Shown here piece by piece: positions 1 to 64,000 of a stretch of 64,000 nucleotides of DNA. The notes under the pieces are model-generated. The model saw nothing but the letters and a program-made list of their open reading frames with translations. It had not been told where the DNA came from and did no database searches. The DNA is from a bacterium (lineage in GTDB: Bacteria; Bacillota; Bacilli; Lactobacillales; Streptococcaceae). Location of the stretch: assembly GCA_905221115.1 (NCBI GenBank), contig CAJNBX010000001.1, positions 186,001-250,000 of the forward strand, read 5' to 3'. The translations under genes and the position numbers were made by a program. How positions within the stretch are numbered: position 1 is the first letter of the stretch; the number at the start of each line of letters is the position of its first letter.

Positions 1-475
1 TATCCAAAGGAGAAAATAACATTTTATTAGCATTATTGACACCAAAAATATGATGACTAGCTAGACTATAATTTCCTTTCCCCATCACTTGATCGCGTTT
101 CATCGTACCAGCACCATAGAAGAGATTGACATTATCAAGCCCTTTAAAAATTGGCAGATTCATTTCTAATTCAGGAACTGCAATTCCGCCGATAACTGGT
201 AATTTTTGAGCATCCCATTGAGAAGCTAGAACCGCTTCAGAAGAGATAGCTTTGACAGAATCAAAATCAAAATTTCCTTCTGTATCCTGATTTTCTTCTA
301 TTTTTTCTTTTGATACCTGACTAACTTGATACTTATTGGTATTCCAAACCATGAAAATATCACGAATTTTAGCATTAAAAATCAAAGCGATTGATAATAG
401 TATCAGAAATCCTGCTAGGATATTTGTCAGCAGATTTTTTCGTTTGTTTTTCTTCTTATTATTTTTTTGAGACAT
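1..475 (-). CDS. srtA: Sortase A, N-terminal part (runs off the window start)
   Basis: Housekeeping sortase, a membrane-anchored transpeptidase that links LPXTG surface proteins to peptidoglycan. Visible are the start ([14 protein letters not shown]), a basic N-terminus followed by one hydrophobic segment (about residues 14-31) typical of a type II membrane anchor, and the family stretch LPVIGGIAIPELEMNLPIFKG leading to the catalytic-His region LASHHIFG near the window edge. The catalytic Cys and Arg lie outside the window. The start codon overlaps the gyrA stop by one base (TAATG), so it is translationally coupled behind gyrA, the usual streptococcal arrangement. The N-terminus differs noticeably from the pneumococcal one I remember. 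Confidence 0.93.
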   Translation of the reverse strand, partial: MSQKNNKKKNKRKNLLTNILAGFLILLSIALIFNAKIRDIFMVWNTNKYQVSQVSKEKIEENQDTEGNFDFDSVKAISSEAVLASQWDAQKLPVIGGIAVPELEMNLPIFKGLDNVNLFYGAGTMKRDQVMGKGNYSLASHHIFGVNNANKMLFSPLD

Positions 476-2943
476 TATGCTTCACCTTCTGTTTCGTTTT
501 CTGTCCCAACTTCTTCTTTTTCTGCCGCTGCAACCGTAGTAAAGGTCACAATTTTAGCATCTTGATCCAGACGCATTACTTTAACTCCCATAGTCGAGCG
601 TCCTGTTTGTGAAATATTGTCAACGTTGGTTCGAATCATGACACCTGTATCAGTGATAATCATCAAATCTTCATCGCCTTTAACGGTCATAAGACCAGCA
701 AGAGAACCATTCTTATCTGTAATTTTAGCAGTTTGCATCCCTTTACCACCACGACCTTTTGTTGGATATTCAGTCGCGACTGTACGCTTACCATATCCTT
801 TTTCTGTGATGATAAGAACCTCATCCTGGTCTGTTATCACACTAGCTCCAACAACTGTGTCTCCGTCACGAAGGTTAACACCTTTTACACCAGTGGCGAT
901 ACGGCTCATGCCACGAACGGCTGATTGATTAAATCGAACTGCATAACCAAACTTGGTACCAATGATAATATCCGTATCTTCTTCCGTCAACAAGACATTA
1001 ATCAACTCATCTTCATCCTTGAGGTTTAAAGCCTTGAGACCATTCTGACGAATGTTAGCAAATTCCTTAACGCTGGTTCGCTTCACAATACCATGACGGG
1101 TTGTGAAGAAGAGGTAAGCATCATCACTGCGTTCAGACTCGACATTGATGATGGTTTGAATACTTTCGCCTTCATCCAATTTCAAAAGATTGACTACTGG
1201 TAGCCCTTTGGCCGTCCGACCATACTCAGGAATTTCATAGCCTTTCAAACGATAAACTCGCCCTTTATTTGTGAAGAAGAGCAGATGATCATGGGTGCTA
1301 GTTGACACTAACTCACGAACAAAATCATCATCCTTAACACCTGTTCCTTGAACACCGCGGCCACCACGTTTTTGAGCAGTAAATTCAGCTTGGTCCAGAC
1401 GTTTGATGTATCCCTTATTAGAAAGCGTAATCAAGACATCCGATTCTTCAATCAAATCCTCATCTTCAAGACTCAATACTTCACCGACCATCAACTCTGT
1501 ACGACGTTGGTCGCCAAACTTACGCTTAACTTCATCCAATTCTTCTTTGATGATTTGAGAAACACGTTCTGGTTTAGCAAGAATATCTGCTAAATCCGCA
1601 ATCAGAGCCAAGAGGTCATCATACTCAGACTGAATCTTATCACGTTCCAAACCTGTCAAACGACGAAGACGCATATCTAAAATAGCCTGACTTTGACGTT
1701 CAGAAAGCTTAAACTTACTCATCAACTCAGCTTGTGCTTCCGCATCTGTTTCACTAGCACGGATGATACGAATCACTTCGTCGATATGATCTAGCGCAAT
1801 CAAGAGACCTTCTAAGATATGAGCACGTGCTTCCGCTTTTTCCTTATCAAAACGTGTACGACGAACAACCACTTCTTTTTGGTGTTCGATATAAGCATCC
1901 AAAATCTGACGAAGAGATAAAATCTTCGGCACCCCATTTTGAATCGCCAACATATTAAAACCAAAGTTGGTTTGCATCTGGGTCATCTTGAAAAGATTGT
2001 TGAGGATAACATTGGCAGAGGCATCACGTTTGACCTCGATTACGAAACGAACCCCTTCTCGGTTAGATTCATCACGAACCGCTGTGATCCCCTCAATGCG
2101 TTTTTCCTGAACCAAACGAACAATGTGCTCATGCACCTTGGTTTTATTGACCATGTATGGAAATTCTGTTACAACGATGCGTTCACGACCAGTCTTAGTT
2201 TCTTCAATTTCAGTACGAGAACGAAGGACAATAGAACCTTTACCTGTTTCATAAGCCTTATGGATACCTGATTTCCCCATGACAAGGGCACCTGTTGGAA
2301 AATCTGGCCCAGGTAAGACTTCCATCAAGTCCTTGGTAGTCACTTCAGGATTGTCCATGACGAGCTTGACTGCATCAATGGTTTCACCCAAGTTATGAGG
2401 GGGAATGTTGGTAGCCATCCCAACAGCAATACCAGTTGCTCCATTGACCAAAAGGTTTGGAAAACGTGCAGGCAAGACCAAGGGTTCACGTTCATTGGCA
2501 TCATAGTTATCGACGAAATCAACCGTATTCTTATTGATATCTCGAAGCATTTCTAGAGCAATCTTGCTCATACGTGCCTCAGTATAACGCTGGGCGGCAG
2601 CACCATCTCCATCCATGGAACCAAAGTTCCCATGCCCATCTACAAGCATGTAACGGTAGCTCCACCATTGAGCCATGCGGACCATGGCTTCATAGATAGA
2701 GGAATCCCCGTGTGGGTGATATTTACCCATGACATCCCCTGTAATACGAGCAGATTTTTTATGAGGTTTGTCTGGAGTAACACCCAATTCATTCATTCCA
2801 TAGAGAATCCGACGGTGAACCGGTTTCAAGCCATCTCGAACATCAGGAAGAGCCCGCGCTACGATAACACTCATGGCGTAATCGATAAAGCTCGTCTTCA
2901 TCTCCTTTGTCAGATTGACATTCACTAAATTTCTATCCTGCAT
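475..2943 (-). CDS. gyrA: DNA gyrase subunit A
   Basis: Breakage-reunion subunit of the A2B2 type II topoisomerase that introduces negative supercoils. I chose the ATG giving [15 protein letters not shown] (822 aa, the pneumococcal length) over an in-frame ATG five codons upstream, because a GAGG ribosome site lies 9 nt before it and inside the longer reading. Catalytic Tyr120 is in [10 protein letters not shown]. The quinolone-resistance positions are wild type (Ser81 and Glu85 in [10 protein letters not shown]). Residue 114 is Gly (MDGDGAAAQ), where I recall Ser in pneumococcus and Gly in viridans streptococci. The C-terminal half carries beta-pinwheel GyrA-box repeats (for example [10 protein letters not shown]). 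Preceded by its own extended -10 promoter; srtA follows. Confidence 0.98.
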
Positions 2944-2980
2944 TAATAAATGCCTCATTTCACTATTAGTAATTAATAAT

Positions 2981-2991
2981 ATTATACCATA
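2981..2991 (-). promoter_or_regulatory. gyrA promoter, extended -10
   Basis: On the minus strand this reads TATGGTATAAT, a full match to the streptococcal extended -10 (TnTGnTATAAT), about 37 nt upstream of the chosen gyrA start. The -35 is weak. It is divergent from the ldh promoter. Confidence 0.75.
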
Positions 2992-3058
2992 ATGTCCGCC
3001 ATATTTCAGGTATCCAAATTAGCTAAAACGTTTACATCAAGAACTCCAAGGCATATTC

Positions 3059-3087
3059 GTGACAAAGCTTTTTAAAAGTGATAGAAT
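3059..3087 (+). promoter_or_regulatory. ldh promoter
   Basis: GTGACA (3059-3064) and TAGAAT (3082-3087) are separated by 17 bp, with a TG one base before the -10. A small inverted repeat (GGG-AAAT-CCC around 3099-3108) lies in the leader. Confidence 0.7.
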
Positions 3088-3095
3088 TAAAATAA

Positions 3096-4124
<1,029 letters not shown>

Positions 4125-4135
4125 TTTAACTATAG

Positions 4136-4167
4136 ACAACTCCTTGATCATCAGGGAGTTGTTTTTT
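4136..4167 (+). terminator. ldh Rho-independent terminator
   Basis: An 8-bp stem (ACAACTCC / GGAGTTGT) is followed by seven T. Confidence 0.9.
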
Positions 4168-4174
4168 TCTGTAT

Positions 4175-4263
4175 TATAGTAGATTGAAATAAGATATGAA
4201 CAAATTAATTTCTAGAAATATTTTAGCAGCCACGACGTACTATTCTAGCTGTAATCCACTATA
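4175..4263. repeat. RUP-like miniature inverted-repeat element
   Basis: An 89-bp segment is bounded by imperfect terminal inverted repeats, TATAGTAGATT at the left and AATCCACTATA at the right. These ends and the TA boundaries resemble the pneumococcal RUP element, which is about 107 bp and thought to be mobilised by IS630-Spn1. This copy is shorter, so it would be an internally deleted or divergent version. A degenerate relative lies at about 13670-13771. The family assignment is from memory of the terminal sequence. Confidence 0.6.
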
Positions 4264-4295
4264 AGAACTAAACTTTTCGTTCAAAAAACAACATC

Positions 4296-4430
4296 CCTTT
4301 AAAAGCTATCATGTCATGGCTTAGTCATGAAGACAAAAAGACTACCAATCAGATTTATACTCACATCACAAAAAGTATGGAACAAGCAACGATTTACTCT
4401 TTAGCTACAGTTGCATTAAATCACAAGTAG
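4296..4430 (+). pseudogene. Tyrosine integrase, C-terminal remnant
   Basis: An open stretch of 44 codons ending in TAG translates as PLKAIMSWLSHEDKKTTNQI followed by YTHITKSMEQ. The pattern Leu-x-His ... TT ... Tyr-Thr-His is the C-terminal catalytic box of phage/ICE tyrosine recombinases, with the nucleophile Tyr in IYTHIT. No N-terminal or core-binding domain exists upstream, where a RUP-like element lies instead. It is therefore a relic of an excised or decayed element whose integration end was the adjacent pyk terminator (4450-4497). Confidence 0.75.
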
Positions 4431-4449
4431 AAAACTTTCCCCATATACA

Positions 4450-4497
4450 AAAGAGCCCATCATACAGGCTAGAAAGCTTGATATGATAGGCTCTTTT
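4450..4497 (-). terminator. pyk terminator, att-like sequence
   Basis: An inverted repeat (AGAGCCcATCAT / ATGATaGGCTCT) with a 23-nt loop and flanking A and T runs lies immediately downstream of pyk. The loop and right arm (4459-4492) match the hup terminator (42991-43024) at 28 of 34 positions, including the 17-mer GCTTGATATGATAGGCT. Confidence 0.75.
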
Positions 4498-4505
4498 TCT
4501 ATTAA

Positions 4506-6011
4506 TTAACGTACTGTACGGATACGCATTGTATTTGTACGAACAGCTTCTCCAAGTGGTACACCAGCTACGATAACGATATCGTCACCAGATTGTACAA
4601 GACCTGCTTCAACTGCTTTACGTTCAGCAATTTCGAACATATCATCAGTTGAAGATGGAGCATCTGTCAACATTGGGATAACACCCCAGTTCAACATCAA
4701 TCCACGTTCTGTCAATTCGTCGAATGTCAATGCCAAGATGTCAGCATTTGGACGGTATTTAGAGATCAAACGTGCAGTGTGACCTGTCTTAGTAAGAGTT
4801 ACAACCAATTTAATGTCCATTGAGTTAGTAGCATCTTTAACAGCTGAAGCCATTACTTCTGTCTTAGAGTTACGTTCGAATGAATCTGAGTTCAAACGTC
4901 CGTATTCGTTAAGAAGAGTTTGAGCGTTCTTATCGATTGTAGCCATTGTAGTTACTGACTCAAGTGGGTATTTACCGTTTGCAGACTCACCTGAAAGCAT
5001 TGTTGCGTCAGTTCCATCGATAACAGCGTTAAATACGTCTGATACTTCTGAACGAGTTGCACGTGGTTTTTCAGTCATTGTTTCAAGCATGTTTGTTGCA
5101 GTGATAACAACTTTACCTGCAGCATTGACTTTAGTGATGATCATTTTTTGGTAAACTGGAACCATTTCGAATGGTACTTCGATACCCATGTCACCACGAG
5201 CGATCATGATACCATCAGCAGCTTCGATGATTTCATCCAAGTTATCGATACCTTGTTGGTTTTCGATTTTAGCGAACAATTGAACATGTCCGTTTCCAGT
5301 TTCTTCACAGATTGCACGAACTTCGTTCACGTCTTTTGCAGTACGTACGAATGAAATAGCAATGAAGTTGATACCTTGTTCAAGACCGAAACGGATATCG
5401 TCGTTATCGCGTTCAGCAAGAGCTGGGAAAGGAATTTTAGTGTTAGGAATGTTCACACCTTTTTGTTTAGCGATGATACCATCGTTTTCAACTTCAACTT
5501 CAAATTCACGAGTTGCGTCATCTTTAGCAACCACACGAAGACCAAGTTTACCATCGTCAACCAAAACTTGACGACCAACTTCAACATCATCATAGATATC
5601 AAGAGCACCAGCAACGTTCAATGCAATCACTTCACGAGTTGATTTGATTCCTTGTTTAGTTGCAACACGGATTTTCTCACCAGTTTTGTATGAATACTCT
5701 TTAGCTTCACCTTCGAACAATTCTGTACGGATTTCTGGTCCTTTTGTATCAAGAAGGAAACCAACTTTTTTACCTGCAAGTTTTTCAGCAAGTTTAACAG
5801 TTGCCATACGCTCACCTTGTTCTTGGTGGTCACCGTGTGAGAAGTTGAAACGGAATGTGTTAGCACCAGCTTCAATCAATTTAGCAATGTTTTTAGCTGA
5901 AGCTTCAACATCAAGTTTTTCACCCCAGTATCCGTCCTCACCGAATTTTTTACCACCACGGATTTCTACCGCAGGACCCAAAGTTGCAACGATTTTTACA
6001 CGTTTGTTCAT
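4506..6011 (-). CDS. pyk: Pyruvate kinase
   Basis: Last ATP-forming step of glycolysis: phosphoenolpyruvate plus ADP gives pyruvate plus ATP. 501 aa. Seen: N-terminal NKRVKIVATLGPA, substrate motif RFNFSHGDH (about 53-61), active-site segment FAKIENQQGI (about 247-256) with the general-acid Lys, and the metal-binding MIARGDMGIEVP (about 269-280). The C-terminal domain (about 365-501) would carry the fructose-bisphosphate site. AAGGAG lies upstream of the ATG. It follows pfkA by 58 nt in the same direction, giving a pfkA-pyk operon with the irreversible kinases of glycolysis together. Confidence 0.98.
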   Translation of the reverse strand: MNKRVKIVATLGPAVEIRGGKKFGEDGYWGEKLDVEASAKNIAKLIEAGANTFRFNFSHGDHQEQGERMATVKLAEKLAGKKVGFLLDTKGPEIRTELFEGEAKEYSYKTGEKIRVATKQGIKSTREVIALNVAGALDIYDDVEVGRQVLVDDGKLGLRVVAKDDATREFEVEVENDGIIAKQKGVNIPNTKIPFPALAERDNDDIRFGLEQGINFIAISFVRTAKDVNEVRAICEETGNGHVQLFAKIENQQGIDNLDEIIEAADGIMIARGDMGIEVPFEMVPVYQKMIITKVNAAGKVVITATNMLETMTEKPRATRSEVSDVFNAVIDGTDATMLSGESANGKYPLESVTTMATIDKNAQTLLNEYGRLNSDSFERNSKTEVMASAVKDATNSMDIKLVVTLTKTGHTARLISKYRPNADILALTFDELTERGLMLNWGVIPMLTDAPSSTDDMFEIAERKAVEAGLVQSGDDIVIVAGVPLGEAVRTNTMRIRTVR

Positions 6012-6069
6012 GATTTTTGTGACTCCTTTATATATATGACCTTTTTGGTCTTATTAACTAAATTGTAAA

Positions 6070-7143
<1,074 letters not shown>

Positions 7144-7158
7144 CTATTTTCCGTATTT

Positions 7159-10100
7159 TTAGCGATAAATCGTTTTCATAACGATTTCATTCAACTTCGC
7201 TTCTAATTCATTGGATTTAGCTACAAAATGATGGGGAGAAACGATTGTTTTCTGTTCCTCTTCATACCTGATGATGACTGGGATTTGGCCTTTATATTGG
7301 TCTAAAATACGTGAAATTTCTTGATCCGAATCATGATTTTTTACCTGTATCCAAAAGCGTTCAGCAACTGCTTCTCTTATTTCTTGTGCAATCATTTGCA
7401 GACGACCGTCACGTGACTGGACTTTCCCTTTAATATAGTAGAAGTCTCCCTCTTTTATTTCCTGCCCAACCTGTCGATATAAGTCTGAAAAGAGAGTAAC
7501 ATCCAATTTTTTCTTACTATCATCTACCTGTAAGAAGGCCATATTTTCACCCTTTTTGGTACGAATTACTTTTATTTTCTGAACTTCAACCAAAATAATA
7601 GCGTAGCTATTTTCTGACAAATTTCCAATTGGGGTAATCGGGTAAATAGCCTTACTTGCAATAGCTTGTAGGTGATGTTTGCTGACACCTATCCCTAAAA
7701 GCTCTTGTTCCATATAGAATTTTTCTTGATCTGTCCAATCTTCCGATCCTTGCCAGCTATAAATTGTATCACCAAACAAGCTTCCTAACTCTTTCACAAA
7801 TTCAAATAGATTAACTAAATTATTGAATACTTTTTGACGATTTTTTTCAAATAAATCGAAAAGACCAACTTTTACCAAAGGTTCTAGCAGAGGAAGTTTC
7901 AGATAATTCTCAGGTAATTTAGCTACAAAATCTTCAATGTTAGAATAGGGTCTATTTTCAATAATCCAGAGAGCTAAATCATTACTGACTCCTTTAATCG
8001 ATTTCAAACCTAGATAGATGTCCTTGTTGGCAATTTTATCATGATAGGGAATGGTGTTGATGGACAGAGGCGCCACTTCAAAGCCTGCTTCTAAGGCATC
8101 TGTTAAGTAATCACTGTTGGCGGAATTCAACATGACTTGATAAAAAATGGCTGGATAATGCGTTTTGAAATAAGCCAACTGGAAGGCCAAGGCTGAGTAG
8201 GCATAGGCGTGTGACCTGTTAAAACCATAACCAGCAAACTTCTCCATAACATCAAAAACCTTCTCTGCTTTTTCCGGAGTATGTCCAGCTTCTATGGAGC
8301 CTTGAATAAAGGAAGCCCTCATCTCATGCATGGCAGAGGCATCCTTTTTCCCCATAGCTCGACGCAAAATATCAGCCTTCCCAAGACTAAATCCAGCAAA
8401 TCGCTGAGCAACCTGCATAACCTGCTCCTGATAGAGCATAATGCCATAAGTTGGAGCCAAAATATCCTCCAGGGCTGGGTCTAGTACAGTCACTTCTTCC
8501 TGCCCATGCTTCCTTGCCACAAAATTATTGATGTAGTCACTTGCACCTGGTCGATTTAGGGAAGTAGTTGCTACGACATCTTCAAAACAGACTGGCTGCA
8601 CACGCTTGAGCAGGCGAATAGCTCCAGGTTGTTCAAATTGAAAGATACCTTTTGTATTGCCAGAAGCAAAAAGAGCTAGCGTTTCTTTGTCTTCCAAATC
8701 GATTTCTTCTATTTTCAGATGAATACCTTCTGATTCAGCAAGCAACTCTTGCATCTTCTGGACAAAGGTCAAATTTCGTAGTCCCAGAAAGTCCATTTTC
8801 AAAAGCCCACTAGCTTCAACTCCATGAGCATCATACTGAGTCAGTGGAATTTCGTCACCATGCTTTAGAGGAATGTAGTTGGTCAAATCTTGGTCACTGA
8901 TTACAACACCAGCCGCATGGACAGAGGTTTGTCTTGGATATCCCTCAATCTTACAGGCAATTTCAAAAGCTTTTTGGTATTCTAACTTACTATTGATTTG
9001 CTGACGAAACTGGAGGTTACCCTCATAGGCCGACTTGAGATTGTCCCGAAAACTGATTTTCTTAGTAATTGAAGATAATTCATATTCAGGAACACCAAAG
9101 CGTTTCAATACATCTCGTAGAGCTTGCTTAGCCCCAAAAGTTGAAAAGGTAACGATTTGAGCCGCATGTTTACTACCATATTTATTACCAACATATCTGA
9201 TAAAATCTGGACGATAAATATCTGGAATATCAATATCAATATCAGGCATGGTATAGCGTTCACGATTGAGGAAACGTTCAAAAATCAGATTTTTCTCTAC
9301 TGGGTCAATCCCTGTAATGTCTAAAGCATAGGAAACCAAGCTACCAACTGCAGAACCTCGTCCCATTCCCATATAATAGCCATTCGAACGTCCAAAACGC
9401 AATAAATCCCAAACAACCAAGAAATAATCATCAAAGCCCATATCATGAATAACAGCCAATTCTTGGTCTAGACGGTCTTGATATTCTTTACCAGCTAACC
9501 CCTTCTGAGCAAGCCCCAATTCAGCACGTTCTCTCAATTCTTCCACTGCTGGTCTAGCTGGATTAAAACGAGGTAATTTTAAACTAGTATCCAAGTCATA
9601 AGAAATACCTGAAATTAGCTTTTCTAAGTTTTCCAAGGCTTGAGGAAAACGTTCTTGGAATAGTTTCTCTAAAGAACTTGCTGATATAAGGACATCTTGT
9701 CGCGAGCGCAAAGGGACTTCTCTGAGCGGTAGGTTTTCTTTAATCGCTGTTAATACTTGTAGAACTTCTCTATCCCTGCTTTCAAAGGCATTGACCCGAT
9801 AGAGAGGTAAGATAGGACGATAAAATTCGCTTACCAGTGTTTCTGGGTAAACCCCTATATAGTAATCACAGCCTAGATTTAGTGATTCAAGCTCTTCAAA
9901 ATAAGGCACAATTACCGCGATATCCTCCAGGTACTGGGACAAGACTGACCAACTTTTCTCCCCCTGCATCTTGGCTGTTGAAAGCTTCATCAACTGCTGA
10001 TAGCCCACACTAGATAGAGCTAAAAAGCGCAGATTCACTTCCTGATCATCCATAAATACAGTCATTTCAAGCCCTAATAAAGGATGAATGCCATATTTTT

Positions 10101-10260
10101 TTGTAACCTCTAGAAAGTCAAAAGCACCATAAAGATTATCAATATCCATCATAGCCAGATGAGTGTAGCCGAATTCTTTAGCTGCTCTCACATACTTTTC
10201 AATCGAAATGACGCTCTCCATAAAACTATAGACTGTTTTTGTATCTAGTTGTGCGATCAA
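7159..10260 (-). CDS. dnaE: DNA polymerase III alpha subunit, DnaE type
   Basis: Replicative polymerase of the DnaE3 class, which in Firmicutes works beside PolC and extends primers on the lagging strand. 1033 aa. An N-terminal PHP domain (about 1-200) is followed by palm and fingers with the catalytic acidic motif TMPDIDIDIPD (about 340-350) and GMGRGSAVGSLVSYAL. Then come a helix-hairpin-helix region (SIKGVSNDLAL) and an OB fold near the C-terminus. The start is TTG (MIAQLDTKTV) with AGGAG 9 nt before it. Upstream is an extended -10 at 10292-10302; pfkA follows in the same orientation with its own promoter. Confidence 0.97.
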   Translation of the reverse strand: MIAQLDTKTVYSFMESVISIEKYVRAAKEFGYTHLAMMDIDNLYGAFDFLEVTKKYGIHPLLGLEMTVFMDDQEVNLRFLALSSVGYQQLMKLSTAKMQGEKSWSVLSQYLEDIAVIVPYFEELESLNLGCDYYIGVYPETLVSEFYRPILPLYRVNAFESRDREVLQVLTAIKENLPLREVPLRSRQDVLISASSLEKLFQERFPQALENLEKLISGISYDLDTSLKLPRFNPARPAVEELRERAELGLAQKGLAGKEYQDRLDQELAVIHDMGFDDYFLVVWDLLRFGRSNGYYMGMGRGSAVGSLVSYALDITGIDPVEKNLIFERFLNRERYTMPDIDIDIPDIYRPDFIRYVGNKYGSKHAAQIVTFSTFGAKQALRDVLKRFGVPEYELSSITKKISFRDNLKSAYEGNLQFRQQINSKLEYQKAFEIACKIEGYPRQTSVHAAGVVISDQDLTNYIPLKHGDEIPLTQYDAHGVEASGLLKMDFLGLRNLTFVQKMQELLAESEGIHLKIEEIDLEDKETLALFASGNTKGIFQFEQPGAIRLLKRVQPVCFEDVVATTSLNRPGASDYINNFVARKHGQEEVTVLDPALEDILAPTYGIMLYQEQVMQVAQRFAGFSLGKADILRRAMGKKDASAMHEMRASFIQGSIEAGHTPEKAEKVFDVMEKFAGYGFNRSHAYAYSALAFQLAYFKTHYPAIFYQVMLNSANSDYLTDALEAGFEVAPLSINTIPYHDKIANKDIYLGLKSIKGVSNDLALWIIENRPYSNIEDFVAKLPENYLKLPLLEPLVKVGLFDLFEKNRQKVFNNLVNLFEFVKELGSLFGDTIYSWQGSEDWTDQEKFYMEQELLGIGVSKHHLQAIASKAIYPITPIGNLSENSYAIILVEVQKIKVIRTKKGENMAFLQVDDSKKKLDVTLFSDLYRQVGQEIKEGDFYYIKGKVQSRDGRLQMIAQEIREAVAERFWIQVKNHDSDQEISRILDQYKGQIPVIIRYEEEQKTIVSPHHFVAKSNELEAKLNEIVMKTIYR

Positions 10261-10291
10261 TTTACACTTCTCCTCTATTCCTTCTCACTAT

Positions 10292-10302
10292 ATTATACCA
10301 TT
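10292..10302 (-). promoter_or_regulatory. dnaE promoter, extended -10
   Basis: The minus strand reads AATGGTATAAT, about 31 nt upstream of the TTG start. Confidence 0.65.
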
Positions 10303-10607
10303 TTCAAAAAGAGAAAGACAAAAGCAATGACTCCTATCTCTATTTTATATTTTAAATAAGGCATTTTGGATGAAAAAATAACAAATATATTTGCAGTAAA
10401 AATGTTTCTGTAAACTATTTTGAAGTTTTTATCCCAATAAATGGATATCTCTTTTAAAGAAGTGAGATAAATTCACTCAAAATTCTTGTTAGATATCGTT
10501 TAATTTATGAATGCTATAGAATATCACATATTATTTCATATAAATTGTATTCATTATTCTTTAATTAATTTCTTTCTCACTTAATAATTCCCTTTCTCCT
10601 ATTTTTT
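10303..10607. other. AT-rich spacer between divergent dnaE and pepX
   Basis: Very AT-rich. It contains an imperfect inverted repeat near 10444-10470 (TATCTC / GAGATA arms) and several AT palindromes. I see no gene-like frame or known repeat. Confidence 0.5.
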
Positions 10608-10616
10608 TGATATAAT
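10608..10616 (+). promoter_or_regulatory. pepX promoter, extended -10
   Basis: TGATATAAT lies 31 nt before the pepX ATG, which has the ribosome site AAGGAGG. Confidence 0.65.
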
Positions 10617-10647
10617 AACCTTAATTATTATTTTACAAGGAGGTTTT

Positions 10648-12921
10648 ATGCGCTTTAATCAATTCAGCTATTTATCACTTCCAAGAGATACTATTTTATA
10701 TGAATTAAAAAAGTATGGATTTGATTTTCCATCTGAGTCAACAAATAAAAAGATGTTGGAATCTTTTCTAAGTTGTTTCTTTTTCACTTATCAAGACACC
10801 AACTACCCACTTTCCATCCTAGCAGCTGATAAAAAAACAGACCTGCTGACATTTTTTCAATCAGAAGATGAACTGACAGCAGATATTTTTTATACTGTTG
10901 CTTTTCAACTTTTAGGCTTTTCTTATTTGGTTGACTTCGAAGATAGTGACGTTTTTCGTAAAGAGACTGGATTTCCTATTATATATGGTGACTTGATTGA
11001 AAATCTCTATCAGTTACTCAATACTCGCACCAAAAAGGGAAATACTCTTATCGACCAACTTGTTAGTGATGGTCTTATTCCGGAGGATAATGACTACCAC
11101 TACTTTAACGGCAAGAGTTTAGCAACTTTTTCCAGCCATGATGTTATTCGAGAAGTGGTCTACGTTGAATCTCGTGTCGATACTGACCAAAAAGGTCTAC
11201 CAGACTTAGTCAAGGTTAGCATTATTCGTCCACGTTATGAGGGACAAATCCCTGCCATCATGACAGCCAGTCCTTACCATCAGGGAACAAATGACAAGGC
11301 AAGCGATAAGGCTCTCTACAAGATGGAGGGCGAGCTTGAGGTTAAACCTGCTCATAAGATTGAACTAGAGGAACCTCAACTCAATCTCGTCCAACCTCAA
11401 GGCCAAGCTGAGCTTGTGTCAGAAGCTGAGGAAAAGCTAAGTCACATCCACTCTAGCTATACACTCAACGACTACTTCCTCCCACGAGGTTTTGCCAATC
11501 TCTATGTTTCAGGTGTTGGTACCAAAGATTCTACTGGTTTCATGACTAATGGCGACTACCAACAAATTGAGGCTTATAAAAATGTCATCGATTGGCTTAA
11601 TGGCCGTTGCCGTGCCTTTACCGACCATACGCGCCAGCGTCAAGTCAAGGCTGACTGGTCAAATGGAAAAGTAGCCACAACTGGACTTTCCTATCTAGGT
11701 ACCATGTCAAATGGTCTTGCTACTACAGGTGTCGATGGCTTAGAGGTTATCATCGCCGAAGCTGGTATCTCCTCATGGTACAACTACTATCGTGAAAACG
11801 GTCTGGTGACTAGCCCAGGTGGCTATCCAGGTGAGGACTTTGACTCCCTTGCTGAGTTAACCTATTCTCGTAATCTCTTGGCTGGCGACTATATCCGTGG
11901 CAATGAAGCTCACCAAGCTGACTTAGAAAAAGTAAAAGAACAACTGGATCGCAAGTCTGGTGACTATAACCAGTTTTGGCATGACCGCAACTATCTGCTC
12001 AATGCTGATAAAGTAAAGGCAGAGGTTGTCTTTACCCACGGTTCACAGGATTGGAATGTCAAACCACTTCATGTTTACCAGATGTTCCATGCTCTACCTA
12101 CTCATATAAACAAGCACCTCTTTTTCCATAATGGTGCCCATGTTTATATGAATAACTGGCAGTCCATTGACTTCCGTGAGTCCATGAATGCCTTATTGAC
12201 TAAGAAATTATTGGGACAAGATACAGATTTCAAACTTCCTACTGTTATCTGGCAGGACAATACAGCCCCTCAGACTTGGTTATCACTTGATAACTTCGGT
12301 GGGCAAGAAAACTTTGAAACCTTCTCACTTGGTCAAGAAGAGAAAGTCATTCAAAACCAGTACCCAGATAAGGATTTTGAGCGCTATGGTAAGACATACC
12401 AGACCTTCAATACAGAACTCTATCAAGGAAAAACCAATCAGATTACTATTGACCTTCCTGTGTCCAAAGATCTTCACTTGAACGGTCGCGCTCAGCTTAA
12501 TCTTCGTATCAAATCCAGTACAAACAAGGGGCTCTTATCAGCCCAACTGCTAGAACTTGGACAAAAGAAATACCTACAACCTTATTCAGCTGTTTTAAGT
12601 GCTAAAACCATTGATAATGGACGCTACCACATGTTGGAAAATCTCTGTGAATTACCATTTAGACCAGAGGCACAACGAGTCGTGACAAAAGGTTACCTTA
12701 ATTTACAGAATAGAAATGATTTACTGTTAGTAGAGGATATTACTGCAGATGAATGGATGGATGTGCAATTTGAACTGCAGCCAACTATTTACAAGTTAAA
12801 AGAAGGAGATACTCTCCGTCTAGTCCTTTATACTACTGACTTTGAAATCACCATCCGTGACAATACCGCTTACCAGCTGACTGTTGATCTTGAACAGTCT
12901 ACACTTATCCTACCTCACTAA
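10648..12921 (+). CDS. pepX: Xaa-Pro dipeptidyl-peptidase (PepX)
   Basis: Cytoplasmic serine peptidase of family S15 that removes X-Pro dipeptides from peptides, used in casein- or host-derived peptide nutrition. 757 aa, the usual length. An N-terminal dimerisation domain (about 1-150) is followed by the alpha/beta-hydrolase core. The nucleophile Ser348 is in [10 protein letters not shown], the Asp in [10 protein letters not shown], and the His in [12 protein letters not shown]-terminal jelly-roll domain follows (about 560-757). Strong ribosome site AAGGAGG. The regulator that follows begins 18 nt later, probably co-transcribed. Confidence 0.97.
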
Positions 12922-12939
12922 AAAAGGAGTTAAATTATT

Positions 12940-13410
12940 ATGAATAAATCTGAACATCGACACCAACTCATACGAGCTCTTGTAACGAAAAATAAGATTC
13001 ACACACAAGCTGAGTTGCAATCTCTTCTTGCTGATAATGATATTCAAGTTACACAAGCGACACTTTCGAGGGATATTAAAAGTATGAACCTCTCAAAAGT
13101 ACGAGAAGAAGATAACTCTTACTACGTGCTCAATACAGGTTCTATCTCAAAATGGGAAAAACGTCTCGAACTCTACATGGAAGATGCCCTTGTCTTGATG
13201 CGCCCAGTTCAACACCAAGTCCTACTAAAAACCCTTCCTGGACTGGCTCAATCCTTTGGTTCTATCATTGATGCTTTGAGTTTCCCTGACGCTATAGCTA
13301 CCCTCTGTGGCGATGATGTCTGCCTTGTCATCTGTGAAGATGCAGAGGCAGCCCAACATTGCTTTGAAGAGCTGAAACGGTTCGCCCCACCATTTTTCTT
13401 TGGTGAATAA
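12940..13410 (+). CDS. ArgR/AhrC-family arginine repressor
   Basis: DNA-binding regulator of arginine metabolism genes. 156 aa. The N-terminal winged helix (about 1-70) has the family helix TQATLSRDIKSMNLSKV. The C-terminal hexamerisation and arginine-binding domain has ALSFPDAIATLCGDDVCLVI, where the GDD doublet is the usual arginine-contact site. Streptococci carry several paralogues and I cannot tell which this is. It sits 18 nt behind pepX with AAAGGAG, so it may be read through from that promoter. The ending FFFGE is a family variation. Confidence 0.9.
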   Translation: MNKSEHRHQLIRALVTKNKIHTQAELQSLLADNDIQVTQATLSRDIKSMNLSKVREEDNSYYVLNTGSISKWEKRLELYMEDALVLMRPVQHQVLLKTLPGLAQSFGSIIDALSFPDAIATLCGDDVCLVICEDAEAAQHCFEELKRFAPPFFFGE

Positions 13411-13572
13411 ATAGAAACTGAACTCAAAAACTGCAGAACTCTCAAAATTTTAAACAGTAGTAAATTGATGTCAGCTAACATCTAGCGAATACAATAGCTG
13501 ATTCCTACTGAAAAGTGAGCTATGCAGTTTAATAAAACAAAAAAGAGAAATCTGTCTTATACAGTACAAAAG

Positions 13573-13627
13573 CTCCCCCTATAGTTTCTAGTGAAACACA
13601 AACATTCACTAGAAACTATAGGGGGAG
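13573..13627. repeat. Perfect 23-bp inverted repeat with 9-nt loop
   Basis: Left arm 13573-13595 and right arm 13605-13627 are exact reverse complements (CTCCCCCTATAG... at the outside), separated by acacaaaca. It lies between the convergent argR-like gene and ftsK. On the minus strand it is followed by only CTTTT, so if it is a terminator it is an unusually long-stemmed one with a short U run. It could also be a miniature mobile element. Confidence 0.8.
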
Positions 13628-13669
13628 TCTTCATATATCTAAAAGAAATTCTAAACCTGTTTCAGCTTG

Positions 13670-13771
13670 ATATAGTGTTTGAATAAAATGTGAACAAATT
13701 TATTAGGGAATTCAAATCAATTTCATGCTTTAAAAGTCGTTTCGTACTATTTTAGATTCAATTAATTATAC
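13670..13771. repeat. Degenerate RUP-like element
   Basis: Starts TATAGTGTTTGA and continues with GAACAAATT and CGTACTATTTTAGATT in the same order as the element at 4175-4263. The terminal repeats are eroded, so the exact ends are uncertain. The rest of the gap (13411-13572 and 13772-13841) holds no gene I can recognise. Confidence 0.4.
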
Positions 13772-13841
13772 ATCATAGATAATCCGCTTCAAAAATCTCT
13801 TCAAATCACGTCAGGTTCACATTCCCGTATAAGAGAGAAAT

Positions 13842-16145
13842 TTATTGTTGCAATACTTTTCTTGGTTTGGTACCTTCAGCTGGACCGATGACACCTGCCA
13901 TCTCCAATTCTTCCATGAGGCGGGTCGCACGGTTAAATCCAACTGATAAACGACGCTGAATCATGGACGCACTGGCTTTCTGCGTCTCGATGACTAAAGC
14001 TTTAGCTTCTTCAAAAAGCGGATCCCCACCAGATTCACCATCTGAAAATTCACCTTCATTTTCAGAAACCTCACCTGGATCAAAACTCTCATCGTAATCC
14101 GCATCCGCCTGAGCCTTGATGAAGTTTACGATACGTTCGACATCATCATCCGAGATAAAGGATCCTTGCAAGCGAACTGGATGATTTTCATCAATCGGTT
14201 TAAAGAGCATATCTCCTCGACCAAGCAGTTTTTCTGCTCCATTCTCATCCAAAATCGTACGGGAGTCTGTCCCTGATGAAACTGCGAAAGCGACACGAGA
14301 AGGAACATTGGCCTTAATCAGACCAGAGATGACATCAACGGATGGACGCTGGGTTGCAAGAATCATGTGGATACCTGCAGCACGTGCCTTCTGTCCAAGA
14401 CGAATAATGGCATCTTCCACTTCCTTGCTGGCCACCATCATGAGATCAGCCAACTCATCCACAATCACAACAATGAGCGGTAGCGGAATCTGCTTGTACT
14501 CAGACTGGGCATTGAACTCTTCTACCTTGGCATTAAAGCCTGCAATGTTACGAACTCCCACCTTGGCAAAGAGTTCATAACGATTTTCCATTTCATTCAC
14601 AACTTTTTGCAGAGCCTTGCTAGCCTTACGTGGATTGGTCACGACTGGAATCAAGAGGTGAGGAATATCATTGTAAACAGATAGCTCAACCATCTTGGGA
14701 TCGACCATCATAAATTTAACTTGATCGGGTCTCGCCTTCATCAAAATGCTAGCGATAATGCCGTTAACAGCTACTGACTTTCCAGAACCCGTCGAACCTG
14801 CGACTAGCAAGTGGGGCATTTTAGAAAGGTCAAAAGCTCTTGCGGTGCCATTAACCGCCTTTCCTAAAGGAATTTCCAAGAGATTTTCTGCTTTCGTTTG
14901 AGATTGTTCCCAAAGTTCTCGGAAAGACACAGTCGCAATCTCAGAGTTAGGCACCTCAATTCCAACAAGGGATTTCCCAGGGATTGGTGCTTCGATTCGG
15001 ACATCCTTGGCCGCCAAGGCTAGAGCGAGGTCATCTGCGAGATTGGAAATGCGGTTGACCCGTACTCCAACTGCTGGCTTGACTTCATACTTGGTCACGG
15101 ATGGCCCAATTTCAGCCCGTTCAACCGTTACCTTGATACCAAAGCTAGCAAAGGTTTCTTCTAGGATTTTGATATTTTCTCGAACAATTTTCTTCTCTTT
15201 CGACTGGTCTTTTGGTTTATCTGGGGCAAAGAGTTGCAAGCTTGGAAGTTTGTATTCAAGGGCTTCTTTTGCTGAAAAATCAACCTGTACGTCTTCATCG
15301 TCAGAGCCATCTTCCTGTTCAGGGAATTCAAGTTCAGCTTGAGGCAGGATGATTTCTGGTTCCACCCACTCTTCTTCTGGAACAGGAGGATTGTCAAGCA
15401 CAACATCATCAGTCAGAATTTCACCCGTTTCCATATCAACAGGAGGCAAATCGAGTAAGGCCTGTTCAGCTTCTTCTTGTTCTAATCTAGCCTCTTCCTC
15501 AGCCTTTTGGCGAGCTTTTTCTTCTTGTTTGACAAAGCGTTCCTCTTTTCGACGCTCATGCCCTTCTCGCCATTTGGCAAAGCCTTTACTGCAAAATTCA
15601 GCAACATCATAGACAGACCAAGAGCTGACTAGGAGAGTCCCAACTAAAATCAAGATAACTCCAATAAAGTAAGTACCGATATTTGAAAAAAGAAAGGCGG
15701 TTGGAATATAAAGAGCGACCCCAATCAAGCCCCCACCAGCAAAACTGGTCGTTCGAAAACCAGTTAAATCCGTCACAACCTGAGCCATGGTTCCTTTTAG
15801 AACGGACTTGTCCAAACTATATTTCCAAACCAAGTAGGCCTCCAAAATCAAGAGCAAGCCTGCAAATATAATGAAAAAGGCAGATAGGAGGCCTTCCTGT
15901 TTTCGTATCCACTTGAAAAAGAAGAGGTAGAGCAGGATACCAAATATTGCCAGATAAGCTAGGCTACCCACCAACAAGCGAATTAAATTGTAAAGGGTTA
16001 TACCTGCAGCCCCTAATTTAAAGGCTGCGAAAATCAATAAAAACGCGATTCCCAACGAAATCAACATTCGTTGAATCGCTTCTTTTCTTTCGAGTTCTGC
16101 TTTAGACGGTCTCCGTCTTGTTTTACTTGTATTCTTGTTTGCCAT
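13842..16145 (-). CDS. ftsK: DNA translocase FtsK/SpoIIIE
   Basis: Septum-located hexameric ATPase that pumps chromosome ends apart and activates dimer resolution. 767 aa. About four N-terminal membrane segments (residues 25-185) are followed by a short acidic and charged linker, then the motor with Walker [16 protein letters not shown], Walker [13 protein letters not shown] and [10 protein letters not shown]. The C-terminal gamma winged helix ([20 protein letters not shown]) reads the orienting DNA sequences. There is no ribosome site beyond AGAAGA, and the -10 lies 6 nt before the ATG, so the message looks leaderless. Confidence 0.96.
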
Positions 16146-16151
16146 TCTTCT

Positions 16152-16162
16152 ATTATACCATA
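16152..16162 (-). promoter_or_regulatory. ftsK promoter, extended -10 next to the start codon
   Basis: The minus strand reads TATGGTATAAT and ends 6 nt before the ATG, so transcription should begin at or within a base or two of the start codon. Confidence 0.7.
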
Positions 16163-16233
16163 TTTCACAGGCATTTCGGAAAGAGAAAAAGACTGCACCA
16201 AACGGTCCAATCTTTTCATTTTCTATCTAAGTT

Positions 16234-18186
16234 TTATGCTTGTGGTTTGCGTAGGTAACCATAGACCACACCACTTACGATTGCTCCTACCAAGACAGAA
16301 ACGAGGTAAAGGAGGGCATTTGAAGTAAGGGCAATCACGAAGATTCCTCCGTGTGGCGCCATGAGTTTGATACCAGTAAGACCAACGAGGCCACCTGCTA
16401 CTGCTGAACCAAGGATGAAGCTTGGGATAGCACGAGCTGGGTCAGCGGCGCCAAATGGAATTGCTCCCTCAGTGATAAATGACAAGCCCATGATGATGTT
16501 TGTCAAACCAGAGTTGCGTTCTTCCTTAGTAAATTTATCTTTGAAAAGAAGGGTTGCGACAAAGATTGCAAGTGGTGGTACCATTCCTCCAGCCATAACT
16601 GCTGCCATAGCTACAGAACCGCCTGAAGAAACAGTCGCTGCAAGTGTACCTGTACCAAAGACATAAGCCGCTTTGTTAACTGGTCCACCCATATCGACAG
16701 CCATCATTCCTCCAAGAACGATACCAAGAAGGACAGCTGAACCTCCTCCAAGACCGCCTAGGAAGTCATTCATAGCAGTGTTGATTGCTGCCATTGGGAT
16801 GTTAACAGCTAGCATAACAAATCCAGTCAAGATTGTTCCAAGAAGTGGCAAGAGAAGGATTGATTTAGCACCTTCAAGTGAACGAGGAACTTTAACGTAT
16901 TTCTTAATAGCAAGAACCAAGGCACCTGCTATAAATCCACCAACAAGGGCACCTAGGAAACCAGATGAGACACCTGCAAGAGTTGAAGTTGCTTCACCAC
17001 CAGCGGCATAAGGAATTTTACCAAAGGCAAAACCTTCTTTAGCAATAGCACCAGCCACGAAACCTGCTACCAAACCTGGTTTTTCAGCAATAGAGTAGGC
17101 AACATAACCTGCAAAGACTGGGAGCATCAAGCCAAAGGCTGCACCACCAATTTTCATGAACATAGAAGCTAGCTCATGATAAGAACCAAGATTTCCAAGG
17201 TTTTCATTTGGCACACCCAAAGCACCGTCAATCAAGAAGGCAAGGGCAATCATGATACCCCCACCGATAACGAATGGCAACATTTGGGACACACCACTCA
17301 TCAAGTGTTTGTAGAAGGCACCACCAAGGCTTTGTTTTTCGTTAGAGACTGTTGCAGCTTTTGCACCATTAGCAGCACGGTAGACTTCAGCATCTCCTGA
17401 AAGAGCCAAGTTAATCAATTCTTCTGTCTTACGGATACCGTCAGCAACTGGACGATTGATTAATGGTTTGCCATCGAAACGATCCATTTCAACTGCCTTG
17501 TCTGCTGCGATGATAACAGCTTTAGCCTTGCGGATATCCTCTGCAGTTAGTTGGTTTCCAACACCGCTAGCTCCGTTGGTTTCGACCTTGATACCAACAC
17601 CCATTTCAGCAGCCACTTTTTGTAGGGTTTCTTGGGCCATGTAAGTGTGGGCAATACCTGTCGTACAAGCTGTAACAGCTACGATAAAGTCACCAGATTC
17701 ATTGGCAGACGCTTGAACAGGCTCCTCAGTTTTTTCTGAAGCTTGGTCAAAAAGTTCAATAACTTGGTCAGCTGACGTTGCTTGACGAAGCTTGTCAGCA
17801 AAACCGTCTTTCATCAAGTATTGAGACAATTCTGCCAAGGCTGCTAAGTGAGTATCATTGGCACCTTCTGGAGCTGCAATCATAAAGAAGAGGTCAGTTG
17901 CTTGCCCATCCAAGCTCTCATAGTCAACACCTTTGTTTGACTTAGCAAAGAGAACTGTCGCCTCTTTGACAGCAGCGTTTTTGCTGTGAGGCATAGCTAT
18001 ACAATCACCCAAACCAGTAGAAGTCAAAGCTTCACGCGCCAAAATACCTTCTTTAAATGTTTCAAAATCTGTCACATAACCGTGATCTACCAAGCTTTTA
18101 ATCATCTCTTCGATGACAGCTGTTTTTTCAGTTGCCTGCAAATCCAGCAACATGACATCTTTTCTCAATAGGTCTTGAATTTTCAT
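16234..18186 (-). CDS. fruA: Fructose PTS transporter, EIIABC
   Basis: Imports fructose and phosphorylates it to fructose 1-phosphate. 650 aa with all three domains fused. EIIA (about 1-150) has the phospho-His in AMPHSKN. EIIB (about 165-270) has the phospho-Cys in AVTACTTGIAHTYMA. EIIC (about 285-645) has roughly ten membrane segments and GGPVNKAAYVFGTG. Its start overlaps the end of fruK by 4 nt. Last gene of fruR-fruK-fruA. Confidence 0.97.
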   Translation of the reverse strand: MKIQDLLRKDVMLLDLQATEKTAVIEEMIKSLVDHGYVTDFETFKEGILAREALTSTGLGDCIAMPHSKNAAVKEATVLFAKSNKGVDYESLDGQATDLFFMIAAPEGANDTHLAALAELSQYLMKDGFADKLRQATSADQVIELFDQASEKTEEPVQASANESGDFIVAVTACTTGIAHTYMAQETLQKVAAEMGVGIKVETNGASGVGNQLTAEDIRKAKAVIIAADKAVEMDRFDGKPLINRPVADGIRKTEELINLALSGDAEVYRAANGAKAATVSNEKQSLGGAFYKHLMSGVSQMLPFVIGGGIMIALAFLIDGALGVPNENLGNLGSYHELASMFMKIGGAAFGLMLPVFAGYVAYSIAEKPGLVAGFVAGAIAKEGFAFGKIPYAAGGEATSTLAGVSSGFLGALVGGFIAGALVLAIKKYVKVPRSLEGAKSILLLPLLGTILTGFVMLAVNIPMAAINTAMNDFLGGLGGGSAVLLGIVLGGMMAVDMGGPVNKAAYVFGTGTLAATVSSGGSVAMAAVMAGGMVPPLAIFVATLLFKDKFTKEERNSGLTNIIMGLSFITEGAIPFGAADPARAIPSFILGSAVAGGLVGLTGIKLMAPHGGIFVIALTSNALLYLVSVLVGAIVSGVVYGYLRKPQA

Positions 18187-19094
18187 CGTTTTTCTACCTC
18201 AACTTTTTCATATGTTTCTTTAATAAATTCCGCTGTTGCCAAGTCATCCGAGAAGGTCGTTGCTGTTCCGCAAGCTACTCCCCATTTGAATGCTTCTACT
18301 GCATCTTTTGATTTGACAAATTCACCTGTAAATCCAGCAACCATAGAGTCACCAGCCCCAACTGAATTTTTAACTGTTCCCTTGATAGGTTTTGCGAAGT
18401 AAGCTCCCTCAGATGTGACAAGGAGGGCACCGTCACCAGCCATAGAGATAATGACGTTTTGGGCACCTTTAGCCAGCAATTCTCGAGCATATTTCTCGAT
18501 TTCATCTAAACTTTCAAGTTTCACTCCAAAGATAGCTCCAAGTTCATGATTGTTTGGTTTGACCAAAAGTGGTTGATAATCCAAACTATCAATCAAGGTC
18601 TGACCTTCAAAGTCACAGACCACTTGAGCACCCGTTTGACGAGTCAAGGCAATCAAATCCTTATAGATGACATTCCCTAAGTTTTTAGCACTTGAACCCG
18701 CAAACACAACTGTATCTTCTGCAGTCAAACTAGACAAAATAGCTTTCAATTCTTCTAACTGAGCTGGTTCCACAGTTGGACCAGTTCCATTGATTTCTGT
18801 TTCTTGGTCTGCTTTAATCTTGACATTAATACGAGTATCTTCTGCTACTTGGACAAAATGTGTCTCGATTTCTTCCTCTGCTAAAGTATCTGTGATAAAT
18901 TTACCAGTAAAACCTCCGATAAATCCAGTCGCTGTATTGGGAATATTCAAGCGTTTCAAGACACGACTGACATTAATTCCTTTCCCCCCAGCAAACTTAT
19001 CATCACTGTCCATACGATTGACACTACCAACTTGGACTTGCTCCAAGCGAACGATATAGTCAATAGATGGATTGAGTGTGACTGTATAAATCAT
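18183..19094 (-). CDS. fruK: 1-phosphofructokinase
   Basis: Converts fructose 1-phosphate, the product of FruA, to fructose 1,6-bisphosphate with ATP. 303 aa, PfkB sugar-kinase family. Seen: N-terminal TLNPSIDYIV, the GGKGINVSRVL motif (about 36-46) for substrate, and the C-terminal anion-hole/catalytic motif NSVGAGDSMVAGF with the base Asp. Overlaps fruR and fruA by 4 nt at each side, so the three are translationally coupled. Confidence 0.96.
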   Translation of the reverse strand: MIYTVTLNPSIDYIVRLEQVQVGSVNRMDSDDKFAGGKGINVSRVLKRLNIPNTATGFIGGFTGKFITDTLAEEEIETHFVQVAEDTRINVKIKADQETEINGTGPTVEPAQLEELKAILSSLTAEDTVVFAGSSAKNLGNVIYKDLIALTRQTGAQVVCDFEGQTLIDSLDYQPLLVKPNNHELGAIFGVKLESLDEIEKYARELLAKGAQNVIISMAGDGALLVTSEGAYFAKPIKGTVKNSVGAGDSMVAGFTGEFVKSKDAVEAFKWGVACGTATTFSDDLATAEFIKETYEKVEVEKR

Positions 19095-19831
19095 ACCTCT
19101 ATTACCTCCGTTTTTTCTTTTATTGTCTGCAAGAGTTCATGCCCTTGACTTGTGATAACAATTGCTCGTTTGAGTGGTGCTACCTTGGCAAAGCAAGTTT
19201 GTCCAATTTTTGATGAATCCACCAAGACATAGGTCTGTTTGGCATTCTCCAAAATAGCACGCTTAACTGCCCCCTCTTCCATATCAGGAGTCGTATAATA
19301 ACCATCGTCCACACCATTCATCCCGATAAAGGCACGGTCAAAGTGTAATTGGTTAATCTGGTTAAGAGCAACACCCCCGATGCTAGCATCCGTCGCCGTC
19401 TTGACGCTTCCTCCAACCATGACAGTCGGAATCTGCTTTTCAACCAACTGAGCTGCATGGTGAATGGAGTTGGTCACGACTGTAACATTCTTATTGACCA
19501 ATTCATGAATCAAAAAGGCTGTCGTTGTTCCAGCATCGATAAAGATGACATCTTGTTCCTTGATGAGAGAGGCTGCCTTCTGAGCAAGCAACTTCTTCTC
19601 TTGAAGGTTTTTGACAGATTTTTCTTGAATGGTTTCTTCTTCCTGTAAGGAGTGGGGGAGTTCTGCTCCACCATGCACGCGACGAAGCTTGTTTTCTGCT
19701 TCCAACTCATCCAAGTCTCTTCGAACCGTTGATTCTGAAGTTTCTAGCAAACTAACTAATTTTTCTAGAGAAACCACATGGTGTTGATTTAACTCCTCTA
19801 AAATCAGTTGCTTCCGCTCTGTTTTTAACAC
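19091..19831 (-). CDS. fruR: DeoR-family regulator of the fructose operon
   Basis: Transcription factor likely sensing fructose 1-phosphate. 246 aa. The N-terminal DeoR helix-turn-helix has the signature SLEKLVSLLETSESTVRRDL (about 21-40). The C-terminal ISOCOT-like sensor domain has FIDAGTTTAFL and TNSIHHA. The start codon is GTG with AGGAGG 8 nt ahead. First gene of the fructose operon, preceded by a promoter, a perfect cre site and CTTTCAAA repeats that could be its own operators. Confidence 0.94.
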   Translation of the reverse strand: MLKTERKQLILEELNQHHVVSLEKLVSLLETSESTVRRDLDELEAENKLRRVHGGAELPHSLQEEETIQEKSVKNLQEKKLLAQKAASLIKEQDVIFIDAGTTTAFLIHELVNKNVTVVTNSIHHAAQLVEKQIPTVMVGGSVKTATDASIGGVALNQINQLHFDRAFIGMNGVDDGYYTTPDMEEGAVKRAILENAKQTYVLVDSSKIGQTCFAKVAPLKRAIVITSQGHELLQTIKEKTEVIEV

Positions 19832-19843
19832 CGAATCACCTCC

Positions 19844-19857
19844 TGTTATCGTTTACA
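19844..19857. promoter_or_regulatory. cre site (CcpA) at fruRKA
   Basis: The minus strand reads TGTAAACGATAACA, matching the cre consensus TGWAANCGNTNWCA at every position. It is located between the -10 (TAGAAT, 19864-19869) and the fruR start, where bound CcpA would block transcription. Confidence 0.85.
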
Positions 19858-19863
19858 CTATTC

Positions 19864-19891
19864 ATTCTATCACACTTCCTTTCAAAGTCAA
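19864..19891 (-). promoter_or_regulatory. fruR-fruK-fruA promoter
   Basis: Minus-strand TTGACT (19886-19891) and TAGAAT (19864-19869) are 16 bp apart, with TG before the -10. CTTTCAAA occurs twice around it (about 19879-19886 and 19909-19917, plus-strand reading), plausible FruR half-sites. Confidence 0.75.
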
Positions 19892-19948
19892 GCATTTTTT
19901 ATCATTTTCTTTCAAATTCTATCATTTTTCTTATTTCCAGAATTTTTA

Positions 19949-19977
19949 TTGCAAGATAAGGGCCTTTATGGTAGACT
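19949..19977 (+). promoter_or_regulatory. tRNA-Ser promoter
   Basis: TTGCAA (19949-19954) and TAGACT (19972-19977) are 17 bp apart, with the extended TATG before the -10. Confidence 0.75.
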
Positions 19978-19992
19978 ATTTGAGTAAGTATT

Positions 19993-20080
19993 GGAAGATT
20001 ACTCAAGAGGCTTAAGAGGCCGTGTTGGAAACGCGGTAGGCGTGTAACAGCGTGCGTGGGTTCGAATCCCATGTCTTCCG
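19993..20080 (+). tRNA. tRNA-Ser (anticodon GGA)
   Basis: 88 nt with the long variable arm of a class II tRNA. The acceptor GGAAGAT pairs with GTCTTCC. The anticodon stem CCGTG/CGCGG encloses the loop TTGGAAA, giving anticodon GGA. The T loop is GTTCGAATC. CCA is not encoded. Confidence 0.96.
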
Positions 20081-20143
20081 TCGAGAATTACCAGAAGCTG
20101 AGCAAAAACTCAATCTCAGTAGAAAATGAAGTAAATCTTCCCA

Positions 20144-20195
20144 CAAAAAAATGCATAGTATCAAGTTTTTTCAACACCTGATATTATGCGTTTTT
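20144..20195. terminator. Bidirectional terminator
   Basis: Stem ATGCATAGTATCA / TGATATTATGCG with A and T runs on both sides. It resembles the ebfC terminator at 37441-37485 (shared GATATTATGCGTTTT). It could end the tRNA-Ser transcript on the plus strand or a minus-strand remnant whose stop is at 20200. Confidence 0.7.
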
Positions 20196-20390
20196 GATTT
20201 TAAAGACTTTTTGCTTGATCCTTTTCATCCTGTTTAACCGCCATTGATTTTAACTCATTACCCACATCTCAAAAAAGATTTAAAATTGTCTTAATCTCCT
20301 TTATTGTGTCGCTTTTGGAGTTTTTTTGGTATAAACTTCTACGCTCATCCTATGGAGCAAGACAGACTCATAGCTTCACACATAATAGAA

Positions 20391-20425
20391 CGAGTATCTC
20401 CATCTGTAGAGATACTCGTTTTTTG
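20391..20425 (+). terminator. Strong terminator, possible end of a small RNA
   Basis: A perfect 10-bp stem (CGAGTATCTC / GAGATACTCG) with an 8-nt loop is followed by TTTTTTG. No protein gene ends here on the plus strand. A TTGGTATAAA box at 20327-20335 could start a transcript of roughly 80 nt. Confidence 0.7.
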
Positions 20426-20469
20426 TTATTTTCTAAGTGTTCTTTTTGACCAGTCCTATACATCATTTT

Positions 20470-20669
20470 TATACTCAACGAAAATCAAAGAGCAAAAAAG
20501 GAAGCTAACCGCAGGTTGCTCAAAGTACAGCTTTGAGATTGCAGATAAAACTGACGAAGTCAGCTCAAAACACTGTTTTGAGGTTGTGGATAGAACTGAC
20601 GAAGTCAGTAACCATATCTACGATAAGGTGAAGCTGACGTGGTTTGAAGAGATTTTCGAAGAGTATTAA
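20470..20669 (+). repeat. BOX element, A-B-B-C form
   Basis: boxA starts at ATACTCAACGAAAATCAAAG. Two boxB copies follow (GACGAAGTCAG occurs at 20549 and 20608), and boxC ends with GACGTGGTTTGAAGAGATTT and GAAGAGTATTA. The long plus-strand reading frame across it is an artefact of the repeat. Confidence 0.93.
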
Positions 20670-20700
20670 GGAGTATAGAATAGTATTTTAACTCCATCCT

Positions 20701-20880
20701 CTAAAGTACTTTCAATAAAAGATACTTGAACACCATATTCAGCATATAAGCTTTATGCCCTAAGTCAAAACAATCATTCTTTTCTAATTTATCGTAAATA
20801 AATCTAACATCACAGAATACTGTCAGATGACTAAAAAAATGATTCTTTGGAAAAAGCGAATCAAAACTTGATTTATCAAT
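20701..20880 (-). pseudogene. IS1182-like transposase fragment
   Basis: The minus-strand frame reads IDKSSFDSLFPKN, then FCDVRFIYDKLEKND, then YMLNMVFKYLLLKVL and a stop. This follows the order of the N-terminal region of IS1182-type transposases (FSFIYDxLKDKY ... GR ... MFKYLLLKVI). The signature Gly-Arg is eroded, and the fragment is cut on one side by pdxT and ends early on the other. Family assignment is from memory of the motif. Confidence 0.6.
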
Positions 20881-20882
20881 TT

Positions 20883-21470
20883 TTATTCCACTATCTTTTT
20901 GTCACACATATTTATAAAGTACTGGTGCAAGCGCACATCATCAGTCAATTCTGGATGAAAAGAGGTCACCAGCATATTTTTTTCTTGGGCAGCAACAATT
21001 TGATCGTCAACTCTTGCTAGAATTTCTACACCCTGTCCAACACTGCTGATAATTGGACCACGGATAAAGGTCATTGGAATCTGACCGACTCCTTTACATT
21101 CTGCTTCCGTATAGAAACTTCCTAGTTGGCGCCCATAGGCATTTCGCTCGACCACCATATCCATAGTTCCTAGATGACTATCTTCATGAGAAGTAATTTC
21201 CTTAGCCAGCAAAATCAAGCCCGCACAGGTCCCAAACACTGGTAAGCCAGATAAAATTGCTTCTCGAATAGGAATCATCATATCCTGTTCACGTAGGAGC
21301 TTGCCCATGGTTGTAGACTCACCTCCAGGTAATATCAAACCGGATAAGTCACTCTGATGTTGCTGAAAATCCTCTAGATTTCTGATTTCGACATTGTCTA
21401 CGCCCAATTTATCTAGTACTTTTGCATGTTCTGCAAAAGCACCTTGCAAGGCCAATATTCCGATTTTCAT
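20883..21470 (-). CDS. pdxT: Pyridoxal 5'-phosphate synthase, glutaminase subunit
   Basis: Class I glutamine amidotransferase that supplies ammonia to PdxS. 195 aa, standard size. Seen: [28 protein letters not shown], the nucleophile Cys in [25 protein letters not shown], and the catalytic His-x-Glu in TSFHPELT. It directly abuts pdxS and completes the two-subunit synthase. A decayed transposase lies beyond its stop. Confidence 0.97.
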
Positions 21471-22346
21471 CTATTTTCCTCGCTCTGCCATGAGAATTTG
21501 GATTTCATTTTCATTGATACCAACCATGGCTTCTCCTAAATCTTCAGAGATTTGAGCTAGGATTTGAGGATTACGGAAGTTAGTCACAGCCTTAACAATA
21601 GCACTCGCTCGTTTAACAGGATCTCCTGACTTAAAAATACCTGAACCGACAAAGACACCCTCTGCCCCTAATTGCATCATCAACGCAGCATCAGCTGGCG
21701 TTGCAACACCTCCAGCCGCAAAGTTTACAACTGGCAATTTTCCATGTTCATGAACGTATTGAACCAATTCTACAGGGACTTGCAAGTCCTTAGCAGCAAC
21801 ATAAAGTTCGTCCTCGCGTAAGTTTTGAATGCGACGAATTTCCTGATTCATCATACGCATATGGCGAACAGCTTGAACGATATCTCCTGTACCCGGTTCT
21901 CCTTTGGTACGAATCATAGAGGCTCCTTCAGCGATACGACGCAAGGCTTCACCCAAGTCCTTAGCTCCACAGACAAAAGGAACTTGGAATTCTTTTTTGT
22001 CCACATGGAAACGGTCGTCTGCTGGAGATAAAACTTCACTCTCATCGATATAGTCAATCTCAATAGCCTCTAAAATCTGAGCCTCAACAAAATGCCCGAT
22101 TCTGACCTTGGCCATTACTGGAATACTAACTGCTTCTTGAATTTCCTTAATCATCTTTGGATCACTCATACGGGAAACACCACCAGCTGCACGAATATCA
22201 GCTGGAATCCGCTCCAAAGCCATAACAGCAGCCGCACCAGCAGCCTCTGCAATACGGGCTTGTTCAGGGTTCTGAACGTCCATGATTACACCGCCCTTGA
22301 GCATCTGTGCCAAGTTTTTATTTAATTCATATCGATTTTCAGTCAT
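21471..22346 (-). CDS. pdxS: Pyridoxal 5'-phosphate synthase, synthase subunit
   Basis: Builds PLP from ribose 5-phosphate, glyceraldehyde 3-phosphate and ammonia in a 12-mer (beta/alpha)8 complex. I start at [10 protein letters not shown] because GAGGA lies 8 nt upstream; an in-frame ATG six codons earlier has none. 291 aa. Conserved: [36 protein letters not shown] (imine Lys in AKVR), [12 protein letters not shown], and [18 protein letters not shown] with the second Lys nearby. Confidence 0.97.
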
Positions 22347-22456
22347 TTGTTTTATCCTCATCATTTGTATTGGTAGCTACCATTTCATTTTAAGTTAGAT
22401 TAGAAAGAATCACAAGATAAAAAAAGTATAATTGTATGGGTACAGATTGACTAAAA

Positions 22457-22489
22457 AACTATCTGACCTTAACTTAAGGCCAGATAGTT
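22457..22489 (-). terminator. nox terminator
   Basis: A 14-bp stem with one mismatch (AACTATCTG-CCTT arms, loop of 5 nt) is followed on the minus strand by TTTTTTAG, 8 nt past the nox stop. Confidence 0.88.
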
Positions 22490-22497
22490 CATCATTT

Positions 22498-23877
22498 TTA
22501 TTTTTCAGCTGTAAGGGCAGCCATTGTGATGTAGTTGTATGGTTTGTTGAAGTGTGGCAAGAAGAAGAGGTCTGTCAATGCCAATTTATCAATTGTCACA
22601 TACTCTTGGATAGCAAGAGAGAACATATGGATTCCCATGCTGATTGCAGAATCGTGTGAAACCATTTGTGCACCAAGAATTTCACGGCTATCTTTGTCAA
22701 AGACAATCTTGATGGCAACTTCATGGTTATCATGTTTCATAAATTCTGGTTTTTGAAGATCGTTAAAGCCTGTTTCAGTTGCATTGTAACCTGCTGCTTT
22801 TGCTTTTTCAAGAGTTAAACCAGTTGAAACCATGTGAAGACCGTAGATTGAGATACCGTTTGAACCTTGAACACCGATTCCTTCCAATTCATGGCCACAA
22901 GCATTGTAAGCACCAACAATACCAGTACGAACAGCATTTGAAGCAAGCGCGATGTAGCTAGTGTCTTTACGTGCATTGTCATAAACAGTCGCACAGTCAC
23001 CTACTGCGTAAACGCCTGGGATAGATGTTTCTTGTTTCTTGTCTACAAGGAAGGCACCGTTACGGAAGAGTTCAATCTTACCATCAGCAAGGGCTGTATT
23101 TGGACGGAAACCAACTGCAAGGATAACCATATCCACATCGAAAGTTTCTTTATCAGTAATCAAGCGTTCAACTTTACCGTCACCTTCGATTGCTTTAACA
23201 GTTTGACCAAGAGCCAAGCGGATGTTGTGGTCTTCCAAGTTCTTCGCCATCATTTGAGTGAAGTCTTTATCATAGTAACCATTCAAGACAGTATCTACGA
23301 TATCAACAAGGACAACCTCTTTTCCAAGACGTTCAAAGGCTTCAGCAAGTTCAACACCGATATAACCACCACCAACAACAGCAATACGGTCAAGGTGTTT
23401 GCTCTTGTCAGCAAGCTTATTGATAACTTCTTCAGCGTTTTGGTACAATTTAACGAATTGTACATTTTCAAGAGTTGCTTTAAATTCGCGGTTCCCTTTA
23501 ACAATTTCAACACCTTCGATTGGTGGCAAGATTGGTGTAGAACCTGTAGCAAAAATCAATTTCTCGTATGATTCTTTGTGCTCTTTCCCTTCAACTTCTG
23601 CTGTAACTACTTTGTTATCATAGTCGATTGAAAGAACTGGTGAGTTCATGTAAACCTTAGCACCTTTAGCTTCCAATTTTTCTTTATCAGAATAGAACAA
23701 GCCTTCAGCACCATCAATTTGTTCACCAATCCAAAGAGCCATTCCACATCCTAGGAAAGAGATGTTAGAGTTTTGGTCAAATACAACGATTTCGTTCTCA
23801 TTTCCAAAATTATCCAACATAGTATTAATACATGCTGTACCAGCGTGGTTAGCACCGACTACAACGATCTTACTCAT
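22498..23877 (-). CDS. nox: H2O-forming NADH oxidase
   Basis: FAD enzyme that reduces O2 to water with two NADH, restoring NAD and lowering oxygen stress in haem-less streptococci. 459 aa. The N-terminal FAD fold [15 protein letters not shown], redox Cys44 in [10 protein letters not shown], the NADH fold [15 protein letters not shown] (about 166-180) and the FAD ribityl motif [10 protein letters not shown] (about 290-299) are all present. It is preceded by a cre site overlapping the promoter, implying CcpA control. pdxS follows on the same strand but behind the nox terminator. Confidence 0.97.
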
Positions 23878-23914
23878 AAAAAATTTCCTACCTTCATTCT
23901 AAATTTACCCTACT

Positions 23915-23943
23915 AGTATAACATTTACTGTTAGCGTTTACAA
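23915..23943 (-). promoter_or_regulatory. nox promoter with overlapping cre site
   Basis: The minus strand has TGTTATACT as an extended -10 (TATACT at 23915-23920). The cre match TGTAAACGCTAACA (23929-23942) satisfies the consensus fully and covers the -35 position, so CcpA should compete with RNA polymerase. Confidence 0.75.
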
Positions 23944-24051
23944 GAGTTTGGTTGATTTTTCCTATTTTTTTGTAAAAAATTGTAAATAATCTGTATCTTA
24001 ACACAGATTCTTGCAATTTTTCTTCATTTCCTGAGCATATTTCTTGACATC

Positions 24052-24094
24052 TTTACAAATTTTATTTGTGAAAACGCTGACTTTATGGTATGCT
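24052..24094 (+). promoter_or_regulatory. apbE operon promoter with inverted-repeat operator
   Basis: -35 TTGTGA (24066-24071) and -10 TATGCT (24089-24094) are 17 bp apart, with an extended TATG. A 9-bp inverted repeat with one mismatch (TTTACAAAT, TTT, ATTTGTGAA; 24052-24072) covers the -35, a good candidate operator for an unidentified regulator. I do not recognise it as a standard Rex or CcpA site. Confidence 0.6.
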
Positions 24095-24183
24095 AGTATC
24101 ATGGAAAGAAAATGTAAGGGGTTCATTTTTCATAAATTTACTATATTTCAACCTTCTTTTCATAAGAGAAAGGAGTTGGTAGC

Positions 24184-25107
24184 TTGCCTCTTAGTTCACA
24201 TTCTGAACGCCTAATGGGAACCACTATCACTATTTCATTAGTGGATGAGCGAGCCGATAGTTTGCTCCAGAAATCCTTTGATTTACTCAGAGAGCTAGAA
24301 TACCGCTTCAATGCCAATAGCCAAGAATCTGAGTTGATGGAAATCAATCATCAAGCTGGAATAGTCCCCGTCAAGGTTCATCCAGACCTGTTTGAACTGA
24401 TTTCACTTGGGTTAGAGCATAGCCTAGCGCCCTCTAGCCATCTCAACATCAGTATTGGTCCCTTGATTCAAACATGGCGTATCGGTTTTTCAGATGCCAA
24501 GGTCGCCCAACCTCAAGAAATTGAATCTGTGCTCCCTTTAATCAATCCTTACTATGTCGAGTTAGATTCTTCTGCTTCCACTGTGTTCTTGAAACAGAAA
24601 GGAATGAAAATCGATCTTGGTTGTTTAGCTAAGGGCTATAGTGCGGATAAGGTTGCCCAATTTCTTAGAAAAGAGGGAGTGACATCTGCCCTGATTAATC
24701 TGGGAGGGAATATCCTGACCATTGGAAAAAATCAGGCAAGAGGAAATCAACCTTGGCAAATCGGGATTCAAGACCCAGCCAATCCAAGGGGAAATCACTT
24801 AATGACCATCCCCGTTGTCAATCAATCTGTCGTGACTTCAGGCATTTATGAACGTCACCTGACAGTCGATGGAAAAGATTACCATCACATTTTTGACACT
24901 CAGACAGGATATCCTGTTGAAACAGAACTCGCTAGTCTCACAATCATCTCTGATAAGTCAGTTGATGGTGAAATCTGGACAACTCGACTCTTTGGAGAAA
25001 GACCTGCTTCTATCCTTTGGCAAGTCGAAAGTTTGGAGGGAATCGAAGCGATTCTGATTGATAAGGAAGGTCACCTAAGCTGTTCTTCAGGAATTCCTAC
25101 TCTATAG
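24184..25107 (+). CDS. apbE: FAD:protein FMN transferase (ApbE), cytoplasmic
   Basis: Transfers FMN from FAD to a Ser/Thr of a target protein through a phosphoester bond. 307 aa. The start is TTG with AAGGAG 8 nt before it. There is no signal peptide or lipobox, so this ApbE works in the cytoplasm, unlike the exported forms. Family features: MGTTITISL at the N-terminus, the core DLGCLAKGYSADK ... ALINLGGNILTIG, and HHIFDTQTGYPV. The usual DGLSTALF motif is altered to VDGEIWTTRLF. First gene of a three-gene operon whose last product carries two ApbE target motifs. Confidence 0.93.
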   Translation: MPLSSHSERLMGTTITISLVDERADSLLQKSFDLLRELEYRFNANSQESELMEINHQAGIVPVKVHPDLFELISLGLEHSLAPSSHLNISIGPLIQTWRIGFSDAKVAQPQEIESVLPLINPYYVELDSSASTVFLKQKGMKIDLGCLAKGYSADKVAQFLRKEGVTSALINLGGNILTIGKNQARGNQPWQIGIQDPANPRGNHLMTIPVVNQSVVTSGIYERHLTVDGKDYHHIFDTQTGYPVETELASLTIISDKSVDGEIWTTRLFGERPASILWQVESLEGIEAILIDKEGHLSCSSGIPTL

Positions 25108-25166
25108 AGACAACTGTTTCAATGGAGTTTTAAAATCGTATTATGTAAAAAGAGAAAGGAAATCTC

Positions 25167-25772
25167 ATGTTAAAACTTATTGCTATTGTTGGAACAAATT
25201 CAAAACGTTCTACAAACCGTCAATTGCTTCAATACATGCAAAAACACTTTGCTGACAAAGCTGAAATTGAACTTGTTGAAATCAAGGATATCCCTGTCTT
25301 TAACAAGCCAGCTGACAAGCAAGTACCTGCTGAAATCTTAGAAATTGCTGCTAAAATCGAAGAGGCAGATGGCGTTATTATCGGTACTCCTGAGTACGAC
25401 CACTCTATCCCAGCTGTTTTGATGAGCGCTCTTGCTTGGTTGTCTTATGGTATTTACCCACTCTTGAACAAACCAATCATGATTACAGGTGCTTCTTACG
25501 GTACGCTTGGTTCATCACGTGCTCAAATGCAACTTCGCCAAATCTTAAACGCACCAGAAATCAAAGCAAGTGTCCTTCCTGATGAATTCTTGCTTTCACA
25601 TTCTCTTCAAGCCTTTAATCCAAGTGGAGATCTAGTAGATCTTGATGTTATTAAAAAACTGGATGCCACTTTTGACGACTTCCGTATCTTTGTAAAAATT
25701 ACAGAAAAATTGCGCAACGCACAAGCCCTACTTCGCAAAGATGCTGAAGACTTTGACTGGGAAAATTTGTAA
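25167..25772 (+). CDS. NAD(P)H-dependent FMN reductase, single domain
   Basis: Flavodoxin-fold reductase of the NADPH-dependent FMN reductase family. 201 aa. The phosphate-binding loop is GTNSKRSTNRQLLQY (about 9-23). The flavin and Tyr region GTPEYDHSIPAVLMSALAWL and the loop GASYGTLGSSRAQMQLRQIL follow. The C-terminal about 25 residues are charged and helical. The start has AAAGGAAA upstream. It is 59 nt behind apbE and 18 nt before its longer paralogue, with which it shares about the first 170 residues by pattern, suggesting duplication and a possible heteromeric partner. Confidence 0.9.
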   Translation: MLKLIAIVGTNSKRSTNRQLLQYMQKHFADKAEIELVEIKDIPVFNKPADKQVPAEILEIAAKIEEADGVIIGTPEYDHSIPAVLMSALAWLSYGIYPLLNKPIMITGASYGTLGSSRAQMQLRQILNAPEIKASVLPDEFLLSHSLQAFNPSGDLVDLDVIKKLDATFDDFRIFVKITEKLRNAQALLRKDAEDFDWENL

Positions 25773-25790
25773 GATAGGAGACCAAAAAGA

Positions 25791-27026
25791 ATGAAATTTG
25801 TTGGACTTGTAGGATCAAACTACGATCAATCATATAACCGTAAACTCTTGGAATTCATCCGTCGTCACTTCAAACTCAAATTTGAATTAGAAGTTCTCGA
25901 AATTGACGAAGTTCCAATGTTCAACCAAGACGAAAAATGGGATGAAAGTTTCCAATTGCGTCTCTTGTATAACAGAATTACGCGTGCTGATGGTGTCATT
26001 ATCGCTACTCCTGAGCACAACCACACAATCTCAGCTTCTCTAAAATCTGTTCTTGAATGGCTTTCATACGAAGTTCATCCATTTGAAAACAAACCAGTCA
26101 TGATTGTGGGAGCTTCTTACTACGACCAAGGTACTTCTCGTGCCCAAGTTCACCTTCGTAAGATTCTTGACGCTCCAGGTGTCAATGCCTACACACTTCC
26201 AGGAAATGAATTCCTTCTTGGTAAAGCCAAAGAAGCTTTCGACGATGAGGGCAATATCACAAATGAAGGAACTGTTAATTTCCTTGAAACATGCTTGGAC
26301 AACTTTGTAAAATATGTGGGAGTCGTTTCAAAATTGAAAAAACCAAAACCAATTGAGCCAGAAGATTTATATTGTACAAATTCAATTGCAACTACCATCC
26401 AAGGTGTTGATCCAGATGATCCTGAATGGGTAGAAAAAGCTGCCGAACTTGTTGGAGCTGTTTCTGGAGATACTTACGTTAAATTAGACCACGGTATCTT
26501 GACAGTTAACCAAATTGATATGTTCTTGAAGGCAATGCCATTTGAATTGACATTTGCAGATGATAACAATCAATTCTTGTACTTTAATAACGCACACCAA
26601 GACCCAGATACAATGTTTGGTAAACGTGTACGTGCTCAATCAGGAAATAGATTAGGAACAGTACACGGTACATTGCCAGATTCTAGAATGAAAAACGTTG
26701 AATGGGTTGTCGGCGTATTGCGTAACGGGGATCAAGAATATGTCCGTACAATTGTGCCGGGAACACCTGAAGGTGTTATTAACACCCATAATTACCAAGC
26801 AATGTACTATCCAGATGGTTCATATGCTGGAATCAATGAAATCATCTTTAATTTCCAACCATGGCTTGACTGGTACCTCAACACGACTGGTCAACGTCTA
26901 GTTGGTGGAAATGCAGCTCCTGCCGGAGGACACGGTGGCGCAGATGCCACATCTGGAGCTTCTGATTCAGGTGATGCTGGAGGACACGGTGGTGGCGCAG
27001 ACGCTACATCTGGCGCAAGTAACTAA
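25791..27026 (+). CDS. FMN reductase-PAS fusion with tandem flavinylation motifs
   Basis: 411 aa. Residues 1-190 are an FMN reductase domain like the preceding gene (GLVGSNYDQSYNRKLLEF, ATPEHNHTISASLKSVLEWL, GASYYDQGTSRAQVHLRKIL). Residues about 225-370 look like the PAS domain at the end of DUF438-type proteins (LTFADDNNQFLYFN, GKRVRAQSG, VHGTLPDSR, INEIIFNFQPW). Residues 371-411 are a low-complexity Gly/His tail with two copies of DATSGAS (385-391 and 404-410), a match to the ApbE acceptor motif D-x-x-(S/T)-G-A-(S/T), each preceded by GGHGG. With apbE in the operon, covalent FMN on the tail is a reasonable inference; the electron acceptor is unknown. Confidence 0.85.
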   Translation: MKFVGLVGSNYDQSYNRKLLEFIRRHFKLKFELEVLEIDEVPMFNQDEKWDESFQLRLLYNRITRADGVIIATPEHNHTISASLKSVLEWLSYEVHPFENKPVMIVGASYYDQGTSRAQVHLRKILDAPGVNAYTLPGNEFLLGKAKEAFDDEGNITNEGTVNFLETCLDNFVKYVGVVSKLKKPKPIEPEDLYCTNSIATTIQGVDPDDPEWVEKAAELVGAVSGDTYVKLDHGILTVNQIDMFLKAMPFELTFADDNNQFLYFNNAHQDPDTMFGKRVRAQSGNRLGTVHGTLPDSRMKNVEWVVGVLRNGDQEYVRTIVPGTPEGVINTHNYQAMYYPDGSYAGINEIIFNFQPWLDWYLNTTGQRLVGGNAAPAGGHGGADATSGASDSGDAGGHGGGADATSGASN

Positions 27027-27037
27027 TAATAGTTTTG

Positions 27038-27060
27038 GGAACCATATTGGTTCCTTTTTT
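27038..27060 (+). terminator. Terminator of the apbE operon
   Basis: A 6-bp stem (GGAACC / GGTTCC) with a 5-nt loop and TTTTTT follows 12 nt after the stop codon. Confidence 0.8.
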
Positions 27061-27318
27061 GGCTCTTTGTCAACTGTACTTGGTGGGATGTCAATCCTAC
27101 TTTATGGAGTTATCGCCAGCAACGGTTTGAAAGTCTTGATTAAAGAACGTGTTGATTTCGCTCAAATGCGTAACCTCATCATCGCAAGTGCTATGTTGGT
27201 CCTTGGACTTGGAGGAGCTATCCTTAAACTTGGTCCAGTTACCCTTTCAGGTACTGCCCTATCAGCCATGACAGGAATCATCTTGAACTTGATCTTGCCA
27301 TACGAAAATAAAGATTAA
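27052..27318 (+). pseudogene. Uracil permease, C-terminal remnant
   Basis: 88 codons ending in a stop read FFGSLSTVLGGMSILLYGVI, then ASNGLKVLIKERVDFAQMRN and a last hydrophobic segment ending ILPYENKD. This is the C-terminal part of a UraA/PyrP nucleobase permease (GGMSILLFGVIASNGLR signature). The rest of the gene is missing: the 5' edge fuses directly to the terminator of the apbE operon, and the same frame continues upstream only as an out-of-frame reading of the tail of the preceding gene. In pneumococcus I recall an intact uracil permease beside ffh, so this is the scar of a deletion or block replacement. Confidence 0.85.
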
Positions 27319-27334
27319 AAGTCTAAACACATCA

Positions 27335-27372
27335 AAAAACGAGCATTTCCAATTACGGAAGTGCTCATTTTT
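27335..27372. terminator. ffh terminator (bidirectional)
   Basis: Stem GAGCATTTCC / GGAAGTGCTC with a 6-nt loop and T runs on both strands, between the uraA remnant and ffh. Confidence 0.85.
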
Positions 27373-27413
27373 CTTCTTTCTAAAAAAGGAAAGCCCTGCG
27401 ACCTTCCCTTGTC

Positions 27414-28985
27414 TTACTTACGTTTCTTCTTCGCTTTTTTCATTTTGTTAGCCATACGTTTCATGGACTGTTTCATAGCAAATTCACCGATTTTACCTTT
27501 TAGTCCACCACCAAACATCTGGCTCATATCGGGCATTCCTGCTCCTCCGAGAGCTGACAGGTCAGGCATACCGCCTTGTCCCATCCTTCCTTCAAGGGCA
27601 GACATATCCATTCCTCCCATATTTGGCATATTTTTAGGAAGGTTGTTTGGATTGATTCCCATTTGCTTCATCATTTTGTTCATATCCCCAGACATAACTC
27701 CTTGCATGAGTTGTTTAGCCTGGTTAAAGTCTTTGATGAATTTATTAACTTCGACGAAGGTATTTCCAGAACCTGCAGCGATACGACGACGACGGCTTGG
27801 ATTTAACAAATCTGGATTTTCACGTTCTTCAGGTGTCATGGAAGACACAATGGCACGTTTGCGCGCAATCTGGCGCTCATCTACCTTCATGTTTTGAAGG
27901 GCTGGATTGTTGGCCATACCTGGAATCATCTTGAGCAAGTCTTCCATTGGCCCCATGTTTTGCACCTGATCCAACTGATCAATGAAATCATTGAAATCAA
28001 AGGTGTTTTCACGCATCTTCTCAGCCATTTCAAGGGCTTTTTGCTCATCGTATTCCTGAGAAGCTTTCTCAATCAAAGTGAGCATATCCCCCATACCAAG
28101 GATACGGCTAGACATGCGATCTGGGTGGAAGGTCTCAATGTCCGTAATCTTTTCACCTGTACCAGTGAACTTGATTGGTTTTCCAGTAATATGACGAACA
28201 GATAGAGCCGCACCACCACGAGTATCGCCATCAATCTTGGTAAGGATAACCCCAGTCACTTCTAACTGAGCATTAAACTCACGCGCAACATTGGCCGCTT
28301 CCTGACCAATCATGGCATCAACCACGAGGAGAATTTCGTTTGGTTGAGCTAGTGCTTTCACGTCACGAAGTTCATTCATCAAAAGCTCATCAATCTGCAA
28401 ACGACCCGCCGTATCAATCAAGACATAGTCATTATGATTAGCTTGGGCTTGCTCCAAACCTTGACGTACAATCTCAACAGCTGGTACTTCTGTTCCAAGT
28501 GCAAAGACAGGCACAGCAATCTGTTGACCCAGTGTCTTCAGCTGGTCAATAGCCGCAGGACGGTAAATATCCGCCGCAATCATCAAAGGACGAGCATTTT
28601 CTTCTTTTTTGAGTTTGTTAGCCAATTTACCGGCAAAAGTTGTTTTACCAGCCCCCTGCAAACCGACCATCATGATGATTGTAGGAATCTTAGGTGACTT
28701 GATAATTTCTGCCGTATCAGAACCTAAAACGGTTGTCAGTTCCTCATCAACGATTTTAATAATTTGTTGCGCAGGATTAAGGGTATCAATGACCTCATGC
28801 CCGACTGCACGCTCACGAACCTTCTTGATAAAGTCCTTCACAACAGGCAAGGCAACGTCGGCCTCAAGCAAGGCCAAGCGAATTTCTTTGGTTGCCTCTT
28901 GGACATCAGATTCAGAGATTTTTCCTTTTTTACGTAGATTTTTAAAGACGTTCTGCAAACGTTCTGTTAAACTTTCAAATGCCAT
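27414..28985 (-). CDS. ffh: Signal recognition particle GTPase Ffh
   Basis: Binds signal sequences of nascent membrane proteins with the 4.5S RNA and docks with FtsY. 523 aa. N domain (about 1-85), then GTPase with GLQGAGKTTFAGKLA, DTAGRLQIDELLMNEL and TKIDGDTRGGAALS. The Met-rich M domain (about 330-523) has the RNA-binding RRRRIAAGSG and a long Gly/Met tail. It follows ylxM by 11 nt in the usual ylxM-ffh pair. Confidence 0.98.
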   Translation of the reverse strand: MAFESLTERLQNVFKNLRKKGKISESDVQEATKEIRLALLEADVALPVVKDFIKKVRERAVGHEVIDTLNPAQQIIKIVDEELTTVLGSDTAEIIKSPKIPTIIMMVGLQGAGKTTFAGKLANKLKKEENARPLMIAADIYRPAAIDQLKTLGQQIAVPVFALGTEVPAVEIVRQGLEQAQANHNDYVLIDTAGRLQIDELLMNELRDVKALAQPNEILLVVDAMIGQEAANVAREFNAQLEVTGVILTKIDGDTRGGAALSVRHITGKPIKFTGTGEKITDIETFHPDRMSSRILGMGDMLTLIEKASQEYDEQKALEMAEKMRENTFDFNDFIDQLDQVQNMGPMEDLLKMIPGMANNPALQNMKVDERQIARKRAIVSSMTPEERENPDLLNPSRRRRIAAGSGNTFVEVNKFIKDFNQAKQLMQGVMSGDMNKMMKQMGINPNNLPKNMPNMGGMDMSALEGRMGQGGMPDLSALGGAGMPDMSQMFGGGLKGKIGEFAMKQSMKRMANKMKKAKKKRK

Positions 28986-28996
28986 GTTTCTTCCTC

Positions 28997-29329
28997 TTAT
29001 TCTCTATTATCAATGCTTGTTAAAATTTCTATCTGCTCCTGCAGAAAGTCATCCTTGGGATACCGATCCAAAATCTGGTCAAAAATCTGACTGCGGACAA
29101 TGTAGTCCGAGTACATGTGCAATTTCATCTCATAATCTTCCAGAATCTTTTCTGTCCGCTTGATATTGTCATAGACAGCCTGACGACTGACACCAAACTC
29201 CTCGGCAATCTCAGCAAGGCTGTAATCATCAGCGTAGTAGAGCTCGATATAATTCATTTGCTTATCTGTCAAAAGCGCCGCATAAAATTCAAAGAGCGCA
29301 TTCATACGATTGGTTTTTTCGATTTCCAT
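28997..29329 (-). CDS. ylxM: YlxM, putative SRP-associated helix-turn-helix protein
   Basis: 110-aa UPF0122 protein, all helical, with a sigma-70 region 4-like helix-turn-helix ([20 protein letters not shown], about 37-56). It is found upstream of ffh in Firmicutes and thought to modulate SRP. No Shine-Dalgarno sequence precedes the ATG. An extended -10 ends 7 nt before it, so the ylxM-ffh message is probably leaderless. Confidence 0.93.
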
Positions 29330-29336
29330 AACTTTT

Positions 29337-29347
29337 ATTATACCAAA
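29337..29347 (-). promoter_or_regulatory. ylxM-ffh promoter, extended -10 next to the start codon
   Basis: The minus strand reads TTTGGTATAAT and ends 7 nt before the ylxM ATG. Confidence 0.65.
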
Positions 29348-29419
29348 AATTAGCCTAATCTACCACATTAGGAAGCCAATCCAAGAAGATAGCTAGCTAA
29401 ATTTGAAAAAGACAAAATC

Positions 29420-29797
29420 CTAGCCCCAAGTAATTTCCAATTGATAGCTAGCAAAGGGATGTCCCTCTTGATTTTGTAGTTGATAATCTAGTTCAATCTT
29501 TTGCCCATTAACTTCATAATGGCTCGTTTGGATGATAAACTCCTGCATGCCCATGGGTGTGGGGATATAGGCTAAACTATCGCTATCCTTTAGAAAGCGC
29601 ATAATGGTCTTGGGATTGGAAAATCGACTCATCACCAGTTCTTGACCATGGAATTTAATCACTACTTTTTCCTTTTCCTCATTGTAGAAAAGCAAATAGC
29701 TATAATCTCCTTTTTCATGCACTTCCACGTCATAAAGCTGGTCAATCACTTCCAACTGCTCATCAAACTGAATCGTATTTCGCATCCGAATCTTCAC
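29420..29797 (-). CDS. DUF1934 family beta-barrel protein (YwiB-like)
   Basis: 125 aa, mostly beta strand with no signal peptide or membrane segment. It resembles the DUF1934/YwiB calycin-like family of unknown function (MKIRMRNTIQFDEQ at the start, IPTPMGMQEFIIQTSHY in the middle, YQLEITWG at the end). The start is GTG with AGAGGA 7-8 nt upstream. It is divergent from the HD-domain gene, whose promoter lies between them. Confidence 0.8.
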   Translation of the reverse strand: MKIRMRNTIQFDEQLEVIDQLYDVEVHEKGDYSYLLFYNEEKEKVVIKFHGQELVMSRFSNPKTIMRFLKDSDSLAYIPTPMGMQEFIIQTSHYEVNGQKIELDYQLQNQEGHPFASYQLEITWG

Positions 29798-29856
29798 ATC
29801 AAGTCCTCTTTCTTCTCTCTTGTCCTACTATTTTACCAAAAACTCTAGCTTTTTGC

Positions 29857-29862
29857 TATAAT
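29857..29862 (+). promoter_or_regulatory. HD phosphohydrolase promoter, extended -10 next to the start codon
   Basis: TTTGCTATAAT ends 6 nt before the ATG, with no ribosome site in between. A leaderless message is likely. Confidence 0.65.
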
Positions 29863-29868
29863 GGTCAT

Positions 29869-31173
29869 ATGAACGAAAAAGTATTCCGTGACCCAGTTCA
29901 CAACTACATCCATGTCAATAATCAAATCATCTATGACTTGATCAATACAAAAGAATTTCAGCGTTTGCGTCGTATCAAGCAACTGGGAACTTCCAGTTAT
30001 ACCTTCCACGGTGGGGAGCACAGCCGCTTCTCTCACTGCCTAGGAGTCTATGAAATTGCACGACGCATCACAGAGATTTTTGAAGAAAAATATCCTGAAG
30101 AATGGAATCCTGCCGAGTCTCTCTTGACCATGACCGCTGCTCTCCTACATGACCTTGGGCATGGTGCTTACTCCCATACTTTTGAACATCTCTTTGATAC
30201 AGATCATGAGGCCATTACTCGGGAGATTATCCAAAGTCCTGAGACAGAGATTCACCAAGTCCTGCTACAAGTGGCGCCAGATTTTCCAGAAAAGGTTGCC
30301 AGTGTCATAGACCATACCTACCCTAACAAGCAGGTCGTGCAACTCATTTCCAGTCAGATTGATGCGGACCGCATGGACTATCTCTTGCGCGACTCCTATT
30401 TTACAGGAGCATCCTATGGAGAATTTGACCTGACTCGCATCCTCCGAGTCATTCGTCCTGTCGAAAATGGTATCGCCTTTCAGCGCAATGGCATGCACGC
30501 CATCGAAGACTACGTCCTCAGTCGCTACCAGATGTACATGCAGGTTTATTTCCACCCCGCAACACGCGCCATGGAAGTTCTCCTACAGAATCTCCTCAAA
30601 CGCGCCAAGGAACTCTATCCTGAAGAAAAAGATTTCTTTGCACGAACTTCTCCACATCTCCTGCCTTTCTTTGAAAAAAATGTGACCTTATCTGACTATT
30701 TGGCACTGGATGATGGTGTCATGAACACCTACTTCCAGCTTTGGATGACCAGTCCTGACAAGATTTTAGCAGACTTATCACAGCGCTTTGTCAACCGCAA
30801 GGTCTTTAAATCCATTACCTTTTCACAAGAGGATCAAGACCAACTCGCCAGCATGAGAAAATTAGTTGAGGACATCGGCTTTGACCCCGACTACTATACT
30901 GCCATTCATAAGAACTTTGACCTCCCTTATGATATTTATCGTCCCGAATCTGAAAATCCGCGGACACAGATTGAGATTTTACAAAAAAATGGCAAACTAG
31001 CCGAACTCTCTAGCCTGTCTCCTATCGTCCAATCCCTTGCTGGCAGTCGCCACGGAGATAATCGTTTTTATTTCCCGAAAGAAATGTTGGACCAAAACAG
31101 CATCTTCGCAAGCATCACCCAGCAATTTTTACACTTGATTGAGAACGATCATTTTACCCCAAATAAAAACTAG
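29869..31173 (+). CDS. HD-domain phosphohydrolase (YwfO/dGTPase-like)
   Basis: 434 aa metal-dependent hydrolase of the SAMHD1/dGTPase type. It begins NEKVFRDPVHNYIHV. The metal ligands are in GGEHSRFSHCLGVYEIA (first His), LLHDLGHGAYSHTFEHLF (HD pair) and QIDADRMDYLLRDS (last Asp). The likely substrates are (d)NTPs, by family only. The following HAD phosphatase starts 12 nt after the stop, so they form one operon. Confidence 0.9.
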   Translation: MNEKVFRDPVHNYIHVNNQIIYDLINTKEFQRLRRIKQLGTSSYTFHGGEHSRFSHCLGVYEIARRITEIFEEKYPEEWNPAESLLTMTAALLHDLGHGAYSHTFEHLFDTDHEAITREIIQSPETEIHQVLLQVAPDFPEKVASVIDHTYPNKQVVQLISSQIDADRMDYLLRDSYFTGASYGEFDLTRILRVIRPVENGIAFQRNGMHAIEDYVLSRYQMYMQVYFHPATRAMEVLLQNLLKRAKELYPEEKDFFARTSPHLLPFFEKNVTLSDYLALDDGVMNTYFQLWMTSPDKILADLSQRFVNRKVFKSITFSQEDQDQLASMRKLVEDIGFDPDYYTAIHKNFDLPYDIYRPESENPRTQIEILQKNGKLAELSSLSPIVQSLAGSRHGDNRFYFPKEMLDQNSIFASITQQFLHLIENDHFTPNKN

Positions 31174-31185
31174 AAGAGGAATTTT

Positions 31186-31992
31186 ATGAGTATTAAACTA
31201 ATCGCCGTCGATATTGACGGAACCTTAGTCAACAGCAAAAAGGAAATCACTCCTGAAGTCTTTTCTGCCATCCAAGATGCCAAAGAAGCTGGTGTCAAAG
31301 TCGTGATTGCAACTGGCCGCCCTATCGCAGGTGTTGCCAAACTTCTAGACGACTTGCATTTGAGAGATGAAGGTGACTATGTTGTAACCTTCAACGGTGC
31401 CCTTGTCCAAGAAACTGCTACAGGCCATGAGATTATCAGTGAATCCTTGACCTATGAGGATTATCTGGATATGGAATTCCTTAGTCGCAAGCTCGGTGTC
31501 CACATGCATGCCATTACCAAGGACGGTATCTACACTGCCAATCGCAATATCGGAAAATACACGGTTCACGAATCAACCCTCGTCAGCATGCCTATCTTCT
31601 ACCGTACACCTGAAGAAATGGCTGACAAAGAAATCGTTAAATGTATGTTTATCGATGAACCAGAAATTCTCGATGCTGCCATTGAAAAAATCCCAGCAGA
31701 ATTTTACGAACGCTACTCTATCAACAAGTCTGCTCCTTTCTACCTCGAACTCCTTAAAAAGAATGTAGACAAGGGTTCAGCTATTACTCACCTATCTGAA
31801 AAACTCGGATTGACCAAAGACGAAACCATGGCTATCGGCGACGAAGAAAATGACCGTGCCATGCTGGAAGTCGTTGGAAACCCCGTTGTCATGGAAAATG
31901 GAAATCCAGAAATCAAAAAAATCGCCAAATACATCACCAAAACAAATGACGAATCCGGCGTTGCCCATGCCATACGTACCTGGGTACTGTAA
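31186..31992 (+). CDS. Cof-type HAD sugar phosphatase
   Basis: 268-aa HAD-superfamily type IIB phosphatase, probably acting on sugar phosphates or related metabolites. Motif I is LIAVDIDGTLVNSKK with the nucleophile Asp, motif II VVIATGRP, and motif III/IV GDEENDRAMLEVVGNPVVMENG near the C-terminus. The cap domain occupies about 85-190. AGAAGAGGA precedes the ATG. Second gene after the HD hydrolase, closed by a strong terminator. Confidence 0.92.
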   Translation: MSIKLIAVDIDGTLVNSKKEITPEVFSAIQDAKEAGVKVVIATGRPIAGVAKLLDDLHLRDEGDYVVTFNGALVQETATGHEIISESLTYEDYLDMEFLSRKLGVHMHAITKDGIYTANRNIGKYTVHESTLVSMPIFYRTPEEMADKEIVKCMFIDEPEILDAAIEKIPAEFYERYSINKSAPFYLELLKKNVDKGSAITHLSEKLGLTKDETMAIGDEENDRAMLEVVGNPVVMENGNPEIKKIAKYITKTNDESGVAHAIRTWVL

Positions 31993-32009
31993 AAATATAA
32001 GAATAGACG

Positions 32010-32035
32010 AAAACCGCTCAGCTGAGCGGTTTTTA
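32010..32035 (+). terminator. Terminator after the Cof-type phosphatase
   Basis: Palindromic stem AAACCGCTC-AG-CT-GAGCGGTTT with a T run. Confidence 0.9.
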
Positions 32036-32048
32036 GTATCTAATTACA

Positions 32049-32120
32049 TGCCCCCTGCAGGAATCGAACCTGCAACTACTCCTTAGGAGGGAGTTGTTAT
32101 ATCCATTGAACTAAGGGAGC
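32049..32120 (-). tRNA. tRNA-Arg (anticodon CCT)
   Basis: 72 nt. The acceptor GCTCCCT pairs with AGGGGGC, and the discriminator is A. The anticodon stem ACTCC/GGAGT holds the loop CTCCTAA, giving anticodon CCT. The T arm is GCAGGTTCGATTCCTGC. CCA is not encoded. Confidence 0.96.
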
Positions 32121-32125
32121 TAGAT

Positions 32126-32155
32126 AAAAACTCTGCTGAAAAAGCAGAGTTTTTT
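32126..32155 (-). terminator. rplS terminator
   Basis: Stem AAAACTCTGC / GCAGAGTTTT with a 7-nt loop, T-rich on both sides, located just past the rplS stop and before the tRNA-Arg. Confidence 0.85.
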
Positions 32156-32162
32156 AGTCGAA

Positions 32163-32510
32163 TTAACGACGGATTTCTTTGATACGAGCTGCTTTACCTT
32201 GAAGAGCACGCAAGTAGTACAATTTCGCACGACGTACTTTACCGTAACGAACAACTTCGATTTTTTCAACACGTGGAGTGTGGATTGGGAAGATACGCTC
32301 AACACCTACACCGTTAGAGATTTTACGAACTGTGTAGTTTTCTGAGATGCCAGCACCTTTACGTGCGATAACAACACCTTCAAAAATCTGGATACGTTCA
32401 CGGTTACCTTCGACAACTTTCGCGTGTACACGAACAGTGTCACCAGGACGGAATGATGGGATATCTGTACGAAGTTGACCTTCAGTCAAGCTTTGGATTA
32501 ATGGATTCAT
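32163..32510 (-). CDS. rplS: Ribosomal protein bL19
   Basis: 115-aa large-subunit protein at the 30S-50S interface. Seen: [49 protein letters not shown] and [30 protein letters not shown] lies before the ATG. It is monocistronic, with a structured leader that may allow autoregulation. Confidence 0.98.
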
Positions 32511-32533
32511 TTTATTCTCCTATCTTTGTCAAT

Positions 32534-32601
32534 CTTGAGGAATCTTCCTCAGCGGATAAACTGTATTTTTGTGCGTCCATTACACACAAGATACAGTTTA
32601 C
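32534..32601 (-). promoter_or_regulatory. bL19-type structured mRNA leader
   Basis: On the minus strand AAACTGTAT (32591-32599) pairs with ATACAGTTT (32558-32566) around an inner GTGTG/CGCAC helix, followed by a GAGGAA-GATT-TTCCTC-like hairpin (32535-32550). This fits the L19 autoregulatory leader known from Firmicutes. Assignment is by position and shape, not by covariance search. Confidence 0.5.
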
Positions 32602-32628
32602 CAAATTTCCACAAAAAAGTAAAGAAAT

Positions 32629-32958
32629 TTATAGCAGAATTCCTAAAAAAATCGCAACTAAACCACCTAGGTAGGTTAAGGCTAGGTAAGAATAAAAGAC
32701 TTTCCTATCGCTCAGCAACCTTTGGAGTTCGTCATTCAAGGTAGAGAAGGTTGTCAAACCTCCACAAAATCCTGTTGCTAAAATAGCATAGACTTCCTTA
32801 GATTCCACATGATTGTAAAATAATCCAATTAAAAAACAACCCAAAAGATTGGCTATGAGTGTTCCAAGTGGCAATTTAGAAGCTTGATTATAGCGGGAAA
32901 AGAAATACCGTACCAGGGCTCCAAGACCACAAGCGATTGCAAGATAGACCATTACCAT
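32629..32958 (-). CDS. crcB: CrcB/Fluc fluoride channel, second of a pair
   Basis: 109 aa, four membrane segments. Fluc features: GLGALVRYFFSRY, PLGTLIANLLGCFLIG with the pore Asn, and ATGFCGGLTTFSTL with the Phe/Thr track. Exports fluoride as a dimer. The pair of dissimilar CrcB proteins encoded in tandem suggests a heterodimer, as in other Firmicutes. It overlaps the upstream crcB by 7 nt. Confidence 0.92.
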   Translation of the reverse strand: MVMVYLAIACGLGALVRYFFSRYNQASKLPLGTLIANLLGCFLIGLFYNHVESKEVYAILATGFCGGLTTFSTLNDELQRLLSDRKVFYSYLALTYLGGLVAIFLGILL

Positions 32959-33326
32959 TTCTTCCTCCCTAGAAAATAAGCCAAGAGTAGGCCTCCACCA
33001 ATACTCAAAAGCAAATACATAACTAAACTAAGATAACGCCCTGTATCAAGCAGTTTCACAGCATCAAGCATGAGACTGGAAAAGGTTGTTAAACCGCCAC
33101 AAAAGCCCGTCCCCAGTGCTAAAATAACGCCTTTACTGGTTCCTTTATAGACCAGATAGCCCTTGACAAGATAAACCAGGCAGAAAATGCCTAGATAGTT
33201 AACAAGAAGGGTGCCCCAAGGGAAATCTGGACTGGCTGGTAAGCAAGTAGAAACCAGGTAGCGAACCAATCCGCCCAACATGGCAGCTAGAAAAATTCCT
33301 AGCGGATAAAATTGTTCTTTTTTCAT
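32952..33326 (-). CDS. crcB: CrcB/Fluc fluoride channel, first of a pair
   Basis: 124 aa, four membrane segments, with the same motifs (MLGGLVRYLVST, WGTLLVNYLGIFCLVYL, GTGFCGGLTTFSSL). The start overlaps the chorismate mutase stop by 4 nt (ATGA), so translation is coupled. Together with the next gene it forms the likely fluoride exporter. Confidence 0.92.
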   Translation of the reverse strand: MKKEQFYPLGIFLAAMLGGLVRYLVSTCLPASPDFPWGTLLVNYLGIFCLVYLVKGYLVYKGTSKGVILALGTGFCGGLTTFSSLMLDAVKLLDTGRYLSLVMYLLLSIGGGLLLAYFLGRKKW

Positions 33327-33589
33327 TTGATGTTTTGATCCTGATAATCACGCGAACGTTTGAGTATGTCAGAAAAAGTCGCTACAATAGTCTCCTGATA
33401 GCGCTTGTCTTCTACACGATTTCTGACCTTTTCAAAAATAACTGCTTCTCTCTTGGTATCTAAAATCGGTTTACCTGATGCTTTCTTATAAGCAACTACC
33501 CCCTCAACCAAATGCATTCGTTCTTCTAACAGTTTGACAATTTGATCGTCAATTTGATCAATTTCTTGACGAATAATATCTAAATCCAT
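33323..33589 (-). CDS. Chorismate mutase, AroQ class
   Basis: 88-aa monofunctional, all-helical mutase converting chorismate to prephenate for Phe/Tyr synthesis. Seen: IRQEIDQIDDQIVKLLEERM with the catalytic Arg/Glu positions, VAYKKASGKPILDTKREAVIF. GGAGG lies upstream. It is translationally linked to two CrcB genes, a pairing without an obvious metabolic reason. Confidence 0.9.
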   Translation of the reverse strand: MDLDIIRQEIDQIDDQIVKLLEERMHLVEGVVAYKKASGKPILDTKREAVIFEKVRNRVEDKRYQETIVATFSDILKRSRDYQDQNIK

Positions 33590-33668
33590 ACAATCTCCTC
33601 CTTTATTTGAATTATTGTATCAAAAAGCCACCAAATAGGCTAGTAAAATCCCAACTCACGATAAGAAA

Positions 33669-33699
33669 AATGCACTGATTGATTACATCAGCGCATTCT
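33669..33699 (-). terminator. Flavodoxin terminator
   Basis: Stem AATGC-CTGAT / ATCAG-GCATT with a 7-nt loop, followed on the minus strand by TTTTTCTT, right after the flavodoxin stop. It would reduce read-through into the chorismate mutase gene. Confidence 0.75.
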
Positions 33700-33704
33700 T
33701 ATGC

Positions 33705-34148
33705 TTATCCAACTTTAGCAGCCAATTCTTCTGCGAATTGTTCCAAGCGTTCAATATCTTCTTCTTCGGCAGAAAGGTCAACTTTGACACACTCTGAACC
33801 TTTTTCTGCTCCTGTTGACACAAAGACACGATCAAAGTCATCAACAGCCTTACAGAATTCATCGTAGAAGGTATCTCCTGAACCAACCACTCCGTAGATT
33901 TTACCATTCAAGTTGAGGTCTGCTAGGTCTTCATAGAAGTCCATCATCTCATCTGGCAATTCTCCATCACCGTAAGTATAAGTCGCAACGATAGCGATGT
34001 CTGCTTCCAAGAAGTCTGAAGCGTCAACAGTTGTACATTCATCAACATCGACATCCAAGCCCAAGTCACGTAATTTGTCTGCTACAATATCTGCAATTTC
34101 TTCGGTATTACCGGTCATACTGGCAAATACAATTTTTGCTAATGCCAT
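33705..34148 (-). CDS. Flavodoxin
   Basis: 147-aa short-chain flavodoxin carrying non-covalent FMN as a low-potential electron carrier. The phosphate loop is FASMTGNTEEIADI (about 8-21). YTYGDGELPDEMMDFYEDL and VVGSGDTFYDEFCKAVDDF surround the isoalloxazine ring. AGGAGG precedes the ATG. Confidence 0.95.
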   Translation of the reverse strand: MALAKIVFASMTGNTEEIADIVADKLRDLGLDVDVDECTTVDASDFLEADIAIVATYTYGDGELPDEMMDFYEDLADLNLNGKIYGVVGSGDTFYDEFCKAVDDFDRVFVSTGAEKGSECVKVDLSAEEEDIERLEQFAEELAAKVG

Positions 34149-34175
34149 ATCGTCCTCCTCAATTTATCTTTCTCC

Positions 34176-34186
34176 ATTATATCACA
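34176..34186 (-). promoter_or_regulatory. Flavodoxin promoter, extended -10
   Basis: The minus strand reads TGTGATATAAT, about 28 nt upstream of the start. Confidence 0.7.
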
Positions 34187-34251
34187 TCTTTTTCATTTTA
34201 AAAATAAAAATTCTTGTGCTACAATGAAATGAGAAAGAATTGAGGTTATTT

Positions 34252-35187
34252 ATGGACATTTGCCATCAAATTTTAGAAAAAATCAAAGAATACAACACGA
34301 TTATCATTCATCGTCATATGAAGCCAGATCCTGATGCCTTGGGAAGTCAGGTGGGATTGAAAGCTCTTCTCAAACATCATTTCCCAGAAAAAACTATCAA
34401 AGCAGTTGGTTTTGATGAACCAACTCTTACTTGGATGGCTGAGATGGATCTTGTTGAAGATAGTGCCTACCAAGGCGCCCTTGTCATCGTCTGTGATACG
34501 GCGAATACTGCTCGTATCGATGATAAACGCTATCGTCAAGGTGATTTTCTCATTAAGATTGACCACCATCCAAATGATGATGTATACGGTGACCTATCAT
34601 GGGTGGATACTAGTTCAAGCAGTGCTAGCGAGATGATTACCTTATTTGCCCAAACAAGCCAACTAGCCTTGTCAGATCGCGCTGCTGAGTTGCTCTTTGC
34701 AGGAATTATTGGTGATACAGGCCGCTTCCTTTATCCTTCTACGACTGCACGGACTCTTCGCCTTGCTGCTTATTTGAGAGAACATAACTTTGACTTTGCG
34801 GCTCTCACTCGCAAAATGGACACTATGAGTTACAAAATTGCTAAACTTCAAGGCTACATTTACGACCATCTGGAAGTGGATGAAAATGGTGCAGCGCGCG
34901 TTATCCTGAGTCAAGAAATCTTGAAACAATACAATGTAACCGATGCTGAAACTGCAGCCATTGTCGGTGCACCTGGACGTATTGACAGTGTAAGTCTCTG
35001 GGGAATTTTTGTGGAGCAGGCTGATGGCCACTATCGTGTTCGCTTACGCAGTAAAATTCATCCTATCAATGAAATTGCCAAAGAACATGATGGAGGAGGC
35101 CATCCTCTAGCAAGTGGAGCTAATTCCTATAGCCTAGAAGAAAACGAAATCATCTACCAAAAGTTAAAAAACTTGCTTAAAAACTGA
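34252..35187 (+). CDS. DHH/DHHA1 phosphodiesterase (Pde2/NrnA-like)
   Basis: 311 aa. Hydrolyses short oligonucleotides; in streptococci the protein of this size at this locus (Pde2) degrades pApA and c-di-AMP. The start is the ATG giving MDICHQILEKI, 6 nt after TTGAGG; four codons of open frame upstream begin with TTG and are rejected. DHH motifs: HRHMKPDPDALGSQ, VCDTANTAR, IDHHPNDDVYG, and DHHA1 GGGHPLASGAN near the C-terminus. Divergent from flavodoxin. Confidence 0.93.
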   Translation: MDICHQILEKIKEYNTIIIHRHMKPDPDALGSQVGLKALLKHHFPEKTIKAVGFDEPTLTWMAEMDLVEDSAYQGALVIVCDTANTARIDDKRYRQGDFLIKIDHHPNDDVYGDLSWVDTSSSSASEMITLFAQTSQLALSDRAAELLFAGIIGDTGRFLYPSTTARTLRLAAYLREHNFDFAALTRKMDTMSYKIAKLQGYIYDHLEVDENGAARVILSQEILKQYNVTDAETAAIVGAPGRIDSVSLWGIFVEQADGHYRVRLRSKIHPINEIAKEHDGGGHPLASGANSYSLEENEIIYQKLKNLLKN

Positions 35188-35282
35188 TAAAATACTTGCC
35201 AAACTTTTCATAATCTGATAGACTAGTATGGTAACAATCTATGGCTCGCAAAGAGACCATGGCAGAAAGGAAATATTGCAAA

Positions 35283-35525
35283 ATGAAAAAAGATATCCAT
35301 CCAGAATATCGCCCAGTTGTCTTCATGGACACAACTACTGGTTACCAATTCCTTAGCGGTTCAACAAAACGCTCTAACGAAACAGTTGAGTTCGAAGGCG
35401 AAACTTACCCATTGATCCGTGTGGAAATTTCATCAGACTCACACCCATTCTACACTGGACGTCAAAAGTTCACTCAAGCAGATGGACGCGTGGATCGTTT
35501 CAACAAAAAATACGGTCTCAAATAA
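35283..35525 (+). CDS. rpmE2: Ribosomal protein bL31, type B
   Basis: 80 aa, the zinc-free form: [20 protein letters not shown] lacks the Cys ligands of type A. Type B is often a zinc-starvation paralogue but is the standard form in streptococci. The ATG follows AAAGGA by 11 nt; an out-of-place TTG upstream is rejected. Confidence 0.95.
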
Positions 35526-35529
35526 TGAT

Positions 35530-35558
35530 AAAAAGAACAGTTTCGGCTGTTCTTTTTT
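35530..35558 (+). terminator. rpmE2 terminator
   Basis: Stem AAAAGAACAG / CTGTTCTTTT with a 6-nt loop and a T run. Confidence 0.88.
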
Positions 35559-35591
35559 ATTTCTTGAAATTAACTGCTGTTTTCATGTTCC

Positions 35592-35653
35592 AAACTCAAA
35601 AAACTTTGCACTCTAGCTAGCCACACGATGGTTTCTAGAGAACAAAGTTTTTT
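35592..35653. repeat. Terminator-like direct repeat, left copy
   Basis: 62 bp, identical to 36409-36472 apart from one A. Outer inverted arms AAAAAACTTTG / CAAAGTTTTTT and inner CTCTAG / CTAGAG form a hairpin with T runs on either strand. The two copies bracket the toxin-antitoxin pair. Confidence 0.9.
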
Positions 35654-35654
35654 C

Positions 35655-35694
35655 TTGCCTAAAAAGTATAAAAGATATATACTAGCTATATATC
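35655..35694 (+). promoter_or_regulatory. Toxin-antitoxin promoter and operator
   Basis: -35 TTGCCT (35655-35660) and -10 TATACT (35678-35683) are 17 bp apart. A perfect palindrome (GATATATA-CTAGC-TATATATC, 35674-35694) covers the -10 and is the likely binding site of the antitoxin or the complex. Confidence 0.7.
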
Positions 35695-35714
35695 GTATAG
35701 ATTGGAGATATACC

Positions 35715-35999
35715 ATGACGACATCACTTACTAAGCAATACAATTTTAAAATCAATGAGTCATCAATGGAACAAGCTAGAGCTATCATCAAGGAAAAAGG
35801 AATGACTATGACGGATGCTATTAGTCTTTTTATCGAGCAAATTGTTCTCGAACAGGATTTACCAATAAAAACTGCAGAAGATTTACACCGTGAACGATTG
35901 ATTCAAGAACTACAAGCCCAATCTGAACGCTCCTTAAGAGAATACGAATCCGGACAAGGAACTTCCCTAGACGATATGAGGCTACGATATGGCTTATAA
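35715..35999 (+). CDS. RelB/DinJ-family antitoxin
   Basis: 94 aa. I start at MTTSLTKQYNFKI because GGAG lies 7 nt upstream; the longer frame runs back through the promoter and repeat. The N-terminal ribbon-helix-helix (KQYNFKINESSMEQARAIIK, then GMTMTDAISLFIEQIV) binds DNA. The C-terminal half, rich in Glu and Arg, should wrap the toxin. It overlaps the toxin gene by 11 nt. Cassette-like placement between direct repeats suggests acquisition as a unit. Confidence 0.85.
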   Translation: MTTSLTKQYNFKINESSMEQARAIIKEKGMTMTDAISLFIEQIVLEQDLPIKTAEDLHRERLIQELQAQSERSLREYESGQGTSLDDMRLRYGL

Positions 36000-36348
36000 A
36001 GTGATTATTTCGACTGAAGTGAGTCAGGCAATTGATAGTATCCATAACTATATCAGCACTGTTCTTTTATCACCCCAGTCTGCTAAAAATACTGTGGCCA
36101 AAATTTTAGACGGCTTAAAAAGTTTAGAAACCTTTCCTGAAGCTGGCTTTGATGCAGATGAAAAAATCGGACTAAAAATCAACAGTAAGTACCCAACACG
36201 AGGAAAAATTATCGGGCAATATATCTTGCTTTACTTCATCGATCAAAACCGAAACACTGTTTTTTTATCTCACCTATTCCACACAAAGAGCGACTACGTC
36301 ACTTTGCTACAAAGCAAAAATAACAAAAACTCAAAATCATCATTTTAA
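35989..36348 (+). CDS. RelE/ParE-family toxin
   Basis: 119 aa. ParE/RelE fold pattern: N-terminal YKVIISTEVSQAIDSIHNYI helix pair, then SPQSAKNTVAKILDGLKSLETFPEAG, and the strands KIIGQYILLYFIDQNRNTVFLSHLFH. By family it is either an mRNA interferase or a gyrase inhibitor. The helix pair and SLETFPEAG pattern lean to ParE, but the C-terminal active residues do not decide it. Its Ser/Lys/Asn-rich tail (SKNNKNSKSSF) is unusual. Co-translated with the antitoxin. Confidence 0.83.
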   Translation: MAYKVIISTEVSQAIDSIHNYISTVLLSPQSAKNTVAKILDGLKSLETFPEAGFDADEKIGLKINSKYPTRGKIIGQYILLYFIDQNRNTVFLSHLFHTKSDYVTLLQSKNNKNSKSSF

Positions 36349-36408
36349 TGTCCACTGCTCTTAATCATACTTTATATTCATAAAGAATACAATCTTCATT
36401 TTCATAAA

Positions 36409-36472
36409 AAACTCAAAAAAACTTTGCACTCTAGCTAGCCACACGATGGTTTCTAGAGAACAAAGTTTTTTT
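36409..36472. repeat. Terminator-like direct repeat, right copy
   Basis: Second copy of the repeat at 35592-35653, with one extra A. On the minus strand it lies just after the end of the broken EfeM-like gene and could be its original terminator. Confidence 0.9.
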
Positions 36473-36484
36473 ATTAGTGCAGAT

Positions 36485-36946
36485 TTACTCTTCCTTATCT
36501 AGATTTTCAGTTCCTTTTGTTGTATTGTCTTCCCAAAGGATACGCTCGATACGATGGAAACATGACCAACCTTTCTCAGTCTTGTTTTCGTCCATATAGC
36601 CTGCCAAACGGAAGTCAATTTTTACATCTGACTCACCAAAACTCTCAGATATTGGTTCTGAACGCTCATAAGACATACGAATCAATGAATAGACCTTCTT
36701 GGCTTCTTCTAACTTACCTTCTTTCAACAGTTTGACAAAGCCTTCCGTATCTGTCAAAAGTTTATCGATTTGCTCTTGCACAAAAGTCTTATAGTCAGCA
36801 GTGGCCTTATCAAGCATTTTCTACTTGTCTTCAGACAAGGCTGTAACCTTAGATGAATCGCTTGTATCTGCTGATTTTTCAAAACGGACTGCACATGCTG
36901 TCAATAGCAAGGCTGAAGATAAAAGAACAAAACCTAGTTTTTTCAT
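36485..36946 (-). pseudogene. EfeM/EfeO-like imelysin lipoprotein, broken
   Basis: The intact 5' end has AGGAG, ATG and a lipoprotein signal (MKKLGFVLLSSALLLTAC, lipid Cys18). At codon 42 there is an in-frame TAG (36821-36823), after which the frame continues as KMLDKATADYKTFVQEQIDK to GWSCFHRIERILWEDNTTKG and ends at 36485. The FHRIE...LWED motif is that of the imelysin/EfeO (peptidase M75) domain of iron-uptake lipoproteins, which are about 280 aa. Only about 153 codons remain, so the gene is both stopped early and truncated. No efeU or efeB homologue is nearby. Confidence 0.8.
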
Positions 36947-37130
36947 TGTATACTCCTATCGATTCGGGAACTTGAATTAATTTTACGTTTTATTTTATCA
37001 TGTTTTCACTCATTTTTTAATAAATTTTCAGAAAATTTAATGTTGGGGGATTTATACTAACAATAGACTTTTAACCTCAAAATTGATAAAATAAGAAAGA
37101 AAATAAGATAAAAGGAAACTGTAAATCAAC

Positions 37131-37430
37131 ATGATGAACATGCAAAACATGATGCGCCAAGCACAAAAACTTCAAAAACAAATGGAACAAAGTCAAGCTG
37201 AACTTGCAGCTATGCAATTTGTTGGCAAATCTGCTCAAGATCTTGTCCAAGCGACCTTAACTGGCGATAAGAAAGTTGTCAGCATTAACTTCAATCCAGC
37301 TGTCGTTGACCCAGAAGACCTCGAAACCCTTTCTGATATGACCGTTCAAGCCATCAACTCAGCTCTTGAACAAATCGATGAAACGACCAAGAAAAAATTA
37401 GGTGCTTTCGCCGGGAAATTGCCATTCTAA
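37131..37430 (+). CDS. ebfC: YbaB/EbfC nucleoid-associated protein
   Basis: 99 aa dimeric DNA-binding protein: [20 protein letters not shown], then [18 protein letters not shown] and [20 protein letters not shown]. In many bacteria it sits beside recR/dnaX, but not here. The second Met (37134) is an equally possible start. A Met-Gln-rich N-terminal helix is normal for the family. Confidence 0.92.
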
Positions 37431-37440
37431 TAAAAATCAC

Positions 37441-37485
37441 AAAAACGCATAATGTAAGGTGCCAGACCTTGATATTATGCGTTTT
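37441..37485 (+). terminator. ebfC terminator
   Basis: Long stem AACGCATAATGTAAGGT / ACCTTGATATTATGCGTT with a T run. Confidence 0.88.
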
Positions 37486-37539
37486 ATTGTGTCAAGACTT
37501 ACTTGATTTCTCCTCGAATCAAGTTTTGTCTCACCTTTA

Positions 37540-38313
37540 TTATATTTTTTCAACTAAGTCTTTTATCATTCGATGTAGTTCTTCTATCTTTTCAGATTGT
37601 TTCTCTATTAATATTCTCTGACTAGATAATTCATCTTGGAGTTTATCAAATTGTATCTGTTCATCTGGATTCTCCTTTACAAAAAAATTCGTTAAGGTAC
37701 TTGTTAACATTCCTATTGTACTAATCCCTACCAACATTAATAAAACAGCTATCCATTTCCCAAAAAGGGAAACTGGAACAATATCACCATAACCAACAGT
37801 GGTTACTGTCACAAGAGCCCACCAAAGACTATCTGAGAATGATTTTTCTTCAACAACGGATAAAATCGAACTCCCTAGCAATACAATAAAGAAATTGAGA
37901 TAAAGAATATAAAGTAAGCCATTTGTTCGTAAGAGTTTGCTTACCTTCTTTTCCAGCTTGCCAGTTAATCCAACGATTCTTAAAAGACGAGTCAGTTTCA
38001 GTAATTTTGTCAGCCTTGCTAAGCGGAAGATACGCCCTAATCGAAATACTGTAAAAATAGCATTTAAAGGCAGGATAGCTAGCAGATCAAAGATATTTTC
38101 AATTATGAATCGCCATTTCCCTTTACTTAAAAAGAACCGCCATCCATAATCTACCACAAAAACACCCCAAAGTAGTAAATCAATAATGTTGTACGGAGGA
38201 TTGTCCAAATCGACCATCTCAGCAAATCCAAGCAATACCAGAATAACAGAGATTAACGCAAGTATGATAATAGTTGTGTCATAGTAATCCTCAAATAACC
38301 ATTTTCTTTTCAC
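37540..38313 (-). CDS. Voltage-gated-type potassium channel
   Basis: 257 aa. Six membrane segments in the Kv layout. The S4-like segment FRLGRIFRLARLTKLLKLTR (about 89-108) carries repeated Arg/Lys, and the selectivity filter is TVTTVGYGDIVP (about 170-181). The C-terminal 45 residues form a coiled coil (DKLQDELSSQRILIEKQSEK). Probably controls membrane potential or K+ leak; the physiological role in streptococci is not established to my knowledge. Monocistronic, with extended -10 TGTGGTATAAT at 38341-38351. Confidence 0.93.
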   Translation of the reverse strand: MKRKWLFEDYYDTTIIILALISVILVLLGFAEMVDLDNPPYNIIDLLLWGVFVVDYGWRFFLSKGKWRFIIENIFDLLAILPLNAIFTVFRLGRIFRLARLTKLLKLTRLLRIVGLTGKLEKKVSKLLRTNGLLYILYLNFFIVLLGSSILSVVEEKSFSDSLWWALVTVTTVGYGDIVPVSLFGKWIAVLLMLVGISTIGMLTSTLTNFFVKENPDEQIQFDKLQDELSSQRILIEKQSEKIEELHRMIKDLVEKI

Positions 38314-38372
38314 ACTACTTCTCCTATATCATTTGTAAACATTATACCACACCAAATCCCTACTAGATATAT

Positions 38373-38400
38373 AAAAAAGAAGGCCCTCGCCTTCTTTTTT
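38373..38400 (-). terminator. walJ terminator
   Basis: Stem AAAAGAAGG / CCTTCTTTT with a 6-nt loop and flanking A/T runs, at the end of walR-walK-walJ. Confidence 0.85.
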
Positions 38401-39208
38401 ATATATCTGTTAATGGTGTTGCGGTATCTGGTGAGGTATCATAAACCTTAAAGTCTACTCCGACTCCCAGATCAGCTTGTGCCAGCTGGTTGACCATGGT
38501 CATGTGAGCCAGCTCCTTGATATTGTTTTCCTTGGATAGATGACCAAGGTAGATTTTCTTAGTGCGATTTCCTAGCGTCCGAATCATGGCTTCGGCACCA
38601 TCTTCGTTAGAAAGGTGACCCAGATCCGATAGGATTCGTTGTTTGAGTCGCCAAGCGTAAGAACCTGCTCGCAAAATCTCTACATCATGATTGGACTCGA
38701 TAAGATAGCCGTCCGCATTTTCGACAATCCCTGCCATACGGTCACTAACATAACCTGTATCAGTCAGTATGACAAAACTCTTATCATCCTTCATAAAGCG
38801 ATAGAACTGCGGTGCGACCGCATCATGGCTAACACCAAAACTCTCGATGTCGATATCTCCAAAGGTTTTGGTTTTTCCCATTTCAAAGATATGCTTTTGT
38901 GAAGAATCTACCTTGCCAAGATACTTGCTATTTTCCATAGCCTGCCAGGTCTTTTCATTGGCATAAAGATCCATACCATATTTACGAGCCAAAACACCCA
39001 CTCCATGGATATGGTCTGAATGCTCATGCGTAATCAAGATAGCATCCAAGTCTTCTGGCTTGCGATTAATTTCAGCAAGTAGGCTGGTAATTTTCTTACC
39101 CGACAAGCCTGCATCTACTAAAAGCTTCTTTTTTGGGGTTTCCAGATAAAAGGAATTTCCACTGGAACCCGACGCTAAAATACTGTATTTAAAGCCTGTT
39201 TCACTCAT
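38399..39208 (-). CDS. walJ: WalJ/VicX metallo-beta-lactamase-fold protein
   Basis: 269 aa. Metal-binding motif LITHEHSDHIHG plus downstream Asp (LTDTGYVSD) and His (KIYLGHLSKENN) define an MBL-fold hydrolase. In streptococci it is the third gene of the essential Wal (Vic) operon and affects signalling and competence; its substrate is unclear. It begins one nucleotide after the walK stop. Confidence 0.94.
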   Translation of the reverse strand: MSETGFKYSILASGSSGNSFYLETPKKKLLVDAGLSGKKITSLLAEINRKPEDLDAILITHEHSDHIHGVGVLARKYGMDLYANEKTWQAMENSKYLGKVDSSQKHIFEMGKTKTFGDIDIESFGVSHDAVAPQFYRFMKDDKSFVILTDTGYVSDRMAGIVENADGYLIESNHDVEILRAGSYAWRLKQRILSDLGHLSNEDGAEAMIRTLGNRTKKIYLGHLSKENNIKELAHMTMVNQLAQADLGVGVDFKVYDTSPDTATPLTDI

Positions 39209-39209
39209 T

Positions 39210-40559
39210 CTAGTCTTCTACTTCGTCCTCCCATACTTCTTCTTTCACTGCATCCTTATCATAAGGGAGCACAATTGTGAAGGTTGATCCCTTACCGTAT
39301 TCACTCTTGGCCCAAATAAAGCCCTTATGTTGTTTGATAATTTCTTTGGCAATAGACAGTCCCAGACCTGTTCCACCTTGGGCACGACTTCTAGCACGAT
39401 CCACACGATAAAAACGGTCAAAAATACGTGGTAAATCCTGCTTAGGAATACCCAAACCTTGGTCTGAGATGGATAAAATCATCTGATCATCAGTCGTCTT
39501 CATGGTCACTGTGATTTTTCCACCATCTGGCGAATACTTAATAGCATTGTTGAGAATATTATCAATCACCTGTGTCATCTTGTCTGTATCAATTTCAATC
39601 CAAACTGAAGTAATTGGGTAATCTCTCACCAGTTCGTATTTCTTCTCTTCATCCTGCCCTCTTATCTGATCAAAACGGTTGAGGATAAAGGTAATAAAGG
39701 CAGTAAAGTTAATCAGTTCCACATCCAGATGACTGGTCTCATTATCAATCCGTGAGAGATGGAGGAGATCAGTCACCATCCGCATCATACGGTTGGTTTC
39801 ATCTAGAGATACCTTGATAAAGTCTGGTGCTACAGTTTCACACAAAGCCCCCTCATCCAAGGCTTCAAGATAAGATTTAACACTGGTTAAGGGTGTACGT
39901 AACTCATGGCTAACATTGGATACGAAGAGTCTTCGTTCGCGTTCTTCCTTCTCCTGCTCTGTCGTATCGTGTAAAACAGCAACCAAACCCGAAATAAAGC
40001 CAGACTCTCGACGAATCAGGGCAAAGCGAACACGGAGACTCAGATACTCACCATTAGCATCCTGAGAATCAATCATAAGCTCAGGAATTTGGGTGATCAA
40101 ATCACGAAGTTCATACTCATCTTCAATCTTAAGCAATTCTAGAATACTTTTATTGAGAACCTCTTCTTTCTGAACACCTAACTGTTTCTTAGCCATGTCA
40201 TTAATCATGGTAATCTTGCCACGACGATTGGTCGCAAGGACGCCGTCCGTCATATAAGAGAGGATACTATGTAATCGTTTACTCTCTTGTTCCAGATTTT
40301 CTTGGGTTAAACGAATTACTTCTGATAAATCATTGAGATTATTGGTAATATTAGTGATTTCAGAGCTTCCCTGCATATCCAATACCTGAGAATAATCTCC
40401 TGCAATCAGGTCCTTAACTTTTTGATTGATTTGCTTCAACCGAATATTATCCCGACGATTTTCTAGCAAAAGTAAGGTCACTACTAAAATAAAGCCAAGT
40501 AGAATGAGGATAAAGATAAAATCACTGGTTAAAACTGTATCTTTAATTAGTTTAATCAT
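39210..40559 (-). CDS. walK: WalK/VicK sensor histidine kinase
   Basis: 449 aa. Streptococcal form with a single membrane segment (about 13-33) and no extracellular loop, then HAMP (about 35-87), PAS (about 93-200), HisKA with the phospho-His in [14 protein letters not shown] (about 218), and HATPase with [41 protein letters not shown]. It phosphorylates and dephosphorylates WalR to control cell-wall hydrolases. Overlaps walR by 8 nt. Confidence 0.97.
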
Positions 40560-41259
40560 TATTTCTCATATAATAACCAACACCGCGACGTGTTAGGATA
40601 TATTCAGGACGACTTGGTGTATCTTCAATCTTCTCACGCAAACGTCTGATCGTTACGTCAACTGTTCGAACGTCTCCGAAATAGTCGTAACCCCAGACCG
40701 TTTCAAGCAAGTGTTCGCGTGTAATCACTTGACCGATATGAGAAGCCAAGTGGTACAAGAGTTCAAATTCACGGTGAGTTAAATCTAGTTCTTCACCGTA
40801 TTTCTTAGCAACATAGGCATCTGGAACAATCTCCAAGTCCCCAATTTGCAAGGGTTGAGTTTTATTTTCATCTGATTCTTGATTATCTACAGAAACCAAG
40901 TCCGTGCGACGAAGGAGAGCTTTAACACGCGCCTGCAGCTCACGATTTGAGAAGGGTTTGGTTACATAGTCATCCGCTCCAAGCTCCAAACCGATAACCT
41001 TATCAAATTCGCTATCCTTAGCTGACAGCATGATAATAGGCACACTACTAGTCTTGCGAATAGTCTTCGCAACTTCTAAACCATCAATTTCTGGAAGCAT
41101 CAAATCCAAAATAATAATATCTGGCTGCTCTGCTTCAAATTGCTCTAGCGCTTCACGACCGTTAAAAGCAGTTACAACTTCGTAACCTTCCTTGGTCATA
41201 TTAAACTTGATAATATCTGAGATTGGTTTTTCATCATCTACAATTAATATTTTTTTCAT
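40552..41259 (-). CDS. walR: WalR/VicR response regulator
   Basis: 235 aa OmpR-family regulator, essential in streptococci for peptidoglycan hydrolase expression. The start is [13 protein letters not shown] with AAGGTG upstream; the longer frame (14 more codons) contains no ribosome site. Receiver with Asp52 in [13 protein letters not shown] and [12 protein letters not shown]. The DNA-binding winged helix has [20 protein letters not shown] and [17 protein letters not shown]. Extended -10 TTTGGTATAAT lies at 41281-41291. Confidence 0.97.
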
Positions 41260-41280
41260 ATGTTCACCTTTTTCTCTACT

Positions 41281-41291
41281 ATTATACCAAA
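41281..41291 (-). promoter_or_regulatory. walRKJ promoter, extended -10
   Basis: TTTGGTATAAT on the minus strand, 21 nt upstream of the walR start. Confidence 0.7.
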
Positions 41292-41314
41292 AAAATAGCA
41301 AGAAGACACAATAG

Positions 41315-42490
41315 CTAGTCTTTGCTACTGTCTAAGTTGGCTTGTGCATAAGCCTGCCAGATTTTTTGTTGGGGTTTGGCAAGTGGAACATCCTTGAACT
41401 CTTCTGGTGAAAGCCAGCGAACTTCCCTATCTGAAAAATCATGAAAGTCACTCACCTGACCTGCTACAATTTGAACATGCCACTTTCGATGGCTAAAGAC
41501 ATGCTTGACAGTCTCAAAACAAACATCAAGCCAATCAACTTCTAGGTCATAGTCCTGCTGGAAACTCTCTTCTGGACTGGGGCCAAAGTTTACACTTTCT
41601 TCTGCAACCTGATGAAAGAGGTCAAACTGCTCCTCTTGCAAAAACTCATCTACTTCTATCAAGGGAAAATGCCAAAATCCTGCCAACAACTTTTCACTCT
41701 CATTTTTTTCAAGTAAAAATTGTCCTTGAGTATTTTTGACCACCAAGGCTTTAAGATAAATAGGAATTGGCTTTTTCTTGGGAGCCTTAATTGGATAACG
41801 GTCCATTGTGCCATTCTGATATGCCGCACTGAAGTCCTTAACTGGGCTTTCTTCTGGTCTTGGATTTACAGGCGCCTCAATATCTGAGCCCAAGTCCATC
41901 AAGGCTTGATTAAAGTCACCAGGCCTTTCTGGGTCAATCAGGATTTCCATCATTGCCTGAAAAATTTTGCGATTACTTGGAATCCCAATATCATGGTTGA
42001 CTTCGAACAGGCGGGCCAAAACACGCATAACATTACCATCTACAGCTGGCTCAGGCAAGTTAAAAGCAATACTGGATATGGCTCCTGCCGTGTAAGGGCC
42101 AATTCCTTTCAAACTGGAAATTCCTTCATAGGTGTTTGGAAATTGACCACCAAAGTCAGTCATAATCTGCTGGGCTGCAGCCTGCATATTACGAACTCGA
42201 GAATAATATCCCAGTCCCTCCCAAGCCTTCAACAAACGCTCTTCAGACGCATTCGCCAAACTTTCCACTGTTGGAAACCAGTCCAAGAACCGTTCATAGT
42301 AAGGAATAACCGTATCCACCCTGGTCTGCTGGAGCATAATTTCAGACACCCAGATATGATAAGGATTTTTACTTCTACGCCACGGTAAATCTCGCTTGTT
42401 TCCATCATACCAGTTGAGGAGTTTCTCACGAAAAGAAAGGATCTTCTCCTCCGGCCACATGACGATACCGTATTCTTTCAAATCTAACAT
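41315..42490 (-). CDS. mutY: Adenine DNA glycosylase MutY lacking Fe-S cysteines
   Basis: Removes A opposite 8-oxoG. 391 aa. The catalytic Glu is in [12 protein letters not shown], the HhH in [13 protein letters not shown], and the catalytic Asp in [12 protein letters not shown]-terminal NUDIX-like 8-oxoG recognition domain is present (about 250-385). The segment after [10 protein letters not shown], where most MutY proteins have four Cys holding a 4Fe-4S cluster, reads [20 protein letters not shown] with none. This cluster-less type is known in lactic acid bacteria. The promoter ends 6 nt before the ATG, so the message looks leaderless. Confidence 0.94.
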
Positions 42491-42496
42491 ATCTCT

Positions 42497-42505
42497 AGTA
42501 TAACA
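42497..42505 (-). promoter_or_regulatory. mutY promoter, extended -10 next to the start codon
   Basis: TGTTATACT on the minus strand ends 6 nt before the mutY ATG, with no ribosome site between. Confidence 0.6.
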
Positions 42506-42668
42506 CAGAAGGTTTCACCTGTCTTTGTATCTGATTTATAATATTTTCAATAGACAGTATATGACTTTTCTTTCTACTTAAATATTTTTAATATGACTTC
42601 AGCTGAAAATCGATATAATATCATAGAATGCAATTATCCATCTTCATGGTTTGATTTTGAGACAAATA

Positions 42669-42819
42669 ATACTCAATGAAAATCAAAGAGAAAACTAGGA
42701 AGCTAGCCACAGGTTGCTCAAAGCACTGCTTTGAGATTGTAGATAAGACTAACGAAGTCAGTCACATATATAATCCAAGGTGAAGCTGACGTGGTTTGAA
42801 GAGATTTTAAAAGAGTATA
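42669..42819 (+). repeat. BOX element, A-B-C form
   Basis: boxA (ACTCAATGAAAATCAAAGAG), one boxB (AACGAAGTCAG core) and boxC (GCTGACGTGGTTTGAAGAGA, ending AGAGTATAA). It lies in the 547-nt gap between mutY and hup. The preceding stretch (42506-42668) shows nothing recognisable. Confidence 0.92.
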
Positions 42820-42949
42820 AGCTAGAAATACAGTATTATTTAAAATAGTCGATCATCCTACGGATAAACAATAAAGACTCATCTCTCTTATAAAACAATG
42901 AAAACGCAGATTGATATCATCCTAAAACAAGTAACAAAGGGAAAAATAG

Positions 42950-43015
42950 TGTTTTGCCCCAAAAATGCCCCAAAACAAACAAAAAAGCCTGTCACACAAG
43001 CTCAAATGCTTGATA
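42950..43015 (+). pseudogene. Possible integrase C-terminal tail at hup
   Basis: One frame reads CFAPKMPQNKQKSLSHKLKC and ends in TGA inside the hup terminator. The FAPKMPQ ending is typical, as I remember, of C-termini of streptococcal prophage integrases that end at an attachment site. An in-frame stop lies just upstream (42947-42949) and no catalytic box is visible, so only a scar remains. Confidence 0.4.
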
Positions 43016-43028
43016 TGATAGGCTTTTT
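42984..43028 (-). terminator. hup terminator, att-like sequence
   Basis: Stem AAAAAGCCTGTCA / TGATAGGCTTTTT with a long loop, A/T runs on both sides, just after hup. It shares the 17-mer GCTTGATATGATAGGCT and a wider 34-nt similarity with the pyk terminator. Confidence 0.8.
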
Positions 43029-43037
43029 AAAGGCTAA

Positions 43038-43313
43038 TTATTTAACAGCGTCTTTAAGAGCTTTACCAGCTTTGAATGCTGGAACTTTAGAAGCTGCAAT
43101 TGTGATTTCTTTACCAGTTTGTGGGTTGCGACCTTTACGTGCAGCACGCTCACGAACTTCAAAGTTACCAAAACCGATCAATTGAACTTTTTCACCAGCT
43201 GCAAGGTAGTCAGCTACTGCTGCGAATACAGCTTCAACTGCTGCTGCTGAGTCTTTCTTAGTCAATTCTGTAGCTTCTGCTACTTTAGCGATCAAATCTT
43301 GTTTGTTTGCCAT
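43038..43313 (-). CDS. hup: Histone-like DNA-binding protein HU
   Basis: 91 aa, the single essential HU of streptococci. [20 protein letters not shown], then [20 protein letters not shown] with the beta-arm PQTGKEITI and the C-terminal helix [17 protein letters not shown] precedes the ATG. Highly expressed codon pattern. Confidence 0.98.
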
Positions 43314-43420
43314 GTTAATGATTCCTCCAAATTAATTTCTAATTAACAAATATAATCATATCCTAAAATCCCTTATAGGTCAAGTTAAAAACGCTGTTTA
43401 TTCGCATTTTCTTTATTTTT

Positions 43421-44260
43421 TTAGGAATAGTAACGTACCAAAATAGCCCACGCATTCTCACCTGTATGAGTCTGAATGATAGAACCGGTTTCTAAAACAG
43501 AAATTGGTTTTTCAACATAGGCTTGTAAACTTTCTTTCATCTCTTTTGCCCAGTCAGCATTACCAGAATATGAAATTCCAATCTCTGCTACAGAACGTTC
43601 AGAGAGAGATGTTGTCAACTCATCTAACCATTTTTTAAAGGTTTTAGCACCGCGACCTTTAACTATTGGCTGCAATTCATGGTCTTTCATTTGCATGACA
43701 ACACGGATATTGAGAAGTGAGCTCAACAATCCAGTTACACGGCCAATTCGTCCACCTTTTACTAGATTTTCTAGAGTAGAAACACCAATATAAAGCTCTG
43801 TATGTTTTTTCACCTCTTCAACGTGAGATAAAATTTCCGCCATATCTTTGCCTTCTTGTGCTAATTTCGCAGCCTCAACAACTTGGAATTTCAAGGCTTG
43901 GTCAGTAAATGAACTATCGATAACTGTCACGTCGGCAGTAGATAGGCTGGCACCTTGGCGTGCTGCTTCTACAGTCCCCGAAAGAGCATGGGACATATGA
44001 ATAGCAAGAATCTGGCTACCATCCTTGCATAGCTCTTCAAAAACTTCAGCGAAGACACCTACAGGTGGTTGACTTGTCTTAGGAAGATTCTTACTTGCTT
44101 GCATCAACTGAAGAAATTTACCTTCTTCTTTCAAATCGGCATCAGAATAAACAACATTATCAATCATTACAGATAATGGAACAATTGTAATATCTAATTG
44201 TTTTACGAGTTCAGGTTCAATAGTAACAGATGAATCGGTTACAATCTTAATTTTTGTCAT
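43421..44260 (-). CDS. DegV-family fatty-acid-binding protein
   Basis: 279 aa. Two-domain DegV fold binding a fatty acid, by family a FakB-type subunit presenting fatty acids to the kinase FakA. Seen: [32 protein letters not shown] (TSQP motif), [18 protein letters not shown] and [20 protein letters not shown]. The ribosome site is weak (AGAAAG). Not in an operon with fakA here. Confidence 0.9.
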
Positions 44261-44367
44261 AGTATCAATCTTTCTATTTTAGGATTCAGATTGGTTTTCT
44301 TACTTTTAATTATATCAAAAAAAGATTAAAAATCCTAATGGAGTCAATCAAATTTTCCGTAAAAATT

Positions 44368-44376
44368 TGATATAAT
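44368..44376 (+). promoter_or_regulatory. Promoter of the YitT-type gene, extended -10
   Basis: TGATATAAT lies 26 nt before the ATG, followed by AAAGAGGTG as ribosome site. Confidence 0.65.
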
Positions 44377-44401
44377 CTACTTATAAGAAAAGAGGTGCCC
44401 T

Positions 44402-45250
44402 ATGATTAAAAAAATTTACCCAATTTTTACCATTTTACTAGGTGCTGCTATTTATGCTTTTGGCCTGACTTATTTTGTAGTTCCTCATCATCTCTTTGAA
44501 GGAGGAGCGACAGGTATTACCCTCATCACCTTTTATCTTTTTAAAATCCCTGTTTCGCTTATGAACTTGCTGATTAACATTCCCCTTTTCATCCTAGCTT
44601 GGAAGATTTTTGGAGCAAAATCTCTCTATTCTAGTTTGCTTGGAACCTTAGCTTTGTCAGCTTGGTTGGCTTTTTTTGAGCGTATTCCCCTTCATATTGA
44701 CCTTCAAGGTGATTTACTAATCACTGCCCTTATAGCAGGAATTCTATTGGGAATCGGTCTTGGAATTATCTTTAATGCTGGAGGTACAACTGGTGGAACT
44801 GATATTCTAGCTCGTATTCTCAATAAATACACTCATATATCTATGGGGAAACTACTCTTTATCTTAGATTTTTGTATTCTCATGCTGATTCTCATCATCT
44901 TCAAGGATTTGAGATTGGTTTCCTACACGCTCTTATTTGATTTTATCGTTTCTCGTGTCATTGATTTGATTGGAGAAGGTGGCTATGCTGGTAAAGGCTT
45001 TATGATTATCACAAAACGTCCTGACCAACTTGCTAAAGCGATTAATGATGACCTAGGAAGAGGCGTTACTTTTATTTCTGGTCAAGGCTACTATAGTAAA
45101 GAAAATTTGAAAATCATTTACTGTATTGTCGGTAGAAATGAGATTGTGAAAATGAAGGAAATGATTCATCGAATCGATCCTCAAGCCTTTATAACCATTA
45201 CAGAAGCCCATGAAATCCTTGGTGAAGGATTCACCTTTGAAAAAGAATAA
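44402..45250 (+). CDS. YitT-family membrane protein (DUF161/DUF2179)
   Basis: 282 aa. About five or six N-terminal membrane segments (residues 5-200; GATGITLITFYLFKIPVSLMN and FNAGGTTGGTDILARILNKY are family motifs). A cytoplasmic DUF2179 domain follows (about 200-282; RGVTFISGQGYYSKENLKII, EAHEILGEGF). Function unknown; possibly a small-molecule transporter with a ferredoxin-like regulatory tail. Convergent with ribF. Confidence 0.88.
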   Translation: MIKKIYPIFTILLGAAIYAFGLTYFVVPHHLFEGGATGITLITFYLFKIPVSLMNLLINIPLFILAWKIFGAKSLYSSLLGTLALSAWLAFFERIPLHIDLQGDLLITALIAGILLGIGLGIIFNAGGTTGGTDILARILNKYTHISMGKLLFILDFCILMLILIIFKDLRLVSYTLLFDFIVSRVIDLIGEGGYAGKGFMIITKRPDQLAKAINDDLGRGVTFISGQGYYSKENLKIIYCIVGRNEIVKMKEMIHRIDPQAFITITEAHEILGEGFTFEKE

Positions 45251-45326
45251 AAAGAGGTAGTGTAGTGACCTCAAAAGTTAGACTTATTCATCTATCTTTT
45301 GGGTTACAAACAACCTCTTTTTTAAT
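45251..45326. terminator. Weak long-loop inverted repeat between yitT-type gene and ribF
   Basis: AAAGAGGT (45251-45258) and ACCTCTTT (45313-45320) could pair across a 54-nt loop, with T run TTTTTT after it. It may end both convergent transcripts. Confidence 0.4.
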
Positions 45327-45337
45327 TATTCAAACTC

Positions 45338-46255
45338 TTAAGACCAATTCCGAGCTACTTCTTCATCAGCCTTTAACTGATCCACTAATTGATCAACTGA
45401 ATCAAATTTGGTCATATCTCGAATGCGATCAAGCCAATAAACCATGACGGTTTCTCCATAAATATCTTGATTAAAATCAAAAATATTGACTTCAAAACGT
45501 GCTTCTTCTCCATCAAAGGTCACATTTTTCCCGACACTAGCCATAGCACGATACTTCTGTCTTTGAATCTCAACATCAACGACATAAACGCCATCTGCTG
45601 GCATATAAGTACGATCTAAAAGCACCAAATTAGCTGTTGGATAACCAATCGTACGACCACGAGCATTGCCATGAACCACCATACCTCTTGATGGAAGCGG
45701 TGCCCCCAAAAGTTCTCCTGCTTCTTTCACATTTCCATCTAAAATAGCTTGACGGATACGAGTTGAACTAATCTTTCCTTTCTCATCTTCTACAGGTGGA
45801 ACGATAATGACTTCTCCATCAAAGTAATCCTTTAAGTCTTCTGCCGTTTTTTGGTCAGAACCAAATGTATAATCAAAACCTGCAACAATAATTTTGGCAT
45901 TCATAACCTTGATATAAGTTGCAAAAAATTCTTCTGCCGTGAGACTAGCGAATTGACTACTAAAATCAAGGAGATATAATTCTTCTACGCCTTCACGCTT
46001 TAATTTTCTTTCACGTTCAGCAGGGTTCAAAATATGTAAAAACAGATCAGGATGATAAGGCTCTAAAGCGATCTTTGGAGATTCATTAAAGGTCATAACG
46101 ACGATAGGTAATAAATCTTTTCTCGCAGCCTTATTGGCAACACGAAATAATTCTTGATGCCCCTTGTGTATACCATCAAAATAGCCGAGAACAACGACTG
46201 AATCAGATGGTGTGCCAATATCTTTTTGGTTTTTTATAGGAATAGTAATAATCAT
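45338..46255 (-). CDS. ribF: Bifunctional riboflavin kinase / FAD synthetase
   Basis: 305 aa. The N-terminal nucleotidyltransferase (about 15-180; VVLGYFDGIHKGHQELF, GFDYTFGS, ISSTRIRQAI) makes FAD. The C-terminal riboflavin kinase (about 183-305; GRTIGYPTANLVL, PADGVYVVDV) makes FMN. It supplies the flavins used by nox and the apbE operon in this window. Confidence 0.96.
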   Translation of the reverse strand: MIITIPIKNQKDIGTPSDSVVVLGYFDGIHKGHQELFRVANKAARKDLLPIVVMTFNESPKIALEPYHPDLFLHILNPAERERKLKREGVEELYLLDFSSQFASLTAEEFFATYIKVMNAKIIVAGFDYTFGSDQKTAEDLKDYFDGEVIIVPPVEDEKGKISSTRIRQAILDGNVKEAGELLGAPLPSRGMVVHGNARGRTIGYPTANLVLLDRTYMPADGVYVVDVEIQRQKYRAMASVGKNVTFDGEEARFEVNIFDFNQDIYGETVMVYWLDRIRDMTKFDSVDQLVDQLKADEEVARNWS

Positions 46256-46504
46256 AAAATAATTATATCATAGCGATAGCTATTTCTGGAACAGAAAATC
46301 TGAAATGTCGTTTTTTTAACCTGAAATAGCCATTTTTGCAAAAGGTAGTACCATACAAATATATATTGACTCTGATATACTAGAATTACAAAAAAGGTGA
46401 ACGATTAACATCATAAGCCATTCCCAATTTATTCTCATCGTATCACAATTCATCATCATTCTTGAGTGAAGAACTGATAGTTGAATAACCTGCACTAATA
46501 TCGC
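46256..46504. other. Gene-less spacer with an orphan promoter and ribosome site
   Basis: On the plus strand TGATATACT (extended -10, 46373-46381) is followed by AAAAAAGGTGAACGATT (46389-46405), a good ribosome site, but no reading frame of any length follows. This looks like the leftover front end of a lost gene. Nothing else is recognisable. Confidence 0.45.
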
Positions 46505-46534
46505 AAAAGCCAGCGTCATAAAACGCTGGCTTTT
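46505..46534 (-). terminator. carB terminator
   Basis: 12-bp stem (AAAAGCCAGCGT / ACGCTGGCTTTT) with a 6-nt loop, 24 nt past the carB stop. Confidence 0.9.
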
Positions 46535-46557
46535 AAACTGTGAAAAACTTTTCTAAA

Positions 46558-49500
46558 CTAGATTGCTTCTGTAACGAAACTACGGCTTTCCAACACTTTG
46601 AGCATGGCGTTAGCTGTATCTAGGGCTGTGAAGAGGGGCACTCCGTGTTCAATGGCTGAACGACGGATTTGCTCTCCATCTTCATCAGCAGTCCGTTTGG
46701 TTCCTACTGTATTAATGATAGCTTGAATTCTTCCTTTACGAACAAAACTTGGAATATCCTTATCGTCATCACCAATCTTACCAACAGGTTGGGCTTGCAA
46801 TCCATGACTGGCAAAGAAGGCTGCTGTCCCTTCTGTCGCGAGGATTCCATAGCCAATATTTTGGAAACGACGAGCCAAGTCCAAGGCTTCTTCTTTGGCA
46901 TCATCAGCGATGGTAAATACAACGTTACCAAAGGTTGGCAAGTGTAAGTAAGAAGCTTCAAAGGCCTTATAGAGAGCTTTTTCCAAAGTCGTATCAGAAC
47001 CCATAACTTCACCTGTTGACTTCATTTCAGGGCCAAGCAAGCTGTCTACCTTAGCTAGTTTGGTAAAGGAGAAGACAGGTGCCTTAATATGAACGCGAGT
47101 GCTTTCAGGGTAAAGTCCATCTTGGTAGCCAAGTTCTGATAAACTTTGCCCAAGAATGAGCTTGGTCGCTACTTGAGCCATAGGAATATTGGTCACCTTA
47201 GAAAGGAATGGAACCGTACGGCTAGCACGTGGATTGACCTCAATAACATAGACTTTTTCATCCTTGATAACAAACTGGATATTCATCATTCCAAGACAGT
47301 TAAGACCAATTGCTAGACGTTTAGTATAGTCTGCGATGGTTTCTTGCACCTTTTGCGACAAGGTTTGTGGTGGGTAAACGGCCATTGAGTCACCTGAGTG
47401 GACACCGGCACGTTCGATGTGCTCCATGATACCAGGGATGAGAACATTTTCTCCGTCTGAAATAGCATCAACTTCACACTCTTGTCCAACGATATAAGAG
47501 TCAACAAGGACTGGATGGTCAGGACTAGCCTTAACCGCTGTACGCATGTAAGAACGAAGATCTTCTTCATTTTCTACGATTTCCATAGCACGTCCACCTA
47601 AAACATAAGATGGGCGAACTAAGACTGGGAAGCCAATCTTGCGAGCTGCAAGCACTGCTTCTTCTTCATTTGTAGCCGTTTGTCCTGGTGGCTGTGGAAT
47701 ATCCAAATCTTTAAGAGCTTGCTCGAAGAGGTCACGGTCTTCCGCACGGTCTAGGTCAGCGACCTGTGTACCAAGGATGGTCACACCTGCTTTTGCCAAT
47801 GTCTCCGCAAGGTTGATGGCTGTTTGACCACCGAACTGAACGATAACGCCCTTTGGTTGCTCCAAGTCGATGACATTCATAACATCTTCGAATGTCAAGG
47901 GTTCAAAGTAAAGCTTGTCTGATACAGAGAAGTCTGTAGAGACGGTCTCTGGGTTTGAGTTCATGATGATGGCCTCATAGCCAGCCGCCTGAATAGCCTT
48001 AACTGAATGAACAGTTGCGTAGTCAAACTCGACCCCTTGACCGATACGGATTGGACCTGAACCTAGAACTAGTACAGATTCCTTATCAGATCTGATAGAT
48101 TCATTTTCCCAACCATAGGTTGAATAGAAATATGGTGTTTCAGAGTCAAATTCTGCCGCACAAGTATCGACCATCTTGTAGACTGGGACAATCTTGTTTT
48201 CCAAACGAAGCTGACGAACTTGGTCTGCAGTCGTTTCCCAAAGTTCAGCAATCTTACGGTCTGAGAAGCCATTAAGTTTAGCTGTTTTCAAAACTTCTAG
48301 ATCTTGTGGATGGGCACCCAATTCTTGCTCAATTTCAAAGATATGCAAGAGTTTATCAAGATAGAAGATATCAATCTTGGTCAATTCAGCAATCTCTTCA
48401 GGTGTATAACCACGACGAATAGCTTCTGATACGTAGAAGAGACGGTCATCTTGGGCTTTGACTACTTTTTCAATTAAGGAATCATCAGAAACTGCTGCAA
48501 GTTCAGGCATCTCATTGTGGTGAACGCCAATTTCAAGGGAACGGCAAGCCTTAAGAAGAGATTCTTCAATGTTACGACCGATTGCCATGACTTCTCCAGT
48601 GGCCTTCATCTGAGTACCAAGACGACGCTCACCCTTTTCAAACTTGTCAAATGGGAAACGTGGAATCTTGGCAACAACATAGTCAAGGGCAGGTTCAAAC
48701 ATGGCATAGGTTGAACCAGTGACTGGGTTTATAACCTCGTCCAAGGTCAAACCGACGGCAATCTTGGCAGCCAATTTAGCGATTGGATACCCTGTCGCCT
48801 TAGAAGCAAGGGCTGACGAACGCGATACACGAGGGTTTACTTCGATGACATAGTACTTGAAGCTGTGGGGATCAAGGGCCAACTGAACGTTACATCCCCC
48901 TTCAATCTTAAGGGCACGAATGATGCTCAAGCTCGCGTCACGTAGCATTTGGTTTTCATAGTCTGACATGGTTTGCGCAGGGGCAAATACGATGGAATCC
49001 CCTGTGTGAATCCCAACTGGGTCAAAGTTTTCCATGTTACAAACAACCAAAGCATTGTCAGCTGAGTCACGCATCACTTCGTATTCGATTTCCTTGAAAC
49101 CTGCGATTGAACGCTCAATCAAACATTGGGTAACAGGTGACAATTTCAAACCATTTTCAGCGATTTCACGCAATTCTTCCTCGTTGGCACACATACCACC
49201 ACCAGTACCACCAAGTGTAAAGGCTGGACGGACGATGACTGGGTAGCCAATTGTTGCTGCAAAGTCAACTGCTTCTTCGACAGTATTAACAATTTCAGAT
49301 TCTGGAATTGGTTGGTTGAGCTCTTCCATCAATTGTTTAAAGAGGTCACGGTCCTCCGCTTGGTCAATGGCAGATAATTTAGTACCCAGAAGTTCAACAC
49401 CAAGCTCATCGAGGATACCATTTTTAGACAATTCCATGGCCATGTTAAGACCTGTCTGACCACCGAGTGTTGGTAGCAAGGCATCTGGACGTTCCTTACG

Positions 49501-49734
49501 AAGAATACGAGTCACAAACTCAAGTGTAATTGGTTCAATATAAACCTTATCAGCAATTTCCTTGTCCGTCATGATAGTTGCAGGGTTTGAGTTAACCAAA
49601 ACAACCTCATAACCCTCCTCTTTCAACGACAAGCAAGCCTGGGTCCCAGCGTAGTCAAACTCAGCAGCCTGACCAATAATAATCGGACCAGAACCAATCA
49701 CCATAATTTTTTGAATATCAGTACGTTTAGGCAT
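46558..49734 (-). CDS. carB: Carbamoyl-phosphate synthase, large subunit
   Basis: Makes carbamoyl phosphate from ammonia (delivered by CarA), bicarbonate and two ATP, for pyrimidines and arginine. 1058 aa. Two homologous ATP-grasp halves: [20 protein letters not shown] with [11 protein letters not shown] in the first, [20 protein letters not shown] with [13 protein letters not shown] in the second. A C-terminal MGS-like allosteric domain follows (about 930-1058; [24 protein letters not shown]). Separated from carA by a 447-nt structured spacer. Confidence 0.98.
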
Positions 49735-49881
49735 AGTTTATGATACAAAGCCCGTAAAGAACACAGTGAAAATAGGAAACTCGGTGCAGACACCTTCAGC
49801 GTCAAGACGATGTTTATCTTTTTCACACAGTTCTTAGGGCGTGTTCACTTCCGCGAACAATGTATCTTCTCCTTTCTATTC

Positions 49882-49899
49882 GGCAACTCTCAGGTTGCC
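49882..49899 (-). promoter_or_regulatory. Second PyrR-like hairpin before carB
   Basis: GGCAAC / GTTGCC stem with minus-strand loop CTGAGA, followed by GAATAGAAAGG. The loop and downstream 11-mer are identical to those of the hairpin at 50018-50035, while the stem bases differ but still pair. The match to the PyrR motif is poorer (GAGUU for GAGGY). Probably a decayed duplicate. Confidence 0.5.
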
Positions 49900-49943
49900 A
49901 TTAAATAAATTCTCCGACGATTTTTTAGCGAAACGATACTTTT

Positions 49944-50097
49944 CGGTAAAAAATCTAGTGCAGGGAGTTTTTAGTTCGCCTGATAGCGACTAAAAGAAAC
50001 GACCTGCCTTTCTATTCGTCGCCTCTCAGGGCGACAATAAATAAGATACAAAGGACGAATAGAAAACGATTGAATTTTAGAAAACCAAAGAAGGATT
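49944..50097 (-). promoter_or_regulatory. Putative PyrR-controlled leader of carB
   Basis: Minus strand, in order. A promoter TTGTCA/TAAAAT with 17-bp spacing (50097-50102 and 50074-50079) comes first. TTTTCTATTCGTC (50054-50067 region) can pair with GACGAATAGAAAG (50008-50020) as antiterminator. The hairpin GTCGCC-CTGAGA-GGCGAC (50018-50035) contains CCUGAGAGGC, fitting the PyrR-binding motif CCNGNGAGGY. A terminator-like hairpin (outer GCAGG/CCTGC, inner TTTTAG/CTAAAA, 49969-49995) follows, with T6 downstream. PyrR with UMP would hold the first hairpin and free the terminator. Confidence 0.6.
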
Positions 50098-50181
50098 GAC
50101 AATCCAAATTGGTTTCTCTAAATTCCAAGTTTTCCGTCCGTGTTCAGTTACATAAATTCTCCAACGAGCTTTTACTCGTTC

Positions 50182-51261
50182 TTAGTTTGATTGTTTAAAA
50201 GCTTCCATCATCTCGATAAACTCGTCAAATAGGTAGCTTGCGTCGTGTGGACCAGGGGCTGCATCTGGGTGATATTGAACAGAGAAAGCAGGTTGGTATC
50301 TGTGGCGCACACCTTCAACTGACTTGTCATTGATTTCTTCGTGGGTGATAATCAAATGCTCTGGCAAATCCTCACGGCTGACTGCATAACCATGGTTTTG
50401 ACTTGTAAAATCCACACGTCCTGTAGCAATTTCGCGTACCGCATGGTTGAATCCACGGTGTCCAAACTTCATCTTGTATGTCTTAGCCCCATTTGCCATT
50501 GCAAAGAGTTGATGCCCCATACAAATACCAAAGATTGGAATTTTTCCTTGCACACCACGAATCATGTCGAGTGCTTGTGGAACGTCTTCTGGGTTACCTG
50601 GACCATTTGACAACATAACTCCGTCAGGATTGAGATGGAGAATTTCTTCCGCCGTTGTTGAATAAGGAACAACCGTCACGTTACAGTTTCGCTTAGAAAG
50701 TTCACGTAGGATTGAGTGCTTGAGACCAAAGTCAACTAAGACAACACTCAAACCAACTCCTGGAGCTGGATATGAAGTTTTAGTAGAAACCTGCTTGATA
50801 TTGTCTGTCGGCAAAACTGTTGCTTGGAGCTGATCCGTCACATGGTCCATACTGTCCCCAACATGAGTCAAAGTTGCACGCATCGTACCATGTTTGCGGA
50901 TAATCTTGGTAAGAGCACGCGTATCAATTCCTGAAATACCAGGAATTTTCTTTGCTTTCAAAAATTCATCCAGCGTCATTTGATTTCTCCAGTTGCTAGC
51001 TCGACGTGCTTCTTCGAAAACAACGACTCCCTTACAAGTTGGAATAATGGATTCATAATCATCACGGTTAATTCCATAATTTCCTACCAAAGGATAGGTA
51101 AAGGTCAAGATTTGTCCATTATAAGACTGGTCTGTAATGGATTCTTGGTAGCCGGTCATACCTGTATTAAAGACAATTTCACCTGTTACATCGATATCTG
51201 CTCCGAAGGCCTTGCCTTCAAAAATTGTTCCATCTTCTAATACTAGAAGTCTTTTTGTCAT
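50182..51261 (-). CDS. carA: Carbamoyl-phosphate synthase, small (glutaminase) subunit
   Basis: Hydrolyses glutamine to feed ammonia to CarB. 359 aa. N-terminal CarA-specific domain ([30 protein letters not shown]). C-terminal class I amidotransferase with [11 protein letters not shown], the nucleophile Cys in [19 protein letters not shown] and the His/Glu dyad region [14 protein letters not shown]. It follows pyrB closely (49 nt). Confidence 0.97.
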
Positions 51262-51310
51262 ATTTTCACCTCTCGTGGACGCTCACTGGCGTCTTTTAAC
51301 GTCTTGTGTT

Positions 51311-52234
51311 TTAGTTGGCGTTTCTACTCGCCAGTACGGATTCTAAGATTGCCATTCGAACAAAGACACCATTGGTCATTTGTTGGACAATCCGTGATTT
51401 TGGTGCTTCAACCAAGTGGTCTGCGATTTCTACATCACGGTTGACTGGAGCTGGATGCATGAGGATTGCTGTTTCTTTCAAGAGATCATAACGTTCTTGA
51501 GTCAAGCCATGTTGGGCATGGTAGTCTTCTTTTGAAAAGACAGCTCCACTATCATGGCGTTCATGTTGCACACGGAGAAACATCATGACATCTACCTGAT
51601 CAATGATTTCATCAATGGTTACAAACTGTCCATAGTCTGCAAACTCTTGACTTCTCCATTCCTCAGGTCCAGCAAAGTATAGTTCAGCTCCCAAGCGTTT
51701 CAAAATCTGCATATTGGATTTGGCAACACGTGAGTGATCCAAGTCACCTGCAATCGCAACCTTGAGACCCTCAAAGTGGCCAAATTCCTCATAAATAGTC
51801 ATCAAATCAAGCAAGCTCTGGCTAGGGTGTTGGCCCGAACCATCTCCACCATTGATGATGGAAGTCGTAATCGTGGGACTAGCAATTAACTCTCTGTAGT
51901 AATCAACCTCTGGGTGGCGAATCACACAGACATCCACTCCTAAAGCAGACAGAGTCAAAATGGTATCATAAAGTGTCTCACCCTTATTAACCGAACTAGT
52001 CTTCACATCAAAGTCAAGTCGTTCAAGCCCCAGTTTAATCTCTGCTACTTCAAAGGACTTATGCGTCCGTGTAGAATCCTCAAAGAAAAGATTGGAAACA
52101 ATCGGATGATCTTCATAGGGAAGCTGGGCTCCGTTTTTAAACTCAATTCCTCGCTTGATCAATTTCATCACTTGATCGACAGTGAGGTCTTCCATGGACA
52201 CCACATGGTTCAATGCTTGTTGATTTTCTGACAT
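51311..52234 (-). CDS. pyrB: Aspartate carbamoyltransferase catalytic subunit
   Basis: Condenses carbamoyl phosphate with aspartate, the first committed pyrimidine step. 307 aa. Carbamoyl-phosphate motif [16 protein letters not shown] (S-T-R-T), [23 protein letters not shown] and [11 protein letters not shown] are all present. Bacillus-type trimer without PyrI. Second gene of the pyrR operon. Confidence 0.97.
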
Positions 52235-52252
52235 GGCTACTCCTTTAGCTTT

Positions 52253-52906
<654 letters not shown>

Positions 52907-52932
52907 TTTAAAGGAATATTTAGTTATCAATT

Positions 52933-52943
52933 ACTATAGCACA
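52933..52943 (-). promoter_or_regulatory. pyr operon promoter, extended -10
   Basis: Minus strand TTTGTGCTATAGT region with TGTGCTATAGT as extended -10. It gives a leader of about 150 nt containing the PyrR attenuator. Confidence 0.65.
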
Positions 52944-52984
52944 AAGCATGCTTAAAATCAAGCAAAAACTTTCGATGTTCCATC

Positions 52985-53614
52985 TTACAAATTGCTAAAA
53001 TCATATAATTGTGGGTACTGGTCACACTCTGGATTTTTAGGATGACAAATGGCTCTTCCAAAATAAATCATAGCCTGATGAGCTGCTAACCACTGCTCAG
53101 GCGGCAAGATATCCATGACCCGCTTTTCCACCTCAAGTGGTGTCGCTGATTTTTTGACGATATCGTGGTGTTTGCAAATACGCTCCACATGAGTATCTAC
53201 TGCAAAGGCTGGAATTCCAAAGCCCACACTCATGACAACATTGGCTGTCTTGCGACCAACACCTGCCAAACTCTCCAATTCCTCACGTGTCTGAGGAACT
53301 TGACCATCAAAATCATCTAGTAACTGTTGGGCACATTTTTTAAGGAATTTAGCCTTATTTCGATACAGTCCCAGACGAGAAATGTGTGAGGCAATCTCAC
53401 CCTCTGTCGCAACAGACATAGCTTGTGGCGTTGGAAAGGCAGCAAAGAGACCCGGTGTGGCCTTATTTACCGCTGCATCCGTTGTCTGGGCCGATAACAT
53501 GACCGCAACCAAGAGTTCAAAATGATTAGTGAAATCAAGACTGGGCTTGGCATCTGGAAACAGAGCAATGATTTCTTCCAGCACCTTTCGTGCACGTTTT
53601 TTTGACAAGACCAT
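52985..53614 (-). CDS. nth: Endonuclease III-like glycosylase with incomplete Fe-S ligands
   Basis: Removes oxidised pyrimidines and nicks the abasic site. 209 aa. HhH with the catalytic Lys in ESLAGVGRKTANVVMS, and catalytic Asp in AFAVDTHVERIC. The C-terminal cluster loop should be C-x6-C-x2-C-x5-C but reads CHPKNPECDQYPQLYDF: the first two Cys (about 188 and 195) are kept, the third is Tyr and the fourth is not Cys. A normal 4Fe-4S cluster is therefore unlikely. It abuts yceD with a one-base stop/start overlap. Confidence 0.93.
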   Translation of the reverse strand: MVLSKKRARKVLEEIIALFPDAKPSLDFTNHFELLVAVMLSAQTTDAAVNKATPGLFAAFPTPQAMSVATEGEIASHISRLGLYRNKAKFLKKCAQQLLDDFDGQVPQTREELESLAGVGRKTANVVMSVGFGIPAFAVDTHVERICKHHDIVKKSATPLEVEKRVMDILPPEQWLAAHQAMIYFGRAICHPKNPECDQYPQLYDFSNL

Positions 53615-54156
53615 TATTCGTCTCCATCAAATAGTCCTTGTAAGCCAGCAAAAGGACTGTTTTCTTCTTTCTTAACTGCCTGTTGAGCTTGGTATTCTTC
53701 TTCTGTCATGATTTGCCAGTCATTTCCTGAAACAAATCCTTGACCAGCTTCTTCTTCAGCCGTCAAGACCTTGATAGGGATATTGAGTAGGATATTGTCT
53801 GACACGCTCTCAGCAAGATCAAGTTCTCCATTTTCGATAGTCAGGACCAAATCATCATCTAGAACTTCTTGGTCTAGCTGGTTAGTTGCGCCTTCCATGA
53901 AAACTTCTGTGACTGGATAAGATTCAATTAACTCAACTGGCTCCATACTGCGACTTGAAGCAAGAACAATGGTATAAGATAGTTGATAATCTAAAAAATA
54001 CATACGGTCTTCGTACTGTACTTTCCCAACTGCAAGGATATCTCTCACATCTAAAATTTCTTGATTGCGTGCACGCAGGTCAGCAACTAGGCCTAAGGTT
54101 TGTTCAAAATGCAAGCCTTCAGACTGCTTACGAATTTCTTGAATATTTAATTTCAT
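53614..54156 (-). CDS. YceD/DUF177 family protein
   Basis: 180 aa. Acidic protein of the YceD family, which in many bacteria lies upstream of rpmF and is linked to 23S rRNA or plant-plastid ribosome assembly. Seen: RARNQEILDVRDILAVGKVQ at the N-terminus, LDQEVLDDDLVLTIENGELDLAESVSDNILLNIP in two pieces in the middle, and a C-terminal SPFAGLQGLFDGDE. Here it is paired with nth instead of rpmF. GGAGG precedes the ATG. Confidence 0.85.
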   Translation of the reverse strand: MKLNIQEIRKQSEGLHFEQTLGLVADLRARNQEILDVRDILAVGKVQYEDRMYFLDYQLSYTIVLASSRSMEPVELIESYPVTEVFMEGATNQLDQEVLDDDLVLTIENGELDLAESVSDNILLNIPIKVLTAEEEAGQGFVSGNDWQIMTEEEYQAQQAVKKEENSPFAGLQGLFDGDE

Positions 54157-54278
54157 ACTTCCTCCATAAAGATTTACTCTCTTGATTATACCATGAAAAA
54201 GCTACAAATCAGCACAGCAAACTTTGTAATTAAAATTCGAATTTTTGACATATTCACTATTATGTTTTTGTTTTTCAA

Positions 54279-54287
54279 TGCTATACT
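54279..54287 (+). promoter_or_regulatory. Promoter of a leader upstream of the ABC-F gene
   Basis: Extended -10 TGCTATACT, with AAGGAGG and a short reading frame downstream. Confidence 0.6.
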
Positions 54288-54324
54288 ATAGGAAATAGTA
54301 CATCAGATTAAGGAGGATACCCAC

Positions 54325-54411
54325 ATGGAAGACAAAGAACTCATTACTAATGCTTACCACTCGTATTTTAGAGCTTGGAATTTCCAGTTTTCTATTGACA
54401 AAATTTCCTGA
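54325..54411 (+). CDS. 28-codon small ORF, possible leader peptide
   Basis: Starts MEDKELITNAYHSYFRAWNF and ends at TGA, preceded by AAGGAGG 8 nt before the ATG and by an extended -10 promoter. I do not recognise the peptide. It may be a leader peptide controlling the ABC-F gene, or the surviving front of a longer gene cut off by rearrangement. No gene continues after it: a second ribosome site GGAGGTAAGGGAGAC with ATGAACAACTAA follows at about 54440-54467. Confidence 0.45.
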   Translation: MEDKELITNAYHSYFRAWNFQFSIDKIS

Positions 54412-54550
54412 AAGTTATACGATAAAGATACTAATACTCGGAGGTAAGGGAGACATGAACAACTAAGTCTATCAAATAAAGAACCTTTATTTAGTAGATC
54501 TTGTTTTTGTCTCTTTTTATATGCTCTTTTATGCTCTTTTTCTGGCATTT

Positions 54551-54705
54551 TATACTCAATGAAAATCAAAGATCAAACTAGGAAGCTAGCCGCAGGTTGC
54601 TCAAAGCACTGCTTTGAGGTTGTAGATAAGACTGACGAAGTCAGTTACATATATCTACGGTAAGGCGACGCTGACGTGGTTTGAAGAGATTTTCGAAGAG
54701 TATTA
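54551..54705 (+). repeat. BOX element, A-B-C form
   Basis: boxA TATACTCAATGAAAATCAAA, boxB with GACGAAGTCAG, boxC with GCTGACGTGGTTTGAAGAGA and GAAGAGTATTA. It is inserted between the small ORF and the terminator before the ABC-F gene. Confidence 0.93.
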
Positions 54706-54731
54706 ATAGAGTTTTTTTGACATAAACTTTG

Positions 54732-54758
54732 GCTCTACTAGGTAAAGTAGAGCTTTTT
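54732..54758 (+). terminator. Terminator/attenuator just before the ABC-F start
   Basis: Stem GCTCTACT / AGTAGAGC with a 5-nt loop and TTTTTG, ending 37 nt before the ABC-F ATG. Its position inside the leader is typical of attenuated antibiotic-responsive ABC-F genes. Confidence 0.7.
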
Positions 54759-54794
54759 GTTATGCACTATGAACATTCTAGAAAGGACAATCAT

Positions 54795-56312
54795 ATGATA
54801 AAAATCAATCACCTGACCATCACACAAAACAAAGATTTACGAGATCTTGTATCTGACCTAACAATGGCCATTCAATACGGAGAAAAGGTCGCTATTATTG
54901 GCGAAGAAGGAAATGGCAAATCAACCTTACTTAAAACTTTAATGGGGGAAGCTTTGCCTGATTTCACTATCAGGGGAGACATTCAATCTGATTATCAATC
55001 AATAGCCTACATTCCTCAAAAACTCCCTGAGGACCTGAAAAAGAAAACTTTACACGACTACTTCTTTTTAGATTCTATTGATTTAGACTACAGTGTCCTC
55101 TATCGTTTGGCTGAGGAGTTGCATTTTGATAGCAATCATTTCGCTAGCAACCAAGAGATTGGCAGTCTATCAGGGGGCGAAGCTTTGAAAATTCAGCTCA
55201 TCCATGAGTTAGCCAAACCCTTTGAGATTCTATTTTTAGATGAACCTTCAAATGACCTAGACCTTGAAACGGTTGATTGGCTAAAAAGACAGATACAGAA
55301 GATGAGGCAAACCGTTATTTTCATTTCCCATGATGAGGACTTTCTTTCTGAAACGGCAGACACTATTGTTCACTTGCGACTGGTCAAGCACCGTAAAGAA
55401 GCGGAAACACTAGTAGAGCATTTAGACTATGATAGTTATAGTGAGCAGAGAAAGGCTAATTTTGCCAGACAAAGCCAGCAAGCAGCCAACGACCAAAGAG
55501 CCTACGATAAAACCATGGAAAAACATCGGCGAGTCAAGCAAAATGTAGAAACTGCGCTTCGAGCTACTAAAGACAGTACTGCCGGTCGCCTATTGGCTAA
55601 AAAGATGAAAAATGTCCTCTCTCAAGAAAAACGCTTTGAAAAGACAGCTCAGTCCATGACCCAAAAGCCACTTGAAGAGGAACAAATCCAACTTTTCTTT
55701 TCAGACATCCAACCATTACCTGCTTCTAAAGTTTTAATCCAACTGGAAAAAGAAAATTTGTCCATTGGCGAGCGAGTTTTGGTTCAAGAACTACGACTAA
55801 CTGTCCGTGGACAAGAAAAAATCGGTATTATCGGCCCAAATGGTATTGGAAAATCGACTCTGCTAGCCAAGTTTCAACAGCTGCTTAGCGCCAAAAGAGA
55901 AATTTCGCTTGGTTTTATGCCACAAGATTACCACAAAAAACTGCAATTGGATTTATCACCAATAGCCTACCTCAGCAAAACTGGAGAAAAAGAGGAACTG
56001 CAGAAAATCCAATCTCACTTAGCCAGTCTCAATTTCAGTTATCCAGAAATGCAGCATCAAATTCGCTCCTTATCTGGCGGGCAACAGGGAAAACTCCTGC
56101 TTTTGGATTTAGTGCTGCGCAAACCAAACTTTCTCCTGCTGGATGAACCTACACGAAACTTTTCTCCAACTTCTCAACCTGAAATAAGAAAACTCTTTGC
56201 AACCTATCCAGGCGGTATCATCACTGTTTCGCATGACCGTCGTTTCTTAAAAGAGGTCTGTTCAAGCATCTATCGCTTGACAGAACATGGTTTGGAGGTA
56301 GTTAATTTATAA
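54795..56312 (+). CDS. ABC-F ribosome-associated ATPase
   Basis: 505 aa, no membrane segments. Two ABC domains: first Walker A IIGEEGNGKSTLLKT, signature GSLSGGEALKIQ, Walker B FEILFLDEPSNDLDLETVDW; second IIGPNGIGKSTLLAKF, RSLSGGQQGKLLLLDL, NFLLLDEPTRNFSPTSQPEI. They are joined by a charged interdomain linker (about 205-290) that reaches the ribosomal P site or exit tunnel. The start is MIKINHLTIT with AAAGGA 7-8 nt upstream. The sequence resembles antibiotic-protection members (Vga/Lsa/Lmo0919 type) rather than EttA, but the subgroup is inferred. Confidence 0.9.
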   Translation: MIKINHLTITQNKDLRDLVSDLTMAIQYGEKVAIIGEEGNGKSTLLKTLMGEALPDFTIRGDIQSDYQSIAYIPQKLPEDLKKKTLHDYFFLDSIDLDYSVLYRLAEELHFDSNHFASNQEIGSLSGGEALKIQLIHELAKPFEILFLDEPSNDLDLETVDWLKRQIQKMRQTVIFISHDEDFLSETADTIVHLRLVKHRKEAETLVEHLDYDSYSEQRKANFARQSQQAANDQRAYDKTMEKHRRVKQNVETALRATKDSTAGRLLAKKMKNVLSQEKRFEKTAQSMTQKPLEEEQIQLFFSDIQPLPASKVLIQLEKENLSIGERVLVQELRLTVRGQEKIGIIGPNGIGKSTLLAKFQQLLSAKREISLGFMPQDYHKKLQLDLSPIAYLSKTGEKEELQKIQSHLASLNFSYPEMQHQIRSLSGGQQGKLLLLDLVLRKPNFLLLDEPTRNFSPTSQPEIRKLFATYPGGIITVSHDRRFLKEVCSSIYRLTEHGLEVVNL

Positions 56313-56460
56313 GATTCATACTCATGAGGATAATTCTTTGCTTTGGAGCACTATTTAAACATTATAATCAGTGAATAAATCTTATATCCACATTCAAGTC
56401 AATAATTTCTTGTAATCAACTCTAAATAGACGGATAAAAACTACTTCTAACTATCAAAAA

Positions 56461-56494
56461 ACGAGCACCTCCTCAGTTGGAAATGCTCGTTTTC
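56461..56494 (+). terminator. Terminator between ABC-F gene and pht
   Basis: ACGAGCA / TGCTCGT stem with inner CTCC/GGA pairing and T runs. It is similar to the ffh terminator at 27335-27372. The remaining spacer (56313-56460 and 56495-56597) shows nothing else. Confidence 0.7.
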
Positions 56495-56597
56495 TTATGT
56501 TGCCATGGTTTATAATTACAATGAGAAATAGGAAACAGCCTTGAATGAGAAAATCTCCTAGATCTACGACCACAAACTTTTTTATTCTACTCACTTT

Positions 56598-59500
56598 TTA
56601 GGCTGCTGGTGTTTCTTGATTTCCAGTACTTGTTGTAGATTCTGTTGTTTTCTTTTCGGAAGATGATTCAGCAGGTTTAGAATCTCTTGTGTTGCTTGCT
56701 TTGTTTTCATCGCTTGCAGTTTCACTGTTAGATTCTGCAGTTGCTGATGTTTCAGTTTCGGGACTTGTCTTATCACCATTTGCCTCGGCATTTGTTGCTG
56801 GAGTTGCTTCTTCACTAGCGCTTGATTTTGACTTGATTTCTTGATTCAAGATCAGAATAGCTTTTGTCAATTCAAGTAAAGCAGCTTTATCTTTACTCTT
56901 AGCAGAAAGTTGATCTAGTAGAGCATCCACCTTATCAAAGTCCTCATCAGAACCCTTATTGTTTTCTAAATAAGCGTGAAGTGACATGAGGATATCGTAA
57001 AGTTTTTGATAGAGTACAAGTGTCTGAGGATCTTGCTCAGCATTTTCCTTTTCTTGTTGAAGGGCGCTAGCGATACGAGTCAAGACATCTTTCACCTGAC
57101 TGTTTACTTCATCCAAGTCTGCATCAGCCTTATTTATAGCAGCTTTGAGATTTTCTACTTCTTCTGCCAAGGATTGTCTGATTCCTTCTTCTTGGATTTG
57201 TTCCAAGAGTTGAGTAGCCTTGCTCAAGAGACTTTCTACTTGTTCCTTGCTGACATGATTGACATGTTCTTCAGGCATAAAGTCTCCGTACAATTCTTTC
57301 AAGAAGCCATAAATGGCTGTCTTGGCACTTTGATTATCGACTTTCTCAGTATCTAGAACTGTCTTAGTCGATTTAGCAGTGGTTGGCTGAGCTTTCAACG
57401 CTTCTTCCACTTCTTGTTTTGCCTGATAGATGCTTGGGAATAATTTGTTCAATTCTGCTGCCTTAAGGAAGGATTGAGATTGATACAAAGTCCAAGTCAA
57501 CTGAGCTACTTTGTTTCGAAGTTCATCACTCAAACGACCGTCATTTACGTGTTCGTAGAAGTACTTGATGTATTCTACAGTTGTAACACCAGTACGATCA
57601 TTAAAGTCTTGAAGAGCTTGAAGTTGTGATTCAACTGCTACTAAACCAGCCTCATCTTTAGCCAATTTAGCTTCTTGGAGTCGAACGAGAAGGTCTTTCT
57701 TTGGAAGTCCATAAGAGTCTGTATCCAAGGTATTGATTTTATCAATCAAGGCCTGATATTTCTTATCTAAAGCACTTGTTTCAACAGGTTTGACACTTTC
57801 ATCAATATGGATATATTGCTTATCAAAGAGGTCAAGTGTTTTTAGATAGCCCGCAGTAGAGTTGGTTGCCAGTTTCTTCATATTTTCAGTAAACTGACCT
57901 AAGGCTAACTCAATCTGTCTTTGTTCGATAGGTTTGTCTTTATAGATGCTTCTGCTGTCAGCTAGAAGTTGTTCTACTTTTGCTAAGACTGTTTTCTCAT
58001 CAAAGGCTCCAGGTTGATAATTGGATTGTAGGGCTGGAATCTTGTTTTTCAACGCTACTTCATATCCCTTAGTTTGCACTTTGATGTAGTGATTGTGGTC
58101 TCCATGAGGGATCACAAAACTACCATTTTCTACCTGCAAACTATAAGGAGACACACCATCACGTAAGGCAGTCGTATAGAGTTCATTTAGGAAATCAAGT
58201 TCTGGATTTCCAGTTTGGAGTGGAAGTCGAACGTGTTCCTTACGAACAGCATATGGGTGGATATGAGTCGGATCGTAGGCTTGGTCTGGATTTCCAAAGA
58301 CAAAGAATCCATTTGAAATTCTAATAGCTTCAAGTGGAACACCATAGGTCTTAGAAATATAAGCAATTTTTTCTTCATCACTAGCATCTCTTGAGAAAGA
58401 CTCTACCGTTTTAGCAAGAGGTTTTACAGGCTCTGCATCATGATGTGCTTTCAAATGATCCTGTGCTGCCTTAATTTGCTCTGCTGTCAAATCTTTCTTG
58501 AAGAAATAATGATTATGGTCTCCGTGACTCATGACAAATCCTTGATCATCCTCACTAATGACACGATCGGCATCAAAGCCGTGATCATGGTCTTCATCAT
58601 GATGGTGTCCATGATGATCTTCATCGTGATCGTCATCATGAGCTGGATTTGGTGTTACTGGCGTTTTACCTCTCAAATGATCCTGTGCTGCCTTAATTTG
58701 CTCTGCTGTCAAATCTTTCTTGAAGAAGTAATGATTATGATTACCGTGACTCATGATAAATCCTGATTCATCTTCCGCAATAATACGATTAGCATCAAAG
58801 CCGTGCCCATCTTCTTCATGTTCCTCATGTGAACTTCCTGGATTGATTGGAAGAGACGGCGAAGGTGCTACTAGACCATTGTTCGGAAGAGTTGGTTGAC
58901 CAATTTGATTCGCCTTAGGAATGTAATGGAAATGGTCACCATGTCTGACGATATAAGCTGTAGCAGTTTCTTCGACAATATCTTTAGGATTAAAGATATA
59001 ACCATCAGATGTTGAAGAGATAGGCTTATTTGTGAGTAATGAGGCATGATTCAAAGTAGATGGACTAGACGCTACTTCATGAGGTTTTGCATTTGTAGAA
59101 ACCGTAGAACCAGTTCCATCGATAGGCACCATTCTAGCAATCTTTTCTTCTAAAGGAGAGAGTTTGCTGTAAGGAATAAAGTGGTAATGGTCGCCATGCG
59201 GAATCGCAACTCCATTTGCCGTACGGCTGATAATCTTAGCAGGGTCAAAAACCAGACCGTCTGATTCACTGTAACGTTGGTCACTAGGTGAATCATAGAG
59301 TTCTTTCAAAAGACTTTGGAGATTGTCAGCTTTATTTGCTGGCTTGCTAGTTGATTCTTGCCCTATTGCTTGCGTAGTATTGTCACTAGCTGCTGAAGAA
59401 TAGCTTAGCTGACTCGGTTGCGTATTTTTGCCAGCTAAATGAGCTTTAGCGGCTGCTAATTCACTAGCAGACAAATCACTTTTTGGAATGTAGTGATAGT

Positions 59501-60122
59501 GTCCTCCGTGAGGAACGATATAAGCATCACCAGTATCTTCAATAATATCAGCTGGATTAAAGACATAACCATCATCTGTCGTATAGCGCCCCTGAGATCT
59601 TGCTACAGCAACATCAGAGCTGACCTTCTCATTATCTTTGACATGTTCTTGTTTTTGACGATTGATTTCATCTTTAGTTCGAACATTATCAGCATGAGCT
59701 ACATCTTTCAGGTAGACATAATATTTTCCATCGACCTTGATGATATAACCACCCTTGACTTCATTGACAATATCTCCATCCTTAAGTTTGTAGTTTGGAT
59801 CCTTCATCAAGAGTTCTTCACTAAAGAGGGCATCATAAGGAACTTTCCCATTATAGTAATGATAGTGGTCACCGTGTGACGTCACATAGCCCTGATCTGT
59901 AATTTTGATGACAATTTGCTCAGCCTGAATTCCTTCTTTTTGACTAACCTGATCTGGTGTCAGGTTTTCAGTTTTCTGACTTGACTGGCTACCATCCACA
60001 TAAGAAACACGATTATTGTCCTTATTTTCCTGCGAGCGATGCTGGTTCAGTGCATAGGCACAAAGACTCAAGGATACGATAACAGCTGATCCAGCTGCTA
60101 TATATTTTTTACTGAATTTCAT
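56598..60122 (-). CDS. Pneumococcal-type histidine triad protein with seven triads
   Basis: 1174-aa surface zinc-binding protein (Pht family, closest in layout to PhtE/PhtD). N-terminal signal with a Cys at 21 (SLSLCAYAL). Seven HxxHxH triads have first His at residues 83, 205, 309, 394, 459, 533 and 673. A His/Asp-rich linker occupies 495-514. Residues 440-484 and 515-557 are a near-identical tandem block including triads five and six. The C-terminal 450 residues are helical and coiled-coil-like, ending in a Ser/Thr/Glu-rich low-complexity tail with no LPXTG. GAGG before the ATG, AdcR-like sites upstream. Role by family: zinc scavenging and complement evasion. Confidence 0.93.
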   Translation of the reverse strand: MKFSKKYIAAGSAVIVSLSLCAYALNQHRSQENKDNNRVSYVDGSQSSQKTENLTPDQVSQKEGIQAEQIVIKITDQGYVTSHGDHYHYYNGKVPYDALFSEELLMKDPNYKLKDGDIVNEVKGGYIIKVDGKYYVYLKDVAHADNVRTKDEINRQKQEHVKDNEKVSSDVAVARSQGRYTTDDGYVFNPADIIEDTGDAYIVPHGGHYHYIPKSDLSASELAAAKAHLAGKNTQPSQLSYSSAASDNTTQAIGQESTSKPANKADNLQSLLKELYDSPSDQRYSESDGLVFDPAKIISRTANGVAIPHGDHYHFIPYSKLSPLEEKIARMVPIDGTGSTVSTNAKPHEVASSPSTLNHASLLTNKPISSTSDGYIFNPKDIVEETATAYIVRHGDHFHYIPKANQIGQPTLPNNGLVAPSPSLPINPGSSHEEHEEDGHGFDANRIIAEDESGFIMSHGNHNHYFFKKDLTAEQIKAAQDHLRGKTPVTPNPAHDDDHDEDHHGHHHDEDHDHGFDADRVISEDDQGFVMSHGDHNHYFFKKDLTAEQIKAAQDHLKAHHDAEPVKPLAKTVESFSRDASDEEKIAYISKTYGVPLEAIRISNGFFVFGNPDQAYDPTHIHPYAVRKEHVRLPLQTGNPELDFLNELYTTALRDGVSPYSLQVENGSFVIPHGDHNHYIKVQTKGYEVALKNKIPALQSNYQPGAFDEKTVLAKVEQLLADSRSIYKDKPIEQRQIELALGQFTENMKKLATNSTAGYLKTLDLFDKQYIHIDESVKPVETSALDKKYQALIDKINTLDTDSYGLPKKDLLVRLQEAKLAKDEAGLVAVESQLQALQDFNDRTGVTTVEYIKYFYEHVNDGRLSDELRNKVAQLTWTLYQSQSFLKAAELNKLFPSIYQAKQEVEEALKAQPTTAKSTKTVLDTEKVDNQSAKTAIYGFLKELYGDFMPEEHVNHVSKEQVESLLSKATQLLEQIQEEGIRQSLAEEVENLKAAINKADADLDEVNSQVKDVLTRIASALQQEKENAEQDPQTLVLYQKLYDILMSLHAYLENNKGSDEDFDKVDALLDQLSAKSKDKAALLELTKAILILNQEIKSKSSASEEATPATNAEANGDKTSPETETSATAESNSETASDENKASNTRDSKPAESSSEKKTTESTTSTGNQETPAA

Positions 60123-60200
60123 AAATCCCTCATTTCAATAAATGATGAAGCTTTTTCTTAACTTCCTTAACTTGATTAAATAGTTTTCTAAATTGGTTAT

Positions 60201-60224
60201 TTAACCAATTAATTAACCAGTAAA
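60201..60224. promoter_or_regulatory. Two adjacent AdcR-like zinc operators
   Basis: TTAACCAATTAA (60201-60212) and TTAACCAGTAAA (60213-60224) each match the AdcR motif TTAACYRGTTAA at 11 of 12 positions and are directly adjacent, about 80-100 nt upstream of the pht start. Zinc-AdcR would repress pht when zinc is plentiful. Confidence 0.75.
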
Positions 60225-60350
60225 TAGTTTACATTTTTTAAGTTTATCTGTCAAGATTTTTATGTTATTTTAATCATGCCCCCCATAAAACGGATGGTTT
60301 GCCTGTCTCACACCTGACTTAGCGAGACAGACCGAAAGTCACATAATCCA

Positions 60351-60378
60351 AAATATCGCTCCATCTGGAGCGATATTT
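60351..60378 (-). terminator. ciaH terminator
   Basis: 11-bp stem AATATCGCTCC / GGAGCGATATT with a 4-nt loop and A/T runs. Confidence 0.88.
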
Positions 60379-61713
60379 TTATTTTTTCTTTTTAGATGGT
60401 GTGTGGATGGCAATCTTCACTTCAAAGATTGTTCCCTTGGGTTTATTATCTTTAACAGTAATGGTTCCTTTTAAGGCATCTACAATTTGCTTGGCTAGGG
60501 ATAATCCTAAACCAAAACCACCTTTTTGGCGGGTTCTAGCCTTATCCACTCGATAAAAACGGTCAAAAATTTTCTTCTTATCTTCTGCTGAAATACCGAC
60601 TCCATTATCAGAAACCAGTAAATACAGATTGCGATCAGTCGCCGAGATAAGAAAATCAATTTCACCGTCCTCTTCAGTATACTTGACAGCATTATCAAAT
60701 AAGATAGTCATCAACTGCTTCAAGAGAAGCTGATCTGTGACAATCGTGCGATGAATCCGATTTTCAAAACGGAAGACACGGTCATTTTCCGAGGCAATCA
60801 TCTCATAGTTTGTGAAAGTCGTATTGAAAAAACTGGTTGGAACTTCTGCAAGTTCCGGTTTAATCCCATCATCTCTACGAGCTAAGTTCAGCAAGTTTGT
60901 CGTCAAAAAACGCATATTTCGGACTTCTTCCAAACTAGAGGCAATGCTTTCGCTCACATCCATAATGGTTGCTTCTGGCTTACGAAAAAGGGTCTCTAAG
61001 CGATTTTGCAAAACTGCGAGTGGAGTTCGTAACTCATGACTAGCATTTTCCACAAAGGACTGTTGCTTCTGCATGCTCTCAAGCAGGGGCCTAACACTGA
61101 CCCTAGCTAGATAGAGACTTGCAAGTAAAGATAAAATCCAGAAACTTGCCATCACAATCACAATCAATTTCTCGTGCTTTTGACTGGCCTGCTCCAACTG
61201 ACTGGTATTAATCAAGATAGCTGCATACTTGATATTGGTTGAAACCGAACTGATATTCGTTTCCATCAAGATCATGCGATAGATTTCTTCTTGTCCATAG
61301 CTATTAAAAACCTGAATTTGATAGATATGGCCTAGTTCTTTTTTCTCTAACTTAATCTTATCCAATCCCAAAAATCGATTTCCAGAAAGGAGCTGTGTAA
61401 AATTCTTATCAAAAAGAATAACCTCCGTATTGGAACTGACATTGGGTTTTATCTCAGTCTTACTAGTATCTGTAGCAGCATTCTCTAAGTCTTTAATCTC
61501 TTCTGTTGCCCTATTTACAGCAAGCTGAATAACTGCCTGAGGATTTTCACTCAGTCCATGAAGCTTATCATCCACCGAAGTATAGAGACTCGAGTGCATG
61601 ACCTGCAAAATAATTAGAGTCATGGTGGAGAAAATCAGAGTGAAGACACCAAAGTTGCGAATAAAATAACTAAAATCATCCGCATACCATGTTTTTTTTA
61701 ATTTACTGAACAT
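60379..61713 (-). CDS. ciaH: CiaH sensor histidine kinase
   Basis: 444 aa. Membrane segments at about 20-40 and 185-205 flank an extracellular sensor domain. HisKA has the phospho-His in [14 protein letters not shown] (about 227). HATPase has [41 protein letters not shown]. It controls CiaR, which governs competence, beta-lactam tolerance and small csRNAs in pneumococcus. The start overlaps ciaR by 11 nt. The charged tail TPSKKKK is as in pneumococcus. Confidence 0.97.
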
Positions 61714-62377
61714 CTTTTAAAATATACCCAACACTGCGCAAGGTTTGCAAATTCTCTGCAAAAGTGGTTCCTTTTAATTTCTTACGGACTTTTGAAACAT
61801 AGACTTCGACAACCGAAATCGTTGTATCACTATCAAATCCCCATAGACGATCAAAAATCTGAGTCTTAGGCAAAATAACATTTTGATTTTGAAGGAAATA
61901 AACCAGTAAATCAAACTCTTTCCCCAGCAATTCGACAGGAGTATCTTCAACCTTAACGGTATTTGTTGACAAATTAACTACAATATTTCCATAAGTCAAG
62001 GTGTTTTCATTAAATTTACCTGAACGTTTGAGAAGGGCTTGAATCCGCATTTTGAGTTCTTCTAGGTAGAAAGGTTTAGTCAGATAATCATCCGCTCCCA
62101 GTTCAAATCCATGTCCCTTGTCATCCAAACTTTCCTTGGCAGTCATGATCAGAACTGGAGTCGTAATTCCCTTTTCACGCAATTCTTTCAAGACTTGGAA
62201 GCCATTTTTTTCAGGCAACATCAAATCGAGCAAAATCAAGTCATAGACGCCACTCTCAGCTTCGTAGAGACCTTCTTCCCCATCAAATACCTGCATGACA
62301 TCTGCAAAATCGTCTAAAAAGTCAAATACCGAATTTGACAGGCCTAGGTCATCCTCAACCAATAAGATTTTTATCAT
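61703..62377 (-). CDS. ciaR: CiaR response regulator
   Basis: 224 aa OmpR-family regulator. The start is [14 protein letters not shown] with GGAGGAG 6-7 nt upstream; a longer frame reaches back through the promoter and is rejected. Phospho-Asp in [26 protein letters not shown], winged helix with [20 protein letters not shown] and [15 protein letters not shown]. Operon ciaR-ciaH. Confidence 0.97.
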
Positions 62378-62401
62378 GAGAAACTCCTCCTTATTAAAAC
62401 C

Positions 62402-62423
62402 ATTATACCAAATTTGCCTTAAA
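62402..62423 (-). promoter_or_regulatory. ciaRH promoter with CiaR-like repeat
   Basis: Extended -10 TTTGGTATAAT (62402-62412). Just upstream TTTAAG-GCAAA-TTTGGT has one exact and one imperfect CiaR half-site (TTTAAG-N5-TTTAAG), suggesting weak autoregulation. Confidence 0.55.
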
Positions 62424-62445
62424 AAAAACTCAACTCTCTGCATTT

Positions 62446-62553
62446 TATACTCAATGAAAATCAAAGAGCAAACTAGGAAGCTAGCCGCAGGCTGTACTTG
62501 AGTACGGTAAGGCGACGCTGACGTGGTTTGAATTTGATTTTCGAAGAGTATTA
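62446..62553 (+). repeat. BOX element, A-C form
   Basis: boxA (TATACTCAATGAAAATCAAA) passes directly into boxC (GCTGACGTGGTTTGAA, ending GAAGAGTATTA). boxB is absent. Between ciaR and pepN. Confidence 0.92.
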
Positions 62554-62589
62554 CATGAGATAGCTGAGTTTTCTTTTATTTAGGCTTAA

Positions 62590-64000
62590 TTATTTGGTTC
62601 CGTATTGAAGAACGACTGCTTCCACTGCAGCTTTTTCACGGTTAATCAAGTCAACACGCGCCGCAATTTCCTTGATTCCCATACCGATGTTACGGCTAAG
62701 AGCAAGGTCAGAAAGTTGTGGCTCAAAGAATTCCTTGTACTCTGCCAAGCGTTGCTGAGTCTTAAATACGTGTGCAGGAAGGATAACAAAGCTATCAAAG
62801 CTCATATCTCCTCCAAGGGCTGCCTTAATCCAAGCCCAGTTTTCACGCGCCCAAGACCATGCTGTTTCCTGAGTTGCTTGGTGAGCTAGGAATTGGTAAT
62901 ACCAAGCAGACAAGTCCTGCGGTTTGACCACAAATTTGTCCTTCCAAGCAGCAATCAAGGTTTGGATATTGTCCGCATCTTTACTATAGGCAAGAGCGGC
63001 TGCCAACTGACGTTTAAAGACAGCATCTGTTGCGTGCGTATAAGTATCAAGATAAAGTGCTAACAAGTCTTTGGTCTCATGATGTTTCATCTCATTGATC
63101 AGAACTTGTGAGCGAATGGCTGCTGGAAGTCCTGAAAGCTGATCCTTGTGAGCTTCGAAGATTTGGCTAGCGACTTGACTAGCTTCTGCATCATTTGATC
63201 GAATCATCATAGAAATAGCCAACTGACGAACCAATTCATCCTCATCTGATTCACCATCTTTAGCTTCAAAACCAAGACGGTCATAGTTGTGACGAGCCAA
63301 TTTAGCAACCAAGGCTTTGAAGGCTCTTTCAGCTTCTGTTCCTTCATCGATAAAGCGCTCAAGAGCAGAAATTACTTCAGAAACAGCTGAAACGACAAGG
63401 TAAGATTCTTCCTTAGCAAGTTTATCAAGGACTGGAAGCAAGTCTGCATAAGAAATGTTCCCTGCTTCAGCAAGCAAACGACGTTCTTGAACGATCTGCA
63501 GTTTACTTGTGTTATCAAGCTCAACTAGATCAGCAAGAACTGCATCTAACAAGTCTCCTTGATAGTCTGTAATGTAGTGAGCTGTATTTTCTGTGTTGAA
63601 GCGAAGAGCTCCTTCATTTTCAGCAAGAAGAGCTGCGTAGCCAGGGATTTCGATGCTTTCAGTTTCAAGTGTATCAGGCAAACCTTTCCAGTTGCTATTG
63701 AGTGGCACAACCCAGAGACGGTTCTTATCTTCGTTCTCACCGATGAAGAATTGTTTTTGTGAAATCTTCAAAACATCATTTTCAACTTTGACAGTAAGAA
63801 CTGGGTAACCAGGCTGTTCCAACCAAGAATCCATGAAAGCTGCGACATCACGGCCAGATGCTTGACCAAGGGCATCCCAAAGGTCACTACCAATGGTGTT
63901 GCTGTATTGGTGTTTTTCAAAGTAAGCGTGCAAACCTTTAGTAAAATCAGCATCTCCTAGCCAACGGCGAAGCATGTGCATGAGACGGCTTCCTTTGGCA
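62590..64000 (-). CDS. pepN: Aminopeptidase N, C-terminal part (runs off the window end)
   Basis: M1 zinc aminopeptidase that releases N-terminal residues from peptides. 470 codons are visible, reading KGSRLMHMLRRWLGDADFTK from the window edge, the segment just after the zinc site, then the beta domain and the helical ERAP1-like C-terminal domain (about 180-463 of the visible part; VLINEMKHHETKDLLALYLD, WAWIKAALGGDMSFDSFVIL). The HExxH site is outside. It lies upstream of ciaRH as in pneumococcus. Confidence 0.94.
   Translation of the reverse strand, partial: AKGSRLMHMLRRWLGDADFTKGLHAYFEKHQYSNTIGSDLWDALGQASGRDVAAFMDSWLEQPGYPVLTVKVENDVLKISQKQFFIGENEDKNRLWVVPLNSNWKGLPDTLETESIEIPGYAALLAENEGALRFNTENTAHYITDYQGDLLDAVLADLVELDNTSKLQIVQERRLLAEAGNISYADLLPVLDKLAKEESYLVVSAVSEVISALERFIDEGTEAERAFKALVAKLARHNYDRLGFEAKDGESDEDELVRQLAISMMIRSNDAEASQVASQIFEAHKDQLSGLPAAIRSQVLINEMKHHETKDLLALYLDTYTHATDAVFKRQLAAALAYSKDADNIQTLIAAWKDKFVVKPQDLSAWYYQFLAHQATQETAWSWARENWAWIKAALGGDMSFDSFVILPAHVFKTQQRLAEYKEFFEPQLSDLALSRNIGMGIKEIAARVDLINREKAAVEAVVLQYGTK

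What the first reader, a model, noticed from the sequence alone, without database searches (positions are those of the whole stretch)
24052..27026. Cytoplasmic flavinylation operon: ApbE, FMN reductase, and an FMN reductase-PAS protein with two ApbE motifs
Seen: a signal-less ApbE is followed by two paralogous FMN reductase genes. The second has a PAS-like domain and a Gly/His tail with the sequence DATSGAS twice, each after GGHGG. Known: ApbE attaches FMN to the last Ser/Thr of D-x-x-(S/T)-G-A-(S/T), usually in FMN_bind domains of exported or respiratory proteins. Inference: the tail is a swinging arm carrying two covalent flavins, fed by the reductase domain and possibly sensed or passed on via the PAS domain, in a cell without respiratory chain. 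I know of no described system with this architecture. Ser rather than the commoner Thr is the acceptor in both copies.
Basis: partly seen in the sequence, partly recalled or inferred. Interest (0 to 1): 0.8.

Follow-up and report, generated by a model that had tools for sequence, protein, structure and literature searches.

The report
Reductase with PAS and flavin-tagged tail
A mouth streptococcus carries a three-gene cassette whose last protein looks built to have FMN cofactors chemically fixed onto a floppy tail inside the cell; related reductases are already known to be modified this way, but the tie to a PAS domain that keeps recurring beside such tails is new and untested.

Summary
A signal-less apbE, a short FMN reductase ("PAR") and a 411-aa protein ("FRP": FMN_red + PAS_10 + disordered tail with DATSGAS twice) form an operon. 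Two strict motifs arise in about 1 in 100,000 shuffles of this tail. Relatives keep the tail; none of 31 ApbE-less genomes of the order showed a full-length FRP, against at least 120 of 264 with ApbE.

"No described system" is too strong: FMN_red proteins with C-terminal motif tails were shown to be flavinylated by cognate ApbE in Lactococcus (PMC11334425).

New here: (1) the FMN_red tree splits into short and long chains shared with an FMN_red-FMN_bind-FAD_binding_2 pair, so PAR and FRP are probably a heterodimer; (2) the same parts occur reshuffled: tailed FMN_red plus separate PAS_10 gene (6 of 10 loci), and separate PAS_10-tail gene plus two tail-less FMN_reds (12 of 13 genomes of one genus). 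A tail on a protein without FMN_red argues against a mere cofactor anchor.

Best reading: NAD(P)H -> FMN of the reductase pair -> tail FMNs beside PAS_10 -> unknown acceptor. No flavin was measured. New variant of a known kind.

The parts
24066..24094 (+). putative promoter of the operon: -35 TTGTGA (24066-24071), 17-nt spacer, -10 TATGCT (24089-24094), overlapped by a cre-like TGTGAAAACGCTGACT
   Evidence: sequence; a TTGTGAAAAC-like element stands upstream of apbE in most streptococcal loci printed; the cre reading is by eye from a recalled consensus
24184..25107 (+). apbE, FAD:protein FMN transferase, no signal peptide seen, 307 aa
   Evidence: PF02424 256 bits; 257 bits to 7esa (taken as Listeria FmnB from recall); catalytic Ser and His and the Arg kept, triad Asp aligned with Glu
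25167..25772 (+). PAR: short single-domain FMN_red, 201 aa, proposed heterodimer partner
   Evidence: PF03358; a short FMN_red frame near FRP in all 80 loci listed, by a stricter adjacency rule 110 of 110 and 70 of 80; clade with CrdA-like chains
25791..27026 (+). FRP: FMN_red + PAS_10 + flavinylation-motif tail, 411 aa
   Evidence: PF03358, PF13596; AlphaFold2 model, mean pLDDT 71
25791..26231 (+). FMN_red domain of FRP (aa 1-147)
26514..26855 (+). PAS_10 domain of FRP (aa 242-355); His292 invariant in the alignments made
   Evidence: 2qkp 5.8e-08
26904..27023 (+). disordered Gly/His/Ala/Ser tail (aa 372-411)
   Evidence: pLDDT below 50 throughout
26943..26963 (+). flavinylation motif 1, DATSGAS, acceptor Ser391
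27000..27020 (+). flavinylation motif 2, DATSGAS, acceptor Ser410

Best explanation
A cytosolic NAD(P)H:flavin electron-transfer module. ApbE attaches FMN to Ser391 and Ser410 of FRP (inferred; shown in print only for related FMN_red proteins). FRP pairs with PAR through their FMN_red domains, each able to hold a non-covalent FMN (inferred from the shared short/long ancestry). Electrons pass from NAD(P)H to those FMNs and on to the tail FMNs, which move on a flexible tether and hand them to an acceptor bound at, or gated by, the PAS_10 domain (inferred; acceptor unknown). It works like the soluble FMN_red-FMN_bind-FAD_binding_2 reductases, with the FMN_bind and FAD modules replaced by a tethered flavin tail and a PAS.
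For: Motif beyond composition while spacers drift. Full-length FRP rows for at least 120 of 295 genomes of the order (counted by hand); the 31 without ApbE (20 listed, 11 deduced from missing handles) have none: only G045, G139 and G196 match at all, by reductase frames of about 170-190 residues. Fisher 5e-8 ignores relatedness. apbE inside the fetched locus in 79/80, 29/30 and 63/80. 28 of 37 FRP-bearing same-genus genomes have one ApbE and no FMN_bind hit (by hand). In G001 only FRP has two strict motifs in frame. Cassette intact on L. lactis and E. faecium plasmids. Tree: {PAR, CrdA-like} versus {FRP, CrdB-like} at 100/100; short FMN_red upstream of the long chain in 10 of 10 fetched FMN_red-FMN_bind-FAD-type loci, domains scanned for L218 only. 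Separate PAS_10 gene beside PAS-less tailed FMN_red in 6 of 10 loci. Separate PAS_10+tail gene in 12 of 13 genomes of genus g9, 11 with at least one strict motif, each genome with two neighbouring FMN_red frames. PAS+tail duplicated in P0162 and L188. Precedent for flavinylation; seven-residue terminal tags suffice (PMC12052999 passages).
Against: No flavin, partner contact or activity was measured. This ApbE subfamily has Glu for the triad Asp. Tested ApbEs prefer Thr: Ser lowered flavinylation 10-55% (PMC12052999 passage). 18 of 80 non-genus tails have no strict motif; L184 is degenerate and L167 lost the Asp (Asp loss had minor effect in a Klebsiella target). Three same-genus genomes (G052, G068, G122) keep apbE without FRP or FMN_bind, so ApbE there has another role or is decaying. 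apbE was outside the fetched stretch in 17 of 80. A double-PAS relative has no motif (L248); L279 has no motif in its tail frame. No acceptor or output domain is identifiable. The PAS-alone fold failed (pLDDT 34).
Confidence: 0.56

Rival explanations
1. Anchor model: the tail FMN folds back into the FMN_red active site and simply prevents loss of the cofactor; PAS is a structural or regulatory add-on.
For: Proposed for the Lactococcus proteins from AlphaFold models with the site near the FMN pocket (PMC11334425 section 6). One-motif, PAS-less forms exist (L232, L233, L237, L244).
Against: Most FRPs carry 2-4 relaxed motifs but one FMN_red site per chain; PAR has no tail; in genus g9 the tail sits on a PAS protein with no FMN_red domain. 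With a heterodimer, two motifs could still serve two sites in FRP itself.
Confidence: 0.16
2. Redox sensor: tail flavins report the NAD(P)H state to the PAS domain, which signals to another protein; no metabolic acceptor.
For: PAS domains commonly sense (recalled); an HTH regulator gene lies upstream in 35 of 80 non-genus loci and a Crp/Fnr gene near the L. lactis cassette.
Against: No output domain; no regulator beside it in the window; the homologous pair carries an enzyme's FAD_binding_2 domain.
Confidence: 0.15
3. The tail is not flavinylated in vivo: the motifs are relics or serve another purpose, and ApbE acts on something else.
For: apbE-only genomes and degenerate tails; triad Asp to Glu.
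Against: Motif persistence against shuffles, apbE linkage, no FMN_bind protein in 28 genomes, printed precedent.
Confidence: 0.1

Closest known systems
ApbE-flavinylated FMN_red proteins of Lactococcus (PMC11334425; WP_021723379.1, WP_205872264.1)
   Same: FMN_red with C-terminal extension carrying 1-2 ApbE motifs, co-localised with apbE, mainly Firmicutes, Ser/Thr acceptor
   Different: FRP has PAS_10 between reductase and tail and a tandem short FMN_red partner; no PAS is mentioned in section 6 or in the passages shown to me, and the accessions could not be checked. A Lactococcus-like genus has both a PAS-less form and the FRP form
Soluble FMN_red-FMN_bind-FAD_binding_2 reductase with short FMN_red partner (CrdAB, NADH:cinnamate reductase of Vibrio ruber, recalled; not found)
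   Same: two-gene short/long pair, homologous chain by chain; long chain carries the covalent-FMN module
   Different: FRP lacks FMN_bind and FAD_binding_2 and has PAS_10 plus tail instead
Cytosolic ApbE / soluble fumarate reductase of Klebsiella (as told in PMC12052999, passages)
   Same: signal-less ApbE acting on a soluble cytosolic flavoenzyme
   Different: FRP has no FMN_bind domain; its motifs lie in a disordered tail
PAS_10 domain of SMU_1151c (2qkp)
   Same: PAS_10 sequence and fold match, including the conserved His
   Different: no reductase or flavinylation tail in the solved fragment

Membership tests
ApbE-flavinylated FMN_red (PMC11334425 class) | PF03358 domain | tested here: met
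ApbE-flavinylated FMN_red (PMC11334425 class) | C-terminal extension with at least one D-x-x-[ST]-G-A-[ST] | tested here: met
ApbE-flavinylated FMN_red (PMC11334425 class) | co-localised apbE | tested here: met
ApbE-flavinylated FMN_red (PMC11334425 class) | covalent FMN shown biochemically | not testable with these tools
   needs expression and gel or mass
ApbE FMN transferase | PF02424 over cut-off | tested here: met
   256.4 bits against 25.6
ApbE FMN transferase | catalytic Asp-Ser-His triad (FmnB Asp301-Ser257-His273) | tested here: inconclusive
   Ser and His aligned and kept; Asp aligned with Glu (alignment, my residue count; triad from PMC12052999 passage); Glu pattern in 133 of 171 ApbE frames, 38 not matched by the pattern
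CrdAB-type heterodimeric reductase | tandem short and long FMN_red chains of the two clades | tested here: met
CrdAB-type heterodimeric reductase | FMN_bind (PF04205) in the long chain | tested here: not met
   no hit at E 0.1; so it is not filed as a member
CrdAB-type heterodimeric reductase | FAD_binding_2 (PF00890) in the long chain | tested here: not met
PAS_10 | PF13596 over cut-off | tested here: met
   76.4 bits against 22.1

The most novel reading that the evidence does not exclude
PAS_10 plus a multiply flavinylated disordered tail is a portable cytosolic redox carrier, made by cells either as its own protein, fused to an FMN reductase, or split with the tail on the reductase. PAS_10 docks the tethered FMNs and relays electrons from a heterodimeric NAD(P)H:FMN reductase, so disorder plus ApbE tagging replaces a folded FMN_bind domain in fermenting bacteria.
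Probability: 0.38. Interest if true: 0.82.

Novelty: new variant of a known kind. Interest (0 to 1): 0.63.

Why it matters
ApbE flavinylation is studied mainly outside the cytosol. This cassette may explain why streptococci without an FMN_bind protein keep apbE, gives a testable role to a conserved uncharacterised pair of 'NADPH-dependent FMN reductases' (SPD_1301/SPD_1302 in S. pneumoniae D39; the match to SPD_1302 rests on gene order), and offers a natural multi-flavin tail that evolution has moved between a reductase and a PAS protein. Heterodimer formation and tail function can be tested directly in laboratory hosts.

Tried and rejected
Chance motif in low-complexity sequence: rejected by shuffles. 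Another strict-motif substrate in G001: the pattern gave 18 DNA hits against 6 for the reversed control; besides FRP, two long frames carry one motif each, a YSIRK-type surface protein and a frame that looks ATPase-like by eye; relaxed motifs were not scanned genome-wide. PAR and FRP as a recent local duplication: rejected, each groups with a different Crd-like chain (no outgroup, midpoint root, bootstrap not fully settled, a few long rows). PAS modelled alone: failed, not used. Foldseek/VIA rows were mostly FMN_red and flavodoxin-like chains, so nothing is claimed on PAS relatives beyond 2qkp. Own-genome searches impossible. Literature: 0 papers with all of 'flavinylation, ApbE, Streptococcus, FMN reductase' or of 'FMN reductase, PAS domain, ApbE'; CrdAB not found; the library is open-licence papers only. 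PMC3391171 (spr1326) was looked at and dropped: gene identity unsure. Whether WP_021723379.1 has PAS: six Lactococcus plasmid records were read; five list FRP under another accession and one does not annotate it.
Full report
What is there. The window belongs to the Streptococcus mitis group: the best relatives of the 411-aa protein in named genomes are S. mitis records at 99%. Three + strand genes follow each other with gaps of 59 and 18 nt: apbE, a short FMN reductase (PAR) and the FMN_red-PAS-tail protein (FRP). The divergent neighbour is a water-forming NADH oxidase (NF046103). ApbE starts without a visible signal peptide; a crude pattern screen flagged none of 171 ApbE frames in the fetched loci.

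The tail. FRP residues 372-411 are predicted disordered and hold DATSGAS twice. In the 120 listed homologues of the window protein (of 1364 found) tails vary in length and spacer while strict motifs recur one to three times; P0015 alone has none. In 240 listed homologues from two searches, 184 have at least one strict D-x-x-[ST]-G-A-[ST] and 240 at least one relaxed motif with Gly, Ser or Ala at position five (near-copies included; one partial protein and one paralogue dropped). Outside the genus, 62 of 80 loci have a strict motif and 78 of 80 a relaxed one, 77 of them with two to five relaxed copies; the two without are L167 and L184 (L188 was mis-sliced but has motifs). Ser for Gly occurs in 82 of 219 motifs; its effect was not tested here, and a Gly-to-Ala change about halved flavinylation in a Klebsiella target (PMC12052999 passage).

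Link to ApbE. Full-length FRP rows exist for at least 120 of 295 genomes of the order (37 same-genus, 83 others; my count of rows down to E 1e-104) and ApbE in 264. None of the 31 ApbE-less genomes has such a row; three match by reductase frames only. Among 45 same-genus genomes with ApbE, 37 have FRP; 28 of these have one ApbE and no FMN_bind hit. Eight lack FRP: five have an FMN_bind hit, three (G052, G068, G122) have neither. In non-genus loci apbE was within the fetched stretch in 63 of 80; by the listing the genomes of the other 17 have an ApbE somewhere. In the alignment to 7esa the Ser and His and the FAD-contacting Arg named for FmnB are kept but the triad Asp is Glu (mapping by my count). 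133 of 171 ApbE frames match [DE]GEIW[TS]T; 38 escape the pattern, one being DCEIWTT. The apbE genes beside Lactococcus-like tailed reductases read mostly GEIETT, L233 GEIETS, L235 AEIETT, L237 and L244 GEIEAK. So Glu marks this group rather than a dead enzyme (inference).

The pair. A short FMN_red frame lies near FRP in all 80 non-genus loci as listed; by a stricter same-strand, under-400-nt rule in 80/80, 30/30 and 70/80. The FRP reductase domain also matched frames of about 750-820 aa. Ten such loci were fetched; in 10 of 10 a short FMN_red precedes the long gene, and L218, the only one scanned, reads FMN_red + FMN_bind + FAD_binding_2. A tree of 77 domains splits into PAR + CrdA-like and FRP + CrdB-like at 100/100. 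So the short/long pair predates the split of the two systems. I recall that the Vibrio ruber Crd enzyme is a heterodimer through these domains; I could not read it.

PAS_10 and tail as movable parts. PAS_10 passes the Pfam cut-off and matches 2qkp; His292 is invariant in 53 aligned homologues and in six stand-alone relatives. Form 1, as in the window: FMN_red-PAS_10-tail plus PAR. Form 2: in two genera of the family (g81, which holds G336 with an FRP 99% identical to the L. lactis plasmid copy, and g75), an FMN_red of 198-337 aa with C-terminal motifs and no PAS, apbE next to it in 9 of 10 loci; in 6 of 10 a stand-alone PAS_10 gene follows. Those six have 2-4 strict motifs, the four without PAS have one (small, related sample). 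Form 3: in genus g9, 12 of 13 genomes have a separate PAS_10-tail gene (frames of 229-266 aa, no FMN_red active-site motif found) and all 13 list two neighbouring FMN_red frames; Pfam confirms PAS_10 for L246 and L247 and tail-less FMN_red for the pairs in L249 and L250, with apbE a few hundred to two thousand bases downstream of those pairs. Of the 12 PAS-tail frames 11 have at least one strict motif, mostly three; L279 has none and L271 has one. G010 has a second PAS_10 frame with one motif (L251), and a double-PAS protein in G092 has none (L248). Form 4: PAS and tail duplicated in series in P0162 and L188. Fusion, neighbourhood, separation together and joint duplication all tie PAS_10 to the flavinylated tail; what passes between them is unknown.

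Mechanism, with status. FMN on Ser391/Ser410: inferred, with printed precedent in related proteins (PMC11334425 section 6 read, passages). FRP/PAR heterodimer: inferred from ancestry and gene order. Electron path NAD(P)H to FMN to tail FMN: inferred from the homologous enzyme type. Terminal acceptor: unknown. The anchor model of PMC11334425 may hold for form 2 but cannot be the general role if form 3 tails are flavinylated.

Regulation. A TTGTGAAAAC-like element at promoter spacing stands upstream of apbE in most streptococcal loci printed and looks like a promoter overlapped by a cre site (consensus recalled). In S. pneumoniae D39 SPD_1301 and SPD_1302 fell 2.2-fold in a pflB mutant on galactose, where ccpA fell 2.1-fold (PMC5327383 table passages). 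SPD_1301 is listed at 0.25 and 0.73 in proteomics tables on SPD_0090 and SPD_1590 (PMC9234739, PMC6062600 passages), apbE and azr_1 at about 1.5 in one column of PMC11559097 (passage), and both reductases at about 1.9 in PMC8546594 (passage). These show expression, not function.

Mobility. The cassette sits on L. lactis plasmids with a Crp/Fnr gene nearby and on an E. faecium plasmid with IS1216 copies on both sides; on L. lactis pA12-4 the FRP match is in two pieces and unannotated.

Verdict. Observation right, interpretation mostly plausible, novelty overstated for flavinylated FMN_red as such; the PAS_10-tail module and its reshuffling are the fresh part. New variant of a known kind, widespread and testable.

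Noticed in passing
window 27031-27315: C-terminal remnant of a uracil/xanthine permease (PF00860, 7.8e-08, model positions 329-385 of 389) directly after FRP, with no N-terminal part next to it. In L197 a permease-like frame (by eye) lies beside an apbE.
   Followed up: partly
window 23929-23942: TGTTAGCGTTTACA upstream of the divergent nox gene looks like a cre site (consensus recalled).
   Followed up: no
L234, L235, L236, L238, L239, L240: Tails of the PAS-less FMN_red form carry a repeated GWWIE-like peptide between motifs (two per tail by pattern), possibly a docking or stacking element.
   Followed up: no
L220:9604-10467: 288-aa FMN_red + FMN_bind protein without a FAD domain, a possible intermediate form.
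   Followed up: partly
e.g. L133:4530-5402, L193:2113-2970: HTH_3 regulator upstream on the same strand in 35 of 80 non-genus loci.
   Followed up: partly
L197, L198, L199: Same-genus genomes with an apbE but no FRP and no FMN_bind hit: substrate unknown.
   Followed up: partly
L246, L247, L257, L259, L261, L264-L268: Genus g9: separate PAS_10-tail proteins with two or three strict motifs, away from the FMN_red pair and apbE in the loci read (L246, L247 versus L249, L250).
   Followed up: yes
L193 (E. faecium plasmid): Cassette between IS1216 copies; tail has DAVSSAS, DAVTSAS, DAVSSAS and no strict motif.
   Followed up: partly
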